Under the pieces are notes generated by a model, which made no database searches, had not been told where the DNA came from, and worked only from the letters and a program-made list of their open reading frames with translations. A DNA stretch of 64,000 nt, from assembly GCF_000955805.1 (NCBI RefSeq), contig NZ_JYOA01000007.1, positions 93,382 to 157,381 of the forward strand, read 5' to 3'. This document shows, piece by piece, positions 1-64,000 of this stretch. The position numbers were made by a program, and so were the translations under genes. The first letter of the stretch is position 1. Each line of letters starts with the position of its first letter. The DNA comes from Pseudomonas sp. 21. GTDB taxonomy: Bacteria; Pseudomonadota; Gammaproteobacteria; Pseudomonadales; Pseudomonadaceae.

Positions 1-20
1 GCGCATGGCGCGCTCCTACA
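1..20. repeat. REP-type element, right arm only (cut by window edge)
   Basis: The first bases end in CGCGCTCCTAC, the right arm of the Pseudomonas REP hairpins seen elsewhere in this window. It most resembles the copy at 35384-35429. The left arm lies outside the window. Confidence 0.5.
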
Positions 21-83
21 AGTTCGCGCCACCCCTTGCCGTTTGGCGCAGGGCCCGATCGGCGTACAAAAATCGCAGGCAAG

Positions 84-117
84 AAAAAACCCCGCTTCTT
101 GCGAAGCGGGGTTTTGC
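84..117. terminator. Bidirectional rho-independent terminator
   Basis: A perfect 12-bp stem (AAAACCCCGCTT at 86-97 against its complement at 104-115) with a 6-nt loop is flanked by an A-run on the left and a T-run on the right. It can stop transcription in either direction, most likely for a gene to the left of the window. Confidence 0.8.
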
Positions 118-332
118 AGACCGATATCCTGACGTCCATGCAGGCCACCATCCGTGGTGGAATCCCTATATTTCCGTGTTGTCTTTGGCGCTTCCTGCGC
201 AATGTCCTGACTGAGATAAAGGTTACCGCTGTAGACCTTTATCAGATAGACGCCGATCACCACCGCAGTTTGTAAGCTATGGCTTACAAAAATTCGAAAT
301 ACCCTTCTTCTCAAAAGAAATATCCCAATAAA
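118..332. other. Non-coding stretch with a short dyad
   Basis: No convincing gene is seen between the terminators at 84-117 and 333-356. The stretch holds a 9-bp inverted repeat, GATAAAGGT at 215-223 and its complement at 235-243 with 11 nt between, plus a small CCACC/GGTGG hairpin near 145-160. The local base composition is less GC-rich than the genes. Function unknown; the left-hand gene is out of view. Confidence 0.4.
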
Positions 333-356
333 AAAGCCCCGCCGAAGCGGGGCTTT
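333..356 (-). terminator. Rho-independent terminator of the first acyl-CoA dehydrogenase gene
   Basis: The stem AAAGCCCCGC / GCGGGGCTTT with a CGAA tetraloop is followed on the minus strand by a T-run. It lies 15 nt beyond the stop codon of the gene at 372-2150. Confidence 0.85.
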
Positions 357-371
357 CTCACACGCGACAGC

Positions 372-2150
372 TTAGAACTGCGCGGCGTCCAGCAGGTACA
401 GCGACTCGCTGCCGGCCTTCACCGAGGCGGTCAGGGAGTGGATGCGCGGCAGCAGACGGGCGAAGTAGAAGCGCGCGGTGCCGAGCTTGCTGGCGTAGAA
501 CTCGTCCTGGCCTTCCTTGCCCAGCGAAGCGCGAGCCATCAAGGCCCACATGTACGCGTAGGCGGTGTAGCCGAAGGCGTGCAGGTACTCGACCGAGGCG
601 GCGCCGATCTCGTTCGGGTTGCCCTTGGCACGGTCCAGGACCCAGGCGGTCAGCTCGTCGAGGTTCTGCACGGCGGCGTTCAGCGGGCCGGTGAACTCGG
701 CCAGTTCGGCAGAGGCCGATGCGGTGAAGGCACGGATCTCGTCAGTGAACAGCTTGGCGTACGCGCCGCCGCTGCCGACGATCTTGCGGCCCATCAGGTC
801 CAGCGCCTGGATGCCGTTGGTGCCTTCGTAGATCTGGGTGATGCGGCAATCGCGCACCAGCTGCTCCTGGCCCCACTCGCGGATGAAGCCGTGGCCGCCG
901 AAGATCTGCTGGCCGTGGATGGTGGTTTCCAGGCCCATGTCGGTGAGGAAGGCCTTGGCCACCGGGGTCAGCAGGGCGACCAGTTCCTCGGCGCGCTTGC
1001 GGGTGGTCGGCTCTTCGCTGTACTTGGCGGTGTCCAGCTGCATGGCGACGTAGCTGGAGAAGGCGCGGCCGCCCTCGTTCAGCGCCTTCATGGTCAGCAG
1101 CATGCGACGCACGTCCGGGTGGACGATGATCGGGTCGGCGGCCTTGTCCTTGGCGACCGGGCCGGTCGGCGCGCGGCTCTGGATACGCTCGCGGGCGTAC
1201 TCCACGGCGCTCTGGTAGGAGCGCTCGCCAGTGGCCAGGCCCTGGATGCCGACGCCCAGGCGCTCGTAGTTCATCATGGTGAACATGGCGGCCAGGCCCT
1301 TGTTCGGCGCGTCGACGATCCAGCCGGTGGCGCCGTCGAAGTTCATCACGCAGGTGGCGGAGCCCTTGATGCCCATCTTGTGCTCGATGGAGCCACAGGA
1401 CACGGCGTTGCGCTCGGCCAGGGAACCGTCGGCGTTGACCATCACCTTGGGCACCAGGAACAGCGAGATGCCCTTGGAGCCTGCCGGCGCGTCGGGGAGC
1501 TTGGCCAGCACCAGGTGGATGATGTTCTCGGTCAGGTCGTGCTCGCCGCCGGTGATGAAGATCTTGGTGCCGGAAATCTTGTAGCTGCCGTCAGCCTGCG
1601 GCTCCGCCTTGGTACGGATGATGCCCAGGTCGGTGCCGGCGTGCGGCTCGGTCAGGCACATGGAACCGGCCCAGGTGCCGGCGTACATGTTCGGCAGGTA
1701 CTTGGCCTTGAGTTCTTCGCTGGCGTGGTTGAGCAGCGACAGGCAGGCGCCGGCGGTCAGCATCGGGTACAGGCCGAAGGACAGGTTGGCCGAGTTGACC
1801 ATTTCCTCGACCTGGGCGCCGATCACCTTGGGCATGCCCATGCCACCGAACTCCGGCGCGCCGCCCACGCCCACCCAGCCGCCTTCGGCGTAGGTGCGGT
1901 AGGCCTCGGGGAAGCCGGCCGGGGTCTTCACGCCCTCGGCGCTCCAGCTGCAGCCTTCTTCGTCGCCGCTGCGGTTCAGCGGGGCGATCACGCCGCCGGT
2001 GACCTTGCCGGCCTCTTCGAGGATCGCGGCGGCGGTCTCGACGTCGACGGTCTCGGCCAGGGCAGGCAGTTCGGCCCACAGATTGGCGACCTCGAAGACT
2101 TCATTGAGGACGAATTGCATGTCGCGCAGGGGAGCTTTGTAGTCAGCCAT
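372..2150 (-). CDS. Acyl-CoA dehydrogenase, long (~600 aa) type, copy 1
   Basis: A 592-residue flavoprotein that should catalyse the first step of fatty-acid beta-oxidation, acyl-CoA to trans-2-enoyl-CoA, passing electrons to ETF in the cytoplasm. It begins [19 protein letters not shown], the N-terminal signature of the long acyl-CoA dehydrogenase class that carries an extra C-terminal domain. Visible family blocks are [46 protein letters not shown] and the C-terminal catalytic-domain motif YEGTNGIQALDLMGRKI (near residue 440). The gene is the first of three paralogues here; synteny matches PAO1 PA0508 (from memory). It has its own upstream gap (2151-2358) and its own terminator, so is probably monocistronic. 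Chain-length preference cannot be read from sequence. Confidence 0.93.
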   Translation of the reverse strand: MADYKAPLRDMQFVLNEVFEVANLWAELPALAETVDVETAAAILEEAGKVTGGVIAPLNRSGDEEGCSWSAEGVKTPAGFPEAYRTYAEGGWVGVGGAPEFGGMGMPKVIGAQVEEMVNSANLSFGLYPMLTAGACLSLLNHASEELKAKYLPNMYAGTWAGSMCLTEPHAGTDLGIIRTKAEPQADGSYKISGTKIFITGGEHDLTENIIHLVLAKLPDAPAGSKGISLFLVPKVMVNADGSLAERNAVSCGSIEHKMGIKGSATCVMNFDGATGWIVDAPNKGLAAMFTMMNYERLGVGIQGLATGERSYQSAVEYARERIQSRAPTGPVAKDKAADPIIVHPDVRRMLLTMKALNEGGRAFSSYVAMQLDTAKYSEEPTTRKRAEELVALLTPVAKAFLTDMGLETTIHGQQIFGGHGFIREWGQEQLVRDCRITQIYEGTNGIQALDLMGRKIVGSGGAYAKLFTDEIRAFTASASAELAEFTGPLNAAVQNLDELTAWVLDRAKGNPNEIGAASVEYLHAFGYTAYAYMWALMARASLGKEGQDEFYASKLGTARFYFARLLPRIHSLTASVKAGSESLYLLDAAQF

Positions 2151-2269
2151 GATGGATCCTCGAACGAAAACGACGGCTGATCAGGCAGCCAGCGGTATCA
2201 GAATAGGAGGTACACGAAGGTACGCCGCCGGAGTTTACTCCAACAACTTTTCAGACTTTAAGCGTCATG

Positions 2270-2300
2270 TTGTGACCACACAACTATGTATTGGTCACAA
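2270..2300. promoter_or_regulatory. Operator-like dyad between two acyl-CoA dehydrogenase genes
   Basis: A perfect 9-bp inverted repeat, TTGTGACCA (2270-2278) and TGGTCACAA (2292-2300), has a 13-nt spacer. A nested GTTGTG/CACAAC pair overlaps the left arm. It lies upstream of copy 1 (start 2150) and just past the terminator of copy 2. It is not the PsrA motif found upstream of copy 3, so a different regulator is implied. Confidence 0.45.
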
Positions 2301-2309
2301 TGTGTAGCG

Positions 2310-2345
2310 AAAAACGAGGAGGCCCGCGCAAGGCGGGCCTCCTCG
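2310..2345 (-). terminator. Rho-independent terminator of acyl-CoA dehydrogenase copy 2
   Basis: A 13-bp perfect stem (CGAGGAGGCCCGC at 2315-2327, complement at 2333-2345) is followed by four or more Ts on the minus strand. It lies 14 nt after the stop of the gene at 2359. Confidence 0.85.
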
Positions 2346-2358
2346 ACTGGCACGGGAA

Positions 2359-4155
<1,797 letters not shown>

Positions 4156-4274
4156 CGCGAATCTCCGTTCGGTTCAGGGCGCCAGCGTGGCGCGGAAAAC
4201 TCGAACCTAACGGGGCGTGACCGCCTGGACAATCACGCTGCACGCGCTGAATGCGTGGTCATAACCCGGCCGGG

Positions 4275-5555
4275 TCAGACGGTGCGCACCGCGCCGCGAC
4301 GGGATTGCCCGTGCACGGCCACGCGGTTGCGCCCGCCGCTCTTCGCCGAGTACAGCGCCTCGTCGGCGCCCTTGATGACTTCCTCCGGGCTGCGCCGCTC
4401 GCCATCGCGCTCGGCGACGCCGACGCTGATGGTCACCGAGACCGTCTGCGCGTCCTTGCCGGTGCGCTTGTTGCGGCCCTGGCGGTCGTCCTTGGGGCGA
4501 TTGCCACGGTCGCGCAGGTGCATGGCGTAACCCTCGATGGCCTGGCGCACGCCATCGAGGTAGGGCAGGCACTGCTCTACCGACTTGCCGGCGAAGACCA
4601 CGGTGAACTCCTCGCCGCCATAGCGGTAAGCCTTGCCGCCGCCACCGGTGCGGCGCAACTGGCTGGCGACCATGCGCAGCACCTGGTCGCCGACGTCGTG
4701 GCCGTGGCTGTCGTTGAATTTCTTGAAGTGGTCCACGTCGATCATCGCCAGCACGTACTGTTGGCCCAGGCGCTGGAAGCGTTCGTTCAGCGCGCGGCGT
4801 CCGGGCAGGCCGGTGAGCTCGTCGCGGAAGGCCATCTGGTAGGCCTCGTGGGCCACCGCGCCGGCGAGGGTGAGCATCACCAGGCTGGTCATTACGGTCA
4901 GCGCGTGGGGCAGGATGAACACCTTGGGCAGCATCCACAGCAGCCCGAGCAGGCCCAGCAGCTGCGCGGCGTGCAAGGGCCGCGGCTGGCGCACGTAGGC
5001 GGCGACCAGGGCGATGAAAGCCATGAGGAAACCGAAGTAGGACAGTTGCGCCAGGCTCATCCAGTGGCCGTGCAACGCCGGCCAGTAGGTGTCGCTGAGC
5101 AGCTCCGCCAGGCCCTGCGGGAAGCGCTTGGCCAGGGCGGTCGCCACGCCCGCCACGGCAATCAGCGCGGCGCTGCGGGCCAGCAGGTCCTGCAGCATGT
5201 GCATGCGCTCCTGCCAGATGCCGTACAGGCCGTAGAGCAGCGGCAGCAGCACGCAACAGAGGTGGAACACCAGCGCCGCCTCCGGGAGCACCACGCGGTG
5301 CGCCTGGAAGTAGTCGACCTGGTTATCGAGGAGGAAATAGGCGATGTAGACCACCGCCAGCATGAACAACTGGCGCTGGCGCCCATAGACCATGCACAGC
5401 GCACCACCGAGCAGCAGCAACAGGGTCGGCAGGACGTTGAACAGCGAGGTGAAGAAATCGGACAGTTCGGCCAGGGAGCCGGCGGCGATGCCGGCCGGAA
5501 TCAGCAACAGGGGCGTGAGGAAGTGGCTGAGCCGGTAGGGGGCCGTGGGTCGCAC
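4275..5555 (-). CDS. Membrane-bound diguanylate cyclase (GGDEF domain)
   Basis: A 426-residue inner-membrane protein predicted to make cyclic di-GMP from two GTP. Residues ~12-235 hold about seven hydrophobic segments with no recognisable sensor signature. A GGDEF domain follows (residues ~243-415), with DELTGLPGRRALNERF, DVDHFKKFNDSHGHDVGD and the active-site sequence YRYGGEEF (313-317). The usual product-inhibition I-site (RxxD five residues before GGEEF) is absent: the stretch there reads RRTGGGGKAYRY. A basic insert near residues 350-370 (PKDDRQGRNKRTGK) precedes SVTISVGVAE. The start is a GTG at 5555 preceded by GGAA. It sits between two fatty-acid oxidation genes, with no EAL/PilZ partner nearby. 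Activity is inferred from the intact GGEEF. Confidence 0.88.
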   Translation of the reverse strand: MRPTAPYRLSHFLTPLLLIPAGIAAGSLAELSDFFTSLFNVLPTLLLLLGGALCMVYGRQRQLFMLAVVYIAYFLLDNQVDYFQAHRVVLPEAALVFHLCCVLLPLLYGLYGIWQERMHMLQDLLARSAALIAVAGVATALAKRFPQGLAELLSDTYWPALHGHWMSLAQLSYFGFLMAFIALVAAYVRQPRPLHAAQLLGLLGLLWMLPKVFILPHALTVMTSLVMLTLAGAVAHEAYQMAFRDELTGLPGRRALNERFQRLGQQYVLAMIDVDHFKKFNDSHGHDVGDQVLRMVASQLRRTGGGGKAYRYGGEEFTVVFAGKSVEQCLPYLDGVRQAIEGYAMHLRDRGNRPKDDRQGRNKRTGKDAQTVSVTISVGVAERDGERRSPEEVIKGADEALYSAKSGGRNRVAVHGQSRRGAVRTV

Positions 5556-5656
5556 AGGGGGTTCCGCAAGGTGGGTGCCGGGCTCGCCGTCAGTCGATCG
5601 GCAAGTGGCGTAATGATGGCATTTTCTGCGGACATTTGTGTGGGATCGGATACGAA

Positions 5657-5680
5657 AAAGCCCGCCTTGCGGCGGGCTCC
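5657..5680 (-). terminator. Rho-independent terminator of acyl-CoA dehydrogenase copy 3
   Basis: Stem AGCCCGCC / GGCGGGCT with a TTGC loop at 5659-5678, followed on the minus strand by TTTTTC. It lies about 50 nt beyond the stop at 5727. Confidence 0.8.
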
Positions 5681-5726
5681 TTCCTGTTCAGCAGACGGAC
5701 GGCGAACCGTCCGTACGGGGCGCTGA

Positions 5727-7532
5727 TCAGTAACCGAGGGCGAAATCTTCCTCGGCCAGGTCCATCAGGTTGTTGGCGCCGGACAGCATGGAGCCAACGT
5801 GCGCGCGGGTGCGCGGCAGGATGCGCTGGAAGTAGAAGCGCGCGGTCTTCAGCTTGGCCTGGTAGAAGGCCTCTTCGCTGGTACCGGCAGCCAGCTTCTC
5901 GGCAGCCAGGCGAGCCATGTCGGCCCAGAAGTAGGCGAGGCAGGCGTAGCCGGAGAACATCAGGTAGTCGACCGATGCGGCGCCGACTTCCTCGCGGTCC
6001 TTCATGGCGGCCATGCCGACCTTCATGGTCAGGTCGCCCCACTCCTTGTTCAGCGCAGCCAGCGGTGCAACGAATTCCTTGACGGCTTCGTTGGCCTCGT
6101 TGGCCTGGCAGAACTTGTGCACGATCTTGGTGAAGCCCTTGAGCGCTTCGCCCTGGGTCATGAGGATCTTGCGGCCCAGCAGGTCCAGCGCCTGAACGCC
6201 GGTGGTGCCTTCGTACAGCATGGAGATGCGGCTGTCGCGGACGTTCTGTTCCATGCCGTGCTCGGCGATGAAGCCGTGGCCGCCATAGATCTGCACGCCG
6301 TGGTTGGCGGCTTCGAAGCCCACTTCGGTCATGAACGCCTTGGCGATCGGAGTGAGGAAGGCCAGCATCGCGTCAGCGGCTTTCTTCTCTTCTTCGTCCT
6401 GGCTGCGCTGGACGATGTCGACCTGCTTGGCGGCGAAGTACAGCATGGCGCGGTTGCCTTCGGCGAAAGCCTTGGCGGTCAGCAGCATGCGGCGTACGTC
6501 CGGGTGCACGATGATCGGGTCAGCGGCTTTTTCCGGCGCTTTCGGGCCAGTCAGCGAACGCATCTGCAGACGCTCGCGAGCGTAGGCGATGCCACCCTGG
6601 AAACCGATTTCGGCGTGGGCCAGGCCTTGCAGCGCGGTACCCAGGCGAGCGGTGTTCATGAAGGTGAACATGCAGTTCAGGCCCTTGTTCGGCGGGCCGA
6701 TCAGGAAGCCGGTGGCGGCGTCGAAGTTCATCACGCAGGTAGCGTTGCCGTGGATGCCCATCTTGTGCTCGATGGAGCCACAGGAAACGGCGTTGCGCTC
6801 GCCCACGTTGCCTTCGGCGTTGGGCAGGAACTTCGGCACGATGAACAGCGAGATGCCCTTGGTGCCCTGCGGGGCGTCGGGCAGGCGGGCCAGCACGATG
6901 TGGACGATGTTGTCGGCCATGTCGTGTTCGCCAGCGGAGATGAAGATCTTGGTGCCGGTGATCTTGTAGGTGCCGTCAGCCTGCGGCTCGGCCTTGGTGC
7001 GCAGCATGCCCAGGTCGGTGCCGCAATGCGGCTCGGTCAGGCACATGGTGCCGGTCCACTCGCCGGAGACCAGCTTGGTCAGGTAGGTGTGCTGCTGCTC
7101 GGAGGTGCCGTGGGCGTGCAGGGTGTTCATGGCGCCGTGGGACAGGCCCGGGTACATGCCCCAGGACCAGTTGGCCTGGCCGACCATTTCGCTGATGGCC
7201 AGACCGAGGGATTCGGGCAGACCCTGACCGCCGTGCTCGACGTCATGGGCCAGGCTCGGCCAGCCGCCTTCGACGAACTGCTGGTAGGCCTCTTTGAAGC
7301 CGGTCGGCGTCTTCACGCCTTCCGGGCTCCATTTGCAGCCTTCCAGGTCGCCAGTGCGGTTCAGCGGAGCGATTACCTGTTCGCAGAACTTCGCACCCTC
7401 TTCGAGGATGGCATTCACCATGTCCGGGGTGGCGTCTTCGGCGCCCGGCAGGTTCTGGTAGTGCGCTTCGTAGCCCAGCAGCTCGTCGCGAACGAAACGG
7501 ATATCACGCAAGGGGGCCTTGTAATCAGGCAT
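5727..7532 (-). CDS. Acyl-CoA dehydrogenase, long type, copy 3 (PA0506/FadE-like, probable PsrA target)
   Basis: A 601-residue FAD-dependent acyl-CoA dehydrogenase of beta-oxidation. It begins [21 protein letters not shown] and carries [56 protein letters not shown] and [17 protein letters not shown]. Note TTGVQ where the other two copies have TNGIQ. It corresponds by position to PAO1 PA0506, which I recall as a PsrA-regulated gene; this fits the overlapping CAAAC-N4-GTTTG boxes about 110-130 bp upstream. The other two copies lack such boxes, so this is probably the copy induced by long-chain fatty acids. It has its own terminator. Confidence 0.93.
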
Positions 7533-7640
7533 AGCGGTAAACCTCTACGAAGGGTTCTGGTTAATGGGCGACCGGTTGCTGCGGTCGCAGTGCGGGAGCA
7601 TTCCCGGCCGCCCAGTCGGTGCGCGCACGCATCCGGACAG

Positions 7641-7668
7641 TCAAACAGGCGTTTGAAACATACGTTTA
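7641..7668 (-). promoter_or_regulatory. Overlapping double PsrA-type operator
   Basis: TCAAAC-AGGC-GTTTGA (7641-7656) is a perfect dyad matching the PsrA consensus (G/C)AAAC-N2-4-GTTT(G/C). GAAAC-ATAC-GTTTA (7655-7668) begins within it and gives a second, near-perfect site. PsrA is the TetR-type long-chain fatty-acid sensor of pseudomonads that represses beta-oxidation genes. The site lies upstream of the copy at 5727-7532. Confidence 0.8.
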
Positions 7669-7777
7669 CGCCATACCCTTGTCAAGCATGCAAACCGACC
7701 ATCCGGTCACGCTCGCAAGGCGCTTCGCCGGGCATTCCCGCAGCGAATTCCTGAGCTTGATTAAAGCCCATGGCAGA

Positions 7778-7809
7778 GCGGCCGGCGTGTCGTGAGGACA
7801 GCCGGCCGC
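7778..7809 (-). terminator. GC-rich stem-loop behind the small gene (possible terminator)
   Basis: Perfect 9-bp arms GCGGCCGGC (7778-7786) and GCCGGCCGC (7801-7809). There is no clear T-run, so termination efficiency is uncertain. It lies 31 nt past the stop of the gene at 7841-8071. Confidence 0.45.
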
Positions 7810-7840
7810 CAGGGGAATTCAGTTCAGGGAAAAGTGGCCG

Positions 7841-8071
7841 TCAGGCGCGGATATCGATGAGCGTGCCGAGCGTTTCGTCGGCTGCCTGGATGACCTTGGC
7901 GTTGGCCTTGACCTCGTGCTCGCCGCGGCGCAGGTCCACGAGGCGGTCGTTCAGCACTTCGCTGGGCGCGGTGCCGGCAGTGGCGATGTCAGTGCTGGCG
8001 CGGTCGACGCGGCGCTGGCCGTTCTGCACGCCATACAGGCCTGCCGAGAAAGCATTGCCGGAAATTTCCAT
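7841..8071 (-). CDS. 76-aa protein resembling fused ends of flagellar rod/hook proteins
   Basis: A small protein of 76 residues from ATG 8071; a longer reading from 8107 starts in sequence without family resemblance. Residues ~5-33 (FSAGLYGVQNGQRRVDRASTDIATAGT) look like the N-terminal signature of flagellar rod/hook proteins, a short helix followed by N/D-IA-A-T. Residues ~55-76 (HEVKANAKVIQAADETLGTLIDIRA) look like their C-terminal motif (YxANAKVI-TADEMLGTLLDI). Everything in between is missing. It sits immediately downstream of bioD in the orientation of the bio genes. The resemblance is read by eye; export and any flagellar role are unproven. Position fits PAO1 PA0505 (hypothetical). Confidence 0.65.
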   Translation of the reverse strand: MEISGNAFSAGLYGVQNGQRRVDRASTDIATAGTAPSEVLNDRLVDLRRGEHEVKANAKVIQAADETLGTLIDIRA

Positions 8072-8144
8072 CGAGCGCCTCCACAACAAAAAGCAGCAAG
8101 TGGCCACTATTCAAGCAGACAGACCGCCCCAGGCCAAGGCTCGG

Positions 8145-8828
8145 TTACAAATCCAGGATGCCCAGGTCCAGGTGCGCGGACACCGCCGCCGGAGTCGCCG
8201 AGGCCAGGCGCGGCACGCGCCCGAGGCAGGGCGCGGGCAGCCGCTCGGCGAGGGTCGCGAGGTTTTCTTCCAGACGGGAGGTCTGCGCGTCGACGATGTT
8301 CGCCACCCAGCCGGCCAGCACCAGGCCGTCGCGCTGGATGGCCTCGGCGCTGAGCACGGCGTGGTTGATGCAGCCCAGGCGCACGCCGACCACCAGGATC
8401 ACCGGCAGCCCGAGAGCAACGGCGAGGTCCGACAGGTTCTCCTCCCCCGCCAGCGGCACGCGCCAGCCACCGGCGCCTTCCACCAGGGTGAAATCGGCGC
8501 CCAGTTCCAGCACCGAACGCACCGGGCCCTTGAGCGCATCGACCGTCAACTTCACGCCCTGCTCGCGGGCGGCAAGGTGCGGGGCGATGGCCGGCTCGAA
8601 GGCGAAGGGGTTCACCTGCTCGTAGGCCAGCGGCACGCTGCACTCGCCCAGCAGCGCCAGCGCGTCGGAGTTGCGCAGGCCCTCGGGGCTGCGCTCGCAG
8701 CCCGAGGCCACGGGCTTGGCAGCGGCGGTGGACAGGCCCGCCTGCCGCGCCGCGTGGAGCAGGCCGGCGGCGATGGTGGTCTTGCCGATTTCGGTGTCGG
8801 TGCCGGTGACGAAGTAGGCGTGGGACAT
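8145..8828 (-). CDS. bioD: Dethiobiotin synthetase BioD
   Basis: A 227-residue cytoplasmic enzyme that closes the ureido ring of dethiobiotin from 7,8-diaminopelargonate, CO2 and ATP, the penultimate step of biotin synthesis. It begins MSHAYFVTGTDTEIGKTT, where GTDTEIGKTT is the P-loop (residues ~9-18). AAKPVASG (the substrate-binding lysine) and VEGAGGWRVPL are also characteristic. Length matches the family. It is last in the bioB-F-H-C-D series on the minus strand and is separated from bioC by a REP hairpin, which may lower its expression. Confidence 0.96.
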   Translation of the reverse strand: MSHAYFVTGTDTEIGKTTIAAGLLHAARQAGLSTAAAKPVASGCERSPEGLRNSDALALLGECSVPLAYEQVNPFAFEPAIAPHLAAREQGVKLTVDALKGPVRSVLELGADFTLVEGAGGWRVPLAGEENLSDLAVALGLPVILVVGVRLGCINHAVLSAEAIQRDGLVLAGWVANIVDAQTSRLEENLATLAERLPAPCLGRVPRLASATPAAVSAHLDLGILDL

Positions 8829-8847
8829 GGATTCCTCGGTGTCTTTC

Positions 8848-8918
8848 GTAGGAGCGGACTCCGTCCGCGATAGGTCCGCTTCGCGCCGGATATCATCGCG
8901 GACGGAGTCCGCTCCTAC
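8848..8918. repeat. REP pair (GCGGACTCCGTCCGC type) between bioD and bioC
   Basis: 23-bp arms at 8848-8870 and 8896-8918 (GTAGGAGCGGACTCCGTCCG... and complement) form a long cruciform with each arm itself partly palindromic. The right arm covers the bioC stop codon (8915-8917). This belongs to the second REP subtype of the window, also at 21829 and 30571. Confidence 0.85.
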
Positions 8919-9721
8919 AGGGAATTGATTTTGCGCAGGACGGCGTAGACCACCCGGTAAGTCGCCGGCAGCCCCTCGGGCGTGCGGAAGCGCTCGTAGG
9001 CGGCGATCAGCGCGCGCACCCGCTCGCGCCCGGTGAGACCGTCGGGTCGGCCGGGGTTGAGGTTGTGCGCACCGAGCGCCTTGAGTTCATGGGTCAGGCT
9101 GCGCAGGTCGGGGAAGTGCAGGACGCGATCCTCGGTGCGCAGCTCCAGCACTTCCAGGCCGCTGCCTTGGCAATGCTGCTGGTACTGTTCGAAGGCACGA
9201 AAACGGTTCACATGGACGAAACCGTCTACCGCTTCCCAGCTCTGCCGCAGTTCGCCCAGGGTGCCGACGCACAAGCTGCTGAAGGCCAGCACGCCACCGG
9301 GGCGCAACACTCGGCGCGCTTCTGCGAGCACGGCCGGAAGATCGGCGCACCACTGCAGGGCCAGGCTGGAGAACAGCAGATCCGCTGCGCCATCGCGCAG
9401 TGGCAGGCTTTCGGCGTCTCCGCCGACAAAGTACTGCGCGCCACCTTGCTCGCGGGCGTGGCGCAGCATGCCCTCGGCAATGTCGACGGACAGTCCCTGT
9501 GCCTGTGGATAACGCGCCGCCAGGGCGCGAGTGAAATAACCGGTGCCGCTCCCCAGGTCGATCCAGCGCTGCGGCGCGCCCCCGGCTGGCAAAGACTCCA
9601 GCAGACGGTTGCCGACAGCACGCTGCAGTTCGGCTACCGCGTCATAAGTCGATGCGGCGCGGGAGAAGGAGGCGGCAACCTGGCGTTTGTCGGGCAGCGC
9701 GCTGGTACTGCAATCAGGCAT
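8915..9721 (-). CDS. bioC: Malonyl-ACP O-methyltransferase BioC
   Basis: A 268-residue SAM-dependent methyltransferase that methylates malonyl-ACP so that the fatty-acid machinery can build the pimeloyl chain of biotin. Class I methyltransferase motif I is [15 protein letters not shown] (residues ~53-66). [13 protein letters not shown] and [13 protein letters not shown] (post-motif blocks typical of BioC) follow. The ATG at 9721 overlaps the end of bioH by 8 nt, implying translational coupling. The stop codon lies inside a REP element. Confident from motifs and from the bioF-bioH-bioC order. Confidence 0.95.
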
Positions 9722-10442
9722 CGTCGCCCTCGTGGATGAACTTCAGGATGGCGCCCGCCACTTCGTCCGGCTGCTCCAGCGGCAGGCCGTGGCTGGCGCC
9801 GGGCAACAGGCTGACTTCGACATCCGGCAGCCACTCCAGCAGCGCGTCGGCGGCACTGGCCGGAACCAGCGCATCGTTGGCAGCGAACAGGTGCAGTTGC
9901 GGGCCGGGATAGCGACCGAGAGCGGCGCGAGTATCGAGCTGCCCCAGCAGTTGCAGGCCGGCGGTCAGGCCTTCGGCATTCAATTGCGGCAGCGCCACCT
10001 GCAGCTGGCGCGCGAGGGTGCGCGCGTCGCGGGCGCCCTGGCTGACCAGCAGGGTGAAGCGCTTGCGCACCAGGTGCGGCTCCAGCAGGAAGGCCTCGAA
10101 GAAGTCCTCGAAGACCTCGCCGGCCATGGCGTCCGGCCAGTCCTCGCGGCGGCGGAAGCAGAGATTGGCGGCGATAGTCACCAGCCCCCGGCAGGACTCA
10201 CCACGGCGCGCCGCCAGCTCGGCGCCAAGCATGCCGCCCAGCGACCAGCCGGCGATCCAGGCGTCGTGGGCGACGTTGTCGTCCAGTTCGTCGAGCCAGG
10301 CATTCGGATCGGCGTCCGCCGGCAGCGGCTCGATCTGCACGTTCAAATGCGGTGCCTGCTCCAGCAGTGCATCGCGCAGCGGTTCCAGCGGCGCGCTGCC
10401 CAGGCCCCAGCCTGGCAACAGGATCAGTTGGTCACGCATCAT
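9714..10442 (-). CDS. bioH: Pimeloyl-ACP methyl ester carboxylesterase BioH
   Basis: An alpha/beta hydrolase of about 242 residues that removes the methyl group from pimeloyl-ACP methyl ester, ending elongation of the biotin acyl chain. Oxyanion-hole segment [17 protein letters not shown] is at the N-terminus. The nucleophile elbow is [10 protein letters not shown] (GxSxG). FAANDALVP holds the likely acid Asp and [13 protein letters not shown] the His. Two adjacent ATGs at 10442 and 10439 follow a strong GAGGAGG Shine-Dalgarno that lies inside the last bioF codons, so bioF and bioH are coupled. A reading extended to 10457 has no such site. Confidence 0.92.
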
Positions 10443-11637
10443 CGCCCTCCTCGGCATCGATCTCTGCCAGAAGGCTAGACGACACGCGCTGCCAGCTCTC
10501 CGCCAGCGCCACGAGCAGGCGATCGACCTGCGCTTCGGTGTGCGAAGCGGACAGCGTCACGCGCAGGCGCGCGGTGCCGGCCGGCACGGTGGGCGGGCGG
10601 ATCGCGCCGACCAGAATGCCGCGCTGGCGCAGCTCGGCCGACAACGCCATGGCCTGGGCGCTGCCACCGATGAGGATCGGCTGGATCGGCGTCGGGCTGT
10701 CCATCAGCTCCAGGCCGATGGCTTCGGCACCGGAGCGGAAGCGCGCGATCAGCGCATTCAGGTGATCACGGCGCCAGCTCTCGGCGCGCAGCAGTTCCAG
10801 GCTCTTCAGCGTGGCGCATGCCACGGCGGGCGGCTGGCTGGTGGTGTAGATGTACGGGCGGGCGAACTGGATCAGCGTCTCGATCAGCTCCTCGCTGCCC
10901 GCAACGAAGGCGCCAGCGGTGCCAAAGGCCTTGCCGAGGGTGCCGACCAGTACAGGCACATCCTCCATGCTCAAGCCGAAGTGTTCGACGATACCGCCGC
11001 CGGTCGCGCCCAGCGGGCCGAAACCGTGGGCGTCATCGACCATCACCCAGGCATTTTGCTGTCGAGCCGTCGCGCAAAGGCTGGGCAGGTCAGCCAGGTC
11101 GCCGTCCATGCTGAACACGCCATCGGTGACGACCAGCGTATTGCCTTCGGCCTTCTCCAGGCGCGAGGCGAGGCTGGCGGCATCGTTGTGCAGGTAGCGC
11201 GAGAAGCGCGCCCCGGAGAGCAGGCCGGCATCCAGCAGCGAGGCGTGGTTGAGGCGGTCCTCCAGCACGCTGTCGCCCTTGCCGACGAGGGCAGTGACGG
11301 TACCGAGGTTGGCCATGTAGCCGGTGGAAAACAGCAGCGCGCGCGGGCGGCCGGTGAACTCGGCGAGCGCCAGCTCCAGCTCATGGTGCGGGCCGCAGTG
11401 GCCGTTGACCAGGTGCGAGGCGCCACCGCCGACGCCCCAGCGCTCGGCGCCGGCACGCATGGCGGCAATCACCTCGGGGTGATTGGCCAGCCCCAGGTAG
11501 TCGTTGGAACAGAAGGCCAGCATCGGCTGGCCGTCGATGACCACTTCCGGTCCCTGCGGCGATTCCAGCAGCGGACGGCGGCGGTAGAGGTCCTCCGCCT
11601 GGCGCTGGGCCAGACGGGCGGCGAGATCGAAAGGCAT
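10432..11637 (-). CDS. bioF: 8-amino-7-oxononanoate synthase BioF
   Basis: A 401-residue PLP enzyme that condenses pimeloyl-ACP with alanine to give 8-amino-7-oxononanoate (KAPA), the first ring-assembly step of biotin synthesis. MVDDAHGFG carries the Asp and His that hold the cofactor. [14 protein letters not shown] holds the Schiff-base lysine. [15 protein letters not shown] is the substrate-binding block. ATG 11637 is preferred, with AAGGGG six bases upstream; TTG two codons earlier would add two residues. It overlaps bioH by 11 nt and is preceded by a REP element that separates it from bioB. Confidence 0.96.
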
Positions 11638-11685
11638 ACGCAACCCCTTAGCTGCAATTCAGGCTTCCGGCTGAAGGCCGAGCCC

Positions 11686-11762
11686 GTAGGAGCGAGCTTG
11701 CTCGCGAACTGCCTGGCATCGGAGTGTCAGGGATGATTGTTCGCGAGCAAGCTCGCTCCTAC
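11686..11762. repeat. REP pair (GCGAGCTTGCTCGC type) between bioF and bioB
   Basis: 23-bp perfect arms at 11686-11708 and 11740-11762 (GTAGGAGCGAGCTTGCTCGC... and complement) with a 31-nt spacer. It lies in the only gap of the bioB-bioF-bioH-bioC run and could stabilise or separate transcripts. Confidence 0.88.
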
Positions 11763-11772
11763 GAAAAGCAGG

Positions 11773-12831
11773 TCAGGCCGAAGCCGCGTTATAGAACAGC
11801 TGCGAGTCGCGTTGTTCCACCAGCGCCTGCTCGATGGCGGCCTGGTGCACTTCGTCGGCGTGCTCCTCGCGCTCCTCGGGCTTGATGCCCAGGCGCGCGA
11901 ACAGTTGCATGTCCTTCTCGGCCTGCGGGTTGGTGGTGGTCAGCAGCTTCTCGCCGTAGAAGATCGAGTTGGCGCCGGCCATGAAGGCCAGGGCCTGCAT
12001 CTGCTCGTTCATCTGCTCGCGGCCGGCGGACAGGCGCACGTGGGATTTCGGCATCATGATGCGGGCGACGGCCAGGGTGCGGATGAAGTCGAACGGATCG
12101 ACGTCCTTCTCCTCGGCCAGCGGGGTGCCCTTGACCTTCACCAGCATGTTGATCGGCACCGACTCCGGGTGCTCGGGCAGGTTGGCCAGCTGGATCAGCA
12201 GGCCGGCGCGGTCGTCCACCGACTCGCCCATGCCGAGGATGCCGCCGGAGCAGATCTTCATCCCCGCCTCGCGCACGTACGCCAGGGTCTGCAGGCGCTC
12301 GCCGTAGGTGCGGGTGGTGATGATGTTGCCGTAGAACTCCGGCGAGGTATCGAGGTTGTGGTTGTAGTAGTCCAGGCCCGCTTCGGCCAGGGACTGGGTC
12401 TGCTCCTGGGTCAGCTTGCCCAGGGTCATGCAGGTTTCCAGGCCGAGCTTCTTCACGCCCTTCACCATTTCCAGCACGTAGGGCATGTCCTTGGCGGACG
12501 GGTGCTTCCAGGCGGCGCCCATGCAGAAGCGGGTCGAGCCGATGGCCTTGGCTTCGGCAGCGGCCTGCAGCACCTTCTGCACTTCCATCAGCTTTTCCTT
12601 GTCCAGGCCGGTGTTGTAGTGGCCGGACTGCGGGCAATATTTGCAGTCTTCCGGGCAGGCGCCGGTCTTGATCGACAGCAGGGTGGAAACCTGTACGCGG
12701 TTCGGGTCGAAATGTGCGCGGTGCAGGGTCTGCGCCTGGAACAGCAGGTCGTTGAAGGGCTGTTCGAACAGGGCGCGGACTTCGGCAAGGGTCCAGTCGT
12801 GGCGGGTTACTTGGGCTGCGGTGGCACTCAT
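11773..12831 (-). CDS. bioB: Biotin synthase BioB
   Basis: A 352-residue radical-SAM enzyme that inserts sulfur into dethiobiotin, the last step of biotin synthesis. The cluster-binding motif CPEDCKYC (CxxxCxxC) is at residues ~57-64, followed by [22 protein letters not shown] and GGILGMGES are conserved BioB blocks, and CMGAAWK supports the family. ATG 12831 ([13 protein letters not shown]) matches the usual length; TTG 12837 would add two residues. First gene of the minus-strand bio series. It diverges from the gene at 13074 with a 242-nt gap. Confidence 0.97.
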
Positions 12832-13073
12832 CGGCAAAGTCCTTCGACGCTTTGGGGGCGCCTCTTGTCTAAGGTGCCCCGGCGGCGCGCCACCGGGGAA
12901 ATCAGGCTCAAGGCATCATATGTGGAGCTGTGACGCTGTCAACCATTCCCGCGACACAGGTCGACAAGTGCCCATTTATTGATCAATTACAACGATCTCG
13001 TAGCGGCTGAGGCTGAACCGATCCGCCCCATTGCCGCTCCAATCAGGCAGAACACTCAGGAGTCATACCCCAG

Positions 13074-13367
13074 ATGGGAACAGAAGGATTCTTCGACGGC
13101 CTTGGCCAGATGGTCGGCAAGGCCATCCGCTTCATCGTCGATCTGCTGTCGGGCGTGCTCGGCGGCCTGTGGCGCGCCATGGACGACTTCTTCCACGGCC
13201 TGGCGCGGGCTGTGGGAATCGACGTCTCGATCTTCAGCTTCGTCCTGCTCTTCATTGGCCTGCTGTTTCTCTACAGTGGCATTCGCGCCTTCCTGCGGCG
13301 CTCGATCTTCGGCGGGCTGATCTGGACGGTGCTGGGCCTGGTGGTCCTGAGCTGGCTGATCCACTGA
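13074..13367 (+). CDS. Small inner-membrane protein, unknown function
   Basis: A 97-residue protein. Residues ~4-45 hold amphipathic or hydrophobic helices (MVGKAIRFIVDLLSGVLGGLW and a following FFHGL segment). Residues ~52-70 (IFSFVLLFIGLLFLYSGIRAF) and ~77-96 (IFGGLIWTVLGLVVLSWLIH) are clear membrane segments. CAGGAG lies 12 nt before the ATG. It is 24 bp before the ComF-type gene and probably co-transcribed. Similar small proteins occur next to bioB/comF in pseudomonads, but no function is known to me. Confidence 0.75.
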   Translation: MGTEGFFDGLGQMVGKAIRFIVDLLSGVLGGLWRAMDDFFHGLARAVGIDVSIFSFVLLFIGLLFLYSGIRAFLRRSIFGGLIWTVLGLVVLSWLIH

Positions 13368-13391
13368 CGGCGCCGCCCTGCGGAGGGCGGA

Positions 13392-14114
13392 ATGCGATTA
13401 CTTCCCTGGCGCCCCACCTGGTGGCGCCCACGCGTGCAATGCCTGCTTTGCGGTGGAACGGCGGAACCTGCCGCCCTGCCGCTGTGCGCCGGTTGTGACG
13501 ACGACCTGCCCTGGCTCACCGGCCACTGCGTGATCTGCGCCCTGCCCCTGCCCACCACCGATCTCGCCTGCGGCCAATGCCTGCGCCGAGCGCCAGCTTT
13601 CCAGAAAGTGGAAACGCCGTTGCGCTACGGCTTCCCCGTCGATGCGCTGATCACCCGCTTCAAGCATCAGGCCAACGCGCCGCTGGGCCGCTTGCTCGGC
13701 CAGTTACTGGCGCGCCATCTGCGGCACGCCTTCGACGAGGGCCTGGCTCGACCGGAGCGGCTGATCCCCGTTCCCCTGTCACGCCGGCGTGAGCGCCAGC
13801 GCGGCTTCAACCAGGCCGCCCTGCTGGCCGACTGGATCGCCGAGCCTCTTGGCGTGCCTGTGGATAAGCGCCTGGTGCTGCGCACGCAGGACACCCCGGC
13901 CCAGCAAGGCCTCGATGCCGCCACCCGCAAGCGCAATCTGCGCAACGCCTTCGTCCTGGCCGACGGAGCCATGGTCGATGGCCTGCACCTGGCGCTGGTG
14001 GACGACGTGCTGACCACCGGCGCCACCGCCGAACGCATCGCCCGCCTGCTGCGTCGCGCAGGAGCCAGGCGGGTGGACGTCTACTGCCTTGCCCGCACGC
14101 CGGCCCCGGAATAG
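13392..14114 (+). CDS. ComF-family amidophosphoribosyltransferase-like protein
   Basis: A 240-residue ComF-type protein. The N-terminus has four zinc-finger-like cysteine pairs (CLLCGG, CAGCD, CVICA, CGQC), an expected feature of the double zinc ribbon of ComF. A PRTase domain follows with VPLSRRRERQRGFNQAALLA and the PRPP-binding loop LALVDDVLTTGATAERIA (residues ~199-216). ComF proteins assist DNA uptake in competent bacteria; in Pseudomonas the substrate is not established. GGAGGG precedes the ATG. Likely in an operon with the small membrane protein at 13074. Position matches PAO1 PA0489. Confidence 0.9.
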   Translation: MRLLPWRPTWWRPRVQCLLCGGTAEPAALPLCAGCDDDLPWLTGHCVICALPLPTTDLACGQCLRRAPAFQKVETPLRYGFPVDALITRFKHQANAPLGRLLGQLLARHLRHAFDEGLARPERLIPVPLSRRRERQRGFNQAALLADWIAEPLGVPVDKRLVLRTQDTPAQQGLDAATRKRNLRNAFVLADGAMVDGLHLALVDDVLTTGATAERIARLLRRAGARRVDVYCLARTPAPE

Positions 14115-14207
14115 ACGACCGTTCGGCCACATTCCCGACATTTGCCCCTTGCGTTTTGCACGCCAGCAACGGAGCCTCGTCGCATACCAATAAGTACCCG
14201 CGAAACC

Positions 14208-14972
14208 ATGACCACCCTCAGCCTGTTGACCCAACACGTTACCCGCCGCCCGCAGCGCATCGCCCTGCTGGCGCAGATCGCCCAGCTCGGCTCGATCACC
14301 CACGCCGCCAAGGCTGCCGGGATGAGCTACAAGACCGCCTGGGACGCCATCGACGAACTGAACAATCTCTCCGACCGGCCGCTGGTGGAACGCAGCGTCG
14401 GCGGCAAGGGCGGCGGCGGCGCACGCCTGACGGTCGAGGGCGAACGCCTGCTGGCGCTGTACCAGCGCCTGGAAGCCCTGCGCGAACACATAGTCGAGCA
14501 CGTCGAGCACCAGGCCGACCTGGAGCTGATCGGCCGCCTGATGATGCGCACCAGCGCACGCAACCAGTTGCACGGGCGCGTCTGCGCGGTGGAGCCGTCC
14601 GGTCTCAACGACCTGGTGTGCATCGAGCTGCCCGGCGGCTCGCGCATCCAGGCGCGGGTGACCCGCGAGAGCACCGAGAAGCTGGAACTGGCCAACGGCG
14701 TGCCGGTGGTGGCGCTGATGAAAGCCGGCTGGCTCTACGTCGACCTGCCGCACATCCCCTGCCCGGAAGGCCTGAACGCGCTGGAAGGCCATGTCGATGA
14801 CATCCGCGAAGCCGAAGACGGCCCCAGCGAAGTGCGCATCCAGTTGCCCAGCGGCCAGATGCTCTGCGCCCTGACCGACCCGGAGCGCATCGAGATCCTC
14901 GGCCTGAAAGCCGGCTCGCCGGTGCGCGCGCAGTTCTCCCCGGCGCAGGTGATCCTCGGCACGCCGCTGTAG
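14208..14972 (+). CDS. modE: ModE-family molybdate-responsive regulator
   Basis: A 254-residue transcription factor. The N-terminal winged helix (residues ~10-110) reads IALLAQIAQLGSITHAAKAAGMSYKTAWDAIDELNN, typical of ModE/LysR-like DNA binding, followed by RSVGGKGGGGARLT. Two molybdate-binding TOBE/Mop repeats occupy the C-terminal half (ARNQLHGRVCAVEPSGLNDLVCIEL and the VDDIREAEDGPSEVRIQLPSGQ region). ModE represses molybdate uptake genes when molybdate is bound. The start at 14208 (MTTLSLLTQ) is chosen because the 22 residues upstream match nothing. No modABC follows, only the short ModA-like protein at 15091. Confidence 0.92.
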   Translation: MTTLSLLTQHVTRRPQRIALLAQIAQLGSITHAAKAAGMSYKTAWDAIDELNNLSDRPLVERSVGGKGGGGARLTVEGERLLALYQRLEALREHIVEHVEHQADLELIGRLMMRTSARNQLHGRVCAVEPSGLNDLVCIELPGGSRIQARVTRESTEKLELANGVPVVALMKAGWLYVDLPHIPCPEGLNALEGHVDDIREAEDGPSEVRIQLPSGQMLCALTDPERIEILGLKAGSPVRAQFSPAQVILGTPL

Positions 14973-15090
14973 TCCCCGTTACACGGGTTTCCCTGCCTCA
15001 TATCAAGCCCAGCGGCGCCGCGCCGCGCTCCAATAGCCGATAGAGTTCCGCCCCGGCCGGGCGGAATCTTGGCCTACCGGAGCTCCCACC

Positions 15091-15462
15091 ATGCGCCGCC
15101 CACTGCTGCTGATCACCCTGCTGTTCCTGCCCTTCGCCAGCCACGCCGGCCCCGACGTGCTGCGCGTCGGCGCCAGCGACGAACTGATGCCGATACTCGA
15201 ACCCGTGGTCGACCAGTACCAGCTCGACACCCACAACAAGGTCCTGCTGATCGGCGGCGGCGAAAGCGAACTCACCGAGCAGGTGCGCCAGGGCACGCCC
15301 TACGACCTGCTGCTGACACCGCTGCACAACACGGCCAAGCCATCCCAGGCGGTCCAGTGCAAGGCCCGTTCGATGCAGAAACTGACCCTGGTGAAGGGTG
15401 AGCGCCGGGCGCTGGCCACGGACTTCGTCGACTACCTGCGCAAGCACTGCCCCGACCACTGA
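15091..15462 (+). CDS. Miniature ModA-like exported protein
   Basis: A 123-residue protein with a signal peptide (MRRPLLLITLLFLPFASHAG, cleavage near residue 19). The mature part begins LRVGASDELMPILEPVVDQY and continues IGGGESELTEQVRQGTPYDLLLTPL. This is the N-terminal lobe of molybdate-binding ModA-type proteins (AASL..., GGSG..L..QI..GAP.D.). It then jumps to a short C-terminal piece (MQKLTLVKGERRALATDFVDYLRKHC) like the end of ModA. The middle ~100-130 residues of a normal ModA (~230-250 aa) are missing. The conserved ligand-loop serines are partly replaced (GASDE, GGGES). It is 118 bp downstream of modE on the same strand, suggesting molybdate sensing or a degenerate relic. No frameshift is evident. 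Confidence 0.7.
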   Translation: MRRPLLLITLLFLPFASHAGPDVLRVGASDELMPILEPVVDQYQLDTHNKVLLIGGGESELTEQVRQGTPYDLLLTPLHNTAKPSQAVQCKARSMQKLTLVKGERRALATDFVDYLRKHCPDH

Positions 15463-15530
15463 GGCGACTTCCCACCCATTGACGGTGGACTGGGTACACT
15501 AGGCAGCTTTACCACTGCCGGATCGTCGCC

Positions 15531-16505
15531 ATGTCTCATCCTTTTTCCGACCTCACGCCCGATCTGGTACTGGATGCAGTGGAAAGCATCGGTTTTCTCA
15601 GCGATGCCCGCGTTCTTGCGCTCAACAGCTACGAGAACCGCGTCTACCAGGTGGGCATCGAGGACAGCGAGCCGCTGATCGCCAAGTTCTACCGCCCCGG
15701 GCGCTGGACCAGCGAGGCGATCCTCGAGGAACACACCTTCTCCGCCGAACTGGCCGAGTGCGAAGTCCCGGTAGTGGCGCCGCTGGTGCACGAGGGACAG
15801 ACCCTTTTCGAGCACGCCGGCTTCCGCTTCACCCTGTTCCCCCGCCGTGGCGGCCGCGCGCCGGAGCCGGGCAACCTCGATCAGCTCTATCGCCTCGGCC
15901 AGTTGCTCGGTCGCCTGCACGCCGTGGGCGCCAATCGCCCCTTCGAGCACCGCGAGGCACTGACGCCGCGAAACTTCGGGCACGAGTCCCTGGCCACCCT
16001 GCTGGAAGGCAACTTCATCCCGAAAAGCCTGCTGCCGGCCTATGAATCCGTGGCCCGCGACCTGCTGAAAAAGGTCGATGACTTGTACGCCCGCGTGAAG
16101 TACACGCCCATCCGCATGCACGGCGATTGCCACCCCGGCAACCTGCTGTGCCGCGACGACACCTTCCATGTCGTCGACCTGGACGACTGCCGCATGGGCC
16201 CGGCCGTGCAGGACCTGTGGATGATGCTCGCCGGTGAACGGCACGAACGCCTGGGCCAGCTTTCCGAGCTGGTGGACGGCTACCAGGAATTCCACGATTT
16301 CGACCCGCGCGAACTGCCGCTGATCGAAGGCCTGCGCTCCCTGCGCCTGATGCACTACAGCGCCTGGCTGGCGCGCCGCTGGGACGACCCGGCGTTCCCG
16401 CCGAGCTTCCCCTGGTTCGGCAGCGAGCGTTACTGGGGCGAACAGGTGCTGGTGCTGCGCGAGCAACTGGCGGCGCTGGATGAGGAGCCGTTGCGACTGT
16501 TCTGA
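15531..16505 (+). CDS. srkA: Stress-response serine/threonine kinase SrkA (YihE)
   Basis: A 324-residue protein kinase of the aminoglycoside-phosphotransferase-like fold. It phosphorylates Ser/Thr in proteins and protects E. coli from stress-induced death. MSHPFSDLTPDLVLDAVESIGF, YRPGRW and SYENRVYQVGIED match the N-lobe. The catalytic loop is RMHGDCHPGNLLC (residues ~198-210), followed by VVDLDDCRMGPAVQDLWMML with the metal-binding Asp. Length fits E. coli YihE (328 aa). It stands alone between the ModA-like gene and a REP element. Confidence 0.93.
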   Translation: MSHPFSDLTPDLVLDAVESIGFLSDARVLALNSYENRVYQVGIEDSEPLIAKFYRPGRWTSEAILEEHTFSAELAECEVPVVAPLVHEGQTLFEHAGFRFTLFPRRGGRAPEPGNLDQLYRLGQLLGRLHAVGANRPFEHREALTPRNFGHESLATLLEGNFIPKSLLPAYESVARDLLKKVDDLYARVKYTPIRMHGDCHPGNLLCRDDTFHVVDLDDCRMGPAVQDLWMMLAGERHERLGQLSELVDGYQEFHDFDPRELPLIEGLRSLRLMHYSAWLARRWDDPAFPPSFPWFGSERYWGEQVLVLREQLAALDEEPLRLF

Positions 16506-16538
16506 GTGCTGACCGCGCTCGCGACCGCATTGGCTCTT

Positions 16539-16608
16539 TGTAGGGGCGAGCGAACCGCCCGACATCGAGTTCGTGGGCAAACGGGTTCGCGAGCAAGCTC
16601 GCTCCTAC
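16539..16608. repeat. Degenerate REP element upstream of rarD
   Basis: The right arm (GGTTCGCGAGCAAGCTCGCT..., 16584-16608) is intact. The left arm (16539-16556, GTAGGGGCGAGCGAACC) has lost internal bases. Confidence 0.75.
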
Positions 16609-16750
16609 AGGCAATGCCCTTCTGCGTAACGGCAACGTTACGCACATTCTTTCAGACCCTACCGTCATCACCCGCGGCGGCACAGACAAGCCTTCGCGAG
16701 CGCCCTAGAATTGTGCGGCCACTCATTAGCTGCCTAACCAAGGATGTTCC

Positions 16751-17638
16751 ATGGCCACCGCCAATCCCCGCCGGGGCTACGCCCTGGGCTTGACTGCCTA
16801 CGTCATCTGGGGGCTCTTCCCGATCTACTTCAAGCTGCTCGAACGCATTCCCGCCCTGGAAATCATCACCCATCGCGCCATCTGGTCGGCGGTGTTCGGC
16901 GCCCTGCTCCTGCTGGTGTGGAAGCATCCCGGCTGGTGGCGCGAGCTGCGCGAGAACCCCAAGCGCATCGCCGTACTCACCACCAGCGGCCTGCTGATCG
17001 CCAGCAACTGGCTGGTCTACGTCTGGGCGGTGAACAACGGCCACATGATCGAGGCCAGTCTGGGCTACTACATCAACCCGCTGATCAACGTATTGCTGGG
17101 CCTGGTGATCCTGCGCGAACGCCTGCGTCCGCTGCAGTGGGTGGCGGTCGGCCTCGCCGCGCTGGGCGTGGCGCAGCAACTGTGGCAACTGGGCAGCCTG
17201 CCCTGGGTATCGCTGGCGCTGGCGCTGACCTTCGGCTTCTACGGGCTGATCCGCAAGCAGGCGCCGGTGGCGGCGTTACCGGGGCTGGTCGTCGAAACCT
17301 GGATCCTGCTGCCACTGGCGATCGGCTACCTCGTGCTGTTCGCCGACGGCCCGAGCGTGCATGCGGACTTCTGGACCACCAAGGACGCCATCTGGCTCGC
17401 CGCCGCCGGCCCGATCACCCTGGTGCCACTGGTGTGCTTCAACGCGGCCGCGCGCCACCTGCCCTACGCGACCCTGGGCTTCCTGCAATACCTGGCGCCG
17501 ACCCTGGTGCTCTTGCAGGCAATCCTGCTGTTCGGCGAGCACCTGGACACCACGCGCCTGATCTCACTCTGCTGCATCTGGGCGGGCCTGGTCGTCTACA
17601 GCCTGGACATCTGGTATCGCCTCTCCCGCGGTGACTGA
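16751..17638 (+). CDS. rarD: RarD-type EamA/DMT transporter
   Basis: A 295-residue inner-membrane protein of the drug/metabolite transporter superfamily, with two EamA domains and ten predicted membrane segments. The N-terminus RRGYALGLTAYVIWGLFPIYFKLL and the block LEIITHRAIWSAVFGALLL are RarD signatures. VWAVNNGHMIEASLGYYINPLINVLLG is also typical. The transported substrate of RarD is unknown; the name comes from a chloramphenicol-sensitivity phenotype. ATG 16751 lies ten bases after an AAGGA site. Followed by a stem-loop at 17657-17687. Confidence 0.92.
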   Translation: MATANPRRGYALGLTAYVIWGLFPIYFKLLERIPALEIITHRAIWSAVFGALLLLVWKHPGWWRELRENPKRIAVLTTSGLLIASNWLVYVWAVNNGHMIEASLGYYINPLINVLLGLVILRERLRPLQWVAVGLAALGVAQQLWQLGSLPWVSLALALTFGFYGLIRKQAPVAALPGLVVETWILLPLAIGYLVLFADGPSVHADFWTTKDAIWLAAAGPITLVPLVCFNAAARHLPYATLGFLQYLAPTLVLLQAILLFGEHLDTTRLISLCCIWAGLVVYSLDIWYRLSRGD

Positions 17639-18285
17639 TCATTAATTGATCCACCGCCTGCAAGCCACACCAGCTGTGGCTTGCAGGCAGTCACCCGCAG
17701 ATTGTCCACAGCTCTATCCCGCGATTGCGGGGATAACGGCTGTTTTTTCCACAAGCCACTCCGCCACGTTCTTCTCGGTGCTGCCCTGGCTGTCACCACG
17801 CGATGACATGATCAATATTTGACCAAACCTGCGTAAGCCCCGTGAAATCTAGCGTGCAGAGAGATTCCCCCGGCTTTTCCACAGGCTGATCCCCGCTTCG
17901 TGTGGACGGATGGGCGCCGCCCGCTCAGAAACTGGACAACTCCGTGAAGCCCAGAAGCGGCGTGGCCTGCAGCGTTCCATGAACGGCTTCTCCACAGACT
18001 CTTCCAGTGGATTTGTGCACAGCGCCTGGAAGGTTCGGAGCTCCGTTTTCTCTGAGCCTCTGCTGTACAAAAAACAAGCAGCAGCATCAAACACCCGGAA
18101 ACAGGGCATCACAGACACTTATCAACAGAATGCCCACGGCGCGATCCCCGCGATCTGTGCACAGTTCCAAAGTTCGACGTGGATAAGAAGATTGGCGCCA
18201 AGCCCAAATGAAATGGGCCCCCTGTCAATTCATCAACAGAGAACCCACAGGTTTTTCCACAAGACGGGTGGTCAGAGCAGCGTAG
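17639..18285. other. Non-coding region with a cluster of DnaA-box-like 9-mers
   Basis: A 647-nt gap between convergent rarD and the GcvR-like gene. No gene is convincing here. It holds at least eight 9-mers within one mismatch of TTATCCACA or TTATNCACA: TTTTCCACA at 17745, 17875 and 18253; TTGTCCACA 17702; TTCTCCACA 17988; TTGTGCACA 18013; TTATCAACA 18119; and TTATCCACG on the minus strand at 18178-18186. None is a perfect TTATCCACA. An AT-rich patch (ATGATCAATATTTGA) lies at 17808-17822. This is far denser than chance; a DnaA-binding site or origin-like element is the natural inference. Confidence 0.65.
17657..17687 (+). terminator. Stem-loop behind rarD
   Basis: A perfect 13-bp inverted repeat (CCTGCAAGCCACA at 17657-17669, complement at 17675-17687) with a 5-nt loop. 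No T-run follows, so it may be a weak terminator or transcript-end protector. Confidence 0.55.
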
Positions 18286-18804
18286 CTATTCCCCGCTGTG
18301 GAAATTCAGTTCCACCATCAGGTCATCGGCCAGCTCTTCCAGCTTCTGCTGCAGGGTTTCCAGTGGCAGGGTCAACGGCACGGCCAGCAGCGCCTCGGCG
18401 TGGAACAGCGGCTCGCTGCTCATCGGCGCGGGGAGCACCTCGGTGGTCAGGCTCTCCAGGTTCACGCCGTGTTCGGCCAGCAACTGGGTGATGTCGCGGA
18501 CGATGCCGGGGCGGTCGTTGCCCACCAGGTCGAGATGGATCGGCTTCCAGTTGCAGGCCGGCTCGATGCCGCTTTCCGCCAGCAGCACGCGGATGCCGTG
18601 CTCGCTCAACTCCTGCAGGCCTTCCACCAGTTCGTCATAGCCCTCGGCGGGCACGGCCACGCGAAGGATCCCGGCGAACTGCCCGGCCATGCGCGACATG
18701 CGGCTTTCCAGCCAGTTGCCGCCGTGGGCGGCGATGCATTTGGCCACGCGCTCCACCAGACCGGGCTGGTCCTGGGCGATGACGGTCAGTACGAGGTGGT
18801 CCAT
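18286..18804 (-). CDS. GcvR-like double ACT-domain protein
   Basis: A 172-residue protein with two ACT domains. The first (residues ~4-75) begins HLVLTVIAQDQPGLVERVAKCIAAHGGNWLESRMSRMAGQFAGI. The second (~90-165) begins IHLDLVGNDRPGIVRDITQLLAEHGVNLESL. In E. coli GcvR, this architecture binds glycine and restrains GcvA, the activator of the glycine cleavage operon. No gcvA or gcv genes are in view, so the partner here is unknown. It starts 20 bp after the end of the acetyltransferase gene on the same strand and may be co-transcribed with it. Confidence 0.85.
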   Translation of the reverse strand: MDHLVLTVIAQDQPGLVERVAKCIAAHGGNWLESRMSRMAGQFAGILRVAVPAEGYDELVEGLQELSEHGIRVLLAESGIEPACNWKPIHLDLVGNDRPGIVRDITQLLAEHGVNLESLTTEVLPAPMSSEPLFHAEALLAVPLTLPLETLQQKLEELADDLMVELNFHSGE

Positions 18805-18823
18805 GAGCAGTCTCCGCGAAGGG

Positions 18824-19273
18824 CTAGGCCGTGAGGTCCAGCCAATAGGTGTAGAACTTGTCGTCCCGCTTGTAGCCCAGGCGCTCGTACAGCGACTGGC
18901 CAGCGTGGTTGGTCTTCGCCGTCTCCAGCATCAGGCCGCAGGCGCCGGTGGCTTCGCCATGGGCGCGGGCAGCGTTCATCAGCGCCTCGCCATAACCATC
19001 GCGGCGCGCGGCCGGCAGCACATAGAGGTCACTGACCAGCCAGGACGCCTGCAGCGCCAGGGAAGCGAAGAACGGGTACAGCTGCACGAAGCCGACCGCC
19101 AAGCCATCGATGCTGCGCGCGATGAACACCGTGGACTGGCCACTGCCGATGCGCGCCCCGAGGTACTCGCGAATCTTCGCGTGGGGCGCGGGCACCTCGT
19201 AGAAATCGAGGTAGCCGGAAAACAGCGGAACCAGGTCATCCAGATCGGTGGGGGTGGCAAGCGTCACGGACAT
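18824..19273 (-). CDS. GNAT-family N-acetyltransferase
   Basis: A 149-residue acetyltransferase of unknown substrate. SWLVSDLYVLPAARRDGYGEALMNAAR contains the acetyl-CoA-binding V/I-x-P-x-x-R-x-x-G-x-G/A pattern. LMLETAKTNHAGQSLYERLGYKRDDKFYTYWLDL is the typical GNAT end (substrate in the motif B region). ATG 19273 is chosen since a GGAG site lies 11 nt upstream and the longer reading to 19393 begins in non-conserved sequence. First gene of a two-gene unit with the ACT protein at 18286. Confidence 0.85.
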   Translation of the reverse strand: MSVTLATPTDLDDLVPLFSGYLDFYEVPAPHAKIREYLGARIGSGQSTVFIARSIDGLAVGFVQLYPFFASLALQASWLVSDLYVLPAARRDGYGEALMNAARAHGEATGACGLMLETAKTNHAGQSLYERLGYKRDDKFYTYWLDLTA

Positions 19274-19567
19274 GCGGGATTCTCCAGGAGGGAAGAAGCA
19301 GTATAGGCACGGCGAGGTTAGCCGGCTGCGACGGGCTGCCACAGGTACCCATTCGGGTAATGCGTGTACAGTTTTAAGATTTATCTGGAACAATCCAGAT
19401 GATATTTGCGAACATAAGATCTGCTACGTGACTGATATGCGTACTTTGGTCTAACCGCGACGCTAGCCCACTGATTTTTCCCACGGCATCATGTAGTATT
19501 CCGCGGCTCGGACTACAAGGCGTTTTGCCTGTGTCCAGAGCTGGTCCTGAGCAGAGTGAGGCAAGCA

Positions 19568-21745
19568 ATGACTGAACGCGTTCAAGTCGGTGGCCTGCAG
19601 GTCGCCAAAGTCCTTTTCGACTTCGTGAACAACGAAGCCATTCCCGGCACCGGCATCGAAGCCGGCAAGTTCTGGGCGGGCGTAGAAACCGTAATCAACG
19701 ACCTGGCGCCCAAGAACAAGGCCCTGCTCGCCAAGCGCGATGACATCCAGGCGAAAGTCGACGGCTGGCACCAGGCCCGCGCCGGCAAGCCGCATGACGC
19801 AGCCGCCTACAAGGCCTTCCTGCAGGAAATCGGTTACCTGCTGCCCGAGCCGGCCGACTTCCAGGCCAGCCCGCAGAACGTCGACGACGAAATCGCCCGC
19901 ATGGCCGGCCCGCAGCTGGTCGTGCCGGTGATGAACGCGCGCTTCGCCCTGAACGCCGCCAATGCCCGCTGGGGCTCGCTGTACGACGCCCTGTACGGCA
20001 CCGACGCGATCAGCGAAGAGAACGGCGCCGAGAAGGGCAAGGGCTACAACAAGGTCCGCGGTGACAAGGTCATCGCCTTCGCCCGCGCCTTCCTCGACGA
20101 AGCCGCTGCGCTGGAATCCGGCTCCCACGTCGACGCCACCGCCTACGTCGTGAAGAACGGCGCGCTGGCCGTGACCCTGAAGAACGGCAGCGAGACCGGC
20201 CTGAAGAACGCCGCTCAGTTCCTCGCCTTCCAGGGCGAAGCCGCCAAGCCGAAAGCCGTGCTGCTCAAGCACAACGGCCTGCACTTCGAAATCCAGATCG
20301 ACCCGACCAGCCCGATCGGCCAGACCGACGCCGCTGGCGTGAAAGACGTCCTGATGGAGTCCGCGCTGACCACCATCATGGACTGCGAAGACTCCGTCGC
20401 CGCCGTCGATGCCGACGACAAGGTCGTGGTCTACCGCAACTGGCTGGGCCTGATGAAAGGCGACCTCGCCGAGCAGGTCTCCAAGGGCGGCAGCACCTTC
20501 ACCCGCACCATGAACCCAGACCGCGTCTACACCAAGGCCGACGGTTCCGAGCTGAGCCTGCATGGCCGCTCCCTGCTGTTCGTGCGTAACGTCGGCCACC
20601 TGATGACCAACCCAGCGATCCTCGACGCCCAGGGCAACGAAGTGCCCGAAGGCATCCAGGACGGCCTGTTCACCAGCCTGATCGCCATTCACAACCTGAA
20701 CGGCAGCGCCACCCGCAAGAACAGCCGCACCGGCAGCGTGTACATCGTGAAGCCGAAGATGCACGGCCCGGAAGAAGTCGCCTTCGCCGCCGAAATCTTC
20801 AGCCGCGTCGAAGACCTGCTGGGCCTGCCGCGCAACACGCTGAAAGTCGGCATCATGGACGAAGAGCGCCGCACCACCGTCAACCTGAAGGCCTGCATCA
20901 AGGCCGCCGCCGAGCGCGTGGTGTTCATCAACACCGGCTTCCTCGACCGCACCGGTGACGAGATCCACACCTCCATGGAAGCCGGCGCCATGGTGCGCAA
21001 GGGCGCCATGAAGACCGAGAAGTGGATCGGCTCCTACGAGAACAACAACGTCGACGTCGGCCTGGCCACCGGCCTGCAGGGCAAGGCGCAGATCGGCAAA
21101 GGCATGTGGGCCATGCCCGACCTGATGGCCGCCATGCTCGAGCAGAAGATCGCTCACCCGCTGGCCGGCGCGAACACCGCCTGGGTTCCGTCGCCGACCG
21201 CCGCCACCCTGCACGCGCTGCACTACCACAAGGTCGACGTGTTCGCCCGCCAGGCCGAGCTGGCCAAGCGCGCACCGGCTTCGGTGGACGACATCCTGAC
21301 CATTCCGCTCGCCCCGAACACCAACTGGAGCGCGGAAGAGATCAAGAACGAGCTGGACAACAACTCCCAGGGCATCCTCGGCTACGTAGTGCGCTGGATC
21401 GACCAGGGCGTCGGCTGCTCCAAGGTGCCGGACATCAACGACGTCGGCCTGATGGAAGACCGCGCGACCCTGCGCATCTCCAGCCAGCTGCTGGCCAACT
21501 GGCTGCGCCACGGCGTAGTGACCGAAGAGCAGGTGCTGGAAAGCCTCAAGCGCATGGCTTCGGTGGTGGATCGCCAGAACGCCGGTGACGCCCAGTACCG
21601 CCCGATGGCGCCGAACTTCGACGACAACGTGGCCTTCCAGGCTGCGCTGGAACTGGTCCTCGAAGGCACCCAGCAGCCCAACGGCTACACCGAGCCGGTC
21701 CTGCACCGCCGCCGCCGCGAGTTCAAGGCCAAGAACGGCCTGTAA
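19568..21745 (+). CDS. glcB: Malate synthase G
   Basis: A 725-residue enzyme condensing glyoxylate with acetyl-CoA to malate, in the glyoxylate and glycolate pathways. [27 protein letters not shown] is the isoform G start. [69 protein letters not shown] and [18 protein letters not shown] are conserved active-site blocks; Asp/Glu of CEDSVAAVD and MDEERRTT hold the magnesium. Length matches the 723-725 aa family. ATG 19568 is preferred to an upstream GTG at 19556. A 294-nt leader separates it from the divergent GNAT gene. No glycolate oxidase genes are adjacent, as in PAO1 (PA0482). Confidence 0.97.
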
Positions 21746-21767
21746 GAGCTTCGCCAAGCGTTGAAAG

Positions 21768-21793
21768 AACCGCCCTTCGGGGCGGTTTTTTTA
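21768..21793 (+). terminator. Rho-independent terminator of glcB
   Basis: Stem AACCGCCC / GGGCGGTT with a TTCG tetraloop, then seven Ts. It starts 23 nt after the glcB stop. Confidence 0.92.
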
Positions 21794-21828
21794 TGCCTAT
21801 CGGTTGGGATTGGTGCCGCCCCCAGCCG

Positions 21829-21895
21829 ATCGCTGACAGCGTCCGCTCCTACGCCGAGCCTACCTGTGAGGGTGGGAGCGGACTCTGTCCGCGAT
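21829..21895. repeat. REP element (GCGGACTCTGTCCGC type) after glcB
   Basis: Arms at 21829-21852 (ATCGCTGACAGCGTCCGCTC...) and 21873-21895 (GGGAGCGGACTCTGTCCGCG...). It is inverted relative to the copy at 8848. The outer bases are diverged (GTGGGAGC instead of GTAGGAGC). Confidence 0.75.
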
Positions 21896-21931
21896 TGCCC
21901 TTGAGCCACTTCGGAACCCATGCGTAACGCC

Positions 21932-21952
21932 TGTGCACAATTATTGTGTACA
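21932..21952 (+). promoter_or_regulatory. 21-bp operator-like dyad upstream of the NCS1 permease gene
   Basis: TGTGCACAAT-T-ATTGTGTACA is a near-perfect palindrome (9 of 10 arm positions), embedded in AT-richer DNA about 240 bp upstream of the permease start. It resembles GntR/LacI-class sites. No regulator gene is adjacent, so the cognate factor is unknown. Confidence 0.5.
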
Positions 21953-22190
21953 AAATCCCCAGTCAGCTAGTTTCCCGTATCGGCAGGATCTGACTCTCAA
22001 GTCAATGATTGCTATGGGAAAATTATTTCACGCCCCCTTGAACACCTGGCAAAGCCGCACCAAACAAGGGCTCTGCTCGATTCCAAAGGCAGGGGAAAAT
22101 CAAGCGGAGCTGCAAGGTGAACCGGGCTGGCACGGAATTGGCTTTTGCACACAAACCAAAAAAAGCCGTGCATACAAAGCCGAGTAGCCC

Positions 22191-23720
22191 ATGACCAGCA
22201 GTCCTACCCACCTGTCCGGCGTTACCCCCCTCCAATCTGTCGATAGCGCGGCCGCCGCCCGGCCGGCCGCGCCAACCCTGAGCCCACGCCTGTACAGCGC
22301 CGACCTGGCGCCGACCAAGGCTGCGGGCCGCAGCTGGGGGCGCTACAGCCTGTTCGCGCTGTGGACCAACGATGTGCACAACATCGCCAACTACTCCTTT
22401 GCCATCGGCCTCTTCGCGCTGGGCTTGAGCGGCGCGCAGATCCTCGCTGCCTTCGCCCTGGGCGCGCTGGTGATCTACGGGCTGATGAACCTGTCCGGCT
22501 ACATGGGCCAGAAGACCGGCCTGCCCTACCCGGTGATGTGCCGTATCAGCTTCGGCATCCACGGCGCGCAGGTGCCGGCGCTGATCCGCGCGGTGATCGC
22601 CATCGCCTGGTTCGGCATCCAGACCTACCTCGCCTCGGTCGTGCTGCGCGTGCTGCTCAGCGCCATCGCTCCGAGCCTGGCGGCCTACGACCAGGACTCG
22701 ATCCTCGGCCTGTCGACCCTGGGCTGGATCACCTTCCTCGGCATCTGGTGCGTGCAGTTGGTGATCTTCGCCTACGGCATGGAGATGGTGCGCCGCTACG
22801 AATCCTTCGCCGGCCCGATCATCCTGGTCGCCTTCGCCAGCCTCGCCGGCTGGATGTACTGGCGCGCCGGGCTGTCGATTGCCTGGTCCAGCGGCAACGC
22901 GCCGACCGGCGCGACCATGTGGCTGAAGGTGCTCGGTGCCGCGGCACTGTGGGTTTCGCTGTACGGCACCATGATCCTCAACTTCTGCGACTTCACCCGC
23001 AATTGCCCGGACCGCCGCACCATCAGCGTCGGCAACTTCTGGGGCCTGCCGGTGAACATGCTGGGCTTCGCGCTGATCGCCGTGGTGCTGGCCGGCGCGC
23101 AGTTCAGCATCGACGGCAGGCTGGTGCAGAACCCCACCGAGATCGTCGCCGCCATCCCCAACACCTTCGGCCTGGTGCTGGCCTGCCTGGCCTTCCTGAT
23201 CGTCACCGTGGCGGTGAACATCATGGCCAACTTCGTCGCCCCCGCGTACGTGCTGACCAACCTCGCGCCGAACCTGCTGAACTTCCGCCGCGCCGGCCTG
23301 CTCAGCGCCACCATCGCCGTGCTGATCCTGCCGTGGCACCTGTACAACAGCCCGGCGGTGATCGTGTACTTCCTCGGCGGCCTGGGCGCACTGCTCGGCC
23401 CGCTGTACGGGATCATGGTCACCGACTACTACCTGGTGCGCCGTGGCCGGGTGAACCTGCCGGAGCTCTACAGTGAAAGCCGCGAGGCGGCCTATCACTT
23501 CAGCGGCGGGGTCAACCTGCGTGCGGTGGCGGCGTTCGTCCCGGCCGCGCTGATCGCCATCGTCCTGGCGCTGGTGCCGGCGTTCGAAACGCTGTCGCAT
23601 TTCTCCTGGTTCTTCGGTGCCGGGCTCGGCGCGCTGATCCACTTCGCCCTCGCCGACCGCAAGCGCAGCCATGTGGATGTCTGCGGCGAATCCATCGCGG
23701 TGGACGCTGCGCATCACTGA
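22191..23720 (+). CDS. NCS1-family nucleobase/allantoin permease
   Basis: A 509-residue membrane transporter of the nucleobase:cation symporter-1 family with 12 predicted membrane segments. LFALWTNDVHNIANYSFAIGLF is the NCS1 signature near residue 50. GLPYPVMCRISFGIHGAQVPALIRAVIAIAWFGIQTY (TM2-TM3) is the substrate-site block. NFCDFTRNCPDRRTISVGNFWGLPVNML and GLGALLGPLYGIMVTDYY are also conserved. Likely substrates are cytosine, uracil, allantoin or hydantoin; the sequence does not decide among them. It stands alone, with its own upstream dyad and a shared terminator. Position fits PAO1 PA0476. Confidence 0.9.
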   Translation: MTSSPTHLSGVTPLQSVDSAAAARPAAPTLSPRLYSADLAPTKAAGRSWGRYSLFALWTNDVHNIANYSFAIGLFALGLSGAQILAAFALGALVIYGLMNLSGYMGQKTGLPYPVMCRISFGIHGAQVPALIRAVIAIAWFGIQTYLASVVLRVLLSAIAPSLAAYDQDSILGLSTLGWITFLGIWCVQLVIFAYGMEMVRRYESFAGPIILVAFASLAGWMYWRAGLSIAWSSGNAPTGATMWLKVLGAAALWVSLYGTMILNFCDFTRNCPDRRTISVGNFWGLPVNMLGFALIAVVLAGAQFSIDGRLVQNPTEIVAAIPNTFGLVLACLAFLIVTVAVNIMANFVAPAYVLTNLAPNLLNFRRAGLLSATIAVLILPWHLYNSPAVIVYFLGGLGALLGPLYGIMVTDYYLVRRGRVNLPELYSESREAAYHFSGGVNLRAVAAFVPAALIAIVLALVPAFETLSHFSWFFGAGLGALIHFALADRKRSHVDVCGESIAVDAAHH

Positions 23721-23728
23721 GGCCGACA

Positions 23729-23752
23729 AGGCCGCCTTCGGGCGGCCTGGTT
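23729..23752. terminator. Bidirectional terminator between convergent genes
   Basis: Stem AGGCCGCC / GGCGGCCT with a TTCG loop at 23729-23748. It lies between the NCS1 permease stop (23720) and the hydrolase stop (23756). T-tract is weak on both sides. Confidence 0.6.
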
Positions 23753-23755
23753 CGT

Positions 23756-24553
23756 TCAGGGCGCCAGCAGGAAGTCCAGCACCGCGCCTTCGAACTCACG
23801 GGGAAACTCGATGTTCGACAGGTGTACCGCCGGCAGTGTGAACAGGCGCGCGCCGGGGATTGCCTCGGCAATCAGCTCGCTGTGATCCGCGGCGGTAACC
23901 GTGTCGAATTGCCCTGCGATCACCAGCGTGGGCAGGCGGACGTTCCGCAAGGCCGTGCGCAGATCGGTTTCCTGCACGGCGGCAAAGGAACCGGCCAGCC
24001 CGTGCCGGTTGGTCGCCAGCAGCGTGGCGCGGAACGGCGCCACCTCCGGGCGGTCCTGCTCCAGCCAGGTCGCCGGGAACCAGTTGCCGAGGAAGGTCGC
24101 GGCGGTGTCCCGCATATCCTCCGCCTCCAGCACTTCGGCGATGCGCGCCTCCCACTGATCCTGTGGCCCCAGCCAGGCGGAAGTGTTCGCCAGCACCAGT
24201 CGCTCGATACGCTGCGGTGCGTTCAGCGCCAGCCATTGCCCGACGAAACCACCGAGCGACAAGCCGAGAAAATGCGCACGTTGCACACCCAGTGCGTCCA
24301 GCAATTCGATGACGTCTTCGCCCAGCCGCGCCAGCGAGTACGGCCCCGGCGGCACGCTGGAAGCGCCATGGCCGCGAGCGTCGTAGCGCAGCACGCGGAA
24401 GTGCTCGCTCAGCGCGGCAATCTGGCCGTCCCACATATGCAGGTCGGTGCCGATGGAGTTGGACAGAACCAGCAGCGGCAAGCCGCCGGCGCCATCCAGG
24501 CGGTAGGCAATGCGCACGTTGTCGCGGGTCGTCAGGTAGTGCAGCGGGCTCAT
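23756..24553 (-). CDS. Alpha/beta hydrolase, 3-oxoadipate enol-lactonase-like
   Basis: A 265-residue hydrolase. SNSIGTDLHMWDGQIAALSEHFRVLRYDARGHGASSVPPGPYSL is nearly diagnostic for the PcaD family, which opens 3-oxoadipate enol-lactone in the beta-ketoadipate pathway. The nucleophile elbow is LGLSLGGFVGQ (Ser at ~97). The acid is in AGQFDTVTA and the His in PAVHLSNIEFP. The genuine pca operon is not here, so this is probably a PcaD paralogue acting on a related lactone or ester. It diverges from the LysR gene with ~97 bp between starts, a common regulator-target arrangement. Position fits PAO1 PA0480. Confidence 0.85.
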   Translation of the reverse strand: MSPLHYLTTRDNVRIAYRLDGAGGLPLLVLSNSIGTDLHMWDGQIAALSEHFRVLRYDARGHGASSVPPGPYSLARLGEDVIELLDALGVQRAHFLGLSLGGFVGQWLALNAPQRIERLVLANTSAWLGPQDQWEARIAEVLEAEDMRDTAATFLGNWFPATWLEQDRPEVAPFRATLLATNRHGLAGSFAAVQETDLRTALRNVRLPTLVIAGQFDTVTAADHSELIAEAIPGARLFTLPAVHLSNIEFPREFEGAVLDFLLAP

Positions 24554-24650
24554 GGGGGCGTCTCCGTCAGTGAAGGTGCAGACGAAGGTAGTTGCCGCGG
24601 CATTCCGAAGAAATTACAAAGAGCTGACCAGGACTGTCAGGAAAGCTGAC

Positions 24651-25526
24651 ATGCACGATTTCACCCTGCACGACCTGCAATGCTTCGATGCCGTGGCCAC
24701 GGCGGGCGGTTTCCAGGCGGCGGCGCAGCAACTGCACCGCTCGCACCCGGCGGTGTTCGCCGCCGTCGCCCGGCTGGAGCGCCAGCTCGGTTTCGCACTG
24801 CTGGATCGCAGCGGCTACCGCGTCACCCTGACCGCCTCCGGCCAATCCTTCCATCGCCGCGCCCAGGGTTTGCTGCGCGAGCTGGGCAGCCTGCGCGACC
24901 ACGCCACGCACCTGGCCGCCGGAGAGGAAAGCGAGCTGCGCGTGGTGCTGGGCGACTTCTGCCCGCGCCCTGCCCTGCTGGAACGATTGGCGCGCTTCTT
25001 CTCCGCTGAACCGCAGACGCGGCTGCAGCTGTACTTCGAAAGCGTCAGCGGCCCGCTGGAGCGGCTATTGGACGATGAGGCGGAACTGATCCTGCACCGT
25101 GTCGACAAGGCCGATCCGCGCCTGGAATGGCTGGACCTGGGCGCCGTGGATTTCATCCCGGTCATTGCCCCGGCGCTCCTGCCGGAAATGGAGAGTCCCG
25201 GCCCGGACCACCTGCGCCAACTCACCCAGTGCGTCATGCGCGACAGCGCCCGGCACTCGCCGCCGGTGGACTTCTTCACCCTCGAAGGAGCCCCGCAATG
25301 CACCGTGCCGGACCAGGCGATGAAAAAGGAGTTGGTGCTGCACGGTCTGGCCTGGGGGCACCTGCCGCGTCACTTGATAGAAGAGGAACTGGCCGAGGGC
25401 CGCCTGCGCGACCTCAGCGGAGCACAACTGCCTGGCCGTCGCGAGGAACTGGTCGCCGCGCGCCTGCGCGACCGCGCCCACGGCCCAGTCGCGCAACGGC
25501 TCTGGAGCTTCCTGCAGGCAGGCTGA
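24651..25526 (+). CDS. LysR-type transcriptional regulator
   Basis: A 291-residue regulator. The winged helix-turn-helix covers residues ~4-65: FTLHDLQCFDAVATAGGFQAAAQQLHRSHPAVFAAVARLERQLGFALLDRSGYRVTLTASG. A substrate-binding domain follows (LRVVLGDFCPRPALLERLARFF onward). ATG 24651 is chosen; the reading frame extends 33 codons upstream with no homology. It diverges from the PcaD-like hydrolase gene and may control it. Its stop is directly abutted by the stop of the GST gene (25527), leaving no room for a separate terminator. Confidence 0.9.
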   Translation: MHDFTLHDLQCFDAVATAGGFQAAAQQLHRSHPAVFAAVARLERQLGFALLDRSGYRVTLTASGQSFHRRAQGLLRELGSLRDHATHLAAGEESELRVVLGDFCPRPALLERLARFFSAEPQTRLQLYFESVSGPLERLLDDEAELILHRVDKADPRLEWLDLGAVDFIPVIAPALLPEMESPGPDHLRQLTQCVMRDSARHSPPVDFFTLEGAPQCTVPDQAMKKELVLHGLAWGHLPRHLIEEELAEGRLRDLSGAQLPGRREELVAARLRDRAHGPVAQRLWSFLQAG

Positions 25527-26279
25527 TCAGCTGCGACTCATTGGCCCGCGCACCGGCTGCTCGCGCAGGTGGCTGACCTCGCTGACCGGCGCACCCGCTG
25601 CGATCAGCGCCTCGCGCTGCTGCAGGATCGGCGTGCGGGCGATGGCGCGCTCGAACCGGTGGAGTTTTTCGAACGCCGGCAGGGCGAAGGCCGCTTCCAG
25701 CATCGCCGCCAGTTTCGGCCAGCGCTGGGCATCGAGCGGGTAGCGGGCGAACTGCGCGTTGCGCATGAAGCAGGCCACGCTGATGTCGGCGATGGACAGC
25801 TCGCCGAACAGCCAACCGCTTTCCGGCAACTGCGCTTCCAGGTAGTCGAAGATCGACGGCAGATCCTGTTGATAGGTCTTTTCCAGCACCGCTGCGTCCG
25901 GCTCGCGGCCCCACACGCCACGGCCGATCACCAACTGGTCGAACAGCTGCCAGATCACGACCTGGCCCATGCGGCTGTCGGCGAACTCCTCGATCCAGCG
26001 TGCGCGAGCGCGCTGGGTGATATCCGCCGGGTAGAGCGCAGGCTGTGGATAACGCTCTTCCAGGTACTGGCAGATCACCGAGGAGTCGTTGAGCACCAGC
26101 TCTCCGTCCACCAATACCGGCACCTGGCGCAGCGGGCTGAGGCGCTCGAACTCGGCGTTGCCGTAAAAGGGCACGACGGAGTCGATGCGGTAGTCCACGC
26201 CCTTCATCTCCAGCAGGACCAGCGCCTTGCGCACATAGGGGGACAGGTAGGAGCCGATGATGAGTACCGGGTCGGACAT
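25527..26279 (-). CDS. Glutathione S-transferase family protein
   Basis: A 250-residue cytoplasmic GST. The N-terminal thioredoxin-like domain (residues 1-80) reads MSDPVLIIGSYLSPYVRKALVLLEMKGVDY, with SPYVRK as the active-site segment. RQVPVLVDGELVLNDSSVICQYLEERYP carries the cis-Pro and the glutathione-binding Ser. The alpha-helical C-terminal domain follows with SIADISVACFMRN. The substrate is unknown. ATG 26279 is the natural start. It ends nose to nose with the LysR gene. Position fits PAO1 PA0473. Confidence 0.88.
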   Translation of the reverse strand: MSDPVLIIGSYLSPYVRKALVLLEMKGVDYRIDSVVPFYGNAEFERLSPLRQVPVLVDGELVLNDSSVICQYLEERYPQPALYPADITQRARARWIEEFADSRMGQVVIWQLFDQLVIGRGVWGREPDAAVLEKTYQQDLPSIFDYLEAQLPESGWLFGELSIADISVACFMRNAQFARYPLDAQRWPKLAAMLEAAFALPAFEKLHRFERAIARTPILQQREALIAAGAPVSEVSHLREQPVRGPMSRS

Positions 26280-26387
26280 GGCTGTTCTTCTTATAGGAAT
26301 GGGCGCCCGATTGTAGATCGTGCTGCGAACGGTGGACAAAAGCCGACGGGCGCCAATTGCGCGCGTGACTGCACTTTGCGATCATTT

Positions 26388-26406
26388 GCGAATAGTTATC
26401 GTTTTT
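26388..26406 (+). promoter_or_regulatory. Possible Fur box upstream of the ECF sigma gene
   Basis: GCGAATAGTTATCGTTTTT matches 11 of 19 positions of the canonical Fur consensus GATAATGATAATCATTATC. It lies 36-54 nt before the sigma start, where iron-starvation ECF genes normally carry a Fur site. The match is moderate. Confidence 0.5.
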
Positions 26407-26441
26407 GAACTTGATCCCATTCGGGTCATTGGGGGAGTAGC

Positions 26442-26960
26442 TTGTCGGCCATCCAGATGGGTAGCGGCGAACTCGTTGGCGCCTTGTATCGCGATCACCG
26501 CGACTGGCTGACTGCCTGGCTGAACCGCAGCCTGGGCTGTCCGCAGCGCGCCGAAGACCTGAGCCAGGACACCTTCGTCCGCGTGCTCGGTCGGCGCGAG
26601 CTGCCCTCCCTGCGCGAACCGCGCGCCTTCCTGGTGACCGTTGCCAAGGGCCTGCTGGTGGACCACTGGCGCCGCGTGGCGCTGGAACAGGCCTACCTCG
26701 ACGAACTGAAATGCCTGCCCGAAGCGGTGCAGCCCTCCGCCGAGGACCACTGCCTGATCCTCGCCGACCTGCGCGAAATCGACCGTCTGCTGGGCAAGTT
26801 GTCCACCCGCGCACGCAGCGCCTTCCTGCTCAATCGCCTGGACGGCCTGGGCCACGCCGAGATCGCCGAGCAGCTGGGCGTATCCGTACCGCGCGTGCGC
26901 CAGTACATCGCCCAGGGCCTGCGCCAGTGCTACGTCGCCCTGTACGGCGAGCCGACGTGA
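26442..26960 (+). CDS. fiuI: Iron-starvation ECF sigma factor, FiuI-like
   Basis: A 172-residue sigma-70 family ECF factor that should direct RNA polymerase to the receptor gene downstream when ferrichrome is present. Region 2 is LVGALYRDHRDWLTAWLNRSLGCPQRAEDLSQDTFVRVLGR (residues ~11-50). Region 4 is LSTRARSAFLLNRLDGLGHAEIAEQLGVSVPRVRQYIAQGLRQC (~117-162). A TTG at 26442 has an excellent GGGGGAG site four bases upstream; the ATG at 26457 has none, so TTG is preferred. Its TGA overlaps the GTG of the anti-sigma gene. Name by order and position (PAO1 PA0472 fiuI). Confidence 0.88.
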   Translation: MSAIQMGSGELVGALYRDHRDWLTAWLNRSLGCPQRAEDLSQDTFVRVLGRRELPSLREPRAFLVTVAKGLLVDHWRRVALEQAYLDELKCLPEAVQPSAEDHCLILADLREIDRLLGKLSTRARSAFLLNRLDGLGHAEIAEQLGVSVPRVRQYIAQGLRQCYVALYGEPT

Positions 26961-27919
26961 AGGGACCGGTATCCCTGCAGGTGCTGGACGAGGCGATCAG
27001 CTGGCAGCTGCGCCTGGGCTCCGGTGAATCGCGCCCGGACGATGAAGCCGCCTTCGCTCGCTGGCATTCCGCCCACAGCGAGCATGCCCGCGCCTGGAGC
27101 CAGTTGGGCATGCTCGACCGCAGCCTTGCCGGCGCCGCCCCCAAGGCCGCACGCAACGCCTTGCTGCGCTCGCCCGGCGAGTCGCGGCGCAAGGTCCGCC
27201 GGCTGGCCGGCACCGGGCTGTCGCTGCTGCTGGTCGGCGCGCTGGCGCTGGGTGTCGGCAACCGTTACGCGCCGGTGCGCTATGCCTTCTCCGACCTGGT
27301 AACCGCCACTGGCGAGCAGCGCGAACTGCGCCTGCCGGACAACACCCGGCTGGTGCTCAACAGCCGCACCGCCGTCGATGTGCGCTTCGACGCCGAGCAA
27401 CGGCGCATCGTCCTGCTCAGCGGCGAAATCCTGGTGGAGACCGCCCACGGCGACAGCCGCCCGTTCATCGTCGAAACCGACGAGGGCCGCCTGCGTGCCC
27501 TCGGCACGCGCTTCCTGGTGGAGCGTGACGAAGGCGACAGCACCTTGCTCAGCGTCCTGCAGTCCGCCGTGGCCGCACGCCCCGAACAACTGCCGGACGA
27601 GCGCGTGATCAACCAGGGCCAGCAGGTACGTGTGCGCGCCGACGGCTTCGGCACAGTGGAGGCCAACAGTGCCACTGCCGACGCCTGGACCCACGGCATG
27701 CTGGTGGTGGACAACGTGCGCCTGGGCGAGTTGATCGACCAACTGGCTCGCTACAGCCCCGGCCACCTCGCGGTGGACCCGGCGCTGGCGGACCTGCGCA
27801 TCACCGGCAGCTTCCCGCTGAAGAACATCGACCTGGCGCTGAGCTCGCTGGAGCCGACGCTGCCGGTGCGTATCGAGAAGCACGGCCCCTGGTGGTCGCG
27901 CGTGGTGCCGCGCGGCTGA
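26957..27919 (+). CDS. fiuR: FecR-type anti-sigma factor, FiuR-like
   Basis: A 320-residue inner-membrane anti-sigma regulator. The cytoplasmic N-domain (residues ~1-80) includes LDEAISWQLRLGSG and DDEAAFARWHSAHSEHARAWSQL, the FecR/PupR DUF4880 signature. One membrane helix lies at ~83-105 (LAGTGLSLLLVGALALGVGN). The periplasmic FecR domain carries LVTATGEQRELRLPDNTRLVLNSRTAVDV, and a C-terminal STN-like fold (RLGELIDQLARYSPGHLAVDPALADLRITGSF) should contact the receptor. The GTG start at 26957 overlaps the sigma stop by GTGA. It transmits the receptor's siderophore signal to FiuI. Position fits PAO1 PA0471. Confidence 0.9.
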   Translation: MKGPVSLQVLDEAISWQLRLGSGESRPDDEAAFARWHSAHSEHARAWSQLGMLDRSLAGAAPKAARNALLRSPGESRRKVRRLAGTGLSLLLVGALALGVGNRYAPVRYAFSDLVTATGEQRELRLPDNTRLVLNSRTAVDVRFDAEQRRIVLLSGEILVETAHGDSRPFIVETDEGRLRALGTRFLVERDEGDSTLLSVLQSAVAARPEQLPDERVINQGQQVRVRADGFGTVEANSATADAWTHGMLVVDNVRLGELIDQLARYSPGHLAVDPALADLRITGSFPLKNIDLALSSLEPTLPVRIEKHGPWWSRVVPRG

Positions 27920-27929
27920 AGGTTCTTGC

Positions 27930-28009
27930 GTAGGAGCGAGCTTGCTCGCGAACGGATTCCCCCCCGGTTGCCAAGCCATCAAGGGGTTCGCGAGCGAGCT
28001 CGCTCCTAC
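27930..28009. repeat. REP pair between fiuR and fiuA
   Basis: Arms at 27930-27952 and 27987-28009 of the GCGAGCTTGCTCGC type, one base different between arms. It separates the regulator pair from the receptor gene and could limit read-through. Confidence 0.85.
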
Positions 28010-28111
28010 GAAAAGCCCTCCGGAAAAATATTTTCACCCCGCCCTATCACTTTTTGAATCTCGTCCGGCAAGGAGGCATCGAGAACCGTTTTCATTCAGG
28101 AGTCGTTTTCA

Positions 28112-30520
28112 ATGCGCCGCCCGTTCGAACTGTCGCTCCGCCCCTGCCTGCTGGCCACCGCTATCCTGCTGACCACCTCTTCGGCCATCGCCGCCGACGC
28201 CGTGCGTGACTACCAGGTGCCCGCCGGCCCGCTGGCCAGCACCCTCAACCGCATCGCCGCCGAAGCCGGCCTGTCGCTGAGCCTCGACCCGGCGCTGGCC
28301 CAGGGCCGCAGCGCGCACGCCGTGCAGGGTCGCTACGATGCCGCCGGCGCGCTGCGCCAGGCGCTGCAGGGCAGCGGGCTGGAACTGGTGGAAAGCGAAT
28401 CGGGCAGCTACAGCCTGCGCCCGGTGCCCAGCGACACCCTGTCGATGTCCGCCACCACCATCAGCGGCACCCAGGAAGACCCGGACGGCCCGACCGTCGG
28501 CTACCTCGCCACCCGCACCCGCGCCGGCACCAAGACCGACACCCCGCTGCTGGAAGCCCCGCGCTCCATCTCCGTCGCCACCCGCGAGCAGATGCAGGAC
28601 CGCAACGTGCAGAGCCTGGACGACGCGGTGCGCTACATGCCCGGCGTGATCGCCAGCAGCTACGGCAACGACACCCGCGCCGAGTGGTTGAAGGTGCGCG
28701 GCTTCGAGCCGACCCAGTTCCTCGACGGCCTGCCGCTGCCCAAGGGCTCCTACGTGATGCCCAAGCTGGAAACCTGGGACCTGGAACGCGTCGCCCTGCT
28801 GCGCGGCCCGGCCTCCTCGCTGTACGGCCAGACCCCGCCCGGCGGCCTGCTGGACATGACCAGCCGCCGCCCCGAGACCGAGAGCAGCCATGAAGTGCAG
28901 TTGCAGGTCGGCAGCTATGAGCACAAGCAGATTTCCTTCGACAGCACCGGCAAGGTCGACGACGCCGGCAACCTGCTCTACCGCGTCAGCGGTGTCGTGC
29001 GCGACAGCAACACCCAGGTCGACCACGTCGACAACAAGCGCTACAACATCGCCCCGAGCCTGACCTGGAACTTCGACGAAGACACCAAGCTGACCTTCCT
29101 CTCGCAGTTCAACCGCGACGATACCGGCATCACCAGCCAGTTCCTGCCGCTGCAGGGCACCAAGCTGTCCACCCCGGCGGGCGAGGTGAAGTACCACGAG
29201 AACCTGGGCGACCCGGACTGGGAGTTCTACGACAAGACCTACTACGCCCTGGGTTATGCCTTCGAGCACCGCATCAACGACGTCTGGCAGTTCCGCCAGA
29301 ACCTGCGCTACACCAAGAGCGACCTGTCCTTCCAGGGCATCACCGCCGGCGGCAGCGCGACCTCGGTGGCCGACGACGGCACCCTGTCCCGTGGCGCCAA
29401 CGTGGTGGACGAAGACATCAGCCAGTTCGCCATCGACAACAACCTGCAGGCGGACTTCTCCACCGGCCCGCTCAAGCACACCCTGCTGCTGGGCCTGGAT
29501 CACCAGCGCGCCAACACCAACTACAAGTGGCTGTACGGCACCGCGCCGACCAGCAACATCAGCAAGCCGATCTACGGCCAGGACTTCAGCAACGTCGTCT
29601 ACACCGCGTACAACGACTACAACCAGAAGATGCGCGATACCGGCCTGTACGCCCAGGACCAGATCGCCCTCGACAACTGGCGCCTGACCCTCGGCGGACG
29701 CCAGGACTGGGCCCACACCGGCTCGAAGTTCTATAACGCCAATGGCGCCACCGATACCCGTCGCGACAGCAATTTCAGCGGCAACGCGGCGCTCAGCTAC
29801 GTGTTCGACAACGGCGTGGCGCCCTACGTGTCCTATGCCGAGTCGTTCCAGACCGAAGCCGGCGGCACCAACGGTGCGGCCTTCGAGCCGAGCACCGGCA
29901 AGCAGTACGAACTGGGCGTGAAGTACCAGCCGGTGGGCACCGACCTGATGCTCAGCGCTGCCGTCTACGACCTGACCCGCAAGAACATCGTCCTCACCGG
30001 CAGCGACTTCATCAGCCGCCCGGTGGGTGAAGCGCAGGTCCGCGGCTTCGAGCTGGAGGCCGTGGGCAACGTCACCGAGAACCTCAAGGTGACCGCCGCC
30101 TACACCTACGCCAACAGCAAGATGACCAAGGTCGCCAACCCGCTGGACAAGAACCGTCCGCTGCCGCTCACCCCGGAAAACCAGGCCTCGCTGTGGGCCG
30201 ACTACACCTGGCATGACGGCCTGCTCGACGGTTTCGGCCTGGGCTTCGGCACCCGCTACGTCGGCGAGACCCACAACATCGCCATCGGCAGCATGGGCTA
30301 CGTGCGCGACAAGTCGGACGGCGACACCGGTTCCTACACCGTCTACGACGCCGCGGTGCACTACGACCTCGGCCGCCTGGACAACAGCCTCAACGGCCTG
30401 AACGTCGCGCTGAATGCCAACAACGTATTCGACAAGGAATACATCTCCACCTGCGACGGCTTCTACTGCTACTACGGCGACCGTCGCAACGTGGTGGCCA
30501 GCGTCAACTACAAGTTCTGA
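28112..30520 (+). CDS. fiuA: TonB-dependent ferrichrome-type receptor with signalling domain (FiuA-like)
   Basis: An 802-residue outer-membrane receptor. A signal peptide (residues ~1-30) is followed by an STN signalling domain (~35-105: YQVPAGPLASTLNRIAAEAGL). TonB-box region DTLSMSATTISG precedes the plug (~145-260: EAPRSISVATREQMQDRNVQSLDDAVRYMPGV, then KVRGF). The beta-barrel ends VVASVNYKF with the terminal Phe required for outer-membrane insertion. Late motifs GVKYQPVGTDLMLSAAVYDLTRKN and NANNVFDKEYIS fit the FhuA/FiuA group. It imports iron-ferrichrome and signals through FiuR to FiuI. Length and position match PAO1 FiuA (PA0470). Substrate assignment rests on synteny. Confidence 0.92.
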   Translation: MRRPFELSLRPCLLATAILLTTSSAIAADAVRDYQVPAGPLASTLNRIAAEAGLSLSLDPALAQGRSAHAVQGRYDAAGALRQALQGSGLELVESESGSYSLRPVPSDTLSMSATTISGTQEDPDGPTVGYLATRTRAGTKTDTPLLEAPRSISVATREQMQDRNVQSLDDAVRYMPGVIASSYGNDTRAEWLKVRGFEPTQFLDGLPLPKGSYVMPKLETWDLERVALLRGPASSLYGQTPPGGLLDMTSRRPETESSHEVQLQVGSYEHKQISFDSTGKVDDAGNLLYRVSGVVRDSNTQVDHVDNKRYNIAPSLTWNFDEDTKLTFLSQFNRDDTGITSQFLPLQGTKLSTPAGEVKYHENLGDPDWEFYDKTYYALGYAFEHRINDVWQFRQNLRYTKSDLSFQGITAGGSATSVADDGTLSRGANVVDEDISQFAIDNNLQADFSTGPLKHTLLLGLDHQRANTNYKWLYGTAPTSNISKPIYGQDFSNVVYTAYNDYNQKMRDTGLYAQDQIALDNWRLTLGGRQDWAHTGSKFYNANGATDTRRDSNFSGNAALSYVFDNGVAPYVSYAESFQTEAGGTNGAAFEPSTGKQYELGVKYQPVGTDLMLSAAVYDLTRKNIVLTGSDFISRPVGEAQVRGFELEAVGNVTENLKVTAAYTYANSKMTKVANPLDKNRPLPLTPENQASLWADYTWHDGLLDGFGLGFGTRYVGETHNIAIGSMGYVRDKSDGDTGSYTVYDAAVHYDLGRLDNSLNGLNVALNANNVFDKEYISTCDGFYCYYGDRRNVVASVNYKF

Positions 30521-30529
30521 CCGGAACCG

Positions 30530-30552
30530 GCGGCCCGCGCAACGCGGGCCGC
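30530..30552 (+). terminator. Stem-loop behind fiuA
   Basis: Perfect 10-bp stem GCGGCCCGCG / CGCGGGCCGC with a 3-nt loop, ten nt after the stop. The downstream T-tract is poor (TTCGATGTTT). Confidence 0.65.
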
Positions 30553-30570
30553 TTCGATGTTTAGGGGAAC

Positions 30571-30641
30571 GTAGGAGCGGGCTCCGTCCGCGATGACCTC
30601 CGGCGCGAGGCGGACCTATCGCGGACAGAGTCCGCTCCTAC
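30571..30641. repeat. REP pair (GCGGGCTCCGTCCGC type) between fiuA and the phosphatase gene
   Basis: Arms at 30571-30593 and 30619-30641, same subtype as at 8848-8918 with a few differences. It lies between two convergent genes. Confidence 0.82.
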
Positions 30642-30656
30642 GCAATGCCCACCTGC

Positions 30657-31514
30657 TCAGCGCACCACCGCTCCCCACACCACACTCGCATCGTCGTGGA
30701 TCTTCAGGCGCGGATAGTCCAGCGCCTGGCCATCGGCGCTTTCCAGCGCGCGCAATTCGTCGATCAGTGCTTCGACGCCACGCTCGGGCAGCGCCGCGAA
30801 CAGCGCGTCCAGGTCGTAGCGGCGAAAATCCAGCAACCGGTCGAAACCATCGGTTACCAGCATGAATGCCTTCAGCCCCGCAGGGTCGAGCACCCGGCGT
30901 TGCACGTGGGAAATCCAGCGTTCGCTTGGGTCGAGGCACCAGTAGCCTTCCGGCGTGTTGGCCAGCATGCGGTTGCGCCGCACCCATTCGCGACTGGCCT
31001 GCCAGAGCTGCGCATGGCTCCAACCCGGATTCGCCTCGCGCAGCGCCAGCAGGCGCTGCACCGACTGGCGATCGATCTCTTCCAGCGGTGTGTCGCCGAA
31101 GCTCTCCACATGCCCGTCATCCCACGCCAGGTGGATGCAGGTGTCGCAGAGATTGAGCAGCTCCAGCGTGCCATCGCCCAGCACCCGCAGCAGGCTCAGG
31201 CAGGCCGTGGGCAGGTTCAGATCAAGGCTCACGGCCACGCCGGAATCGCGCTGGAAATCCGCAGCGATGCCCGCCTGCAATTGCACCAGCAGGTCTTGAG
31301 TCCGCCTGTACGGCTGCTCCTCCAGCAGGCGCTGAAGATGTCCATTGGCGCTCTGCGCCAGCCAGCGGGCATCGCTCTCGCCGCCCACCAGCCCCTGCCC
31401 GAGACTGGTCGCCCCATCCAGCACCCAGGCCGCCGTGGCGGTATGGCCGATGGCGTCATCGTTCACCGGCGAGCCCTGGCGGCACGCCGCCCCCAATACG
31501 GAAATCGTCGTCAC
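30657..31514 (-). CDS. Stand-alone PP2C-family protein phosphatase
   Basis: A 285-residue protein with PP2C-like metal-site motifs in order: NDDAIG (near residue 20), WVLDGATSLGQGLVGGESDARWLA (DG motif), LVTDGFDRL (late D) and DDASVVWGA at the end. The Gly-Gly after DG is changed to ATS. PP2C enzymes dephosphorylate Ser/Thr residues using two metal ions. No cognate kinase gene lies beside it; SrkA is 14 kb away. GTG at 31514 preceded by GGAGAG is the likely start. It diverges from the exported propeller protein at 31595. The identification is by motif order and could be a metal-dependent relative. Confidence 0.72.
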   Translation of the reverse strand: MTTISVLGAACRQGSPVNDDAIGHTATAAWVLDGATSLGQGLVGGESDARWLAQSANGHLQRLLEEQPYRRTQDLLVQLQAGIAADFQRDSGVAVSLDLNLPTACLSLLRVLGDGTLELLNLCDTCIHLAWDDGHVESFGDTPLEEIDRQSVQRLLALREANPGWSHAQLWQASREWVRRNRMLANTPEGYWCLDPSERWISHVQRRVLDPAGLKAFMLVTDGFDRLLDFRRYDLDALFAALPERGVEALIDELRALESADGQALDYPRLKIHDDASVVWGAVVR

Positions 31515-31594
31515 AACCGCTCTCCTTCGTTTCGTCGGCCACACTGACCGGCGTACAGTCTCACCTGAATCCGGACTCTGCCAAGGAGAGCCCC

Positions 31595-32545
31595 ATGCTT
31601 CGCGTTTTGTCCCTTCTCTTGACCGGCCTGCTGCTGGCCACCGGCGTCCATGCCGCCGAGGTGAAGTACTTCGACCTGCCCAAGGGTTCCGGCCCGCACG
31701 ATGTGGCGCCCACCGAGGACGGCAAGGTCTGGTACACCGCGCAGAAGCTCGGCGTGCTTGGCCGGCTCGATCCGCAGACCGGGCAGAGCGAGCAGATCAG
31801 CCTCGGCAAGGGCTCCAGCCCCCACGGCGTGATCGCCGACGCCAACGGCGACGCCTGGATCACCGACGGTGGCCTCAACGCCATCGTCCACGTGGACGCC
31901 CAGCGCCTGGGCGTGGAAGTCATCCCGCTGCCCAAGGAGGCAGCCAACGCCAACCTCAACACTGCGGTATTCGATGACGATGGCGTGCTGTGGTTCACCG
32001 GGCAGAATGGCTTCTATGGTCGACTCGACCCGGACAGCCGCGACCTGAAGGTCTGGCCGGCGCCGCGCGGCAAGGGCCCCTACGGCATCGCCGTGACTCC
32101 GGATGGAGGCGTCTGGTACGCGTCGCTGGCAGGCAACTACATCGGCCAGGTCGACGATATCGCCGATAACGCCACCACCTTCGACGCGCCCGGCAACGAC
32201 AGCGGTCCGCGTCGCCTGTGGGCCGACTCCGTGGGGCGGCTGTGGATCAGCCAGTGGAACGCCGGGAGCCTGGCTCGCTTCGACCCCAGCGACAACCAGT
32301 GGAAAACCTGGAAGCTGCCCGGCGATCATCCGCAGCCCCATGCCGTCTACGTCGATGCCATGGACCAGGTCTGGCTGAGCGATTTCGCCGCCAATGCCCT
32401 GCTGCGCTTCGACCCGCAGAGCGAGAAATTCACGGCCTTCCCCAGCGACCACGCAAACGCCAACGTCCGCCAGTTGCTTGGCCGCCCCGGCGAAGTGTGG
32501 GGCGCCGAATCCGGCACCGATCGCCTGGTGCTGATCCGCGACTGA
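31595..32545 (+). CDS. Exported virginiamycin-B-lyase-like beta-propeller protein
   Basis: A 316-residue periplasmic or secreted protein. A signal peptide (MLRVLSLLLTGLLLATGVHA, residues 1-20) precedes a run of repeats of ~40-45 residues: YFDLPKGSGPHDVAPTEDGKVWYTAQKLGVLGRLDP, SSPHGVIADANGDAWITDGG, KGPYGIAVTPDGGVWYASLAGNYIG, GPRRLWADSVGRLWISQWNAG and HAVYVDAMDQVWLSDFAANALLRFDP. This is the seven-bladed fold of streptogramin-B lyase (Vgb), with its PHGI and E-x-x-W patterns. Exported homologues are often lactonase- or lyase-like but without shown activity. No antibiotic-resistance role is claimed. It diverges from the PP2C gene by 80 bp and lies 31 bp before the GST gene. Confidence 0.8.
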   Translation: MLRVLSLLLTGLLLATGVHAAEVKYFDLPKGSGPHDVAPTEDGKVWYTAQKLGVLGRLDPQTGQSEQISLGKGSSPHGVIADANGDAWITDGGLNAIVHVDAQRLGVEVIPLPKEAANANLNTAVFDDDGVLWFTGQNGFYGRLDPDSRDLKVWPAPRGKGPYGIAVTPDGGVWYASLAGNYIGQVDDIADNATTFDAPGNDSGPRRLWADSVGRLWISQWNAGSLARFDPSDNQWKTWKLPGDHPQPHAVYVDAMDQVWLSDFAANALLRFDPQSEKFTAFPSDHANANVRQLLGRPGEVWGAESGTDRLVLIRD

Positions 32546-32576
32546 ACCGATGACCGACACCCAGGAGTTGCTGTCG

Positions 32577-33200
32577 ATGAGTACCCGTCCCGTCCTGTTC
32601 CACGCCGCCGCTTCGCCCTTCGTGCGCAAGGTCATGGTCCTGCTGCACGAGACCGGCCAGGTCGACTCCGTGGAGCTGTACGCCGCCGTCCACACCCCCA
32701 TCGCGCCGGACGCCGGCGTGCTGCACGACAACCCCGCCGGGAAGATTCCCGCCCTGCGCGTGGCCGACGGCCAGACCCTGCATGACAGCCGGGTGATCCT
32801 CGAATACCTCGACCAGCAGCACGCCGGCGAACCGCTGATCCCCCGCGAAGGCGCGGCGCGCTGGCGTCGCCTCACCCTCGCCTCGCTGGCCGACGCGGTA
32901 CTGGATGCCGCCGTGCTGATCCGCTACGAAACCGCCATGCGCCCGCAGGAAAAACACTGGGACAAATGGCTCGACAACCAGCAACTGAAGATCGTCCGCA
33001 CCCTCGCCTATTTCGACGGCCCGGCCCACCCCGAGCTGACCGGGCGCTTCGACATCGCCGCGATCGGCGTCGCCTGCGCGCTGGGCTACCTGGACTTCCG
33101 CCAGCCGCACTGGGACTGGCGCACGGACTATCCGCAACTGGCGAAGTGGTTCGCCGAGGTCAGCCAGCGGCCGTCGATGCAGGCGACCGTGCCGGCCTGA
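32577..33200 (+). CDS. Glutathione S-transferase family protein
   Basis: A 207-residue GST. The N-terminal domain begins RPVLFHAAASPFVRKVMVLLHETGQVD, with SPFVRK as the active-site segment. NPAGKIPALRVADGQTLHDSRVILEYLDQQH provides the cis-Pro and Ser for glutathione binding. The C-terminal helical domain contains RFDIAAIGVACALGYLDFRQPHWDW. ATG 32577 is preferred to 32550, since CAGGAG lies nine bases before it. It shares little with the GST at 25527. Co-transcription with the propeller protein is possible (31-bp gap). Substrate unknown. Confidence 0.86.
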   Translation: MSTRPVLFHAAASPFVRKVMVLLHETGQVDSVELYAAVHTPIAPDAGVLHDNPAGKIPALRVADGQTLHDSRVILEYLDQQHAGEPLIPREGAARWRRLTLASLADAVLDAAVLIRYETAMRPQEKHWDKWLDNQQLKIVRTLAYFDGPAHPELTGRFDIAAIGVACALGYLDFRQPHWDWRTDYPQLAKWFAEVSQRPSMQATVPA

Positions 33201-33233
33201 CGGGTTGATGGGTATCGCTGCGCTCCAGCGTTC

Positions 33234-33515
33234 CTACGAGGGCGAGGGTACGCAGCTCAGAGAGTGCTCCGGCATGCTCCAGACCCGCCAGCCCGCACCG
33301 CCCAGCCCCCTCTCCCCTCGGGAGAGGGTTGCGGTGAGGGGAAGCCGGCTGCGCCAGGTCTTCATCATCGGCTGGCTGTGCCGCACCACCCGCCGCTGAA
33401 AACGTTCATCGTGCTTCTCCCTCCGCCCCACCCCCTGCTCGAACAACCCGGCGATCCGCCGTGCCAGCCGCCGCCCTACCTCGCGCTCCTCGCGCAGCCC
33501 GGCCCAGGCACTCAC
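33234..33515 (-). CDS. Small basic protein downstream of creD, doubtful
   Basis: A 93-codon frame with a GTG at 33515 that overlaps the stop of the membrane-protein gene at 33512 (GTGA). The first ~55 residues (SAWAGLREEREVGRRLARRIAGLFEQGV) look like a genuine short helical protein. The last ~35 are encoded by a repeat-like stretch (33301-33345, CCCCTCTCCC...GGGAGAGGG) and look like random sequence. The coupling supports translation; the odd end argues against a fixed function. I do not recognise it. Confidence 0.35.
   Translation of the reverse strand: MSAWAGLREEREVGRRLARRIAGLFEQGVGRREKHDERFQRRVVRHSQPMMKTWRSRLPLTATLSRGERGLGGAGWRVWSMPEHSLSCVPSPS
33309..33341. repeat. CCCTCTCCC...GGGAGAGGG repeat
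   Basis: A short palindromic repeat (CTCTCCCCTCGGGAGAG at ~33310-33326, followed by GTTGCGGTGAGGGG). It is a type often dispersed in intergenic DNA of pseudomonads and xanthomonads. It lies inside the 3' end of the doubtful small gene. Confidence 0.5.
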
Positions 33516-33820
33516 GACTGCTGCTCCTGGCCGCCGAAGCGGTAGATCGGCAGCGCCAGCAGCAGGCCGAGCTGGGCGACTCCCATGCACATCTCCAGGA
33601 AGGAACGCACGTGGGGATTGTTCGCCGCATCCTCGACGCCGGTGAGCAACTCCCACCACTCTCCCGGCAGCAGCAGGGCGATGTGGGCCAGCGGTTTGCC
33701 GCTGGCCACCAGCAAGGCGATCCAGTCGAAGCGGCCGATGAGCATCAGCAGCGGCAGGCACAGTCCGCTGATCAGCAGGCCGGCGAACAGGCACAGGGAA
33801 AAACGCATCACGTGGGTCAT
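33512..33820 (-). CDS. Small inner-membrane protein downstream of creD
   Basis: A 102-residue protein with three likely membrane helices: FSLCLFAGLLISGLCLPLLMLIG (residues ~7-29), PLAHIALLLPGEWWELLTG, and MCMGVAQLGLLLALPIYRFGG near the end. It starts 11 bp after the creD stop on the same strand, so it is likely the last or next-to-last member of the creD transcript. No family recognised. Confidence 0.7.
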   Translation of the reverse strand: MTHVMRFSLCLFAGLLISGLCLPLLMLIGRFDWIALLVASGKPLAHIALLLPGEWWELLTGVEDAANNPHVRSFLEMCMGVAQLGLLLALPIYRFGGQEQQS

Positions 33821-33831
33821 CGCGGCTCTCC

Positions 33832-35274
33832 TCAGCGCTGCACGCGCACATCGTCCAGGGAAAATTCCAGGTCATCGCCGCGGGGCTTGCCGATGCCATA
33901 CCAGTCCAGCCGGCGGGTCAGCACCATCACGCCACCGAGCACGCCGAACAGCAGCAGCGAGCCCATCAGCAATGCATAGTCTTCGGCGCTGAGCAGCGCA
34001 TAGAGCATCCCGTAGAGCCCGGCGAGCCCCAGGCTGAAACCGGCCCCGCGCCACAGGCTGTGCAACACGTGGCAGAGGTAGAAGCCGATCAGCCCAACGC
34101 AGGCGCCGGCGGACAACAGGTAGGCCAGCTCGAAGCCGAGGTGCTCGGAAAGCGACAGCAGCAACAGGTAGAACAGCGCCAGCGCCATGCCCACCAGCGC
34201 GTACTGGATGGGGTGCACCGACAGGCGCTTGAGCACTTCGAAGAGGAAGAAGCCGGCGAAGGTGAGGACGATGAACAGCAGCGCGTACTTCACCGCGCGG
34301 TCGGTCTTCAGGTACTGGTCCACCGGGTCCACCAGCGCCACGCCGAAACGATGCTCACCGAACTGGCTGCACTCGGCGGTGCTGGCACGAGCGGTATCCG
34401 GATCAGCCGCGCCAACCGCACGGGCGACATCGACCTGGGCCGGCGCGGTGCACGCACGCAGTTGGTCCTCCAGGTTGGTGGCGAAGAAGCTGGTGCGCCA
34501 GCGCGCGCTGAAACCCTGGTCGCTGACGCTGCGCTCGGTGGGCAGGAACTCGCCGCCGAAGCTGGGGTGCGGCCAGTCCGAGACCAGGTTGACCTGGCTG
34601 TCGCGGCCCACCGGGGTGATGTCCAGTCGGCTGCTGCCCAGCAGCGAAAGCTCGAAGGCATAGTCGAAACGCTGCTCGCGGTCGCTGGCCTTGAGCGGCA
34701 GCAGCGCATGCACGCCGTTGCCGAGGAACTGGCTCTGGGTGCCGGGCTGGAAGTCGCGCAGCTCGTCGCCGACTTTCAGCTTCGGCGCATTCTCGATGCC
34801 ACGCACATCGCTGATGCCCACGGCCAGCAGCGGGTCGTCGAAACGGTAGCTGGTGAGATCACTGCTGATGCCGTAGTTGGCCGGCAGGACGAAGCTGCCG
34901 CTGACCCGGCTGTCGGCATGGAACAGGCGCGCCTCGTAGATGCCGCGATGGCGCAGCTCGGTGCGCATCTGCCCGTCGAGGCTGAAGACTTCCGGCAGGA
35001 AGTACAGCCGCCCGCGCACCTCGCGTTCCTGCAATACGCGCTGCTGGCTGGCCTTGTCCAGGCGCCAGCTGCGAATGGTACGGGTGTAGGGCACGACCAC
35101 CAGCGGGCCGGTGAGCTGCTGGCTGTAGCTGGCGCTGCGGGCGATGTCCTGCAGGACTTCGTCGCGGTAGTTCTGACGCTCGTCGACGAGGCCGTCGATC
35201 ATCAGCAGGGGTATCAGCAAGAGGACGATCAACAGCGCGATGGCGCCGAGCTTGATGCCGAGATGGCGGTTCAT
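33832..35274 (-). CDS. creD: Inner-membrane protein CreD
   Basis: A 480-residue inner-membrane protein of the CreD family, a member of the CreBC regulon. In Pseudomonas and Aeromonas it is linked to beta-lactam response and envelope fitness. A first membrane helix (residues ~5-25, LGIKLGAIALLIVLLLIPLLMIDGLV) precedes a large periplasmic domain (GTSRIRSWRLDKASQQRVLQER..., GVHALLPL). About five C-terminal helices follow. ATG 35274 (MNRHLGIK) is chosen; the extended N-terminus has no family match. It is separated from creC by a REP element and ~150 bp. I looked for the TTCAC-N6-TTCAC CreB tag upstream and did not find it. Confidence 0.93.
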   Translation of the reverse strand: MNRHLGIKLGAIALLIVLLLIPLLMIDGLVDERQNYRDEVLQDIARSASYSQQLTGPLVVVPYTRTIRSWRLDKASQQRVLQEREVRGRLYFLPEVFSLDGQMRTELRHRGIYEARLFHADSRVSGSFVLPANYGISSDLTSYRFDDPLLAVGISDVRGIENAPKLKVGDELRDFQPGTQSQFLGNGVHALLPLKASDREQRFDYAFELSLLGSSRLDITPVGRDSQVNLVSDWPHPSFGGEFLPTERSVSDQGFSARWRTSFFATNLEDQLRACTAPAQVDVARAVGAADPDTARASTAECSQFGEHRFGVALVDPVDQYLKTDRAVKYALLFIVLTFAGFFLFEVLKRLSVHPIQYALVGMALALFYLLLLSLSEHLGFELAYLLSAGACVGLIGFYLCHVLHSLWRGAGFSLGLAGLYGMLYALLSAEDYALLMGSLLLFGVLGGVMVLTRRLDWYGIGKPRGDDLEFSLDDVRVQR

Positions 35275-35383
35275 CGAGGGCTTCTCCGTAGGTGGACGAC
35301 GGAGAGAGCTTGGGGTTCGCGCGTGGCGGCGCTCGGGGCGGATTGTGGAGACTGTGTGGGTTTTATGTGGCACGGAACTCCCT

Positions 35384-35429
35384 GTAGGAGCGCGCCATGC
35401 GCGCGATAGCGGGCATGGCCCGCTCCTAC
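35384..35429. repeat. REP element between creD and creC
   Basis: Arms GTAGGAGCGCGCCATGCG... and ...GGCATGGCCCGCTCCTAC. This is the third REP subtype of the window. Its right arm overlaps the creC stop codon (35426-35428). Confidence 0.75.
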
Positions 35430-36841
35430 AATGGCAGGACCAGGCTCGCCTTCACGCCGCCGTCGACGTTCTCCACGCTCAGCTCACCACCATGCAAGGT
35501 CGCTACTTCCGCGACGAAATTGAGGCCGAGGCCGGTGCTCTTGCGGCCACTCGCCGGACGCGGCAGCGAATAGAAACGCTCGGTCAGGCGCGGCAGGGCG
35601 AACTGCGGAATGGCTTCGCCCTGGTTGAACAGCTCGACGCGCCAGCCCTCGCCAACGGGCAGCGCATCGAAGCGAATCACGCCGCCGGCCGGGGTGAAAT
35701 CCAGCGCATTGTCCAGCAGGTTGCCCAGCGCCTGGCGCAGCAGGAAACGCTCGCCCACCACGGTTGCCTGCGGTGGAATCGCATTCTCCAGCTGCACCCC
35801 CTGCGCACGGGCCATGCGCTCATCGATCAGCTCATTCGCCAGCTCATGCAACGCCACCGGTACATGCTCCTCCAGCCCCTGGCGCTGTTCCACCTGGGCG
35901 AGGTTCAGCAGGCGCTCGATCAGCTGCTGCAGGCGCTCGCTCTCCCCGGCGATGTTGCCGACGAAGCGCGCACGCTGCTCGGCAGGCATCTCGCCTTCGA
36001 GCAGTTCTGCCGCGCCACGGATTGCCGCGAGCGGGCTCTTCAACTCGTGGGTCAGGGTATGCACGTAGCGCTCGACGTAGTCCTTGCCCTCGAGCTGCAC
36101 GCGCATGTGCTCCACCGCGCCGGCCAGTTGCGCCATCTCGCCGCCCCGATAGCGCGGCAGCTCGGCGCGCCGGCCCTCGCTGACCGCCTGGGCGTAGCGG
36201 GTCAGGCGATCCAGCGAGCGGCTCAGCCACCAGGACAGCCCCGCGCCGACCAGCAGGCCGAGCACGATCAGCCCGGCGCCGAGCCACGCCAACCGGCGCT
36301 GCGAGCGATCGATGTAGGGTTGCAGGGTACGGTTGGGCTTGGAGACCGAGACCACGCCGATGATCTTCTCGCCATCGCGGATCGGCGCGGCGACATACAT
36401 CACCGAGGACTCCGGGTCATCCGCCGACTCGCGGCTGGAGCGCGCCCCGTACTCGCCGTGCAGGGTCCGATAGACGTCGTTCCAGCGCGAATAATCCTGG
36501 CCCACTGCCTTGCCGAGTGAGTCCAGCAGGACGACGCCGCGCACATCGGTGACGTAGATGCGGTGGTTCACCGCGGTCTTGTTCACGCCCCAGATGTCGG
36601 CCTGCGGGCTACGCGCGCCATAGGCGCGGAGCATGTCGGGCAGTCGGCTCTGGTCGAGGGTGCCGCGCTTCACGTCAGCCTGGAGAATCTCGGCCAGCAG
36701 ATTGGCGGTATCCACCAGGGTCTCTTCGCTGGACTGGCGTACGCCGGGGCGGATTTCGTCCATCACCGTGCGCAGGACGAACCAGCCGGTCAGCCCGACG
36801 AAGAAGAAGTAGACCAGGAATATCCGCAGCGACAGGCGCAT
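35426..36841 (-). CDS. creC: Sensor histidine kinase CreC
   Basis: A 471-residue membrane histidine kinase, partner of CreB. Two membrane helices (residues ~7-27 and ~190-208) flank a periplasmic sensor domain. A HAMP segment follows. The phosphoacceptor H-box is YVHTLTHELKSPLAAIRGAAELLE (His ~265). N-box FLLRQALGNLLDNALDF and G-box STGLGLNFVAEVATLHGG form the ATPase domain. The ATG overlaps the creB stop by one base (TGATG). CreC responds to growth on fermentation-type carbon sources in E. coli and to beta-lactam/PBP4 inhibition in P. aeruginosa. The stop codon lies in a REP element. Confidence 0.94.
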   Translation of the reverse strand: MRLSLRIFLVYFFFVGLTGWFVLRTVMDEIRPGVRQSSEETLVDTANLLAEILQADVKRGTLDQSRLPDMLRAYGARSPQADIWGVNKTAVNHRIYVTDVRGVVLLDSLGKAVGQDYSRWNDVYRTLHGEYGARSSRESADDPESSVMYVAAPIRDGEKIIGVVSVSKPNRTLQPYIDRSQRRLAWLGAGLIVLGLLVGAGLSWWLSRSLDRLTRYAQAVSEGRRAELPRYRGGEMAQLAGAVEHMRVQLEGKDYVERYVHTLTHELKSPLAAIRGAAELLEGEMPAEQRARFVGNIAGESERLQQLIERLLNLAQVEQRQGLEEHVPVALHELANELIDERMARAQGVQLENAIPPQATVVGERFLLRQALGNLLDNALDFTPAGGVIRFDALPVGEGWRVELFNQGEAIPQFALPRLTERFYSLPRPASGRKSTGLGLNFVAEVATLHGGELSVENVDGGVKASLVLPL

Positions 36842-37530
36842 CAGCTCTTGTCCGGCGCGTAGCTGTAGCCCAGCCCGCGGTGGGTCTGGATCGGTTCGGC
36901 GGTGGGAGCGACCTGGCGCAGCTTGGCGCGCAGGCTCTTGATGTGGCTGTCGACGTTGCGCTCGTAGCCGGCATCGGCGGCGACGCCCAGGGCATCGAGC
37001 AACTGCTCGCGGCTGAAGACGCGTTCGGGGCGCGCCAGCAACGTTTGCAGCAGGCGGAATTCGTGGCGGGTCAGGGCCAGCAAGTGGCCGTGGTAGCGAA
37101 TCTGGAAACGCTCTTCGTCCACCTCGAACGGGCCGTTGCCGGCGGGCGCCGTGGCAGGCGCTTCACGCGGCGCGGTGCGCTTGAGGATGGCTTTCACCCG
37201 CGCGGCAACTTCGCGCGGGCTGAAGGGTTTGACCACATAGTCGTCGGCGCCGATCTCCAGGCCGACGACGCGGTCGATCTCGGCGTTGCGCGCGGTGAGG
37301 AAGATCACCGGCACTTCGGAGAAGCGCCGCAGCTGTTTGCAGGCTTCGAAGCCGCTGATGTCGGGCAGGCCGACGTCGAGGATGACCAGGTCGAATGCGT
37401 CGCGCTGCAGGCGTTCGAGGGCGGGGCCGGCGAGGTTCAGCCAGGTGGCCTCGAAACCCTCGGCCTGCAGGGCGTAGAGCAGCGTGTCGGCGATGGCGGC
37501 TTCATCTTCGACGATGAGGATGTGGGGCAT
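36841..37530 (-). CDS. creB: Response regulator CreB
   Basis: A 229-residue OmpR/PhoB-type regulator. The receiver domain (residues ~1-120) begins MPHILIVEDEAAIADTLL; the phospho-acceptor Asp is in LVILDVGLPDISG (~52). VVKPFSPREV carries the conserved Lys. The winged-helix DNA-binding domain (~128-225) contains LTRHEFRLLQTLLARPERVFSREQLLDALG and VDSHIKSLRAKL. First gene of a creB-creC unit followed by creD. Start at the canonical Met. Confidence 0.95.
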   Translation of the reverse strand: MPHILIVEDEAAIADTLLYALQAEGFEATWLNLAGPALERLQRDAFDLVILDVGLPDISGFEACKQLRRFSEVPVIFLTARNAEIDRVVGLEIGADDYVVKPFSPREVAARVKAILKRTAPREAPATAPAGNGPFEVDEERFQIRYHGHLLALTRHEFRLLQTLLARPERVFSREQLLDALGVAADAGYERNVDSHIKSLRAKLRQVAPTAEPIQTHRGLGYSYAPDKS

Positions 37531-37595
37531 GGGATTCCGATTCCCGGGAAAGTCCCGGAAGGGTCCATCATGCCCCGCGCCGCGTCAATCGAGGA

Positions 37596-38117
37596 TCAGG
37601 AGCAGCTCGGCTTGCCGGCGACGAAGCGCTCACCCGGGTCCACCGCGACATGGAATTTGCGCAGGCCCTTGGTGCCCATCAGGAACGGGTAGTTGAAGTG
37701 GCTGCGATCAGTGAGGTTGACCTCGATGGTGCGCTGGTCTCCGCCCAGGCATACCGGCAGCTCGATCACCGGGCGCTGGCTGAGGCCGGGGCTGGCCTCT
37801 TCCTCTTCGTCCTCGCCAGCGGATTCGGTGCGGTTCTTGATCTTCGAGATGCGCGACAGCTTGTGCTCGTATACCGAGTCGCCGCCGTCCTTGGTGGCCA
37901 GCTTGAAGCGCACCCAGTCCTCGCCGTCACGCTGGAAGATCTGGATGTCCTTGGCCGACAGCGAGGAGGTGTAGGCGCCGGTGTCCATCTTGGCCTGCAG
38001 GGTCTGGTCGAGTTCGGGCAGGCTGACCCATTCGTAGCGGCCGTAGAGCTTGGTCTCGGCGGCCAGGGCGAGGCCGGGCAGTGCGATGAGGGTAAGCAGA
38101 GCAAGGGCGCGTTTCAC
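37596..38117 (-). CDS. Exported retropepsin-like (PF05618/RimB-type) protein, copy 1
   Basis: A 173-residue protein with an N-terminal signal sequence (VKRALALLTLIALPGLALA). The core motif AKMDTGAYTSSLSA (near residue 45) is the D-T-G-A aspartic-protease-like motif of the family first named ATP-dependent zinc protease and now known to include the retropepsin-like RimB. Later blocks are RVRFKLATKDGG..., PVIELPVCLGGDQRTIEVNLTDRSHFNYPFLMGTKGLRKFHVAVDP. An acidic run DEEEEASPG sits at ~115. A GTG at 38117 with GGAG nine bases upstream is the start. It lies next to creB but reads independently. It is paralogous to 42071-42583. Confidence 0.8.
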   Translation of the reverse strand: MKRALALLTLIALPGLALAAETKLYGRYEWVSLPELDQTLQAKMDTGAYTSSLSAKDIQIFQRDGEDWVRFKLATKDGGDSVYEHKLSRISKIKNRTESAGEDEEEEASPGLSQRPVIELPVCLGGDQRTIEVNLTDRSHFNYPFLMGTKGLRKFHVAVDPGERFVAGKPSCS

Positions 38118-38251
38118 GCGGAATCTCCGGGGTGGATTACGTCGCATAGGACTAGCACGGCGGCCATTGGTTCGCCATACCCGCGCCGCTTGGGCAGGAA
38201 CAATTGTCTGCGTATCATGGCCGCGCCACCGTCGCACAAGGAATGGACCCC

Positions 38252-39136
38252 ATGCCGGCAGTCAAAGGCGTCATCGCCAGCCTCCTGCTGTTGCTCAATA
38301 CCCTGATCCTGATCGGGCCTATGATGCTGATCGCGCTGCTCAAGCTGATCATTCCCGGTCAGGCCGCGAAGGACGCCTGCTCGCGCGGGGTGATGTGGAT
38401 CGCCGAGACCTGGGCGGAGATCGACAAGGCCATCTTCGCCCTGATGACGCCCACCCTCTGGGACATCCGCGGCGGCGCCCAATTGCGTGGCGACACCTCT
38501 TACCTGGTGATCAGCAACCACCAGTCCTGGGTCGACATTCCGGCGCTGGTGCAGGCCTTCAACCGCAAGACGCCCTACTTCAAGTTCTTCCTCAAGAAGG
38601 AGCTGATCTGGGTGCCCTTCCTCGGCCTGGCCTTCTGGGCGCTCGACTACCCCTTCATGAAGCGCTACAGCAAGGCCTTCCTGGAGAAGCACCCGGAACT
38701 CAAGGGCAAGGACCTGGACATCACCCGGGCCGCCTGCGAGAAATTCAAGCGCATGCCGGTGACCGTGGTGAACTACCTCGAAGGCACGCGCTTCACCCCG
38801 GCCAAGCAGGCCCAGCAGCAGTCGCCCTACCAGAACCTGCTGCGCCCCAAGGCCGGCGGCGTGGCCTTCGTGCTGGCCGCGCTGGGTGAGCAGCTCGATA
38901 CGCTGCTGGACGTCACCCTGGTCTACCCGAAGGGCCCACGACCGGGCTTCTGGGACCTGCTCTGCGGACGCGTGCCGCGCATCATCGTCGATATCCAGGC
39001 GCGCGAGATCGACCCCGCGCTGTGGCAGGGCGATTACGAGAACGATGCGGAATTCCGCCAGTACGTGCAGCAGTGGGTATCGCAGCTGTGGGAACAGAAG
39101 GATGCGCGCATCGAACAGTTGCGCCAGGAGTTCTGA
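38252..39136 (+). CDS. 1-acyl-sn-glycerol-3-phosphate acyltransferase-like (PlsC/YihG type)
   Basis: A 294-residue membrane acyltransferase. The catalytic HxxxxD block is ISNHQSWVDIPALVQAF (near residue 90), and the second block is VNYLEGTRFTPAKQ (EGTR, ~170). LKKELIWVPFLGLAFWALDYPFMKR is typical of the YihG/LPLAT subfamily. A membrane helix is at the N-terminus (LLLLLNTLILIGPMMLIALLKLII). These enzymes acylate lysophosphatidate in phospholipid synthesis; YihG-type members tune unsaturated chains. The ATG at 38252 has AAGGA nine bases upstream; the ATG at 38243 overlaps that site. It converges with the DUF2780 gene, separated by six bases. Confidence 0.88.
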   Translation: MPAVKGVIASLLLLLNTLILIGPMMLIALLKLIIPGQAAKDACSRGVMWIAETWAEIDKAIFALMTPTLWDIRGGAQLRGDTSYLVISNHQSWVDIPALVQAFNRKTPYFKFFLKKELIWVPFLGLAFWALDYPFMKRYSKAFLEKHPELKGKDLDITRAACEKFKRMPVTVVNYLEGTRFTPAKQAQQQSPYQNLLRPKAGGVAFVLAALGEQLDTLLDVTLVYPKGPRPGFWDLLCGRVPRIIVDIQAREIDPALWQGDYENDAEFRQYVQQWVSQLWEQKDARIEQLRQEF

Positions 39137-39142
39137 CGCGGC

Positions 39143-39706
39143 TCAGGCGCCCCGCCCGGCGACCGGCGCAGCCGGCGTCAGCGGGGCCGTCGGCGTGCCC
39201 CAGAGTCCACCGAGCGTCCCCAGCAGCTGGCTGCTCAAGCCCTGCTCGGTGAAGTAGTCGAGGATCACCCCGGCGAAGCGGCCGATCATCGACTGGTCCA
39301 TGCCCAGCACGCCGAAGATCTGGTCGACGTCCTGCAGGTTGTTGATCCCGCCCAGCAGCGCCGCGGCGCTGCCCAGCCCACCGAAGCCACCCAGCGCACC
39401 ACCCAGATCGCCCAGCGAGCTGTTGCCGGCGAGCTGGTCGAGGTTCGGCAGGGATTTCTGCAACTGTGCCGTGTCGGTGTCCTTCAGGCTGTTCATCGCC
39501 AGCCCCAACAAGGCGCCGGTGCCGCCGATGGCCTGCTGCTCGCTGACACCCAGCTGCTTGGTGAGGTTGCCCAGCAGCGCATTGGCGGCGGGCGGCACGC
39601 TCTGCGTCTCGGTGACGGGCTCGCTGGCGTCGGTGAAGGTAGCGGCGAACACGGGGGAAGCGGCCAGCCAGGCGGCAGCCAGGAAGACGACGGAACGGGT
39701 GGGCAT
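39143..39706 (-). CDS. DUF2780 (VcgC/VcgE-type) exported protein, copy 1
   Basis: A 187-residue protein with a signal peptide (MPTRSVVFLAAAWLAASPVFA). The mature part contains ANALLGNLTKQLGVSEQQAIGGTGALLGLAMNSLKDTDTAQLQKSLPNLDQLAG, the DUF2780 block. A Gly/Leu-rich stretch (SLGDLGGALGGFGGLGSAAALLGGINNLQDV) and VLGMDQSMIGRFAGVILDYFTEQGLSSQLLGTLGGLWG follow. It ends in a Pro/Ala tail. The family is named after Vibrio cassette-encoded proteins and has no known activity. It pairs with the homologue at 39804-40346; the spacing of 97 bp suggests one transcript. Confidence 0.82.
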   Translation of the reverse strand: MPTRSVVFLAAAWLAASPVFAATFTDASEPVTETQSVPPAANALLGNLTKQLGVSEQQAIGGTGALLGLAMNSLKDTDTAQLQKSLPNLDQLAGNSSLGDLGGALGGFGGLGSAAALLGGINNLQDVDQIFGVLGMDQSMIGRFAGVILDYFTEQGLSSQLLGTLGGLWGTPTAPLTPAAPVAGRGA

Positions 39707-39803
39707 CGACGGCTCCGGAAAACGGATGTCCGGCCCCAGGACGGGGCCGGATCGTCGATAGGACCGGGGCGCGGCGCGGCGGTTCCGCGCCGGCCGGCGG
39801 ATA

Positions 39804-40346
39804 TCAGGCGCCGGTGCCCCAGAGGCTGCCCAGGGTGCCGAGCAGGTTGCTGTTCAGGCCCTGCTTGCCGAGGTAATCCAGCAGCACGCTGGAGAATTTG
39901 CCGGTCATGTCCTGGTCCATGCCCAGCGCGCCGAAGGCCTTGCTCACGTCGCCCATGCTGCTGACGTTGCCCAGCAGGCCGCTGGAAGCGCCGCCGCCCA
40001 GGTCGCCGAGCTGGCCACCGAGGCCGCCCAGGGCATTGCTGCCGGTGAGTTTGTCGAGGCCGGGAACGGTCTTCGCCAGCTGCGAATAGTCGGCGGTGCT
40101 CAGCTTGTTCTTCGCCAGGCCCAGCAACGCGCCGGTACCGCCGAGCGCCTGTTCGTCGCTGACGCCGAGCTGGCCGGTCAGGGCGCTGAGCAGGCCGCTG
40201 GTCTGCGGGGTGGAAGCAACGCGCGAGGTATCGGCGCCGGTCGCGCCGGACACCGCCTTGGCGGCATCGCCCAGGTTGAAGGCGAATGCGGAGGAAGCCG
40301 CCAGCAGGGCGGCCAGTGCGAGGGTGACACGGGGTTTGACGGACAT
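39804..40346 (-). CDS. DUF2780 exported protein, copy 2
   Basis: A 180-residue paralogue of the gene at 39143. Signal peptide MSVKPRVTLALAALLAASSAFA, then SGLLSALTGQLGVSDEQALGGTGALLGLAKNKLSTADYSQLAKTVPGLDKL, a Gly-rich core (GGLGGQLGDLGGGASSGLLGNV), and FGALGMDQDMTGKFSSVLLDYLGKQGLNSNLLGTLGSLWG. It lacks the Pro/Ala tail of copy 1. ATG 40346 is preceded by CAGGAG. This is the upstream member of the pair, diverging from the MFS transporter with a 287-bp gap. Confidence 0.82.
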   Translation of the reverse strand: MSVKPRVTLALAALLAASSAFAFNLGDAAKAVSGATGADTSRVASTPQTSGLLSALTGQLGVSDEQALGGTGALLGLAKNKLSTADYSQLAKTVPGLDKLTGSNALGGLGGQLGDLGGGASSGLLGNVSSMGDVSKAFGALGMDQDMTGKFSSVLLDYLGKQGLNSNLLGTLGSLWGTGA

Positions 40347-40633
40347 CGCTGTCTCCTGGGGGTACCGGACGCCATATCGACCGGGAGCCGGGGCCATTGT
40401 TCCGCCCTGGGAGGCGCGACGGGGGAAAAGCACGGCGCGGTCACAGGACCGCCAATGATCGACCTCCCGAGGCAGCGACAGGGAACTCCCTCGCCAGTGG
40501 GCAACGAAAGGCCGTTCGTCCAATTCCCTGGGCTGGCGGCGAGCTAGAGTCGTCTCTCCGCTGCCGCGGCGTTTTTCCCCGCGAACGCCAAAGATTCCCT
40601 AAGCTAGAGCCATTCCCGCCCGACGGACCGACC

Positions 40634-42070
40634 ATGAGCGAACCCTTCATCCTCACGCCCCGCGTGGCCCGCCTGCTGCCCTGGCTGGTGGCCATCGCCT
40701 TCTTCATGCAGGCCCTGGACGGCACCATCCTCAACACTGCCCTGCCGAGCATGGCCCGCTCGCTGGAAGAGGACCCGCTGCGCATGCAGGGCGTGGTGAT
40801 CGCCTACCTGCTCACCGTGGCGTTGCTGATCCCTTCCTCCGGCTGGATTTCCGACCGCTTCGGCACGCGCCGGGTCTTCCTCTTCGCGATCTTCCTGTTC
40901 AGCTTCGGCTCGCTGCTCTGCGCGCTCTCGCCCAGCCTTGGCAGCCTGGTCGGCGCCCGCGTGGTGCAGGGCATCGGCGGCGCGCTGATGATGCCGGTGG
41001 GGCGCCTGGTGATCCTGCGCGTGTACCCGCGAACGGAGCTGGTGCGCATCCTCAGCTTCGTCACCATCCCCGGCCTGCTCGGTCCGCTGGCCGGCCCGAC
41101 GCTGGGCGGCTGGCTGGTGGAGTATGCCAGCTGGCACTGGATCTTCCTGATCAACCTGCCGGTGGGGCTGGTCGGCTTCATCGTCGCCCTGCGCCTGATG
41201 CCGGACCTGCACGGCGTGCGTGCGACGCGCTTCGACACGATCGGCTTCCTGCTGTTCGGCGGCTCCATGGTGCTGATCACCATCGCCCTGGAAGGCCTGG
41301 GCGAATTGCGCATGCCCCATGTGCGCGTGGTCCTGCTGCTGGTGGGCGGCCTGGTGCTGCTGGCGGCGTATTGGCTGCGCGCACTGAAGATCGAGGCGCC
41401 GCTGTTCCCTCCGTCTCTGTTCCAGACGCGAACCTTCGCCGTCGGTGTGCTGGGCAACCTGTTCGCACGGCTGGGCAGCGGCTCCCTGCCCTTCCTCACG
41501 CCGCTGCTGCTACAGATCGGCCTGGGCTTCTCGCCGTCGCGGGCGGGCATGACCATGATCCCGATGGCACTGGCGGCCATGGTGATCAAGTCGCTGGCGC
41601 GACCGCTGCTGGACCTGTTCGGCTACCGCAAGCTGCTGGTGGGCAACACCCTGTTGCTCGGCGCGATGATCGCCAGCCTCGGCCTGGTCGACCAGAACAC
41701 TCCCTACGCGCTGCTGCTGGTGCAGCTGGCGATACTGGGCGGGATCAACTCGCTGCAGTTCACCGCGATGAACACCCTCTCCCTGATCGACCTGCGCGAC
41801 GACAACGCCAGCGCCGGCAACAGCCTGCTCTCGGTGGTCATGCAGTTGTCCATCGGCATGGGCATCGCCTGCGCGGCGGCGCTGCTGGGCGGCTTCAATG
41901 GTGACCAGGAAAGTGCGCAAGGCGACGTGCTGTCAGCTTTCCACGCGACCTACTTCAGCGTCGGCATCCTCTCGATGCTGGCGGCGGCGATCTTCTTCCA
42001 GCTCAACGCCGACGACGGCCGCACCACGCCACGCCGGGTCGAGCCCGAGCATGGCGTCGATGAGCACTGA
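40634..42070 (+). CDS. DHA2-family MFS exporter (MdtD/EmrB-like)
   Basis: A 478-residue inner-membrane drug:proton antiporter with 14 predicted membrane segments. [28 protein letters not shown] is the TM1 signature of DHA2 transporters (D1 motif LDxTIVNxALP). [21 protein letters not shown] is MFS motif A. [25 protein letters not shown] and [31 protein letters not shown] (motifs B and C) follow. The substrate is unknown. ATG 40634 has an MSEPF start like related proteins. Its stop abuts the stop of the retropepsin-like gene (42071). Position fits PAO1 PA0458. Confidence 0.9.
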   Translation: [478 protein letters not shown]

Positions 42071-42583
42071 TCAGGGCTTGCAGGTAGGCGCGACGGTCTG
42101 CGTCTTCGAGGCGTCCACCGCGCCCAGGTGTTCCAGGGTGCGGCGGCCGAGCAGCACCGGGTAGTCCAGAGTCTGGCGGTCACGCAGGGTGAACTGCTCG
42201 CGATAGACCTTGCCGCCCAGGCAGACGTCCATCAGCACCACCGGGCTGCGCTCGACGCCGCTCTCGTTCTTGAACTTGAGCACACGCTCGACGCGCCGCT
42301 CGAAGGGCAGGCGCTGCTCCTTGCCGGTGGCAGGGTCGGTGAGCATCACGTCGTACTGCACCCAGCGCTCGCCGTTCTTCTTGATCCGGACGATGTTGCG
42401 CGCATCCATCACCGAGGTCTGCGCGCCGGTGTCCAGCTTGGCCTTGAGCGGCGCCTGCTCGGGCATCAGCATGAGCGTTTCCACCCAGCCCCAGGTGGTG
42501 GGCTGCGCGGGGGCGTCGGCGGCAAGGGCACTGCCCGAGAAGAGCAGGCCGGCGAGCAGCAGGCGGAAGGCGGGCGATGGCAT
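42071..42583 (-). CDS. Exported retropepsin-like (PF05618/RimB-type) protein, copy 2
   Basis: A 170-residue protein with a signal peptide (MPSPAFRLLLAGLLFSGSALA). The core motif is LKAKLDTGAQTSVMDARNIVRI (DTGA, residue ~50). Further blocks are WVQYDVMLTDPATGKEQRLPFERRV, RSPVVLMDVCLGGKVYREQFTLRDRQTLDYPVLLGRRTLEHLGAV. This is the same family as 37596-38117, with the same DTGA...VCLGG...YP-L-G order. The two differ in the middle; both end in cysteine-bearing tails (PSCS, PTCKP). Function is unknown; cytoplasmic RimB is a protease acting on RimK in Pseudomonas, whereas these are secreted. Confidence 0.8.
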   Translation of the reverse strand: MPSPAFRLLLAGLLFSGSALAADAPAQPTTWGWVETLMLMPEQAPLKAKLDTGAQTSVMDARNIVRIKKNGERWVQYDVMLTDPATGKEQRLPFERRVERVLKFKNESGVERSPVVLMDVCLGGKVYREQFTLRDRQTLDYPVLLGRRTLEHLGAVDASKTQTVAPTCKP

Positions 42584-42640
42584 GGATGGCGGCTCCGGAA
42601 AGTCGATGGCGGCACTATGGGCAATCAGAACATAGGCAAT

Positions 42641-42676
42641 AAAAAACCCCGGATGTTTCCACCCGGGGTTCTTTTT
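42641..42676 (-). terminator. Rho-independent terminator of the cold-shock gene
   Basis: Stem AACCCCGG / CCGGGGTT (42645-42652 and 42663-42670) with a 10-nt loop, then six Ts on the minus strand. It lies 18 nt after the csp stop. Confidence 0.85.
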
Positions 42677-42694
42677 GGCTGACGCCAGGGGATC

Positions 42695-42904
42695 TTAGAT
42701 CACCTGCACGCGCTCGGCCTGCATGCCTTTCTGGCCCTGCACGACCTCGAAGCTGACTTTCTGGCCTTCGGCCAGGGTCTTGAAGCCGTTACCTTCGATA
42801 GCGCGGAAGTGTACGAACACGTCCGGGCCGCTTTCCGGGGTAATGAAGCCGTAGCCTTTGGTCTCGTTGAACCACTTGACGGTGCCGTTCTGACGATTCG
42901 ACAT
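42695..42904 (-). CDS. Cold-shock-domain protein (CspA family)
   Basis: A 69-residue single-stranded nucleic-acid-binding protein. [21 protein letters not shown] contains RNP-1 (KGYGFI), and DVFVHFRAI is RNP-2. KSEEGQ-type substituted region reads [27 protein letters not shown]. Such proteins melt mRNA structure at low temperature and regulate transcription and translation. Only the ATG at 42904 fits, with GGAG upstream (AAGGAGAACACC). It is preceded by a ~260-nt untranslated leader with no gene (42905-43168), as is usual for csp genes. Corresponds to PAO1 PA0456. Confidence 0.95.
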
Positions 42905-43225
42905 GGTGTTCTCCTTGGAACGTATTTTTGAAATTAGCCACGAATGGCCAGGAACTGAGTTGCAAGGAGTTACAAGGAGTCGAGCAGGACGGGGTGGAAT
43001 AACCGACCGCATCAGGTCACGATCGACGGCGACCCATGCAAACACAGTCCGGAAACTCTACGATAAAAATCTGCGGAAAGCGAATCTCTTGAAAAAACCG
43101 TTCATCGCCACTTGGAGAAATTCTGACGAGCGGCCTCAAACCCTTGCCATATCGGCTTCTCAGCCCTTTTGAGGGTGCTCTCCTGCTACACTGCGCGGCC
43201 ATATGGATTCACCCGGGCTCCCTTC
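42905..43225. other. Leader of csp and divergent promoter of dbpA
   Basis: A 321-nt gap with no gene. It is less GC-rich (TTACAAGG, AAAATCTGCGG, GAAAAAACCG) and holds a direct repeat of CAAGGAGT at ~42961-42980. It should carry the csp 5' UTR on the minus strand and the dbpA promoter on the plus strand. No RNA element was recognised. Confidence 0.5.
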
Positions 43226-44602
43226 GTGACCACCTCTGCATTTTCCAGCCTCGCGCTGTCGGCCGACCTGCTGGCCAACCTCGATTCTCTCGGTTACCGC
43301 GAGATGACGCCGATCCAGGCTGCCGCCCTGCCGGCGATCCTCAAGGGCCGCGACCTGATCGCCCAGGCCAAGACCGGCAGCGGCAAGACCGCCGCCTTCG
43401 GCATCGGTCTGCTCAGCCCGCTGAATCCGCGCTACTTCGGCTGCCAGGCACTGGTGCTGTGCCCGACCCGCGAGCTGGCTGACCAGGTGGCCAAGGAAAT
43501 CCGCCGCCTCGCCCGCGCCGCCGACAACATCAAGGTGCTGACCCTCTGCGGCGGCACGCCCTTCGGCCCGCAGATCGGCTCGCTGGAGCACGGCGCCCAC
43601 GTGGTGGTCGGCACCCCCGGTCGCATCCAGGAACACCTGCGCCGCGGCACCCTGAAGCTCGATGGCCTGAACACCCTGGTGCTCGACGAAGCCGACCGCA
43701 TGCTCGACATGGGCTTCTACGACAGCATCGCCGACATCATCGGCCAGGCCCCGGCGCGCCGGCAGACCCTGCTGTTCTCCGCCACCTACCCCGAGGGTAT
43801 CGACCAGCTGGCGGCGAAGTTCCTGAAGAACCCCGAGCGCGTGGAAGTGGAAGCGCTGCACGACGACAGTCAGATCGAGCAGCACTTCTACGAGATCGAT
43901 CCCAAGCAGCGCCTCGATGCCGTCGTCCGCCTGCTCCAGCATTTCCGCCCGCAATCCTGCGTCGCGTTCTGCCATACCCGCCAGCAGTGCATGGAAGTGG
44001 TCGAGCAACTCAACGCCCGCAAGATTTCCGCACTGGCCCTGCACGGTGACCTGGAGCAGCGCGAACGCGACCAGGTGCTGACCATGTTCGCCAACCGCAG
44101 CTGCAGCGTGCTGGTGGCCACCGACGTGGCCGCGCGCGGGCTGGACATCGCCGCGCTGGAAGCGGTGATCAACGTCGAACTGTCGCGCGATGCCCAGATC
44201 CACATCCATCGGATCGGCCGCAGCGGTCGTGCCGGCGAAAAGGGCCTGGCGCTGTCGCTGGTCACTCCCGCCGAAGCCAACCGCGCGCAGGCCATCGAAG
44301 ACCTGCAGGGCGCGCCGCTGAACTGGGAACGCATCGACTTCCTCAAGGCCAACGACACCCCGCTGCTGCCGCCGATGACCACCCTGGCCATCGCCGGCGG
44401 GCGCAAGGACAAGCTGCGTCCCGGCGACATCCTCGGCGCGCTGACCGGCGATGCGGGCCTCAAAGGCACACAGGTCGGCAAGATCGCCATCTTCGACTTC
44501 CAGGCCTTCGTCGCCGTGGAGCGCGACATCGCCAAGCAGGCGCTGAAGCACTTCAACGAAGGCAAGATCAAGGGCCGCTCGTTCAAGGCGCGCATCCTCT
44601 GA
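43226..44602 (+). CDS. dbpA: ATP-dependent RNA helicase DbpA
   Basis: A 458-residue DEAD-box helicase that remodels hairpin 92 of 23S rRNA during 50S assembly. Q-motif YREMTPIQAAALPAIL, motif I AKTGSGKT (residue ~55), Ia PTRELADQV, Ib TPGR, motif II LDEADRMLDMG, motif III SAT and motif VI HRIGRSGR are all present. The C-terminal RNA-binding domain (residues ~380-458) is the DbpA module that recognises the 23S hairpin (RKDKLRPGDILGALTG). A GTG at 43226 gives the E. coli length (457 aa). Followed by a REP pair. Confidence 0.95.
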   Translation: MTTSAFSSLALSADLLANLDSLGYREMTPIQAAALPAILKGRDLIAQAKTGSGKTAAFGIGLLSPLNPRYFGCQALVLCPTRELADQVAKEIRRLARAADNIKVLTLCGGTPFGPQIGSLEHGAHVVVGTPGRIQEHLRRGTLKLDGLNTLVLDEADRMLDMGFYDSIADIIGQAPARRQTLLFSATYPEGIDQLAAKFLKNPERVEVEALHDDSQIEQHFYEIDPKQRLDAVVRLLQHFRPQSCVAFCHTRQQCMEVVEQLNARKISALALHGDLEQRERDQVLTMFANRSCSVLVATDVAARGLDIAALEAVINVELSRDAQIHIHRIGRSGRAGEKGLALSLVTPAEANRAQAIEDLQGAPLNWERIDFLKANDTPLLPPMTTLAIAGGRKDKLRPGDILGALTGDAGLKGTQVGKIAIFDFQAFVAVERDIAKQALKHFNEGKIKGRSFKARIL

Positions 44603-44615
44603 CCGGAAAGCCCCT

Positions 44616-44693
44616 GTAGGAGCGAGCTTGCTCGCGAACCGCACGATATCGATAACGTCGGCAAACAGTGTTCGCGAGCAAGCTCGCTCCTAC
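44616..44693. repeat. REP pair between dbpA and the FUSC gene
   Basis: Arms at 44616-44638 and 44671-44693 of the GCGAGCTTGCTCGC type. Perfect complementarity over 23 bp. Confidence 0.88.
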
Positions 44694-44800
44694 AGAAAGC
44701 CCCGCGGCTCAGCCGCGTCGGTGCGTGACTCGCTCGCGATAGCCGCACGACAGTCGTTCCGCTAGTCTGAGCAGCAGACATTCGGAAGTCCCGCACGCGC

Positions 44801-46996
44801 ATGTTTTCCTCCCCACTGCTCCAGTCTCTGCGGCGCCTCTGGGCGCTGGACAAGTTCGCCTACAGCCTGCGGGTGTTCGTCGCCCTCAGCGGGGTCATGC
44901 TCGCGTGCTGGCTGCAGGGTCGGCCGGAGCTGGTCATCCCGCTGTTCCTCGGGGTCATCGCCAGCGCCCTGGCGGAAACCGACGACCACTGGCTGGGCCG
45001 CCTGCAGGCACTGCTGGTGACCCTGGCGTGCTTCACCATCGCCTCGCTGGCGGTAGAACTGCTGTTCCCCTACCCGCCCCTGTTCGTCGCCGGGCTCGCG
45101 CTCTCGACCTTCGCCATGACCCTGCTCGGCGCCCTCGGCGAGCGCTATGCGGCGATCGCCTCGGCGACCCTGATCCTGTCGATCTACACCATGATCGGCG
45201 TCGACCAGCGCGGCGGTACGCCCACCGACTTCTGGCGCGAACCGCTGCTGCTGGTGGCTGGTGCGGGCTGGTACGGATTGCTCTCGGTGCTGTGGAACGC
45301 GCTGTTCGCCAACCAGCCGGTGCAGCAGAGCCTGGCGAAGCTGTTCCTCGAACTGGGCGAGTACCTGAAGATCAAGTCGACCCTGCTGGAGCCGCTGCGC
45401 CAGCTCGACGTCGAAGCCCAGCGCCTGGCGCTGGCGCGGCAGAACGGGCGCGTCGTGGTGGCGCTCAACCAGGCCAAGGAAACCATCCTCGCACGGTTGT
45501 CCCACGGCAGGCCGAGCCCGAAGATCAGCCGCTACCTGAAGCTCTACTTCATCGCCCAGGACGTTCACGAGCGCGCCAGCTCGTCGCACTACCCGTACAA
45601 CCAGCTGGCCGAAGCCTTCTTCCACAGTGACGTGCTGTTCCGCTGCCAGCGCCTGCTCAACCAGCAGGGCAAGGCATGCAAGGCGCTGGCGAAGGCAATC
45701 CAGCTGCGCCAGCCGTTCGACTACAACGACAGCGAACTGGCCCTGGCCGACCTCAACGCCTCGCTGGAGTACCTGCGCCAGCAGGGCAACCCGGCCTGGC
45801 GCGGCCTGCTGCGCTCCCTCGGCGCGCTGGCGGCCAACCTCACCACCCTGGACCGCAAGCTCAGCGGCGCGAGCAACCCCGACATGCTCGACGACGAGCA
45901 GGACAGCACACTGCTGGACCGCTCGCCACGCTCATTCAAGGACGCGCTGGAGCGCATCCGCCTGCAGGTTTCGCCGACCTCACTGCTGTTCCGCCACGCC
46001 CTGCGCCTGTCGCTCGCACTGGCTGCCGGCTACGGCGTTCTGCACCTGATCCACCCGACCCAGGGCTACTGGATCATGCTCACCACGGTGTTCGTCTGCC
46101 AGCCGAACTACGGCGCCACGCGCATCCGCCTGGTGCAGCGGATCCTCGGCACGCTGGTCGGCCTGGTGGCCGGCTGGGCGCTGATCGACCTGTTCCCCAA
46201 CCCGCTGGTCCAGTCGCTGCTGGCGGTGGTCGCCGGGGTCGCCTTCTTCGCCACGCGAAGCACCCGCTACACCCTGGCGACGGCGGCGATCACCCTGCTG
46301 GTGCTGTTCTGCTTCAACCAGGTGGGCGACGGCTACGGGCTGATCCTGCCGCGCCTGTTCGATACCCTGCTCGGCGCGCTGATCGCCGGCATCGCAGTGT
46401 TCCTGGTGCTGCCCGACTGGCACGGGCGCAGCCTGCACCGGCTGGTCGGCGGCACCCTGGCGTGCAACAGCCGCTACCTGCGGGAAATCATGCAGCAGTA
46501 CGCCAACGGCAAGCGCGACGACCTCGCCTACCGCACCGCGCGGCGCAACGCGCACAACGCCGACGCGACGCTCTCCACCACACTGTCGAACATGCTGCTG
46601 GAGCCCGGCCACTTCCGGAAGGACGCGGAGATCGGCTTCCGCTTCCTGGTGCTGTCGCACACCCTGCTCAGCTACCTTTCCGCCCTCGGCGCGCACCGCA
46701 ACCAGCTGCCGCCCGACGTCAACGACGACCTCATCGCCGAGGCCGCCGAGCGCCTCACCGCCAGCCTCGACGACATCGCCGCGCGGCTCAACGAGCGACG
46801 CCCGGTGGCTATCTACAGCGACGAGGAAGACGCGCTGGCCAAGCGCCTGGAAGAGTTGCCCGAGGAACAGGACGACGCCCACCGGCTGGTACAGACCCAG
46901 CTGGCACTCATTTGCCGGCAGCTCACGCCGCTGCGCACCCTGGCGGCGCACCTGCTGAAGAAGGACCTCGGAGCGGAGCAGAGCGAAGCCGCCTGA
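44801..46996 (+). CDS. YccS/FUSC-family inner-membrane protein
   Basis: A 731-residue inner-membrane protein. Two hydrophobic halves lie at residues ~20-150 (AYSLRVFVALSGVMLACWLQGRPELVIPLFLG) and ~395-540 (LLFRHALRLSLALAAGYGVLHLIHPTQGYWIMLTTVFVCQPNYGATR). A soluble domain lies between them, and there is a C-terminal cytoplasmic domain (~545-731). The fragment HPTQGYWIMLTTVFVCQPNYGATRIRLVQRILGTLVG is diagnostic of the FUSC/YccS family, related to AaeB fusaric-acid efflux proteins. The substrate is unknown. Length matches YccS (717-720 aa). It stands alone between two REP elements; PAO1 PA0454 by order. Confidence 0.88.
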   Translation: MFSSPLLQSLRRLWALDKFAYSLRVFVALSGVMLACWLQGRPELVIPLFLGVIASALAETDDHWLGRLQALLVTLACFTIASLAVELLFPYPPLFVAGLALSTFAMTLLGALGERYAAIASATLILSIYTMIGVDQRGGTPTDFWREPLLLVAGAGWYGLLSVLWNALFANQPVQQSLAKLFLELGEYLKIKSTLLEPLRQLDVEAQRLALARQNGRVVVALNQAKETILARLSHGRPSPKISRYLKLYFIAQDVHERASSSHYPYNQLAEAFFHSDVLFRCQRLLNQQGKACKALAKAIQLRQPFDYNDSELALADLNASLEYLRQQGNPAWRGLLRSLGALAANLTTLDRKLSGASNPDMLDDEQDSTLLDRSPRSFKDALERIRLQVSPTSLLFRHALRLSLALAAGYGVLHLIHPTQGYWIMLTTVFVCQPNYGATRIRLVQRILGTLVGLVAGWALIDLFPNPLVQSLLAVVAGVAFFATRSTRYTLATAAITLLVLFCFNQVGDGYGLILPRLFDTLLGALIAGIAVFLVLPDWHGRSLHRLVGGTLACNSRYLREIMQQYANGKRDDLAYRTARRNAHNADATLSTTLSNMLLEPGHFRKDAEIGFRFLVLSHTLLSYLSALGAHRNQLPPDVNDDLIAEAAERLTASLDDIAARLNERRPVAIYSDEEDALAKRLEELPEEQDDAHRLVQTQLALICRQLTPLRTLAAHLLKKDLGAEQSEAA

Positions 46997-47002
46997 CGCT
47001 TT

Positions 47003-47089
47003 TGCAGGATCGAGGGGGACGCCCAGTTCTGGCTCGCGAACGCATTGCACCGGAGTGAATCGGGGTTCGCGAGCAAGCTCGCTCCTGCA
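47003..47089. repeat. Variant REP element with a 15-nt insert in the left arm
   Basis: The right arm (47066-47089, TTCGCGAGCAAGCTCGCTCC...) is normal. The left arm (47003-47040) has GGGGACGCCCAGTTC replacing the single base between GAG and TTGCTCGCGAA. The same insert with one substitution is seen at 60438-60528. Confidence 0.75.
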
Positions 47090-47106
47090 TAGAGCCCAAA
47101 GCCCCG

Positions 47107-47841
47107 TCAGAGACCGTGCTCGCGCATCAGCGCGTCGTAGCTGCCGTCCTCGTGCATCTCGTGGATCGCCTTGTTGAACGCCGCGATGATCGCCGCGTGG
47201 TCGGGCACATGCCGGCCGACCAGGATGTGCAGGCCATTCTCGGTCAGCGGAACCGGCAGGAATTCCAACTGGCCCTTGAGTTCGGCGAGGTCGCCGTTGA
47301 AGTGCACGCGCGCCGTGATCTCGTCTTCCAGCGTCAGGTCCACTCGGCCGGCCTGCAGCATCAACGCCGCGTTGACGAAGCTGAACACCGGTACGCGCTG
47401 CAGTTTCGGATCGCTGTTGAACGCCTCGGAATAGGCGTACCCGCGGACCATGGCGATGCGGTAAGGATAGAGATCGGCCAGCTTGCCGAAGGTGATGGGC
47501 GAGCCCTGGCGCTTGATCAGGCGTACGCGGTTGACCAGGTAGGGCTCGGAATAGACAGCGAAGGACTCCCGCTCCGGCGAATACCACGCATCCGCCACCA
47601 GGTCGTACTCGCCGTTGGCCACGCCGTGCAGCACGCGCGGCCAGGGCACTTCGATGTACTCGCTGGCGTAACCGGCACGCTTGAGCGCCGCCTGCACCAG
47701 GTGCACCGCCACGCCGTTGCCCGGCAACTGGCGATCCGCGTAGGGCGGCCAGCGGTCCGCGGCAATGCGCAGCACTTCCCCGGCCGGCGCCGCGCTGGTC
47801 ACGCACAGAAGCAGGAGGATCAGCAGCAGGCGCAGCGGCAT
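47107..47841 (-). CDS. Periplasmic solute-binding protein (SBP family 3), orphan
   Basis: A 244-residue exported binding protein of the amino-acid ABC-transporter type. Signal peptide MPLRLLLILLLLCVTSAAPA, then EVLRIAADRWPPYADRQLPGNGVAVHLVQAALKRAGY, the family-3 start. WPRVLHGVANGEYDLVADAWYSPERE and NRVRLIKRQGSPITFGKLADLYPYRIAMVRGYAYSEAFN continue the fold. No permease or ATPase gene is adjacent, so it may instead feed a sensor or a distant transporter. The start at 47841 gives a clean signal peptide; the upstream extension does not. Confidence 0.85.
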   Translation of the reverse strand: MPLRLLLILLLLCVTSAAPAGEVLRIAADRWPPYADRQLPGNGVAVHLVQAALKRAGYASEYIEVPWPRVLHGVANGEYDLVADAWYSPERESFAVYSEPYLVNRVRLIKRQGSPITFGKLADLYPYRIAMVRGYAYSEAFNSDPKLQRVPVFSFVNAALMLQAGRVDLTLEDEITARVHFNGDLAELKGQLEFLPVPLTENGLHILVGRHVPDHAAIIAAFNKAIHEMHEDGSYDALMREHGL

Positions 47842-47903
47842 CGCGGATGTCGTCCAGGGAGAAGCTTTCAAGACTAGACGCTGCCCACGGCGCCGCGCCA
47901 ACC

Positions 47904-48677
47904 TCAGAACAGCATCGCCGCGCGCAGGCTCATGCCGCCGCCGGTTTCCGGCACCACGGTCACGTTGTAACGCTCACTCTCCGGACCTTCGAGGAACAGG
48001 TTGTAGGTGAAGTTGGCGAAGAAATTGCCCACGGCCATCCCCACCAGCACATCGGTGGGATAGTGCTTGTCGCCTTCCACACGCGATAGCGCGGTCAGCC
48101 CGTCGAGGGTGTAGAGCCCGGCCTTGGCGGTGTAGCGCCAGGTCGGGTCCATATCGATATAGTCCAGGTTGCGACGGGTGAAACTGGTGTGCACGGCCGT
48201 CACGGCGGTGTGCTTGGACGGGAAGGAGTCGTCGGGAATCCCGTCCGGCCGCTCGCGTCCGGACCATTCCTTGGCCTCCTCGACGAAGCCGGTCACCGCA
48301 TAGCGGTCCGCCGCCAGCAAGGTCAGGTTGCGCCCGCGCCAGCTCCACTTCTCCTCGCTGCTCACGTCCTTGGGCGATGCCACCAGGCCGGTGACCACGC
48401 TCAGGCCGGTGGCGAGGTTGAGCATGCGGTCGGCGGCCTGGTTGGCGTCGCCGCCGAAGAACCAGTCATGGTTGCTCGCCGACTTCTGCCACTTGTGGTC
48501 CCAGCCGCCCGCGGCGATCACCGCCGCGCCAGCCACCGGAGCCCAGACATCAGCGCTGGTGGCGGCGCGCTGTGCCGAATCCCCCACCCGATCCCAGCTC
48601 ATTTGCGGTGCCCCTGCGCAACCGATGAGCGCGGCGCTGGCCGCCAGGGTGGCGACTGCCAGCAAAGTCCGAGTCAT
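47904..48677 (-). CDS. PAP2-family phosphatase lipoprotein
   Basis: A 257-residue lipoprotein. The signal peptide ends in the lipobox LIGCAG (Cys ~20). Phosphatidic-acid-phosphatase motifs follow: DSFPSKHTAVTAVHTSF (motif 2, His) and YPTDVLVGMAVGNFFANF (motif 3, S-R/H-H replaced by K-H-YPTDV). C1-motif K-x6-RP is visible in WSGRERPDG. It may act on undecaprenyl- or lipid-phosphates at the outer face of the inner membrane. The start is at 48677 (MTRTLLAVATLAASAALIGC). Overlap with the window's right boundary of the junction region is discussed in the findings. Confidence 0.8.
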   Translation of the reverse strand: MTRTLLAVATLAASAALIGCAGAPQMSWDRVGDSAQRAATSADVWAPVAGAAVIAAGGWDHKWQKSASNHDWFFGGDANQAADRMLNLATGLSVVTGLVASPKDVSSEEKWSWRGRNLTLLAADRYAVTGFVEEAKEWSGRERPDGIPDDSFPSKHTAVTAVHTSFTRRNLDYIDMDPTWRYTAKAGLYTLDGLTALSRVEGDKHYPTDVLVGMAVGNFFANFTYNLFLEGPESERYNVTVVPETGGGMSLRAAMLF

Positions 48678-48815
48678 GATGTTCCCCCATGCGCCCGGCC
48701 CGCTCCAGGGCAGCGGACGCGTCAATGCATGAGCGGGGAAGGATAGTCCGGTGCGTTCTGAAGGCTCCTGCCTTCAGTCATTAATCGGTAACTCTTCATT
48801 TCCTTCAGCGGAAAA

Positions 48816-48846
48816 AGAAAAACCCCGCCGAGGCGGGGTTCTTCAA
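48816..48846 (-). terminator. Rho-independent terminator of the malic enzyme gene
   Basis: Stem AACCCCGC / GCGGGGTT (48821-48828 and 48833-48840), CGAG loop, then TTTTTC on the minus strand. Twelve nt past the stop. Confidence 0.88.
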
Positions 48847-48857
48847 ATCAGACGGAA

Positions 48858-50126
48858 TCAGCCTTTGAAGACGTCTTCCACCGACTGCAGCGGGTAGTGC
48901 TTCGGATACGGCAGGGTCGCCACGCCGGTCTCGATGGCGGCCTTGGCCACGGCGTCGGAAACGACGGTGATCAGGCGCTTGTCCATCGGCTTCGGAATGA
49001 TGTACTCGCGGCCGAACTCGATCGCGCTCACGCCGTAGGCGTCGCACACGTCCTTGGGTACCGGCAGCTTGGCCAGGTCACGCAGGGCCAGGGCGGCGGC
49101 GATCTTCATTTCTTCGTTGATGCGGGTGGCGCGTACGTCCAGGGCACCGCGGAAGATGAAGGGGAAGCCCAGTACGTTGTTGACCTGGTTCGGGTAGTCC
49201 GAACGGCCGGTGGCCATGATCACGTCGTCGCGGGTGGCGTGGGCCAGTTCCGGCTTGATTTCCGGATCCGGGTTGGAGCAGGCGAAGACGATCGGGTTCG
49301 GCGCCATGCGCTTGAGGTCGTCCGGGCTCAGCAGGTTGGCGCCGGACAGGCCGACGAATACGTCGGCGCCTTCCAGGGCGTCAGCCAGGGTGCGCTTGTC
49401 GGTCTCGGTGGCGAACACGGCCTTGTACTGGTTCAGGTCGTTGCGGCCGGCGTGGATCACGCCCTGGCGGTCGATCATGTAGATGTTCTCGACCTTGCCG
49501 CCCATGCTCACCAGCAGCTTCATGCAGGAGATGGCGGCAGCGCCGGCGCCCAGGCAGACGATCTTCGCGGTTTCCAGCTTCTTGCCGGCGATTTCCAGCG
49601 CGTTGAGCATGCCGGCGGCGGTCACGATGGCGGTACCGTGCTGGTCATCGTGGAAGACCGGGATGTCGCACTGCTCGATCAGCGCGCGCTCGATCTCGAA
49701 GCACTCGGGTGCCTTGATGTCTTCCAGGTTGATGCCGCCGAAGGTGATGGAGATGCGCTTGACGGTATCGATGAAGGCCTGCGGGCTCTCGGCGTCGACT
49801 TCGATGTCGAACACGTCGACACCGGCGAAGCGCTTGAACAGGACGCCCTTGCCTTCCATGACCGGCTTGGAGGCCAGCGGGCCGAGATTGCCCAGGCCGA
49901 GAATGGCGGTGCCGTCGGAAATGACCGCGACCAGGTTGCCCTTGCCGGTGTACTTGAAGGCCAGTTCCGGATCACGCGCGATTTCGCGCACCGGCTCGGC
50001 GACGCCCGGGCTGTACGCCAGCGACAGGTCGCGGGCGGTGGCAGTCGGCTTGGTCAGCTCGACGCTCAGTTTACCGGGGCGGGGTTGGGCGTGATATTCG
50101 AGGGCAGCGGTCTTGAGATCAGACAT
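48858..50126 (-). CDS. maeB: Malic enzyme (NAD(P)-dependent, short form)
   Basis: A 422-residue enzyme of the short malic-enzyme type, without the phosphotransacetylase-like tail found in long MaeB. It oxidatively decarboxylates malate to pyruvate, giving NAD(P)H. DLSLAYSPGVAEPVREIARDPELAFKYTGKGNLVAVISDGTAILGLGNLG and FAGVDVFDIEVD are the N-domain signature. Metal-binding residues are in CDIPVFHDDQHGTAIV. KIVCLGAGAAAISCMKLL is the Rossmann dinucleotide-binding loop, and GTGRSDYPNQVNNVLGFPFIFRGALDVRA the C-domain. ATG 50126 (MSDLKTAALEYHAQPRPGK) is preferred. Isoform preference (NAD or NADP) is not settled by sequence. Matches PAO1 PA5046. Confidence 0.94.
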   Translation of the reverse strand: MSDLKTAALEYHAQPRPGKLSVELTKPTATARDLSLAYSPGVAEPVREIARDPELAFKYTGKGNLVAVISDGTAILGLGNLGPLASKPVMEGKGVLFKRFAGVDVFDIEVDAESPQAFIDTVKRISITFGGINLEDIKAPECFEIERALIEQCDIPVFHDDQHGTAIVTAAGMLNALEIAGKKLETAKIVCLGAGAAAISCMKLLVSMGGKVENIYMIDRQGVIHAGRNDLNQYKAVFATETDKRTLADALEGADVFVGLSGANLLSPDDLKRMAPNPIVFACSNPDPEIKPELAHATRDDVIMATGRSDYPNQVNNVLGFPFIFRGALDVRATRINEEMKIAAALALRDLAKLPVPKDVCDAYGVSAIEFGREYIIPKPMDKRLITVVSDAVAKAAIETGVATLPYPKHYPLQSVEDVFKG

Positions 50127-50229
50127 TTGGGCACTTCCGCTTTTGTTGCTTGTTGGACAGACGGGGGTCCGAGCATACGCACAAACCCCGCACCTGCCAA
50201 GGTAGCCCAAGCCCCTGCTGTCAAGACCT

Positions 50230-51681
50230 CTAGCGTACGACTTTCAGCCAATCGCCCGGTTTTGGCTGGCCGGTTGGATACAAGTCATTCAATAAACGTA
50301 TACGATTTATCGAGTCAGATTCCGGACCGGATTCGGCCTTCGCGAACTGCTCGACAGTCTGCCCGGATTTGACCTGAACGACGGCAATCCGGCGCGGTTG
50401 CGCAAGTTTCTGCTCGTCCGCACGCATCGGCCGGAAGCTGCGGATGACCTGCATGAAGTGATCGTCCTCGCTCTCCAGCGAGGCGCGACCTTTGACCACA
50501 CCAATGAACAGGTAGGCGTGGTCCTTCTGGTAGATCACCGCCGCGCGCCGTGCCGGATTGCCGGGCACCACGCCGGTGGCGACGTCGAGGCCGCTCTGCT
50601 GGAAACTTTCTTCGTTCGATAACCGCCCGCCAGCGCCTTTTCGCAGGTATTCGGCCGGGGTCAGCTGGCCATCCCGGGGCACCAGCTTCATGCCGATGTA
50701 GGCTTGCTGGTCGGCGGTGTAGCCCACCAGGGCGGACGGCTGGTTGAGGATGCCCCAGCCCGTCGGGTAAGTCAGGGTAAAGTCCAGTTCCGAGTGATAG
50801 AACGCCTGGCCACGGCGCACACCGCTGGCGGCGGAGTCGCCGAAGGGCATGCCGTCGATGGCCTTGAGGTAGCGTTCGGCGCCCACTTCGCGTTGGCCGC
50901 TGACGGCCAGGGCCTGGGCCGGACCGATCACCTGTTTCAGGCGCTGGTCGTTGTCCGGGTGGGTGTCGAACAAGCCATGGTAGCCGACCGGCTGGGCGGC
51001 CTGGCCCTTGCGCGCCGCTTCGTCGCGGGCGAAATCTTCCTGGTTCTTCAGCACCCGCACTACCTGGATCATGGCGGTGGGGTCGTAGCCGGCGCGGGCC
51101 AGGTACTTGGCGCCGAGACCGTCGGCCTCCAGCTCCATGTCACGGCCATAGCCGCGCACGAAGGCGGTGCCGAGCACGTTGGTGAGGTCCGCCGCGGCGC
51201 CCACGCCGGTGCCGATGGCCACCGCCTGCCCGAGAATGCCCCAGGCGCTGGACTGACTCTGCTGCTTGACGCTATGCCGGGCGGTGACGTGGCCGACCTC
51301 GTGGCCGAGCACGGCGGCCAGTTCCGCCTCCGAGCCCAGATACGCCATCAACCCACGGTGGATATAGATGTAGCCGCCGGGCAGGGCGAAGGCGTTGATG
51401 TCGGGGGTGTCGATGACCGTGAAGTGATACTGCAGCTGCGGCCGGTCGCCGGCGCGTGCGACCCGCTCGCCCACCTGCTGGACGTAGGCCTGCAGTTTCG
51501 CATCCTCATAGCGCGGGTACTGCTTGGCGATTTCCTGGCTGTACTTCTGGCCCATCTCCAGCTCGCTCTGCTCGCTCATCATCACGAAGTCAGACTTGCC
51601 GGTGGCCGGGTTGGTGGCGCAACCGCCGAGGACGCCCAGGAGCGCCAGCAGCACCAAGGTTCCGAACGAGCGCAAGCTCAT
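50230..51681 (-). CDS. M48-family metalloprotease lipoprotein with LysM-like C-terminus
   Basis: A 483-residue lipoprotein (lipobox LGGCAT, Cys21). The M48 zinc-peptidase core has HEVGH at 127-131, preceded by FALPGGYIYIHRGLMAYLGSEAELAAVLG. The third ligand is in ELEADGLGAKYLARAGYD. A C-terminal part with a LysM-like repeat (VKSGQTVEQFAKAESGPESDSINRIRLLNDL...GQPKPGDWLKVV, residues ~430-483) would bind peptidoglycan. Such proteases (BepA/LoiP relatives) control outer-membrane protein quality. The ATG overlaps the nuclease stop by four bases (ATGA), so the two are translationally coupled. Confidence 0.9.
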   Translation of the reverse strand: MSLRSFGTLVLLALLGVLGGCATNPATGKSDFVMMSEQSELEMGQKYSQEIAKQYPRYEDAKLQAYVQQVGERVARAGDRPQLQYHFTVIDTPDINAFALPGGYIYIHRGLMAYLGSEAELAAVLGHEVGHVTARHSVKQQSQSSAWGILGQAVAIGTGVGAAADLTNVLGTAFVRGYGRDMELEADGLGAKYLARAGYDPTAMIQVVRVLKNQEDFARDEAARKGQAAQPVGYHGLFDTHPDNDQRLKQVIGPAQALAVSGQREVGAERYLKAIDGMPFGDSAASGVRRGQAFYHSELDFTLTYPTGWGILNQPSALVGYTADQQAYIGMKLVPRDGQLTPAEYLRKGAGGRLSNEESFQQSGLDVATGVVPGNPARRAAVIYQKDHAYLFIGVVKGRASLESEDDHFMQVIRSFRPMRADEQKLAQPRRIAVVQVKSGQTVEQFAKAESGPESDSINRIRLLNDLYPTGQPKPGDWLKVVR

Positions 51682-52481
51682 GGCAATACCTCCATCATCG
51701 CCGGGTCGGTTACAGGCAGCATCCAGCGCGCCTGTCCGGGTTTAACGCCACCACGCTCGGCGCGGTCGATGACCCAGCCGCGCGCTTCCACCTGTCGCCC
51801 CTTCAGGTCGCGCAGGGTTGCATCGTCGAACTGCCTCACGAGGCGCGGCTGGATACGCAGCACCAGCGGGCCGTCGAGCTCGACCCACAGGCCGCCCCGG
51901 TTGCGTTGAACCTGCTCCACCCGACCCTGTACCACCGCAAAGCCGCTGTCCTGAAGTTGCTGCGCCGTCTGCACCGGGGACTTTTTCCACAGCCCCAGCC
52001 TGGCGCGGCGCGCCTCGCGCTCGGCGGCCTGCTGGCAGACGGTAAGGTCGGTGTTGGGGGCGATAGCTACAAGGTAGCCCAGACCTTCGGCGAGCAGGCG
52101 GGATTCGAGGTTGTTGCCCTGGCCGTCAAAGGCGTGGGCCAGGGTGCGGCCGTACTTGTCCTTGCCCTGCTGGCCGGCAACCAGGCCGACCTCGCCGTCA
52201 TTGGCTGCCACCAGTTGCTGCAGGCGGCGCTGGGCGGTGACCGCAAAGGCCTCTTCGGAGCGGCCATGATGGGCCAGTTCCGGGGCGTTGACGCCGATCA
52301 GGCGGACGCTGCGGCCGTCGGCCAGCTTGAGCGTGTCGCCATCCACCACCCGCGCCACGCGCACCGTTTCGGGCGACGAAGGCTTCGGGCAGGCAGCGGC
52401 GCTGGCGTCCAGGGAAAAAAGGACGGCCATAAAAAAGGCGCCCACGAGGGACGCCTTTTTCGAATTACCGTGAAAAACCAT
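51678..52481 (-). CDS. Thermonuclease-family (SNase-like) exported nuclease
   Basis: A 267-residue exported nuclease-like protein. SNase domain: VARVVDGDTLKLADGRSVRLIGVNAPEL with the Asp/Arg active-site pattern (residues ~40-70), and QGKDKYGRTLAHAF. It begins MVFHGNSKKASLVGAFFMAVLFSLDASAAA, a signal peptide whose coding sequence contains a rho-independent hairpin (52431-52462), the terminator of rpmE upstream. If translation started at 52430 (MAVLFSL...) the signal peptide would be short and the SD poor. An alternative start is therefore possible. It is followed immediately by the M48 gene. Confidence 0.82.
   Translation of the reverse strand: MVFHGNSKKASLVGAFFMAVLFSLDASAAACPKPSSPETVRVARVVDGDTLKLADGRSVRLIGVNAPELAHHGRSEEAFAVTAQRRLQQLVAANDGEVGLVAGQQGKDKYGRTLAHAFDGQGNNLESRLLAEGLGYLVAIAPNTDLTVCQQAAEREARRARLGLWKKSPVQTAQQLQDSGFAVVQGRVEQVQRNRGGLWVELDGPLVLRIQPRLVRQFDDATLRDLKGRQVEARGWVIDRAERGGVKPGQARWMLPVTDPAMMEVLP
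52431..52462 (-). terminator. rpmE terminator inside the nuclease's first codons
   Basis: Stem AAAAAGGCG / CGCCTTTTT with two further base pairs gives an 11-12 bp hairpin; on the minus strand it is followed by TTTTTT. It lies 45 nt after the rpmE stop (52507) and after the nuclease ATG at 52481. Confidence 0.8.
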
Positions 52482-52506
52482 CGTGGGCCTTTCCCGGAAA
52501 TCGATC

Positions 52507-52722
52507 TTACTTCTTGCCGCCGAACATGGCGAAGCGCTGGTTGAAGCGGTCGATACGGCCGCCGGTGTCCAGAACTTTCTGCTTACCGGTGTAGAAGGGG
52601 TGGCACTCGGAGCAGACGTCCAGGTGAATGCCCTTGCACAGGGTGGAACGGGTCTTGATCACGTTGCCACAGCTGCAGGTAGCTTCGATGTCTTCGTACG
52701 CGGGATGGATTTCCGGTTTCAT
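52507..52722 (-). CDS. rpmE: 50S ribosomal protein L31
   Basis: A 71-residue ribosomal protein of the large subunit. [28 protein letters not shown]...[30 protein letters not shown] is characteristic. The paired cysteines (CSC near 16-18 and CSEC near 37-40) are the zinc-binding type (C+), so this is the ordinary, not the zinc-free, paralogue. It is transcribed with the terminator at 52431-52462 and diverges from priA. Confidence 0.97.
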
Positions 52723-52939
52723 GGTCTCTTCCTCTCAGTGGTGTGCCGCCACCCAGTCTCTGGCAGAAGCCGAGCCACGGTCATCGAGGACCGCGGGCGG
52801 GATCTTTTACCGGGCACCGCACGGAAATTAAGGGCGTGGATCATACCAGAGAACGCTTTCAACGCAAGATCAGGCATGACCGACCGTCGCATTGCCCATG
52901 CTACCATCCGACGCTCCCCGCCGCCCCGGAATCCGTCGC

Positions 52940-55159
52940 GTGCCGTCACCGTCCATCCTGCGCCTCGCCCTGCCCTCGCCGCTGCGCCGCCTGTTCGATT
53001 ACCTGCCCCCGCGCGGGGTCGACGTCGCACGCCTGCAGCCCGGCGTGCGCCTGCGCGTCCCCTTCGGCCGTCGCGAGATGGTCGGCGTGCTGGTGGACAA
53101 GGTGGAAAGCTCCGACGTCCCGGCGGACAAGCTGCGCCCGGCGCTGGCCGTGCTCGATCGCGAGCCGCCGATGCCGGCGCACCTGCTGGAGCTGTGCCGC
53201 TGGACGGCGCAGTACTACCAGCACAGCCTGGGCGACACCTTCTCCTGGGCGCTGCCCAACCTGCTGCGCCAGGGCGATCCGGCCGAAGCTCGCCAGCAGC
53301 GTTTCTGGCATGCCGAACCCGGCGCCCGCGAGGAAGACCCGCGCCTGGCCCGCGCACCGCGCCAGCGCGAAACGCTGAAGATCCTCAAGCAGCATCCCCA
53401 CGGTGTCGCCCACGACCTGCTCAGCCAGTTGCAGATCAACAAGGACAGCCTCGACCTGCTGCAGGAAAAGGGGCTGGTCACCCTGGAAGTGCGCGAGCAC
53501 CGCGTGCCGCCGCACCACGGCCCGTGGCTGGCGCAGGCGGAACTGCCGCTGAATGCCGAACAACGCGCCGCCTTCGAGGCCGTGCGCGCCGGTTTCGGCA
53601 GCTTCCACAGCTTCCTCCTGGCCGGCGTCACCGGCAGCGGCAAGACCGAGGTCTACCTGCAACTGATCCGCGAAACCCTGGAGGCCGGCAAGCAGGCGCT
53701 GGTATTGATCCCCGAGATCAACCTCGGCCCGCAGACCCTGAGCCGCTTCGAACGGCGCTTCAACGCGCGCATCGCCCTGCTGCATTCGGCGCTGACCGAC
53801 CGCGAGCGCCTCGACGCCTGGCTGGCGGCCCGCGATGGCGAGGCGGACATCATCATCGGCACCCGCTCGGCACTGTTCACCCCGCTGAAGAATCCGGGGC
53901 TGATCATCATCGACGAGGAGCACGACGCTTCCTATAAACAGCAGGAAGGCCTGCGCTACCACGCCCGCGACCTGGCCATGGTGCGCGCGCGGCTGGAGAA
54001 CGTGCCGATCCTGCTGGGCTCCGCCACGCCGGCGCTGGAAAGCCTGCACAACGCCCAGAGCGGCCGCTACGGCCTGCTGCGCCTGACCCAGCGGGCCGGC
54101 GGCGCGCACCAGCCCAAGTTCCACCGCCTGGACGTGAAGAGCCTGCCGCTGGATTCGGGCATCTCCATGCCGCTGCAGCGTTCGATCAAGGAAACCCTGG
54201 CCGCCGGCCAGCAGGTGCTGGTCTACCTGAACCGCCGCGGCTTCGCCCCGACCCTGCTGTGCCACGACTGCGGCTGGATCAGCCAGTGCCCGCGCTGCGA
54301 TGCGCGCATGACGGTGCACCAGGGCAGCGGCGAACTGCGCTGTCACCACTGCGACCACCGCGAGCGACCGCCGCGCAATTGCCCGAAATGCGGCACCGTG
54401 GACCTGCGCCCGGTCGGCGCCGGCACCGAGCGCGCCGAGGAGCGCCTACGCATCCTCTTCCCGGACTACCCGGTGCTGCGCATCGACCGCGACAGCACCT
54501 CGCGCAAGCACGCCATGCGCGACCTGTTCGCCACCATCAACAAGGGCGAGCCGTGCATCCTGGTGGGCACGCAGATGCTCGCCAAGGGGCACCACTTCCC
54601 GCGGGTCACCCTGGTGGCGATCCTCGACGCCGATGGCGGGCTGTTCTCCGCCGACTTCCGTGCCAGCGAGCGCATGGCCCAGCAGATCGTCCAGGTCGCC
54701 GGCCGCGCCGGGCGCGCCGAGGAACCGGGCCGCGTGCTGATCCAGACCCATCTGGCCGACCACCCGCTGCTGGTACAACTCACCGAGCAGGGTTACTTCG
54801 CCTTCGCCGAGCAGGCCCTCACCGAGCGCCGCTCCGCCGGTCTGCCGCCCTTCTCGCACCTGGCGCTGCTACGCGCCGAGGCGCACAAGCCGGGGCAGGC
54901 CGAAGGTTTCCTCGACGAAGCCTGCGCCGAGGCCGAGCGCCTGCAGGCCACCCTCGGCCACGACGTCGACCTCCTCGGCCCGGTGCCGGCGCCCATGGAA
55001 CGCCGCGCCGGCCGCTACCGCGCGCAACTGCTGCTGATGAGCACCGCCCGCGCACCACTGCACCGTCTTCTCACCCCATGGCTGCAAACGCTCGAGGGCA
55101 TGCCCAGCGGGCGCCAGGTACGCTGGTCGCTGGATGTCGACCCGATCGATCTGTTCTGA
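52940..55159 (+). CDS. priA: Primosomal replication restart helicase PriA
   Basis: A 739-residue DNA helicase that reloads DnaB at stalled forks. The N-terminal DNA-binding domain (RLALPSPLRRLFDYLPPRG) leads to Walker A VTGSGKTEVYLQL (~ residue 235), the DEAH box IIIDEEHDASYKQ and TRSALFTPL. The zinc region CHDCGWISQCPRCD...CHHCDHRERPPRNCPKC has eight cysteines. Then GTQMLAKGHHFP and VAGRAGRAEEPGRVLIQT. GTG at 52940 with GGAA upstream is preferred and gives the expected ~739 aa; ATG 52898 would add 14 non-conserved residues. Confidence 0.95.
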   Translation: MPSPSILRLALPSPLRRLFDYLPPRGVDVARLQPGVRLRVPFGRREMVGVLVDKVESSDVPADKLRPALAVLDREPPMPAHLLELCRWTAQYYQHSLGDTFSWALPNLLRQGDPAEARQQRFWHAEPGAREEDPRLARAPRQRETLKILKQHPHGVAHDLLSQLQINKDSLDLLQEKGLVTLEVREHRVPPHHGPWLAQAELPLNAEQRAAFEAVRAGFGSFHSFLLAGVTGSGKTEVYLQLIRETLEAGKQALVLIPEINLGPQTLSRFERRFNARIALLHSALTDRERLDAWLAARDGEADIIIGTRSALFTPLKNPGLIIIDEEHDASYKQQEGLRYHARDLAMVRARLENVPILLGSATPALESLHNAQSGRYGLLRLTQRAGGAHQPKFHRLDVKSLPLDSGISMPLQRSIKETLAAGQQVLVYLNRRGFAPTLLCHDCGWISQCPRCDARMTVHQGSGELRCHHCDHRERPPRNCPKCGTVDLRPVGAGTERAEERLRILFPDYPVLRIDRDSTSRKHAMRDLFATINKGEPCILVGTQMLAKGHHFPRVTLVAILDADGGLFSADFRASERMAQQIVQVAGRAGRAEEPGRVLIQTHLADHPLLVQLTEQGYFAFAEQALTERRSAGLPPFSHLALLRAEAHKPGQAEGFLDEACAEAERLQATLGHDVDLLGPVPAPMERRAGRYRAQLLLMSTARAPLHRLLTPWLQTLEGMPSGRQVRWSLDVDPIDLF

Positions 55160-55301
55160 CGACCTTCTTTTATTCCCAAGAACCCGTCCGCCGCGCCGGA
55201 ACCGTCCTACATTGACTTCCATCAGCCGCGACGGACGGCGCAGCGGCGAGACTGAACTCGGAGCGCTCCGCGGTTGGCAAGCCATGCCCAGCCACGGATA
55301 A

Positions 55302-57104
<1,803 letters not shown>

Positions 57105-57110
57105 GCACCC

Positions 57111-57923
57111 ATGGCGAAGAAGAAACCCGCTCCCAAGCGCGGCGCCAGCCGCTACCAGGCCCCGGCCAAGAAGACGTCGGTCCCCGGCTGGGTCTGGCTG
57201 GTCGCCGGCCTGGCCATCGGCGGCTTCATCATGTTCCTGATGAAGCTGGAGCCGGGTCGCAACGACGTCAAACGCGAGAAGCCGGAGGCGCCCAAGACCG
57301 TGGTCGGCTCCAGCAAGCCCTCCGGCACCGTGCAGCCGCAACAGCCGGCCGCCCCCACCGGGGTCAAGCCCAAGTACGACTTCTACACCCTGCTGCCGGG
57401 CTCGGAAGTCGCCGTGCCGCCAGAGGCCGTGCCACCGCCGGCCAAGCCACAGCCGCCGGCGACCGTGGTCGCGACCAAGGAAGAAGCCGAGAAGATCGAC
57501 ACCCAGCGCGCCCTGGCGGCGCTGAGCGGGCAGAATCCGCCGCCACCGGCGGTGGTCAAGCCGGCAACGCCCGCCACGCCGCCCGCGACCCAGGTCGCCA
57601 GCGCGCAGAAGCAGGCATTGCCGCAGGCTCCGGCCAGCGATACGGCGCCAGCCAAGCCGACACCGCCGCCGGCCGTCGCCGCCACGCAGTACTACCTGCA
57701 GGCCGGCTCGTTCCGTAAGCAGACCGACGCCGACCACCTGCGCGCGCAGATCATCATGATGGGCCAGAACGCCCGCGTGGAGTCCGGCACGGTGCGCGAC
57801 GAAACCTGGTACCGCGTCATGGTCGGCCCCTACGGCGACCGCGCCAAGGCCTCCGCCGCGCAGAAGCAACTGGCCGGCAACGGCTTCAGCAACCTGCTGT
57901 TACAGCAGCGCCAGACCCGCTGA
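57111..57923 (+). CDS. SPOR-domain cell-division-type protein (FtsN-like)
   Basis: A 270-residue bitopic membrane protein. Residues 1-22 are basic (KKKPAPKRGASRYQAPAKK). A single membrane helix (GWVWLVAGLAIGGFIMFLMKL, ~27-47) follows, then a long periplasmic Pro/Ala/Lys-rich linker. The C-terminal SPOR domain (~192-265: TQYYLQAGSFRKQTDADHLRAQIIMMGQNARVES...WYRVMVGPYGDRAKASAAQKQL) binds denuded septal peptidoglycan. The layout is that of FtsN, but the FtsA-binding and essential stretches cannot be judged here. Co-transcribed with argS. Confidence 0.88.
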   Translation: MAKKKPAPKRGASRYQAPAKKTSVPGWVWLVAGLAIGGFIMFLMKLEPGRNDVKREKPEAPKTVVGSSKPSGTVQPQQPAAPTGVKPKYDFYTLLPGSEVAVPPEAVPPPAKPQPPATVVATKEEAEKIDTQRALAALSGQNPPPPAVVKPATPATPPATQVASAQKQALPQAPASDTAPAKPTPPPAVAATQYYLQAGSFRKQTDADHLRAQIIMMGQNARVESGTVRDETWYRVMVGPYGDRAKASAAQKQLAGNGFSNLLLQQRQTR

Positions 57924-57931
57924 TTCCAAGG

Positions 57932-57981
57932 CCTGCACCGACGAGTGGCGCGCGAAATGCGCGTTGCTCGTCCGGTGCAGG
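57932..57981 (+). terminator. Long imperfect hairpin between the SPOR gene and hslV
   Basis: CCTGCACCG-ACGAG (57932-57945) pairs with CTCGTCCGGTGCAGG (57967-57981) with one bulged base; the inside holds GCGC repeats. No T-run follows. It may end the argS-SPOR transcript. Confidence 0.5.
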
Positions 57982-57982
57982 A

Positions 57983-58011
57983 CTTGAACCCCGCCTTCCT
58001 AGTCCCCATCT
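57983..58011 (+). promoter_or_regulatory. Sigma-32 heat-shock promoter of hslVU
   Basis: CTTGAA (57983-57988), 15-nt spacer, CCCCATCT (58004-58011) match the sigma-32 consensus CTTGAAA-N11-16-CCCATNT almost exactly. Transcription should begin near 58018, giving a ~40-nt leader before the hslV start. Confidence 0.85.
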
Positions 58012-58057
58012 GACTCTGCATTCGGGCACATCGCCCCGCTAGTGTGGAGTAAGACCC

Positions 58058-58594
58058 TTGACCACCATCGTATCTGTCCGCCGTAACGGCAAAGTCGTCA
58101 TGGGCGGCGACGGCCAGGTTTCCCTGGGCAACACCGTGATGAAAGGCAACGCGAAGAAAGTCCGTCGCCTGTACCACGGTGAAGTACTGGCCGGCTTCGC
58201 CGGCGCCACCGCCGATGCCTTCACCCTCTTCGAACGCTTCGAGCAGCAGCTGGAAAAACACCAGGGCCACCTGGTGCGCGCCGCTGTCGAGCTGGCCAAG
58301 GACTGGCGTACCGACCGCTCCCTGAGCCGCCTGGAAGCCATGCTGGCCGTGGCCAACAAGGACGCATCCCTGATCATCACCGGCAACGGTGACGTGGTCG
58401 AACCCGAGCACGGCCTGATCGCCATGGGTTCGGGCGGCGGCTTCGCCCAGGCGGCCGCCATGGCGCTGCTGCAGAAAGGCAGCGACGAGATGAGCGCCCG
58501 CGAAATCGCCGAGACCGCCCTGAACATCGCCGGCTCGATCTGCGTGTTCACCAACCAGAACCTGACCCTTGAGGAGCTCGACAGCGCCGTCTGA
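58058..58594 (+). CDS. hslV: ATP-dependent protease peptidase subunit HslV
   Basis: A 178-residue proteasome-like peptidase forming a dodecamer that HslU feeds. The start is TTG at 58058 (GGAG lies 9 nt upstream). After removal of Met the first residue is Thr ([25 protein letters not shown]), the catalytic N-terminal nucleophile. [31 protein letters not shown] is diagnostic. It is followed after 28 bp by hslU. The TTG start is a mild curb on translation. Confidence 0.96.
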
Positions 58595-58622
58595 GCGCTG
58601 TCGTTCCGGAGTAGCCCGTCAA

Positions 58623-59963
58623 ATGTCCATGACTCCCCGCGAGATCGTCCACGAACTCAACCGCCACATCATCGGCCAGGACGACGCCAAGCGCGCCGTC
58701 GCCATCGCCCTGCGCAACCGCTGGCGGCGCATGCAGCTGCCGGCCGAACTGCGCGCCGAGGTGACGCCCAAGAACATCCTGATGATCGGCCCGACCGGCG
58801 TCGGCAAGACCGAGATCGCCCGCCGCCTGGCCAAGCTGGCCAACGCGCCGTTCATCAAGGTGGAAGCGACCAAGTTCACCGAAGTCGGCTACGTCGGCCG
58901 TGACGTCGAGTCGATCATCCGCGATCTCGCCGATGCCGCGATCAAGATGCTCCGCGAACAGGAAGTGCAGAAGGTCAAGTACCGCGCCGAGGACGCTGCC
59001 GAAGAGCGCATCCTCGACGCCCTGCTGCCGCCGGCGCGCACCACCGGCTTCGGCGACGAGCCGGCACGCGAGGACTCCAACACCCGCCAGCTGTTCCGCA
59101 AGCGCCTGCGCGAAGGCCAGCTGGACGACAAGGAAATCGACATCGAGGTCGCCGACATCCCCTCGGGCGTGGAAATCATGGCCCCGCCCGGCATGGAGGA
59201 GATGACCAACCAGCTGCAGAGCCTCTTCTCCAACATGGGCAAGGGCAAGCGCAAGTCCCGCAAGCTGAAGGTCGCCGAGGCGATGAAGCTGATCCGCGAC
59301 GAGGAAGCCCAGCGCCTGGTCAACGAAGAAGACCTCAAGGCCCGCGCCCTGGAAGCGGTCGAGCAGAACGGCATCGTCTTCATCGACGAGATCGACAAGA
59401 TCGCCAAGCGCGGCAACGTCGGCGGCGCCGATGTGTCCCGCGAAGGCGTACAGCGCGACCTGCTGCCGCTGATCGAGGGCTGCACCGTGAACACCAAGCT
59501 GGGCATGGTGAAGACCGACCACATCCTGTTCATCGCCTCGGGCGCGTTCCACCTGTCCAAGCCCAGCGACCTGGTGCCGGAACTGCAGGGCCGCCTGCCG
59601 ATCCGCGTCGAGCTGAAAGCCCTGAGCCCGAGCGACTTCGAGCGTATCCTCAGCGAGCCGCACGCTTCGCTGACCGAGCAGTACACCGCGCTGCTGAAGA
59701 CCGAAGGGCTGGACATCGAGTTCGCCGCCGACGGTATCAAGCGCCTCGCGGAGATCGCCTTCCAGGTCAACGAGAAGACCGAGAACATCGGTGCCCGTCG
59801 CCTGCATACCCTGCTTGAGCGCCTGCTCGAAGAGGTGTCCTTCGATGCCGCGGACCTGGCCAGCGAGCACAGCGACAAGGCCATCGTGATCGACGCGGCC
59901 TACGTCAATGGCCACCTGGGTGAGCTGGCCCAGGACGAAGACCTGTCGCGCTACATCCTGTAA
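58623..59963 (+). CDS. hslU: ATPase subunit HslU
   Basis: A 446-residue AAA+ unfoldase, the partner of HslV in the heat-shock protease. [33 protein letters not shown] is the N-terminal signature. Walker [18 protein letters not shown] (residue ~55), the intermediate domain (~110-240), Walker [13 protein letters not shown] (~255) and the sensor [10 protein letters not shown] follow. The C-terminal GLU-type tail ends [12 protein letters not shown], which inserts into HslV. ATG 58623 is used. It ends before a terminator at 59984. Confidence 0.97.
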
Positions 59964-59983
59964 GCGGATCACTGCGACAGCGA

Positions 59984-60012
59984 CGGGGCGCCTCAGGGCG
60001 CCCCGTTGGTTT
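59984..60012 (+). terminator. Rho-independent terminator after hslU
   Basis: Perfect 9-bp stem CGGGGCGCC / GGCGCCCCG, TCAG loop, then TTGGTTTT. 20 nt after the hslU stop. Confidence 0.8.
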
Positions 60013-60056
60013 TCCGCCGGCGCTACAATGCCGGTATCGCCGTCCAGGAGCCGTCC

Positions 60057-60428
60057 ATGCGTATCCCAACCGCCATCAAGCTGCACAAGGCCTCGAAGAA
60101 GCTCTCGCTGACCTATGGCGACCAGTCCTACGACCTGCCTGCCGAGTTCCTGCGCGTGCATTCGCCATCGGCGGAAGTCCAGGGCCACGGCAACCCGGTG
60201 CTGCAAGTGGGCAAGCTGAATGTCGCCCTGAGCAACCTGGAGCCGGCCGGGCAGTACGCGCTGAAGCTGACCTTCGACGACGGCCACGACAGCGGCCTGT
60301 TCACCTGGGACTACCTCTATGAGCTGTGCATGCGCCAGGACGAGATGTGGGCCGATTACCTGGCGCAGCTGGAGAAGGCCGGCAAGTCGCGCGACCCGTC
60401 GGAGTCCGTGGTCAAGCTGATGCTGTAG
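60057..60428 (+). CDS. DUF971 protein (gamma-butyrobetaine hydroxylase N-terminal-like)
   Basis: A 123-residue protein. RIPTAIKLHKASKKLSLTYGDQSYDLPAEFLRVHSPSAEVQGHG is the DUF971 start. LEPAGQYALKLTFDDGHDSGLFTWDYLYELCMRQDEMW carries the conserved C-terminal block with the metal-site-like HDSGLFTW. The family is also the N-terminal domain of gamma-butyrobetaine hydroxylases; the free protein has no demonstrated activity. Position fits PAO1 PA5055. ATG 60057 is chosen. Confidence 0.88.
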   Translation: MRIPTAIKLHKASKKLSLTYGDQSYDLPAEFLRVHSPSAEVQGHGNPVLQVGKLNVALSNLEPAGQYALKLTFDDGHDSGLFTWDYLYELCMRQDEMWADYLAQLEKAGKSRDPSESVVKLML

Positions 60429-60437
60429 GTTCCCCTG

Positions 60438-60528
60438 TAGGAGCGAGGGGGACGCCTAGTTCTTGCTCGCGAACCATTCCAACGCCTGCGCTGCCGGAAA
60501 ATTCGTTCGCGAGCAAGCTCGCTCCTAC
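60438..60528. repeat. Variant REP element with insert, upstream of phaC1
   Basis: Left arm 60438-60474 (GTAGGAGCGAGGGGGACGCC..., containing the insert), right arm 60506-60528 intact. Same insert as at 47003-47089, with a C/T difference. Confidence 0.8.
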
Positions 60529-60615
60529 AAAAGCCCCAACGCTGCTCCTACAACTCGTTCGATCTTTCCTCCCCGCCTCCCTCTTCGCACCAACCTTCGT
60601 CGGGCAATCGCTCCA

Positions 60616-60631
60616 GGGCACGCCATTTGCA
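60616..60631 (+). promoter_or_regulatory. Sigma-54 (-24/-12) promoter of phaC1
   Basis: GGGCAC-GCCAT-TTGCA fits the RpoN consensus TGGCAC-N5-TTGCA with only the first base different. It lies ~350 bp before phaC1. Nitrogen-related RpoN control of pha genes is known in P. aeruginosa; here it is inferred from sequence. Confidence 0.75.
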
Positions 60632-60969
60632 ACATTCCCATTGCAGACTGCTGCGTGCAGGGTGATGACCAAGGGTTTGGCGAGATGCCCCCGCTCTAGG
60701 GCGCGTTTTCTAACTTTTCCCGACATACTCCTAGGAGTTGGCCCACGCTGCACCAGCTTGCGCGGCGAAGGAAACTCGGGTAACCAAGGCAGTGCAATGT
60801 ACGGAACTACAGTGCACAAAGCGTGGTTTCCTGACCTTCCAGTGATGCCGCCAAGTAGATGAATCGCGTGGAGCCCTCTCCACGTTCCGCAACCCCGAGA
60901 AGTACTTGGCCCTACGTCACGAAAGGTGAGCCCCGCCAGTATGTGTCTCAGGACAATGGAGCGTCGCCG

Positions 60970-62649
60970 ATGACCCAGAAGAACAACAGCGATCTACCCC
61001 AGCAAGCCGCGGAAAACACCCTGAATCTCAGCCCGGTGATCGGCATTCAGGGCAAGGACCTGCTCACCTCTGCCCGCATGGTGCTGCTGCAAGCGGTCAA
61101 GCAGCCGTTCCACAGCGCCAAGCACGTGGCCCATTTCGGCCTCGAACTGAAGAACGTGCTGCTCGGCAAGTCCGACCTCAAGCCCTCGGACGACGACCGC
61201 CGCTTCAACGACCCGGCCTGGAGCCAGAACCCGCTCTACCGCCGCTACCTGCAGACCTACCTGGCCTGGCGCAAGGAGCTGCACACCTGGATCGGCGACA
61301 GCGACCTGTCCAGCCAGGACATCAGCCGCGGGCAGTTCGTCATCAACCTGATGACCGAGGCCATGGCGCCGACCAACACGCTGTCCAACCCGGCAGCGGT
61401 CAAACGCTTCTTCGAGACCGGCGGCAAAAGCCTGCTCGACGGTCTTACCCATCTGGCCAAGGACCTGGTGAACAACGGCGGCATGCCCAGCCAGGTCAAC
61501 ATGGAAGCCTTCGAGGTCGGCAAGAACCTGGCCCTGACCGAAGGCGCGGTGGTGTTCCGCAACGACGTGCTGGAGCTGATCCAGTACAAGCCGATCACCG
61601 AGAGCGTGCATGAGCGCCCGCTGCTGGTGGTGCCGCCGCAGATCAACAAGTTCTACGTCTTCGACCTGTCGCCGGAGAAGAGCCTGGCGCGGTTCTGCCT
61701 GCGCAACCAGGTGCAGACCTTCATCGTCAGCTGGCGCAACCCGACCAAGGCGCAGCGCGAGTGGGGCCTGACCACCTACATCGAGGCGCTGAAAGAGGCC
61801 ATCGACGCGGTCCTGTCCATCACTGGCGCCAAGGACCTGAACATGCTCGGCGCCTGCTCCGGCGGCATCACCAATGTCACCCTGCTCGGCCACTACGCAG
61901 CCCTGGGAGAGAAGAAGGTCCACGCCTTCACCCAGATGGTCAGCGTGCTGGACTTCGAGATGAACACCCAGATCGCCCTGTTCGCCGACGAGAAGACCCT
62001 GGAAGCCGCCAAGCGCCGCTCGTACCAGTCCGGCGTGCTCGAAGGCAAGGACATGGCCAAGGTGTTCGCCTGGATGCGCCCCAACGACCTGATCTGGAAC
62101 TACTGGGTCAACAACTACCTGCTGGGCAACGAGCCGCCGGCCTTCGACATCCTGTTCTGGAACAACGACACCACGCGCCTGCCGGCCGCGCTGCACGGCG
62201 AGCTGGTGGAGATGTTCAAGACCAACCCGCTGACCCGCGCAGGCGCCCTGGAGGTCTCCGGCACGGCCATCGACCTCAAGCAGATCACCTGCGACTTCTA
62301 CTGCGTGGCCGGCCTGTCCGACCACATCACGCCGTGGGAAGCCTGCTACCGCTCCGCGCGCCTGCTGGGCGGCAAGTGTGAATTCATCCTGTCCAACAGC
62401 GGCCACATCCAGAGCATCCTCAACCCGCCAGGCAATCCCAAGGCCCGCTTCATGACCGGCCCTGAACTCTCGGCCGATCCGAAGGCCTGGCAGGAAAACG
62501 CCAGCAAGCACGCCGATTCCTGGTGGCTGCACTGGCAGAACTGGCTCGCCGAGCGCTCGGGCAAGACGCGCAAGGCACCGACCGCCCTGGGCAACAAGGC
62601 CCACCCGGCCGGCGAAGCCGCCCCTGGAACCTACGTACACGAACGATGA
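60970..62649 (+). CDS. phaC1: Class II poly(3-hydroxyalkanoate) synthase PhaC1
   Basis: A 559-residue enzyme polymerising medium-chain (R)-3-hydroxyacyl-CoA into PHA granules. MTQKNNSDLPQQAAENTLNLSPVIGI is the N-terminus. The lipase-like box GACSGG places the nucleophile at Cys296; Asp451 (in VAGLSDHITPWEACY) and His479 (in SNSGHIQSI) complete the triad, exactly as in class II synthases. Length matches PhaC1 of P. aeruginosa (559 aa). The start at 60970 has GGAG upstream. AAGAACAA (60979-60986), inside codons 4-6, fits the Crc/Hfq motif AANAANAA. It overlaps the following phaZ ATG by ATGA. Confidence 0.97.
   Translation: MTQKNNSDLPQQAAENTLNLSPVIGIQGKDLLTSARMVLLQAVKQPFHSAKHVAHFGLELKNVLLGKSDLKPSDDDRRFNDPAWSQNPLYRRYLQTYLAWRKELHTWIGDSDLSSQDISRGQFVINLMTEAMAPTNTLSNPAAVKRFFETGGKSLLDGLTHLAKDLVNNGGMPSQVNMEAFEVGKNLALTEGAVVFRNDVLELIQYKPITESVHERPLLVVPPQINKFYVFDLSPEKSLARFCLRNQVQTFIVSWRNPTKAQREWGLTTYIEALKEAIDAVLSITGAKDLNMLGACSGGITNVTLLGHYAALGEKKVHAFTQMVSVLDFEMNTQIALFADEKTLEAAKRRSYQSGVLEGKDMAKVFAWMRPNDLIWNYWVNNYLLGNEPPAFDILFWNNDTTRLPAALHGELVEMFKTNPLTRAGALEVSGTAIDLKQITCDFYCVAGLSDHITPWEACYRSARLLGGKCEFILSNSGHIQSILNPPGNPKARFMTGPELSADPKAWQENASKHADSWWLHWQNWLAERSGKTRKAPTALGNKAHPAGEAAPGTYVHER
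60979..60986 (+). promoter_or_regulatory. Crc/Hfq-type translational repression motif at the phaC1 start
   Basis: AAGAACAA fits AANAANAA and overlaps codons 4-6, where Hfq-Crc could block ribosomes. Crc control of phaC1 translation is known in P. putida; conservation here is by motif only. Confidence 0.5.
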
Positions 62650-63650
62650 AAACAGAACTCCTCCCGCAAGCCGGCGCCGTGGACGACGCCATCACCCCAG
62701 AATCGTCGCCGGCCGTGGAAGTGGCCGCGCCGACGAGCCGGCGCGCACGCAGCAAACGCAGCGACGAGGAGATCCTGCCGAGCAAGGCGCCGACGGCGCA
62801 GCCCTTCGAGTTCCGCACCATCGAGCTCGACGGGCAGACCATCCGCACCGCCGTGCGTCCGGGCAAGCGGCACATGACACCGTTGCTGATCTTCAACGGC
62901 ATCGGCGCCAACCTGGAGCTGGTCTTCCCCTTCGTCGCCGCGCTGGACCCGGACCTGGAGGTGATCGCCTTCGATGTCCCCGGCGTCGGCGGCTCGTCCA
63001 CGCCCAGCACGCCATACCGCTTCCCCGGCCTGGCGAAGCTGGCCGCGCGGATGCTCGACTACCTGGACTACGGCCAGGTGACGGCAATCGGCGTGTCCTG
63101 GGGTGGCGCCCTGGCGCAGCAGTTCGCCCATGACTACCCCGAGCGCTGCAAGAAGCTGATCCTCGCCGCCACCGCCGCCGGTGCAGTGATGGTGCCGGGC
63201 AAGCCGGCGGTGCTCTGGCGCATGGCCAGCCCGCGCCGCTACATCCAGCCCTCCTACGGCGTGCACATCGCTCCGGACATCTACGGCGGCGCCTTCCGCC
63301 GCGATCCGAAGCTGGCCATGGCCTTTGCCAGCAAGGTGCGTTCGTCCGGCAAGATGGGCTACTACTGGCAGCTGTTCGCCGGCCTTGGCTGGACCAGCAT
63401 CCACTGGCTGCACAAGATCCGTCAGCCGACGCTGATCCTCGCCGGCGACGACGATCCGATCATCCCGCTGATCAACATGCGCATGATCGCCTGGCGCATC
63501 CCCAACTCCGAGTTGCACGTGATCGACGACGGCCACCTGTTCCTGGTGACCCGCGCGGAAACCGTGGCTCCGATCATCATGAAATTCCTCCAGGAGGAAC
63601 GGCAGCGCGCGATCATCCACCCCCGGCCTTTCGCTCCGAAAGCCAGCTGA
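62646..63650 (+). CDS. phaZ: Intracellular PHA depolymerase PhaZ, N-terminally extended
   Basis: A 334-residue alpha/beta hydrolase that mobilises intracellular PHA granules. From residue ~52 it follows known PhaZ: PFEFRTIELDGQTIRTAVRPGKRHMTPLLIFNGIGANLELVFPFV. The nucleophile is GVSWGGALAQQ (Ser ~151), with the acid in LAGDDDPIIP and His in DDGHLF. The first ~49 residues (PQAGAVDDAITPESSPAVEVAAPTSRRARSKRSDEE) are low-complexity and absent from the usual ~285-aa PhaZ. The ATG at 62646 overlaps the phaC1 stop (ATGA). A shorter product would need a non-ATG start near 62780. Confidence 0.92.
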   Translation: MKTELLPQAGAVDDAITPESSPAVEVAAPTSRRARSKRSDEEILPSKAPTAQPFEFRTIELDGQTIRTAVRPGKRHMTPLLIFNGIGANLELVFPFVAALDPDLEVIAFDVPGVGGSSTPSTPYRFPGLAKLAARMLDYLDYGQVTAIGVSWGGALAQQFAHDYPERCKKLILAATAAGAVMVPGKPAVLWRMASPRRYIQPSYGVHIAPDIYGGAFRRDPKLAMAFASKVRSSGKMGYYWQLFAGLGWTSIHWLHKIRQPTLILAGDDDPIIPLINMRMIAWRIPNSELHVIDDGHLFLVTRAETVAPIIMKFLQEERQRAIIHPRPFAPKAS

Positions 63651-63752
63651 GTCCAGCCCAAGCATCACAGCTTCGTCATGGTTCGAGGTCATCCTGCCTT
63701 GACTGATCGCTGCGCAGGCACTTTTTTTAAGGAGCCGAACAACAAACAGGCG

Positions 63753-63890
63753 TGTTCACGGGTATCGACACGTAGCGCCTGAATTGGGAGAACGCTGCCG
63801 CCACCTTCACCGGTGTCCGCAGGGCAACCCGGCTGCTGATCCGCTGCCCTGTTTTCGGGCAGTTTCCTCTCGCGTCGATACCCGTGCACA
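63753..63890. repeat. Inverted repeat flanking ~98 bp before phaC2
   Basis: TGTTCACGGGTATCGACACG (63753-63772) is matched by the complement of the segment at 63871-63890 with two differences, 13 bp of it perfect (CACGGGTATCGAC). Function unknown; operator pair, attenuator or small mobile relic are possible. Confidence 0.5.
63844..63865 (+). terminator. Small hairpin, possible phaZ terminator
   Basis: Stem CTGCCC / GGGCAG with a 7-nt loop followed by TTTCCT. It is weak as terminators go. Confidence 0.4.
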
Positions 63891-63991
63891 TCCCTCGAAC
63901 CGGCGACAGGCGTCTGGAACGGGCCATTCCCGATTCTGGTACAGCCCTTGCGTCGCCATTGGCAGGTCGGACCCTTCATGGAGTGCTGTTC

Positions 63992-64000
63992 ATGCGAGAG
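63992..64000 (+). CDS. phaC2: PHA synthase PhaC2, first three codons (cut by window edge)
   Basis: ATG CGA GAG at 63992-64000 reads Met-Arg-Glu, as PhaC2 of P. aeruginosa begins (from memory). GGAG lies about 8 nt upstream. The place after phaZ is the standard location of phaC2. Confidence 0.6.

Follow-up and report, generated by a model that had tools for sequence, protein, structure and literature searches.

Among the closest known systems to the locus described here are the DARS sites of Escherichia coli, at which, in the excerpts of PMC4245941, PMC8682772 and PMC5742627 drawn on, ADP-DnaA molecules on boxes I and II meet head to head and lose their ADP. Box I opposes boxes II and III, with equal spacing in DARS1 and DARS2 (PMC5742627, excerpt). 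DARS1 is said to need no protein factor (PMC4585315, excerpt); DARS2, with six DnaA boxes over 455 bp (PMC4585315 and PMC4245941, excerpts), needs Fis and IHF, and its core is described as conserved specifically in E. coli-related gammaproteobacteria (for both, PMC4245941, excerpt). In the original search for DARS sites, at most one mismatch to the DnaA consensus was allowed in each of the paired boxes I and II (PMC5835720, excerpt). In the MG1655 sequence, the DARS1 core (bioD-uvrB) reads TTATCCACT(+), 5 bp, TTATCCACA(-), 3 bp, TAATACACA(-), and the DARS2 core (rppH-mutH) reads TTATTCACC(+), 5 bp, CTATCCACA(-), 3 bp, TTCTTCACA(-).

The present study concerns a window of 64,000 nucleotides (the whole stretch of DNA that was analysed; C40:93382-157381 of a 6.33-Mb Pseudomonas genome), in which a first-pass annotation had drawn attention to a dense cluster of DnaA-box-like 9-mers in a non-coding gap. 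That annotation missed the tandem array of one module, which includes a Fis-like site and a hairpin, as well as the recurrence of the module around oriC and the DARS-core geometry of its boxes.

Results

The gap and its DnaA boxes

The gap (17639-18285) lies between a RarD-like EamA transporter gene on its left (16751-17638, +) and a GcvR-like ACT-domain gene on its right (18286-18804, -). These genes are convergent, as had been recognized before, and promoter boxes are therefore ruled out as an explanation of the cluster. An RNA gene in the gap was also ruled out, the sole Rfam match in the window being the RsmY regulatory RNA gene at 86-209 (-; RF00195, 98.3 bits). Upstream of rarD, at about 16520-16615, there are GCGAGCAAGCTCGCTCCTACAG-type stretches, which we take to resemble Pseudomonas REP elements. 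The GcvR-like protein is 100% identical to those in records of P. pseudonitroreducens, P. nicosulfuronedens and Pseudomonas sp. PDM18, which places the host species near P. nitroreducens. The cluster is indeed far from dnaA: a domain match to this gene (C40:632603-633085) is found on the same contig about 522 kb off, adjoined by an oriC-like site (C40:633668-633941) that contains five strict boxes and is likewise about 522 kb away, so that the rarD/gcvR-like gap lacks the adjacency to dnaA or replication genes that marks an oriC.

Eight 9-mers within one mismatch of TTATNCACA are present in 17639-18285 (nine for TTWTNCACA), which bears out the earlier count of at least eight, and TTTTCCACA occurs three times in the gap (17745, 17875 and 18253), also as reported; that the boxes are on both strands is barely true, as seven of the eight are on the + strand. 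For the one-mismatch scan, 464 kb of the genome were sampled: the window and 20 further stretches, 12 chosen for box clusters (oriC included) and eight irrespective of boxes, and the gap is the densest 647-bp window in this sample. Only one of 4514 windows (647 bp, step 100), the one in the gap, reached nine near-matches to TTWTNCACA, and background windows (n=2171) contained 0.23 on average and 5 at most. Similar density in many ordinary gaps, which the first-pass annotation had named as the finding that would speak against it, was not encountered in the 464 kb sampled.

The whole genome was scanned with the strict pattern. TTWTNCACA occurs eight times in the whole 64-kb window, against 0.84 expected (0/100 shuffles reach 8), and 179 times in the 6.33 Mb, with 34 matches for the reversed-pattern control. 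As to whether the gap is the second-ranking peak after oriC, a check proposed with the first-pass annotation, it stands behind oriC (five) with three strict boxes in 516 bp and is level with at least three other places. Among the matches listed, three or more strict boxes within 600 bp are found at oriC (five), in the gap, and at C40:508672-509231, C40:677776-677835 and C40:823024-823503, and only the last of these other places belongs, as the gap does, to the module family described below. The survey of box places rests on 100 of the 106 copies of TTATCCACA in the genome.

Anatomy of the array

By its sequence, the gap is a head-to-tail array of a module of about 111 bp, with four tandem copies and one half copy. 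The order within the module is a Fis-like site, an imperfect inverted repeat and three DnaA boxes, III-3 bp-II-5 bp-I, with box I inverted. M1 (111 nt; 17631-17741, +) consists of a Fis-like site at 17637-17651, the inverted repeat at 17656-17688, box III at 17702-17710 (TTGTCCACA), box II at 17714-17722 and the inverted box I at 17728-17736. An extra TTTTCCACA box lies downstream of M1 (17745-17753, +), and among 25 genomes an exact box is present there only in this one. M2 (17804-17914, +) has its Fis-like site at 17810-17824, box III at 17875-17883 (TTTTCCACA), box II at 17887-17895 and box I at 17901-17909, and M3 (17917-18027, +) has the corresponding elements at 17923-17937, 17988-17996 (TTCTCCACA), 18000-18008 and 18014-18022. 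M4 (18059-18169, +) is degenerate: its Fis-like site (18065-18079), box II (18142-18150) and box I (18156-18164) are in place, box III (18130-18138) is poor, and TTATCAACA is found at 18119, 11 bp upstream of that box III. The covariance model R1, built from 17 modules of this genome, gives 89.8, 80.3, 79.6 and 66.9 bits for M1 to M4, values that are not independent because the four were in its seed. M5 (18241-18275, +) is a core-only half module with box III at 18241-18249, box II at 18253-18261 (TTTTCCACA) and box I at 18267-18275, and R1 found no full module there.

The hairpin described earlier is real and slightly longer than had been given: the inverted repeat of M1 has perfect 14-bp arms (17656-17669 and 17675-17688) and a 5-nt loop. 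The flank of M1 reads GCAAGC-N13-GCTTGC-N17-box III, and the other modules of the array have weaker repeats at the same register. Across 24 non-redundant modules, pairing exceeds the background at exactly one register (0.48 versus 0.21-0.34 elsewhere); the repeat covaries modestly, with 59% of cells paired and 13 of 500 shuffles reaching the score. It is not evident in the single-copy relatives described below.

The AT-rich patch at 17808-17822 was also correctly identified before and overlaps the Fis-like site of M2. The Fis consensus is quoted as GNNYANNNNNTRNNC in an excerpt of PMC4585315. A set of 55 modules was compiled from 63 R1 matches by retaining those of 111 or 122 nt with more than 37 bits (a 101-nt match and seven that scored under 36 bits were dropped), and a GNNYRNNNNNYRNNC 15-mer occupies one fixed place in 55/55, at a background of 0.0069 per position and with 82% AT in the central 5 bp. 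This 15-mer matches the relaxed consensus in 55/55 modules and the strict one in 15/55, counts that are partly circular because the modules were found with R1, which contains those columns; a Fis site beside the core is thus predicted. An IHF site was rejected as an identity of the AT-rich motif, as no IHF match lies inside it, and so was an Anr/Fnr site, the half-sites being the wrong way round with respect to what we take to be the consensus. In the gap, the sole IHF match (one mismatch) is at 18120, inside M4, which leaves the gap without an IHF site of the DARS2 type, and no IHF site of the datA type, between DnaA boxes, was found there.

Box III is the strong box of the arrays, with TTNTCCACA at this place in 28/30 modules and at box II in one. 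In 12 of the 55 modules, which are 122 nt long, boxes III and II are separated by 11 extra bp, about one helical turn. The extension is present in most modules of the largest array, which lies at C40:822190-823611 (L067) and, in relatives, at about -0.19 Mb.

Geometry of the module core

The module core (++-, spacings of 3 and 5 bp) is the reverse complement of the DARS1 and DARS2 cores in box order, orientation and spacing. A core matrix derived from 14 non-redundant Pseudomonas modules, containing no E. coli data, was used to scan 220 kb of E. coli DNA on both strands, and DARS1 took rank 1 (19.1 bits) and DARS2 rank 2 (15.7 bits). Rank 3 (13.4 bits) fell to a site without known link to DnaA, rank 4 to one that is 316 bp away from the core of DARS2, and rank 7 to a site between glyY and queG with two boxes 3 bp apart; this interval is the place of datA. 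In the E. coli spacing control (144 spacings), (1,5) is slightly above (3,5) on the single best score (23.8 versus 23.1), and (3,5) is first on the second and third best scores.

Conversely, a box matrix made solely from the six E. coli DARS boxes, at spacings of 3 and 5 bp, placed M1, M3 and M2, in this order, at the top of 127,932 positions of the window; M5 was fourth (17.8 bits) and the degenerate M4 had rank 24. When 256 spacings were compared with this log-odds approach, (3,5) was alone at the top in the gap itself (4 versus a mean of 0.09-0.33), and it was first in 1.1-kb stretches of 80 named records, both at 20 bits (137 versus a mean of 1.59) and at 16 bits (197 versus 6.52). Three further orientations were tried, and the (3,5) ++- count is higher than the best of them. 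It should be noted that this test was devised after a plain mismatch count had given a weak result: no triple within 5 mismatches was found in the gap itself, and in 484 kb (3,5) was narrowly ahead at 5 mismatches (4 versus 3), tied at 4 (2 each) and without any triple at 3. In the arrays of G022 and G015, (3,5) is clearly ahead in the plain count as well (14 versus 4).

The similarity to DARS1 extends beyond the boxes. A flank matrix covering the 47 nt before box III, with the boxes excluded, placed the DARS1 flank at rank 6 of 439,460 positions, and the DARS2 flank, at rank 42,425, is unlike the modules. In M1-M3, boxes II and I each deviate from TTWTNCACA by 2-4 positions, beyond the one mismatch allowed in the original DARS search.

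Conservation and distribution

The GcvR-like and rarD-like genes are convergent, and the gap between them is kept, in 25/25 genomes of the genus. An alignment of the gap from 22 of these (leaving out G004, G014 and G017, with gaps of 486, 383 and 211 bp; 14 rows listed) consists of conserved islands between freely varying sequence, and the box positions, whose conservation in related species had been proposed as a check, are indeed conserved. Identity is 0.877 in box columns, 0.771 in Fis columns and 0.635 in the rest of the gap, and 0/646 circular shifts of the box mask reach the observed value. Box III of M2 has a mean identity of 0.99 in the 22 genomes; each of the 14 rows listed has either TTTTCCACA or TTATCCACA at 17875, and at least G008 has no exact box. 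At the position of 18253, TTTTCCACA, TTATCCACA, TTATGCACA and TTATACACA replace one another between species, and all four are within the DnaA consensus. A core of at least 14 bits is present on the gap side in 70/80 named records and in 0/144 control pieces.

A first profile, made from M1-M3 of this gap in 12 genomes, detected full-length copies (E as low as 3e-16) elsewhere in the genome under study, within stretches chosen for box pairs, and nothing below E = 1 in eight 20-kb stretches chosen irrespective of boxes. R1 found 14-28 copies per genome in 25/25 genomes of the genus (E <= 0.01), and matches in 55/59 genomes and 18/19 genera of the family (E <= 0.001), the four misses all belonging to genus g12. 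In the order, 44/76 genomes have matches at E <= 1e-4, and the 41 of 73 outside the family have one to three each. Because the genome searches scored the best 50-150 candidates per genome, the copy numbers are lower bounds.

The 20 out-of-family matches inspected, from 19 families, were the best-scoring ones and not a random draw (two further G083 matches were omitted). All have the III-3-II-5-I core, to which the E. coli box matrix gives 25.9-38.9 bits. In 19 of the 20 a Fis-like 15-mer starts 64-67 bp before box III, a count that is partly circular because R1 contains the Fis columns. Box II is TTATCCACA in 13/20. In the genome under study there are two single-copy elements, and with the E. 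coli box matrix they outscore every other position in 498 kb. The better one lies beside an RmuC gene (C33:81526-81637, -; L236:3527-3638) and has a strong core of the DARS type, TTCTCCACT GAG TTATCCACA GCTTC TGTGGATTG; its counterpart in G022 is at 1639 kb (L235:3370-3481). The second (C2:207954-208065; L237:3455-3566) is located between a MarR-like regulator gene (judged by eye) and another gene, and has, by eye, a strict Fis-consensus site. The order-wide distribution suggests that one element exists in two forms, as a single DARS-like copy and as a multiplied array.

Placement around oriC

Strong matches form 6-8 loci in each of ten complete genomes from the genus, nearly all within about 1.3 Mb of oriC. 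After grouping (R1, E <= 1e-6), the distance from dnaA is no more than 42% of the half-genome for 70/71 loci, a limit that was chosen post hoc with the map already in view. The sole exception, G024 at 1832 kb, is a 112-nt match of the single-copy type, and weaker matches (E up to 0.01), mostly single 112-nt ones, occur farther out. The typical places are about -1.2, -0.8, -0.53, -0.19, +0.17, +0.51 and +0.82 Mb (the map uses rounded sizes for G050, G063 and G076), and the rarD/gcvR-like gap is the one at about 0.5 Mb. As gene order is shared, the cases from different species are not independent. Three genomes of other genera exhibit a looser confinement around oriC. With crude gene calls, seven arrays of the genome under study are intergenic, and one extends 8 bp into the end of an adjacent frame. 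The array places are similar across the genus, and thus a conserved distance from oriC, as described for DARS, applies here too, but the arrays are oriC-proximal, unlike the E. coli DARS.

Apart from the arrays, at least 27 of the 106 TTATCCACA boxes are crowded into about 57 kb on one side of dnaA (C40:633668-691085; L063-L066), in mixed, mostly + orientation up to 668.7 kb and only in - orientation from 671 kb; this crowding is similar to the enrichment of boxes near the origin that an excerpt of PMC12371093 reports for E. coli. At about 44 kb from oriC, three strict boxes, on both strands, fall within 60 bp at C40:677776-677835 (L065), and the module is absent. An inverted TTTTTCACA box pair lies in an AT-rich stretch at C38:477483-477530 (L070).

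Discussion

We lean towards the view that the array is a Fis-assisted, DARS-derived site, which would act on the nucleotide state of DnaA or on its free amount. DnaA would bind the strong box III first, and boxes II and I would then make two DnaA molecules face each other, in the manner of E. coli DARS. From its site some 50 bp off, Fis would bend the DNA, and the complex would be switched by growth phase. The output would fall on DnaA itself, as exchange of ADP-DnaA to ATP-DnaA and/or as holding of DnaA; both the binding of the two proteins and the direction of the effect are predicted from the motifs. Judged by its anatomy, the module could act like E. coli DARS with Fis alone. The array is not classed as a DARS proper, because boxes I and II of the modules in the window have more than one mismatch and such an activity is only predicted.

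Among the features that speak against a DARS-like function, the head-to-head contact in E. coli is made on boxes I and II, which are weak here, and the arrays are gathered around oriC, a region that in E. coli contains datA and not DARS. Because box III is strong and boxes I and II are weak, and because the arrays are near oriC, where E. coli has datA, our preference for a DARS-derived site is a restrained one, and DnaA titration or datA-like inactivation is retained as a possible, albeit less likely, explanation. In that case the arrays would soak up DnaA or speed ATP hydrolysis soon after the origin region has been copied, and re-initiation would be blocked. The origin-proximal placement on both sides, the example of datA near the E. 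coli oriC, the strong box III, the eight near-consensus boxes offered by the gap and the rank of the datA-region site with the core matrix are all consistent with such a role. However, titration needs neither an inverted third box at a fixed 5-bp spacing nor a Fis-like site nor a DARS1-like flank, and the lack of a datA-type IHF site in the gap argues against inactivation in the manner of datA. The placement would also fit an organisation of the origin domain, in which Fis and DnaA or other proteins form nucleoprotein landmarks that shape or position the surrounding 2.5 Mb or so of the oriC region and hardly affect DnaA activity: the loci are roughly regularly placed, and P. aeruginosa is reported to have a distinct 1.4-Mb Ori region (PMC3642087, excerpt). 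Yet this would leave the DARS geometry and the flank similarity unexplained, and elsewhere in the order, beyond the family, there are relatives with one to three matches per genome, so that we regard it as improbable.

The first-pass annotation had proposed a DnaA-titrating locus of the datA/DARS sort or an origin-like element. The former stands as far as a DnaA-site locus of this sort is concerned; the latter found no support, the 14-28 similar modules per genome being hard to reconcile with a second replication origin or an autonomously replicating element, possibly the P. aeruginosa oriC2. The many DnaA boxes and the record of two autonomously replicating P. aeruginosa elements (PMC4403523, excerpt) would favour such an element, but an oriC-like site with five strict boxes already adjoins dnaA, no run of AT-rich repeats was seen by eye in the gap, and its GC content is 0.56; we therefore consider a second origin very unlikely indeed. 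Two or three strict boxes are also found at some other places that lack the module, as chance or ordinary intergenic sequence would allow, but several other box pairs turned out to be tandem copies of the same module, and the conservation of the gap, its geometry and its box density leave chance practically no credit.

To return to the DARS-derived site, 6-8 loci flank oriC on both sides within about 1.3 Mb, and therefore their copy number should rise stepwise as the forks pass, which would tie DnaA activity to the progress of replication. A bolder and more doubtful extension is that these Fis-gated, DARS-derived loci, mostly 250-450 kb apart, are a distributed counter that times replication in the Pseudomonadaceae. 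If this were true, the forks would duplicate the loci in turn, each step would reset ATP-DnaA or free DnaA, and the counter would do the job of SeqA/Dam sequestration in E. coli, a system that to our knowledge is absent from Pseudomonas.

No report of DARS in Pseudomonas was found in the titles and abstract openings of the literature searched. The kind of element is known. To the extent that could be checked, its presence in many Pseudomonadales, its union with a Fis-like site in modules of about 111 bp, the tandem arrays and the origin-centred placement are undescribed. The DARS geometry now extends to many Pseudomonadales, multiplied into arrays in the Pseudomonadaceae and centred on the origin in the genus. 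Control of DnaA in Pseudomonas is thereby made directly testable, and many natural variants are available for defining what a DARS core needs.

Compared with known systems, the array shares its DnaA-box types with the Pseudomonas oriC beside dnaA, which differs in its box layout, in the AT-rich run alongside and in being one site. The origin-proximal DnaA-box clusters of B. subtilis are also among the closest systems, set beside the array by description and not by sequence, and we know of no Fis-DARS module in them. Like E. coli datA, the array is a DnaA-box cluster in a gap near oriC; unlike datA, which is IHF-dependent, it has no IHF site of that kind. DARS2 has the same core geometry, and its dependence on Fis has a counterpart in the Fis-like site of the array, whereas its need for IHF and its dissimilar flank set it apart. 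DARS1 is a single copy, in contrast to the array with its tandem modules, Fis-like site, position near oriC and weak boxes I and II; nevertheless, its core orientation and 5/3 spacing are identical, it is also intergenic, and its GCAAGC-N13-GCTTGC-N17-box III flank is the same as that of M1.
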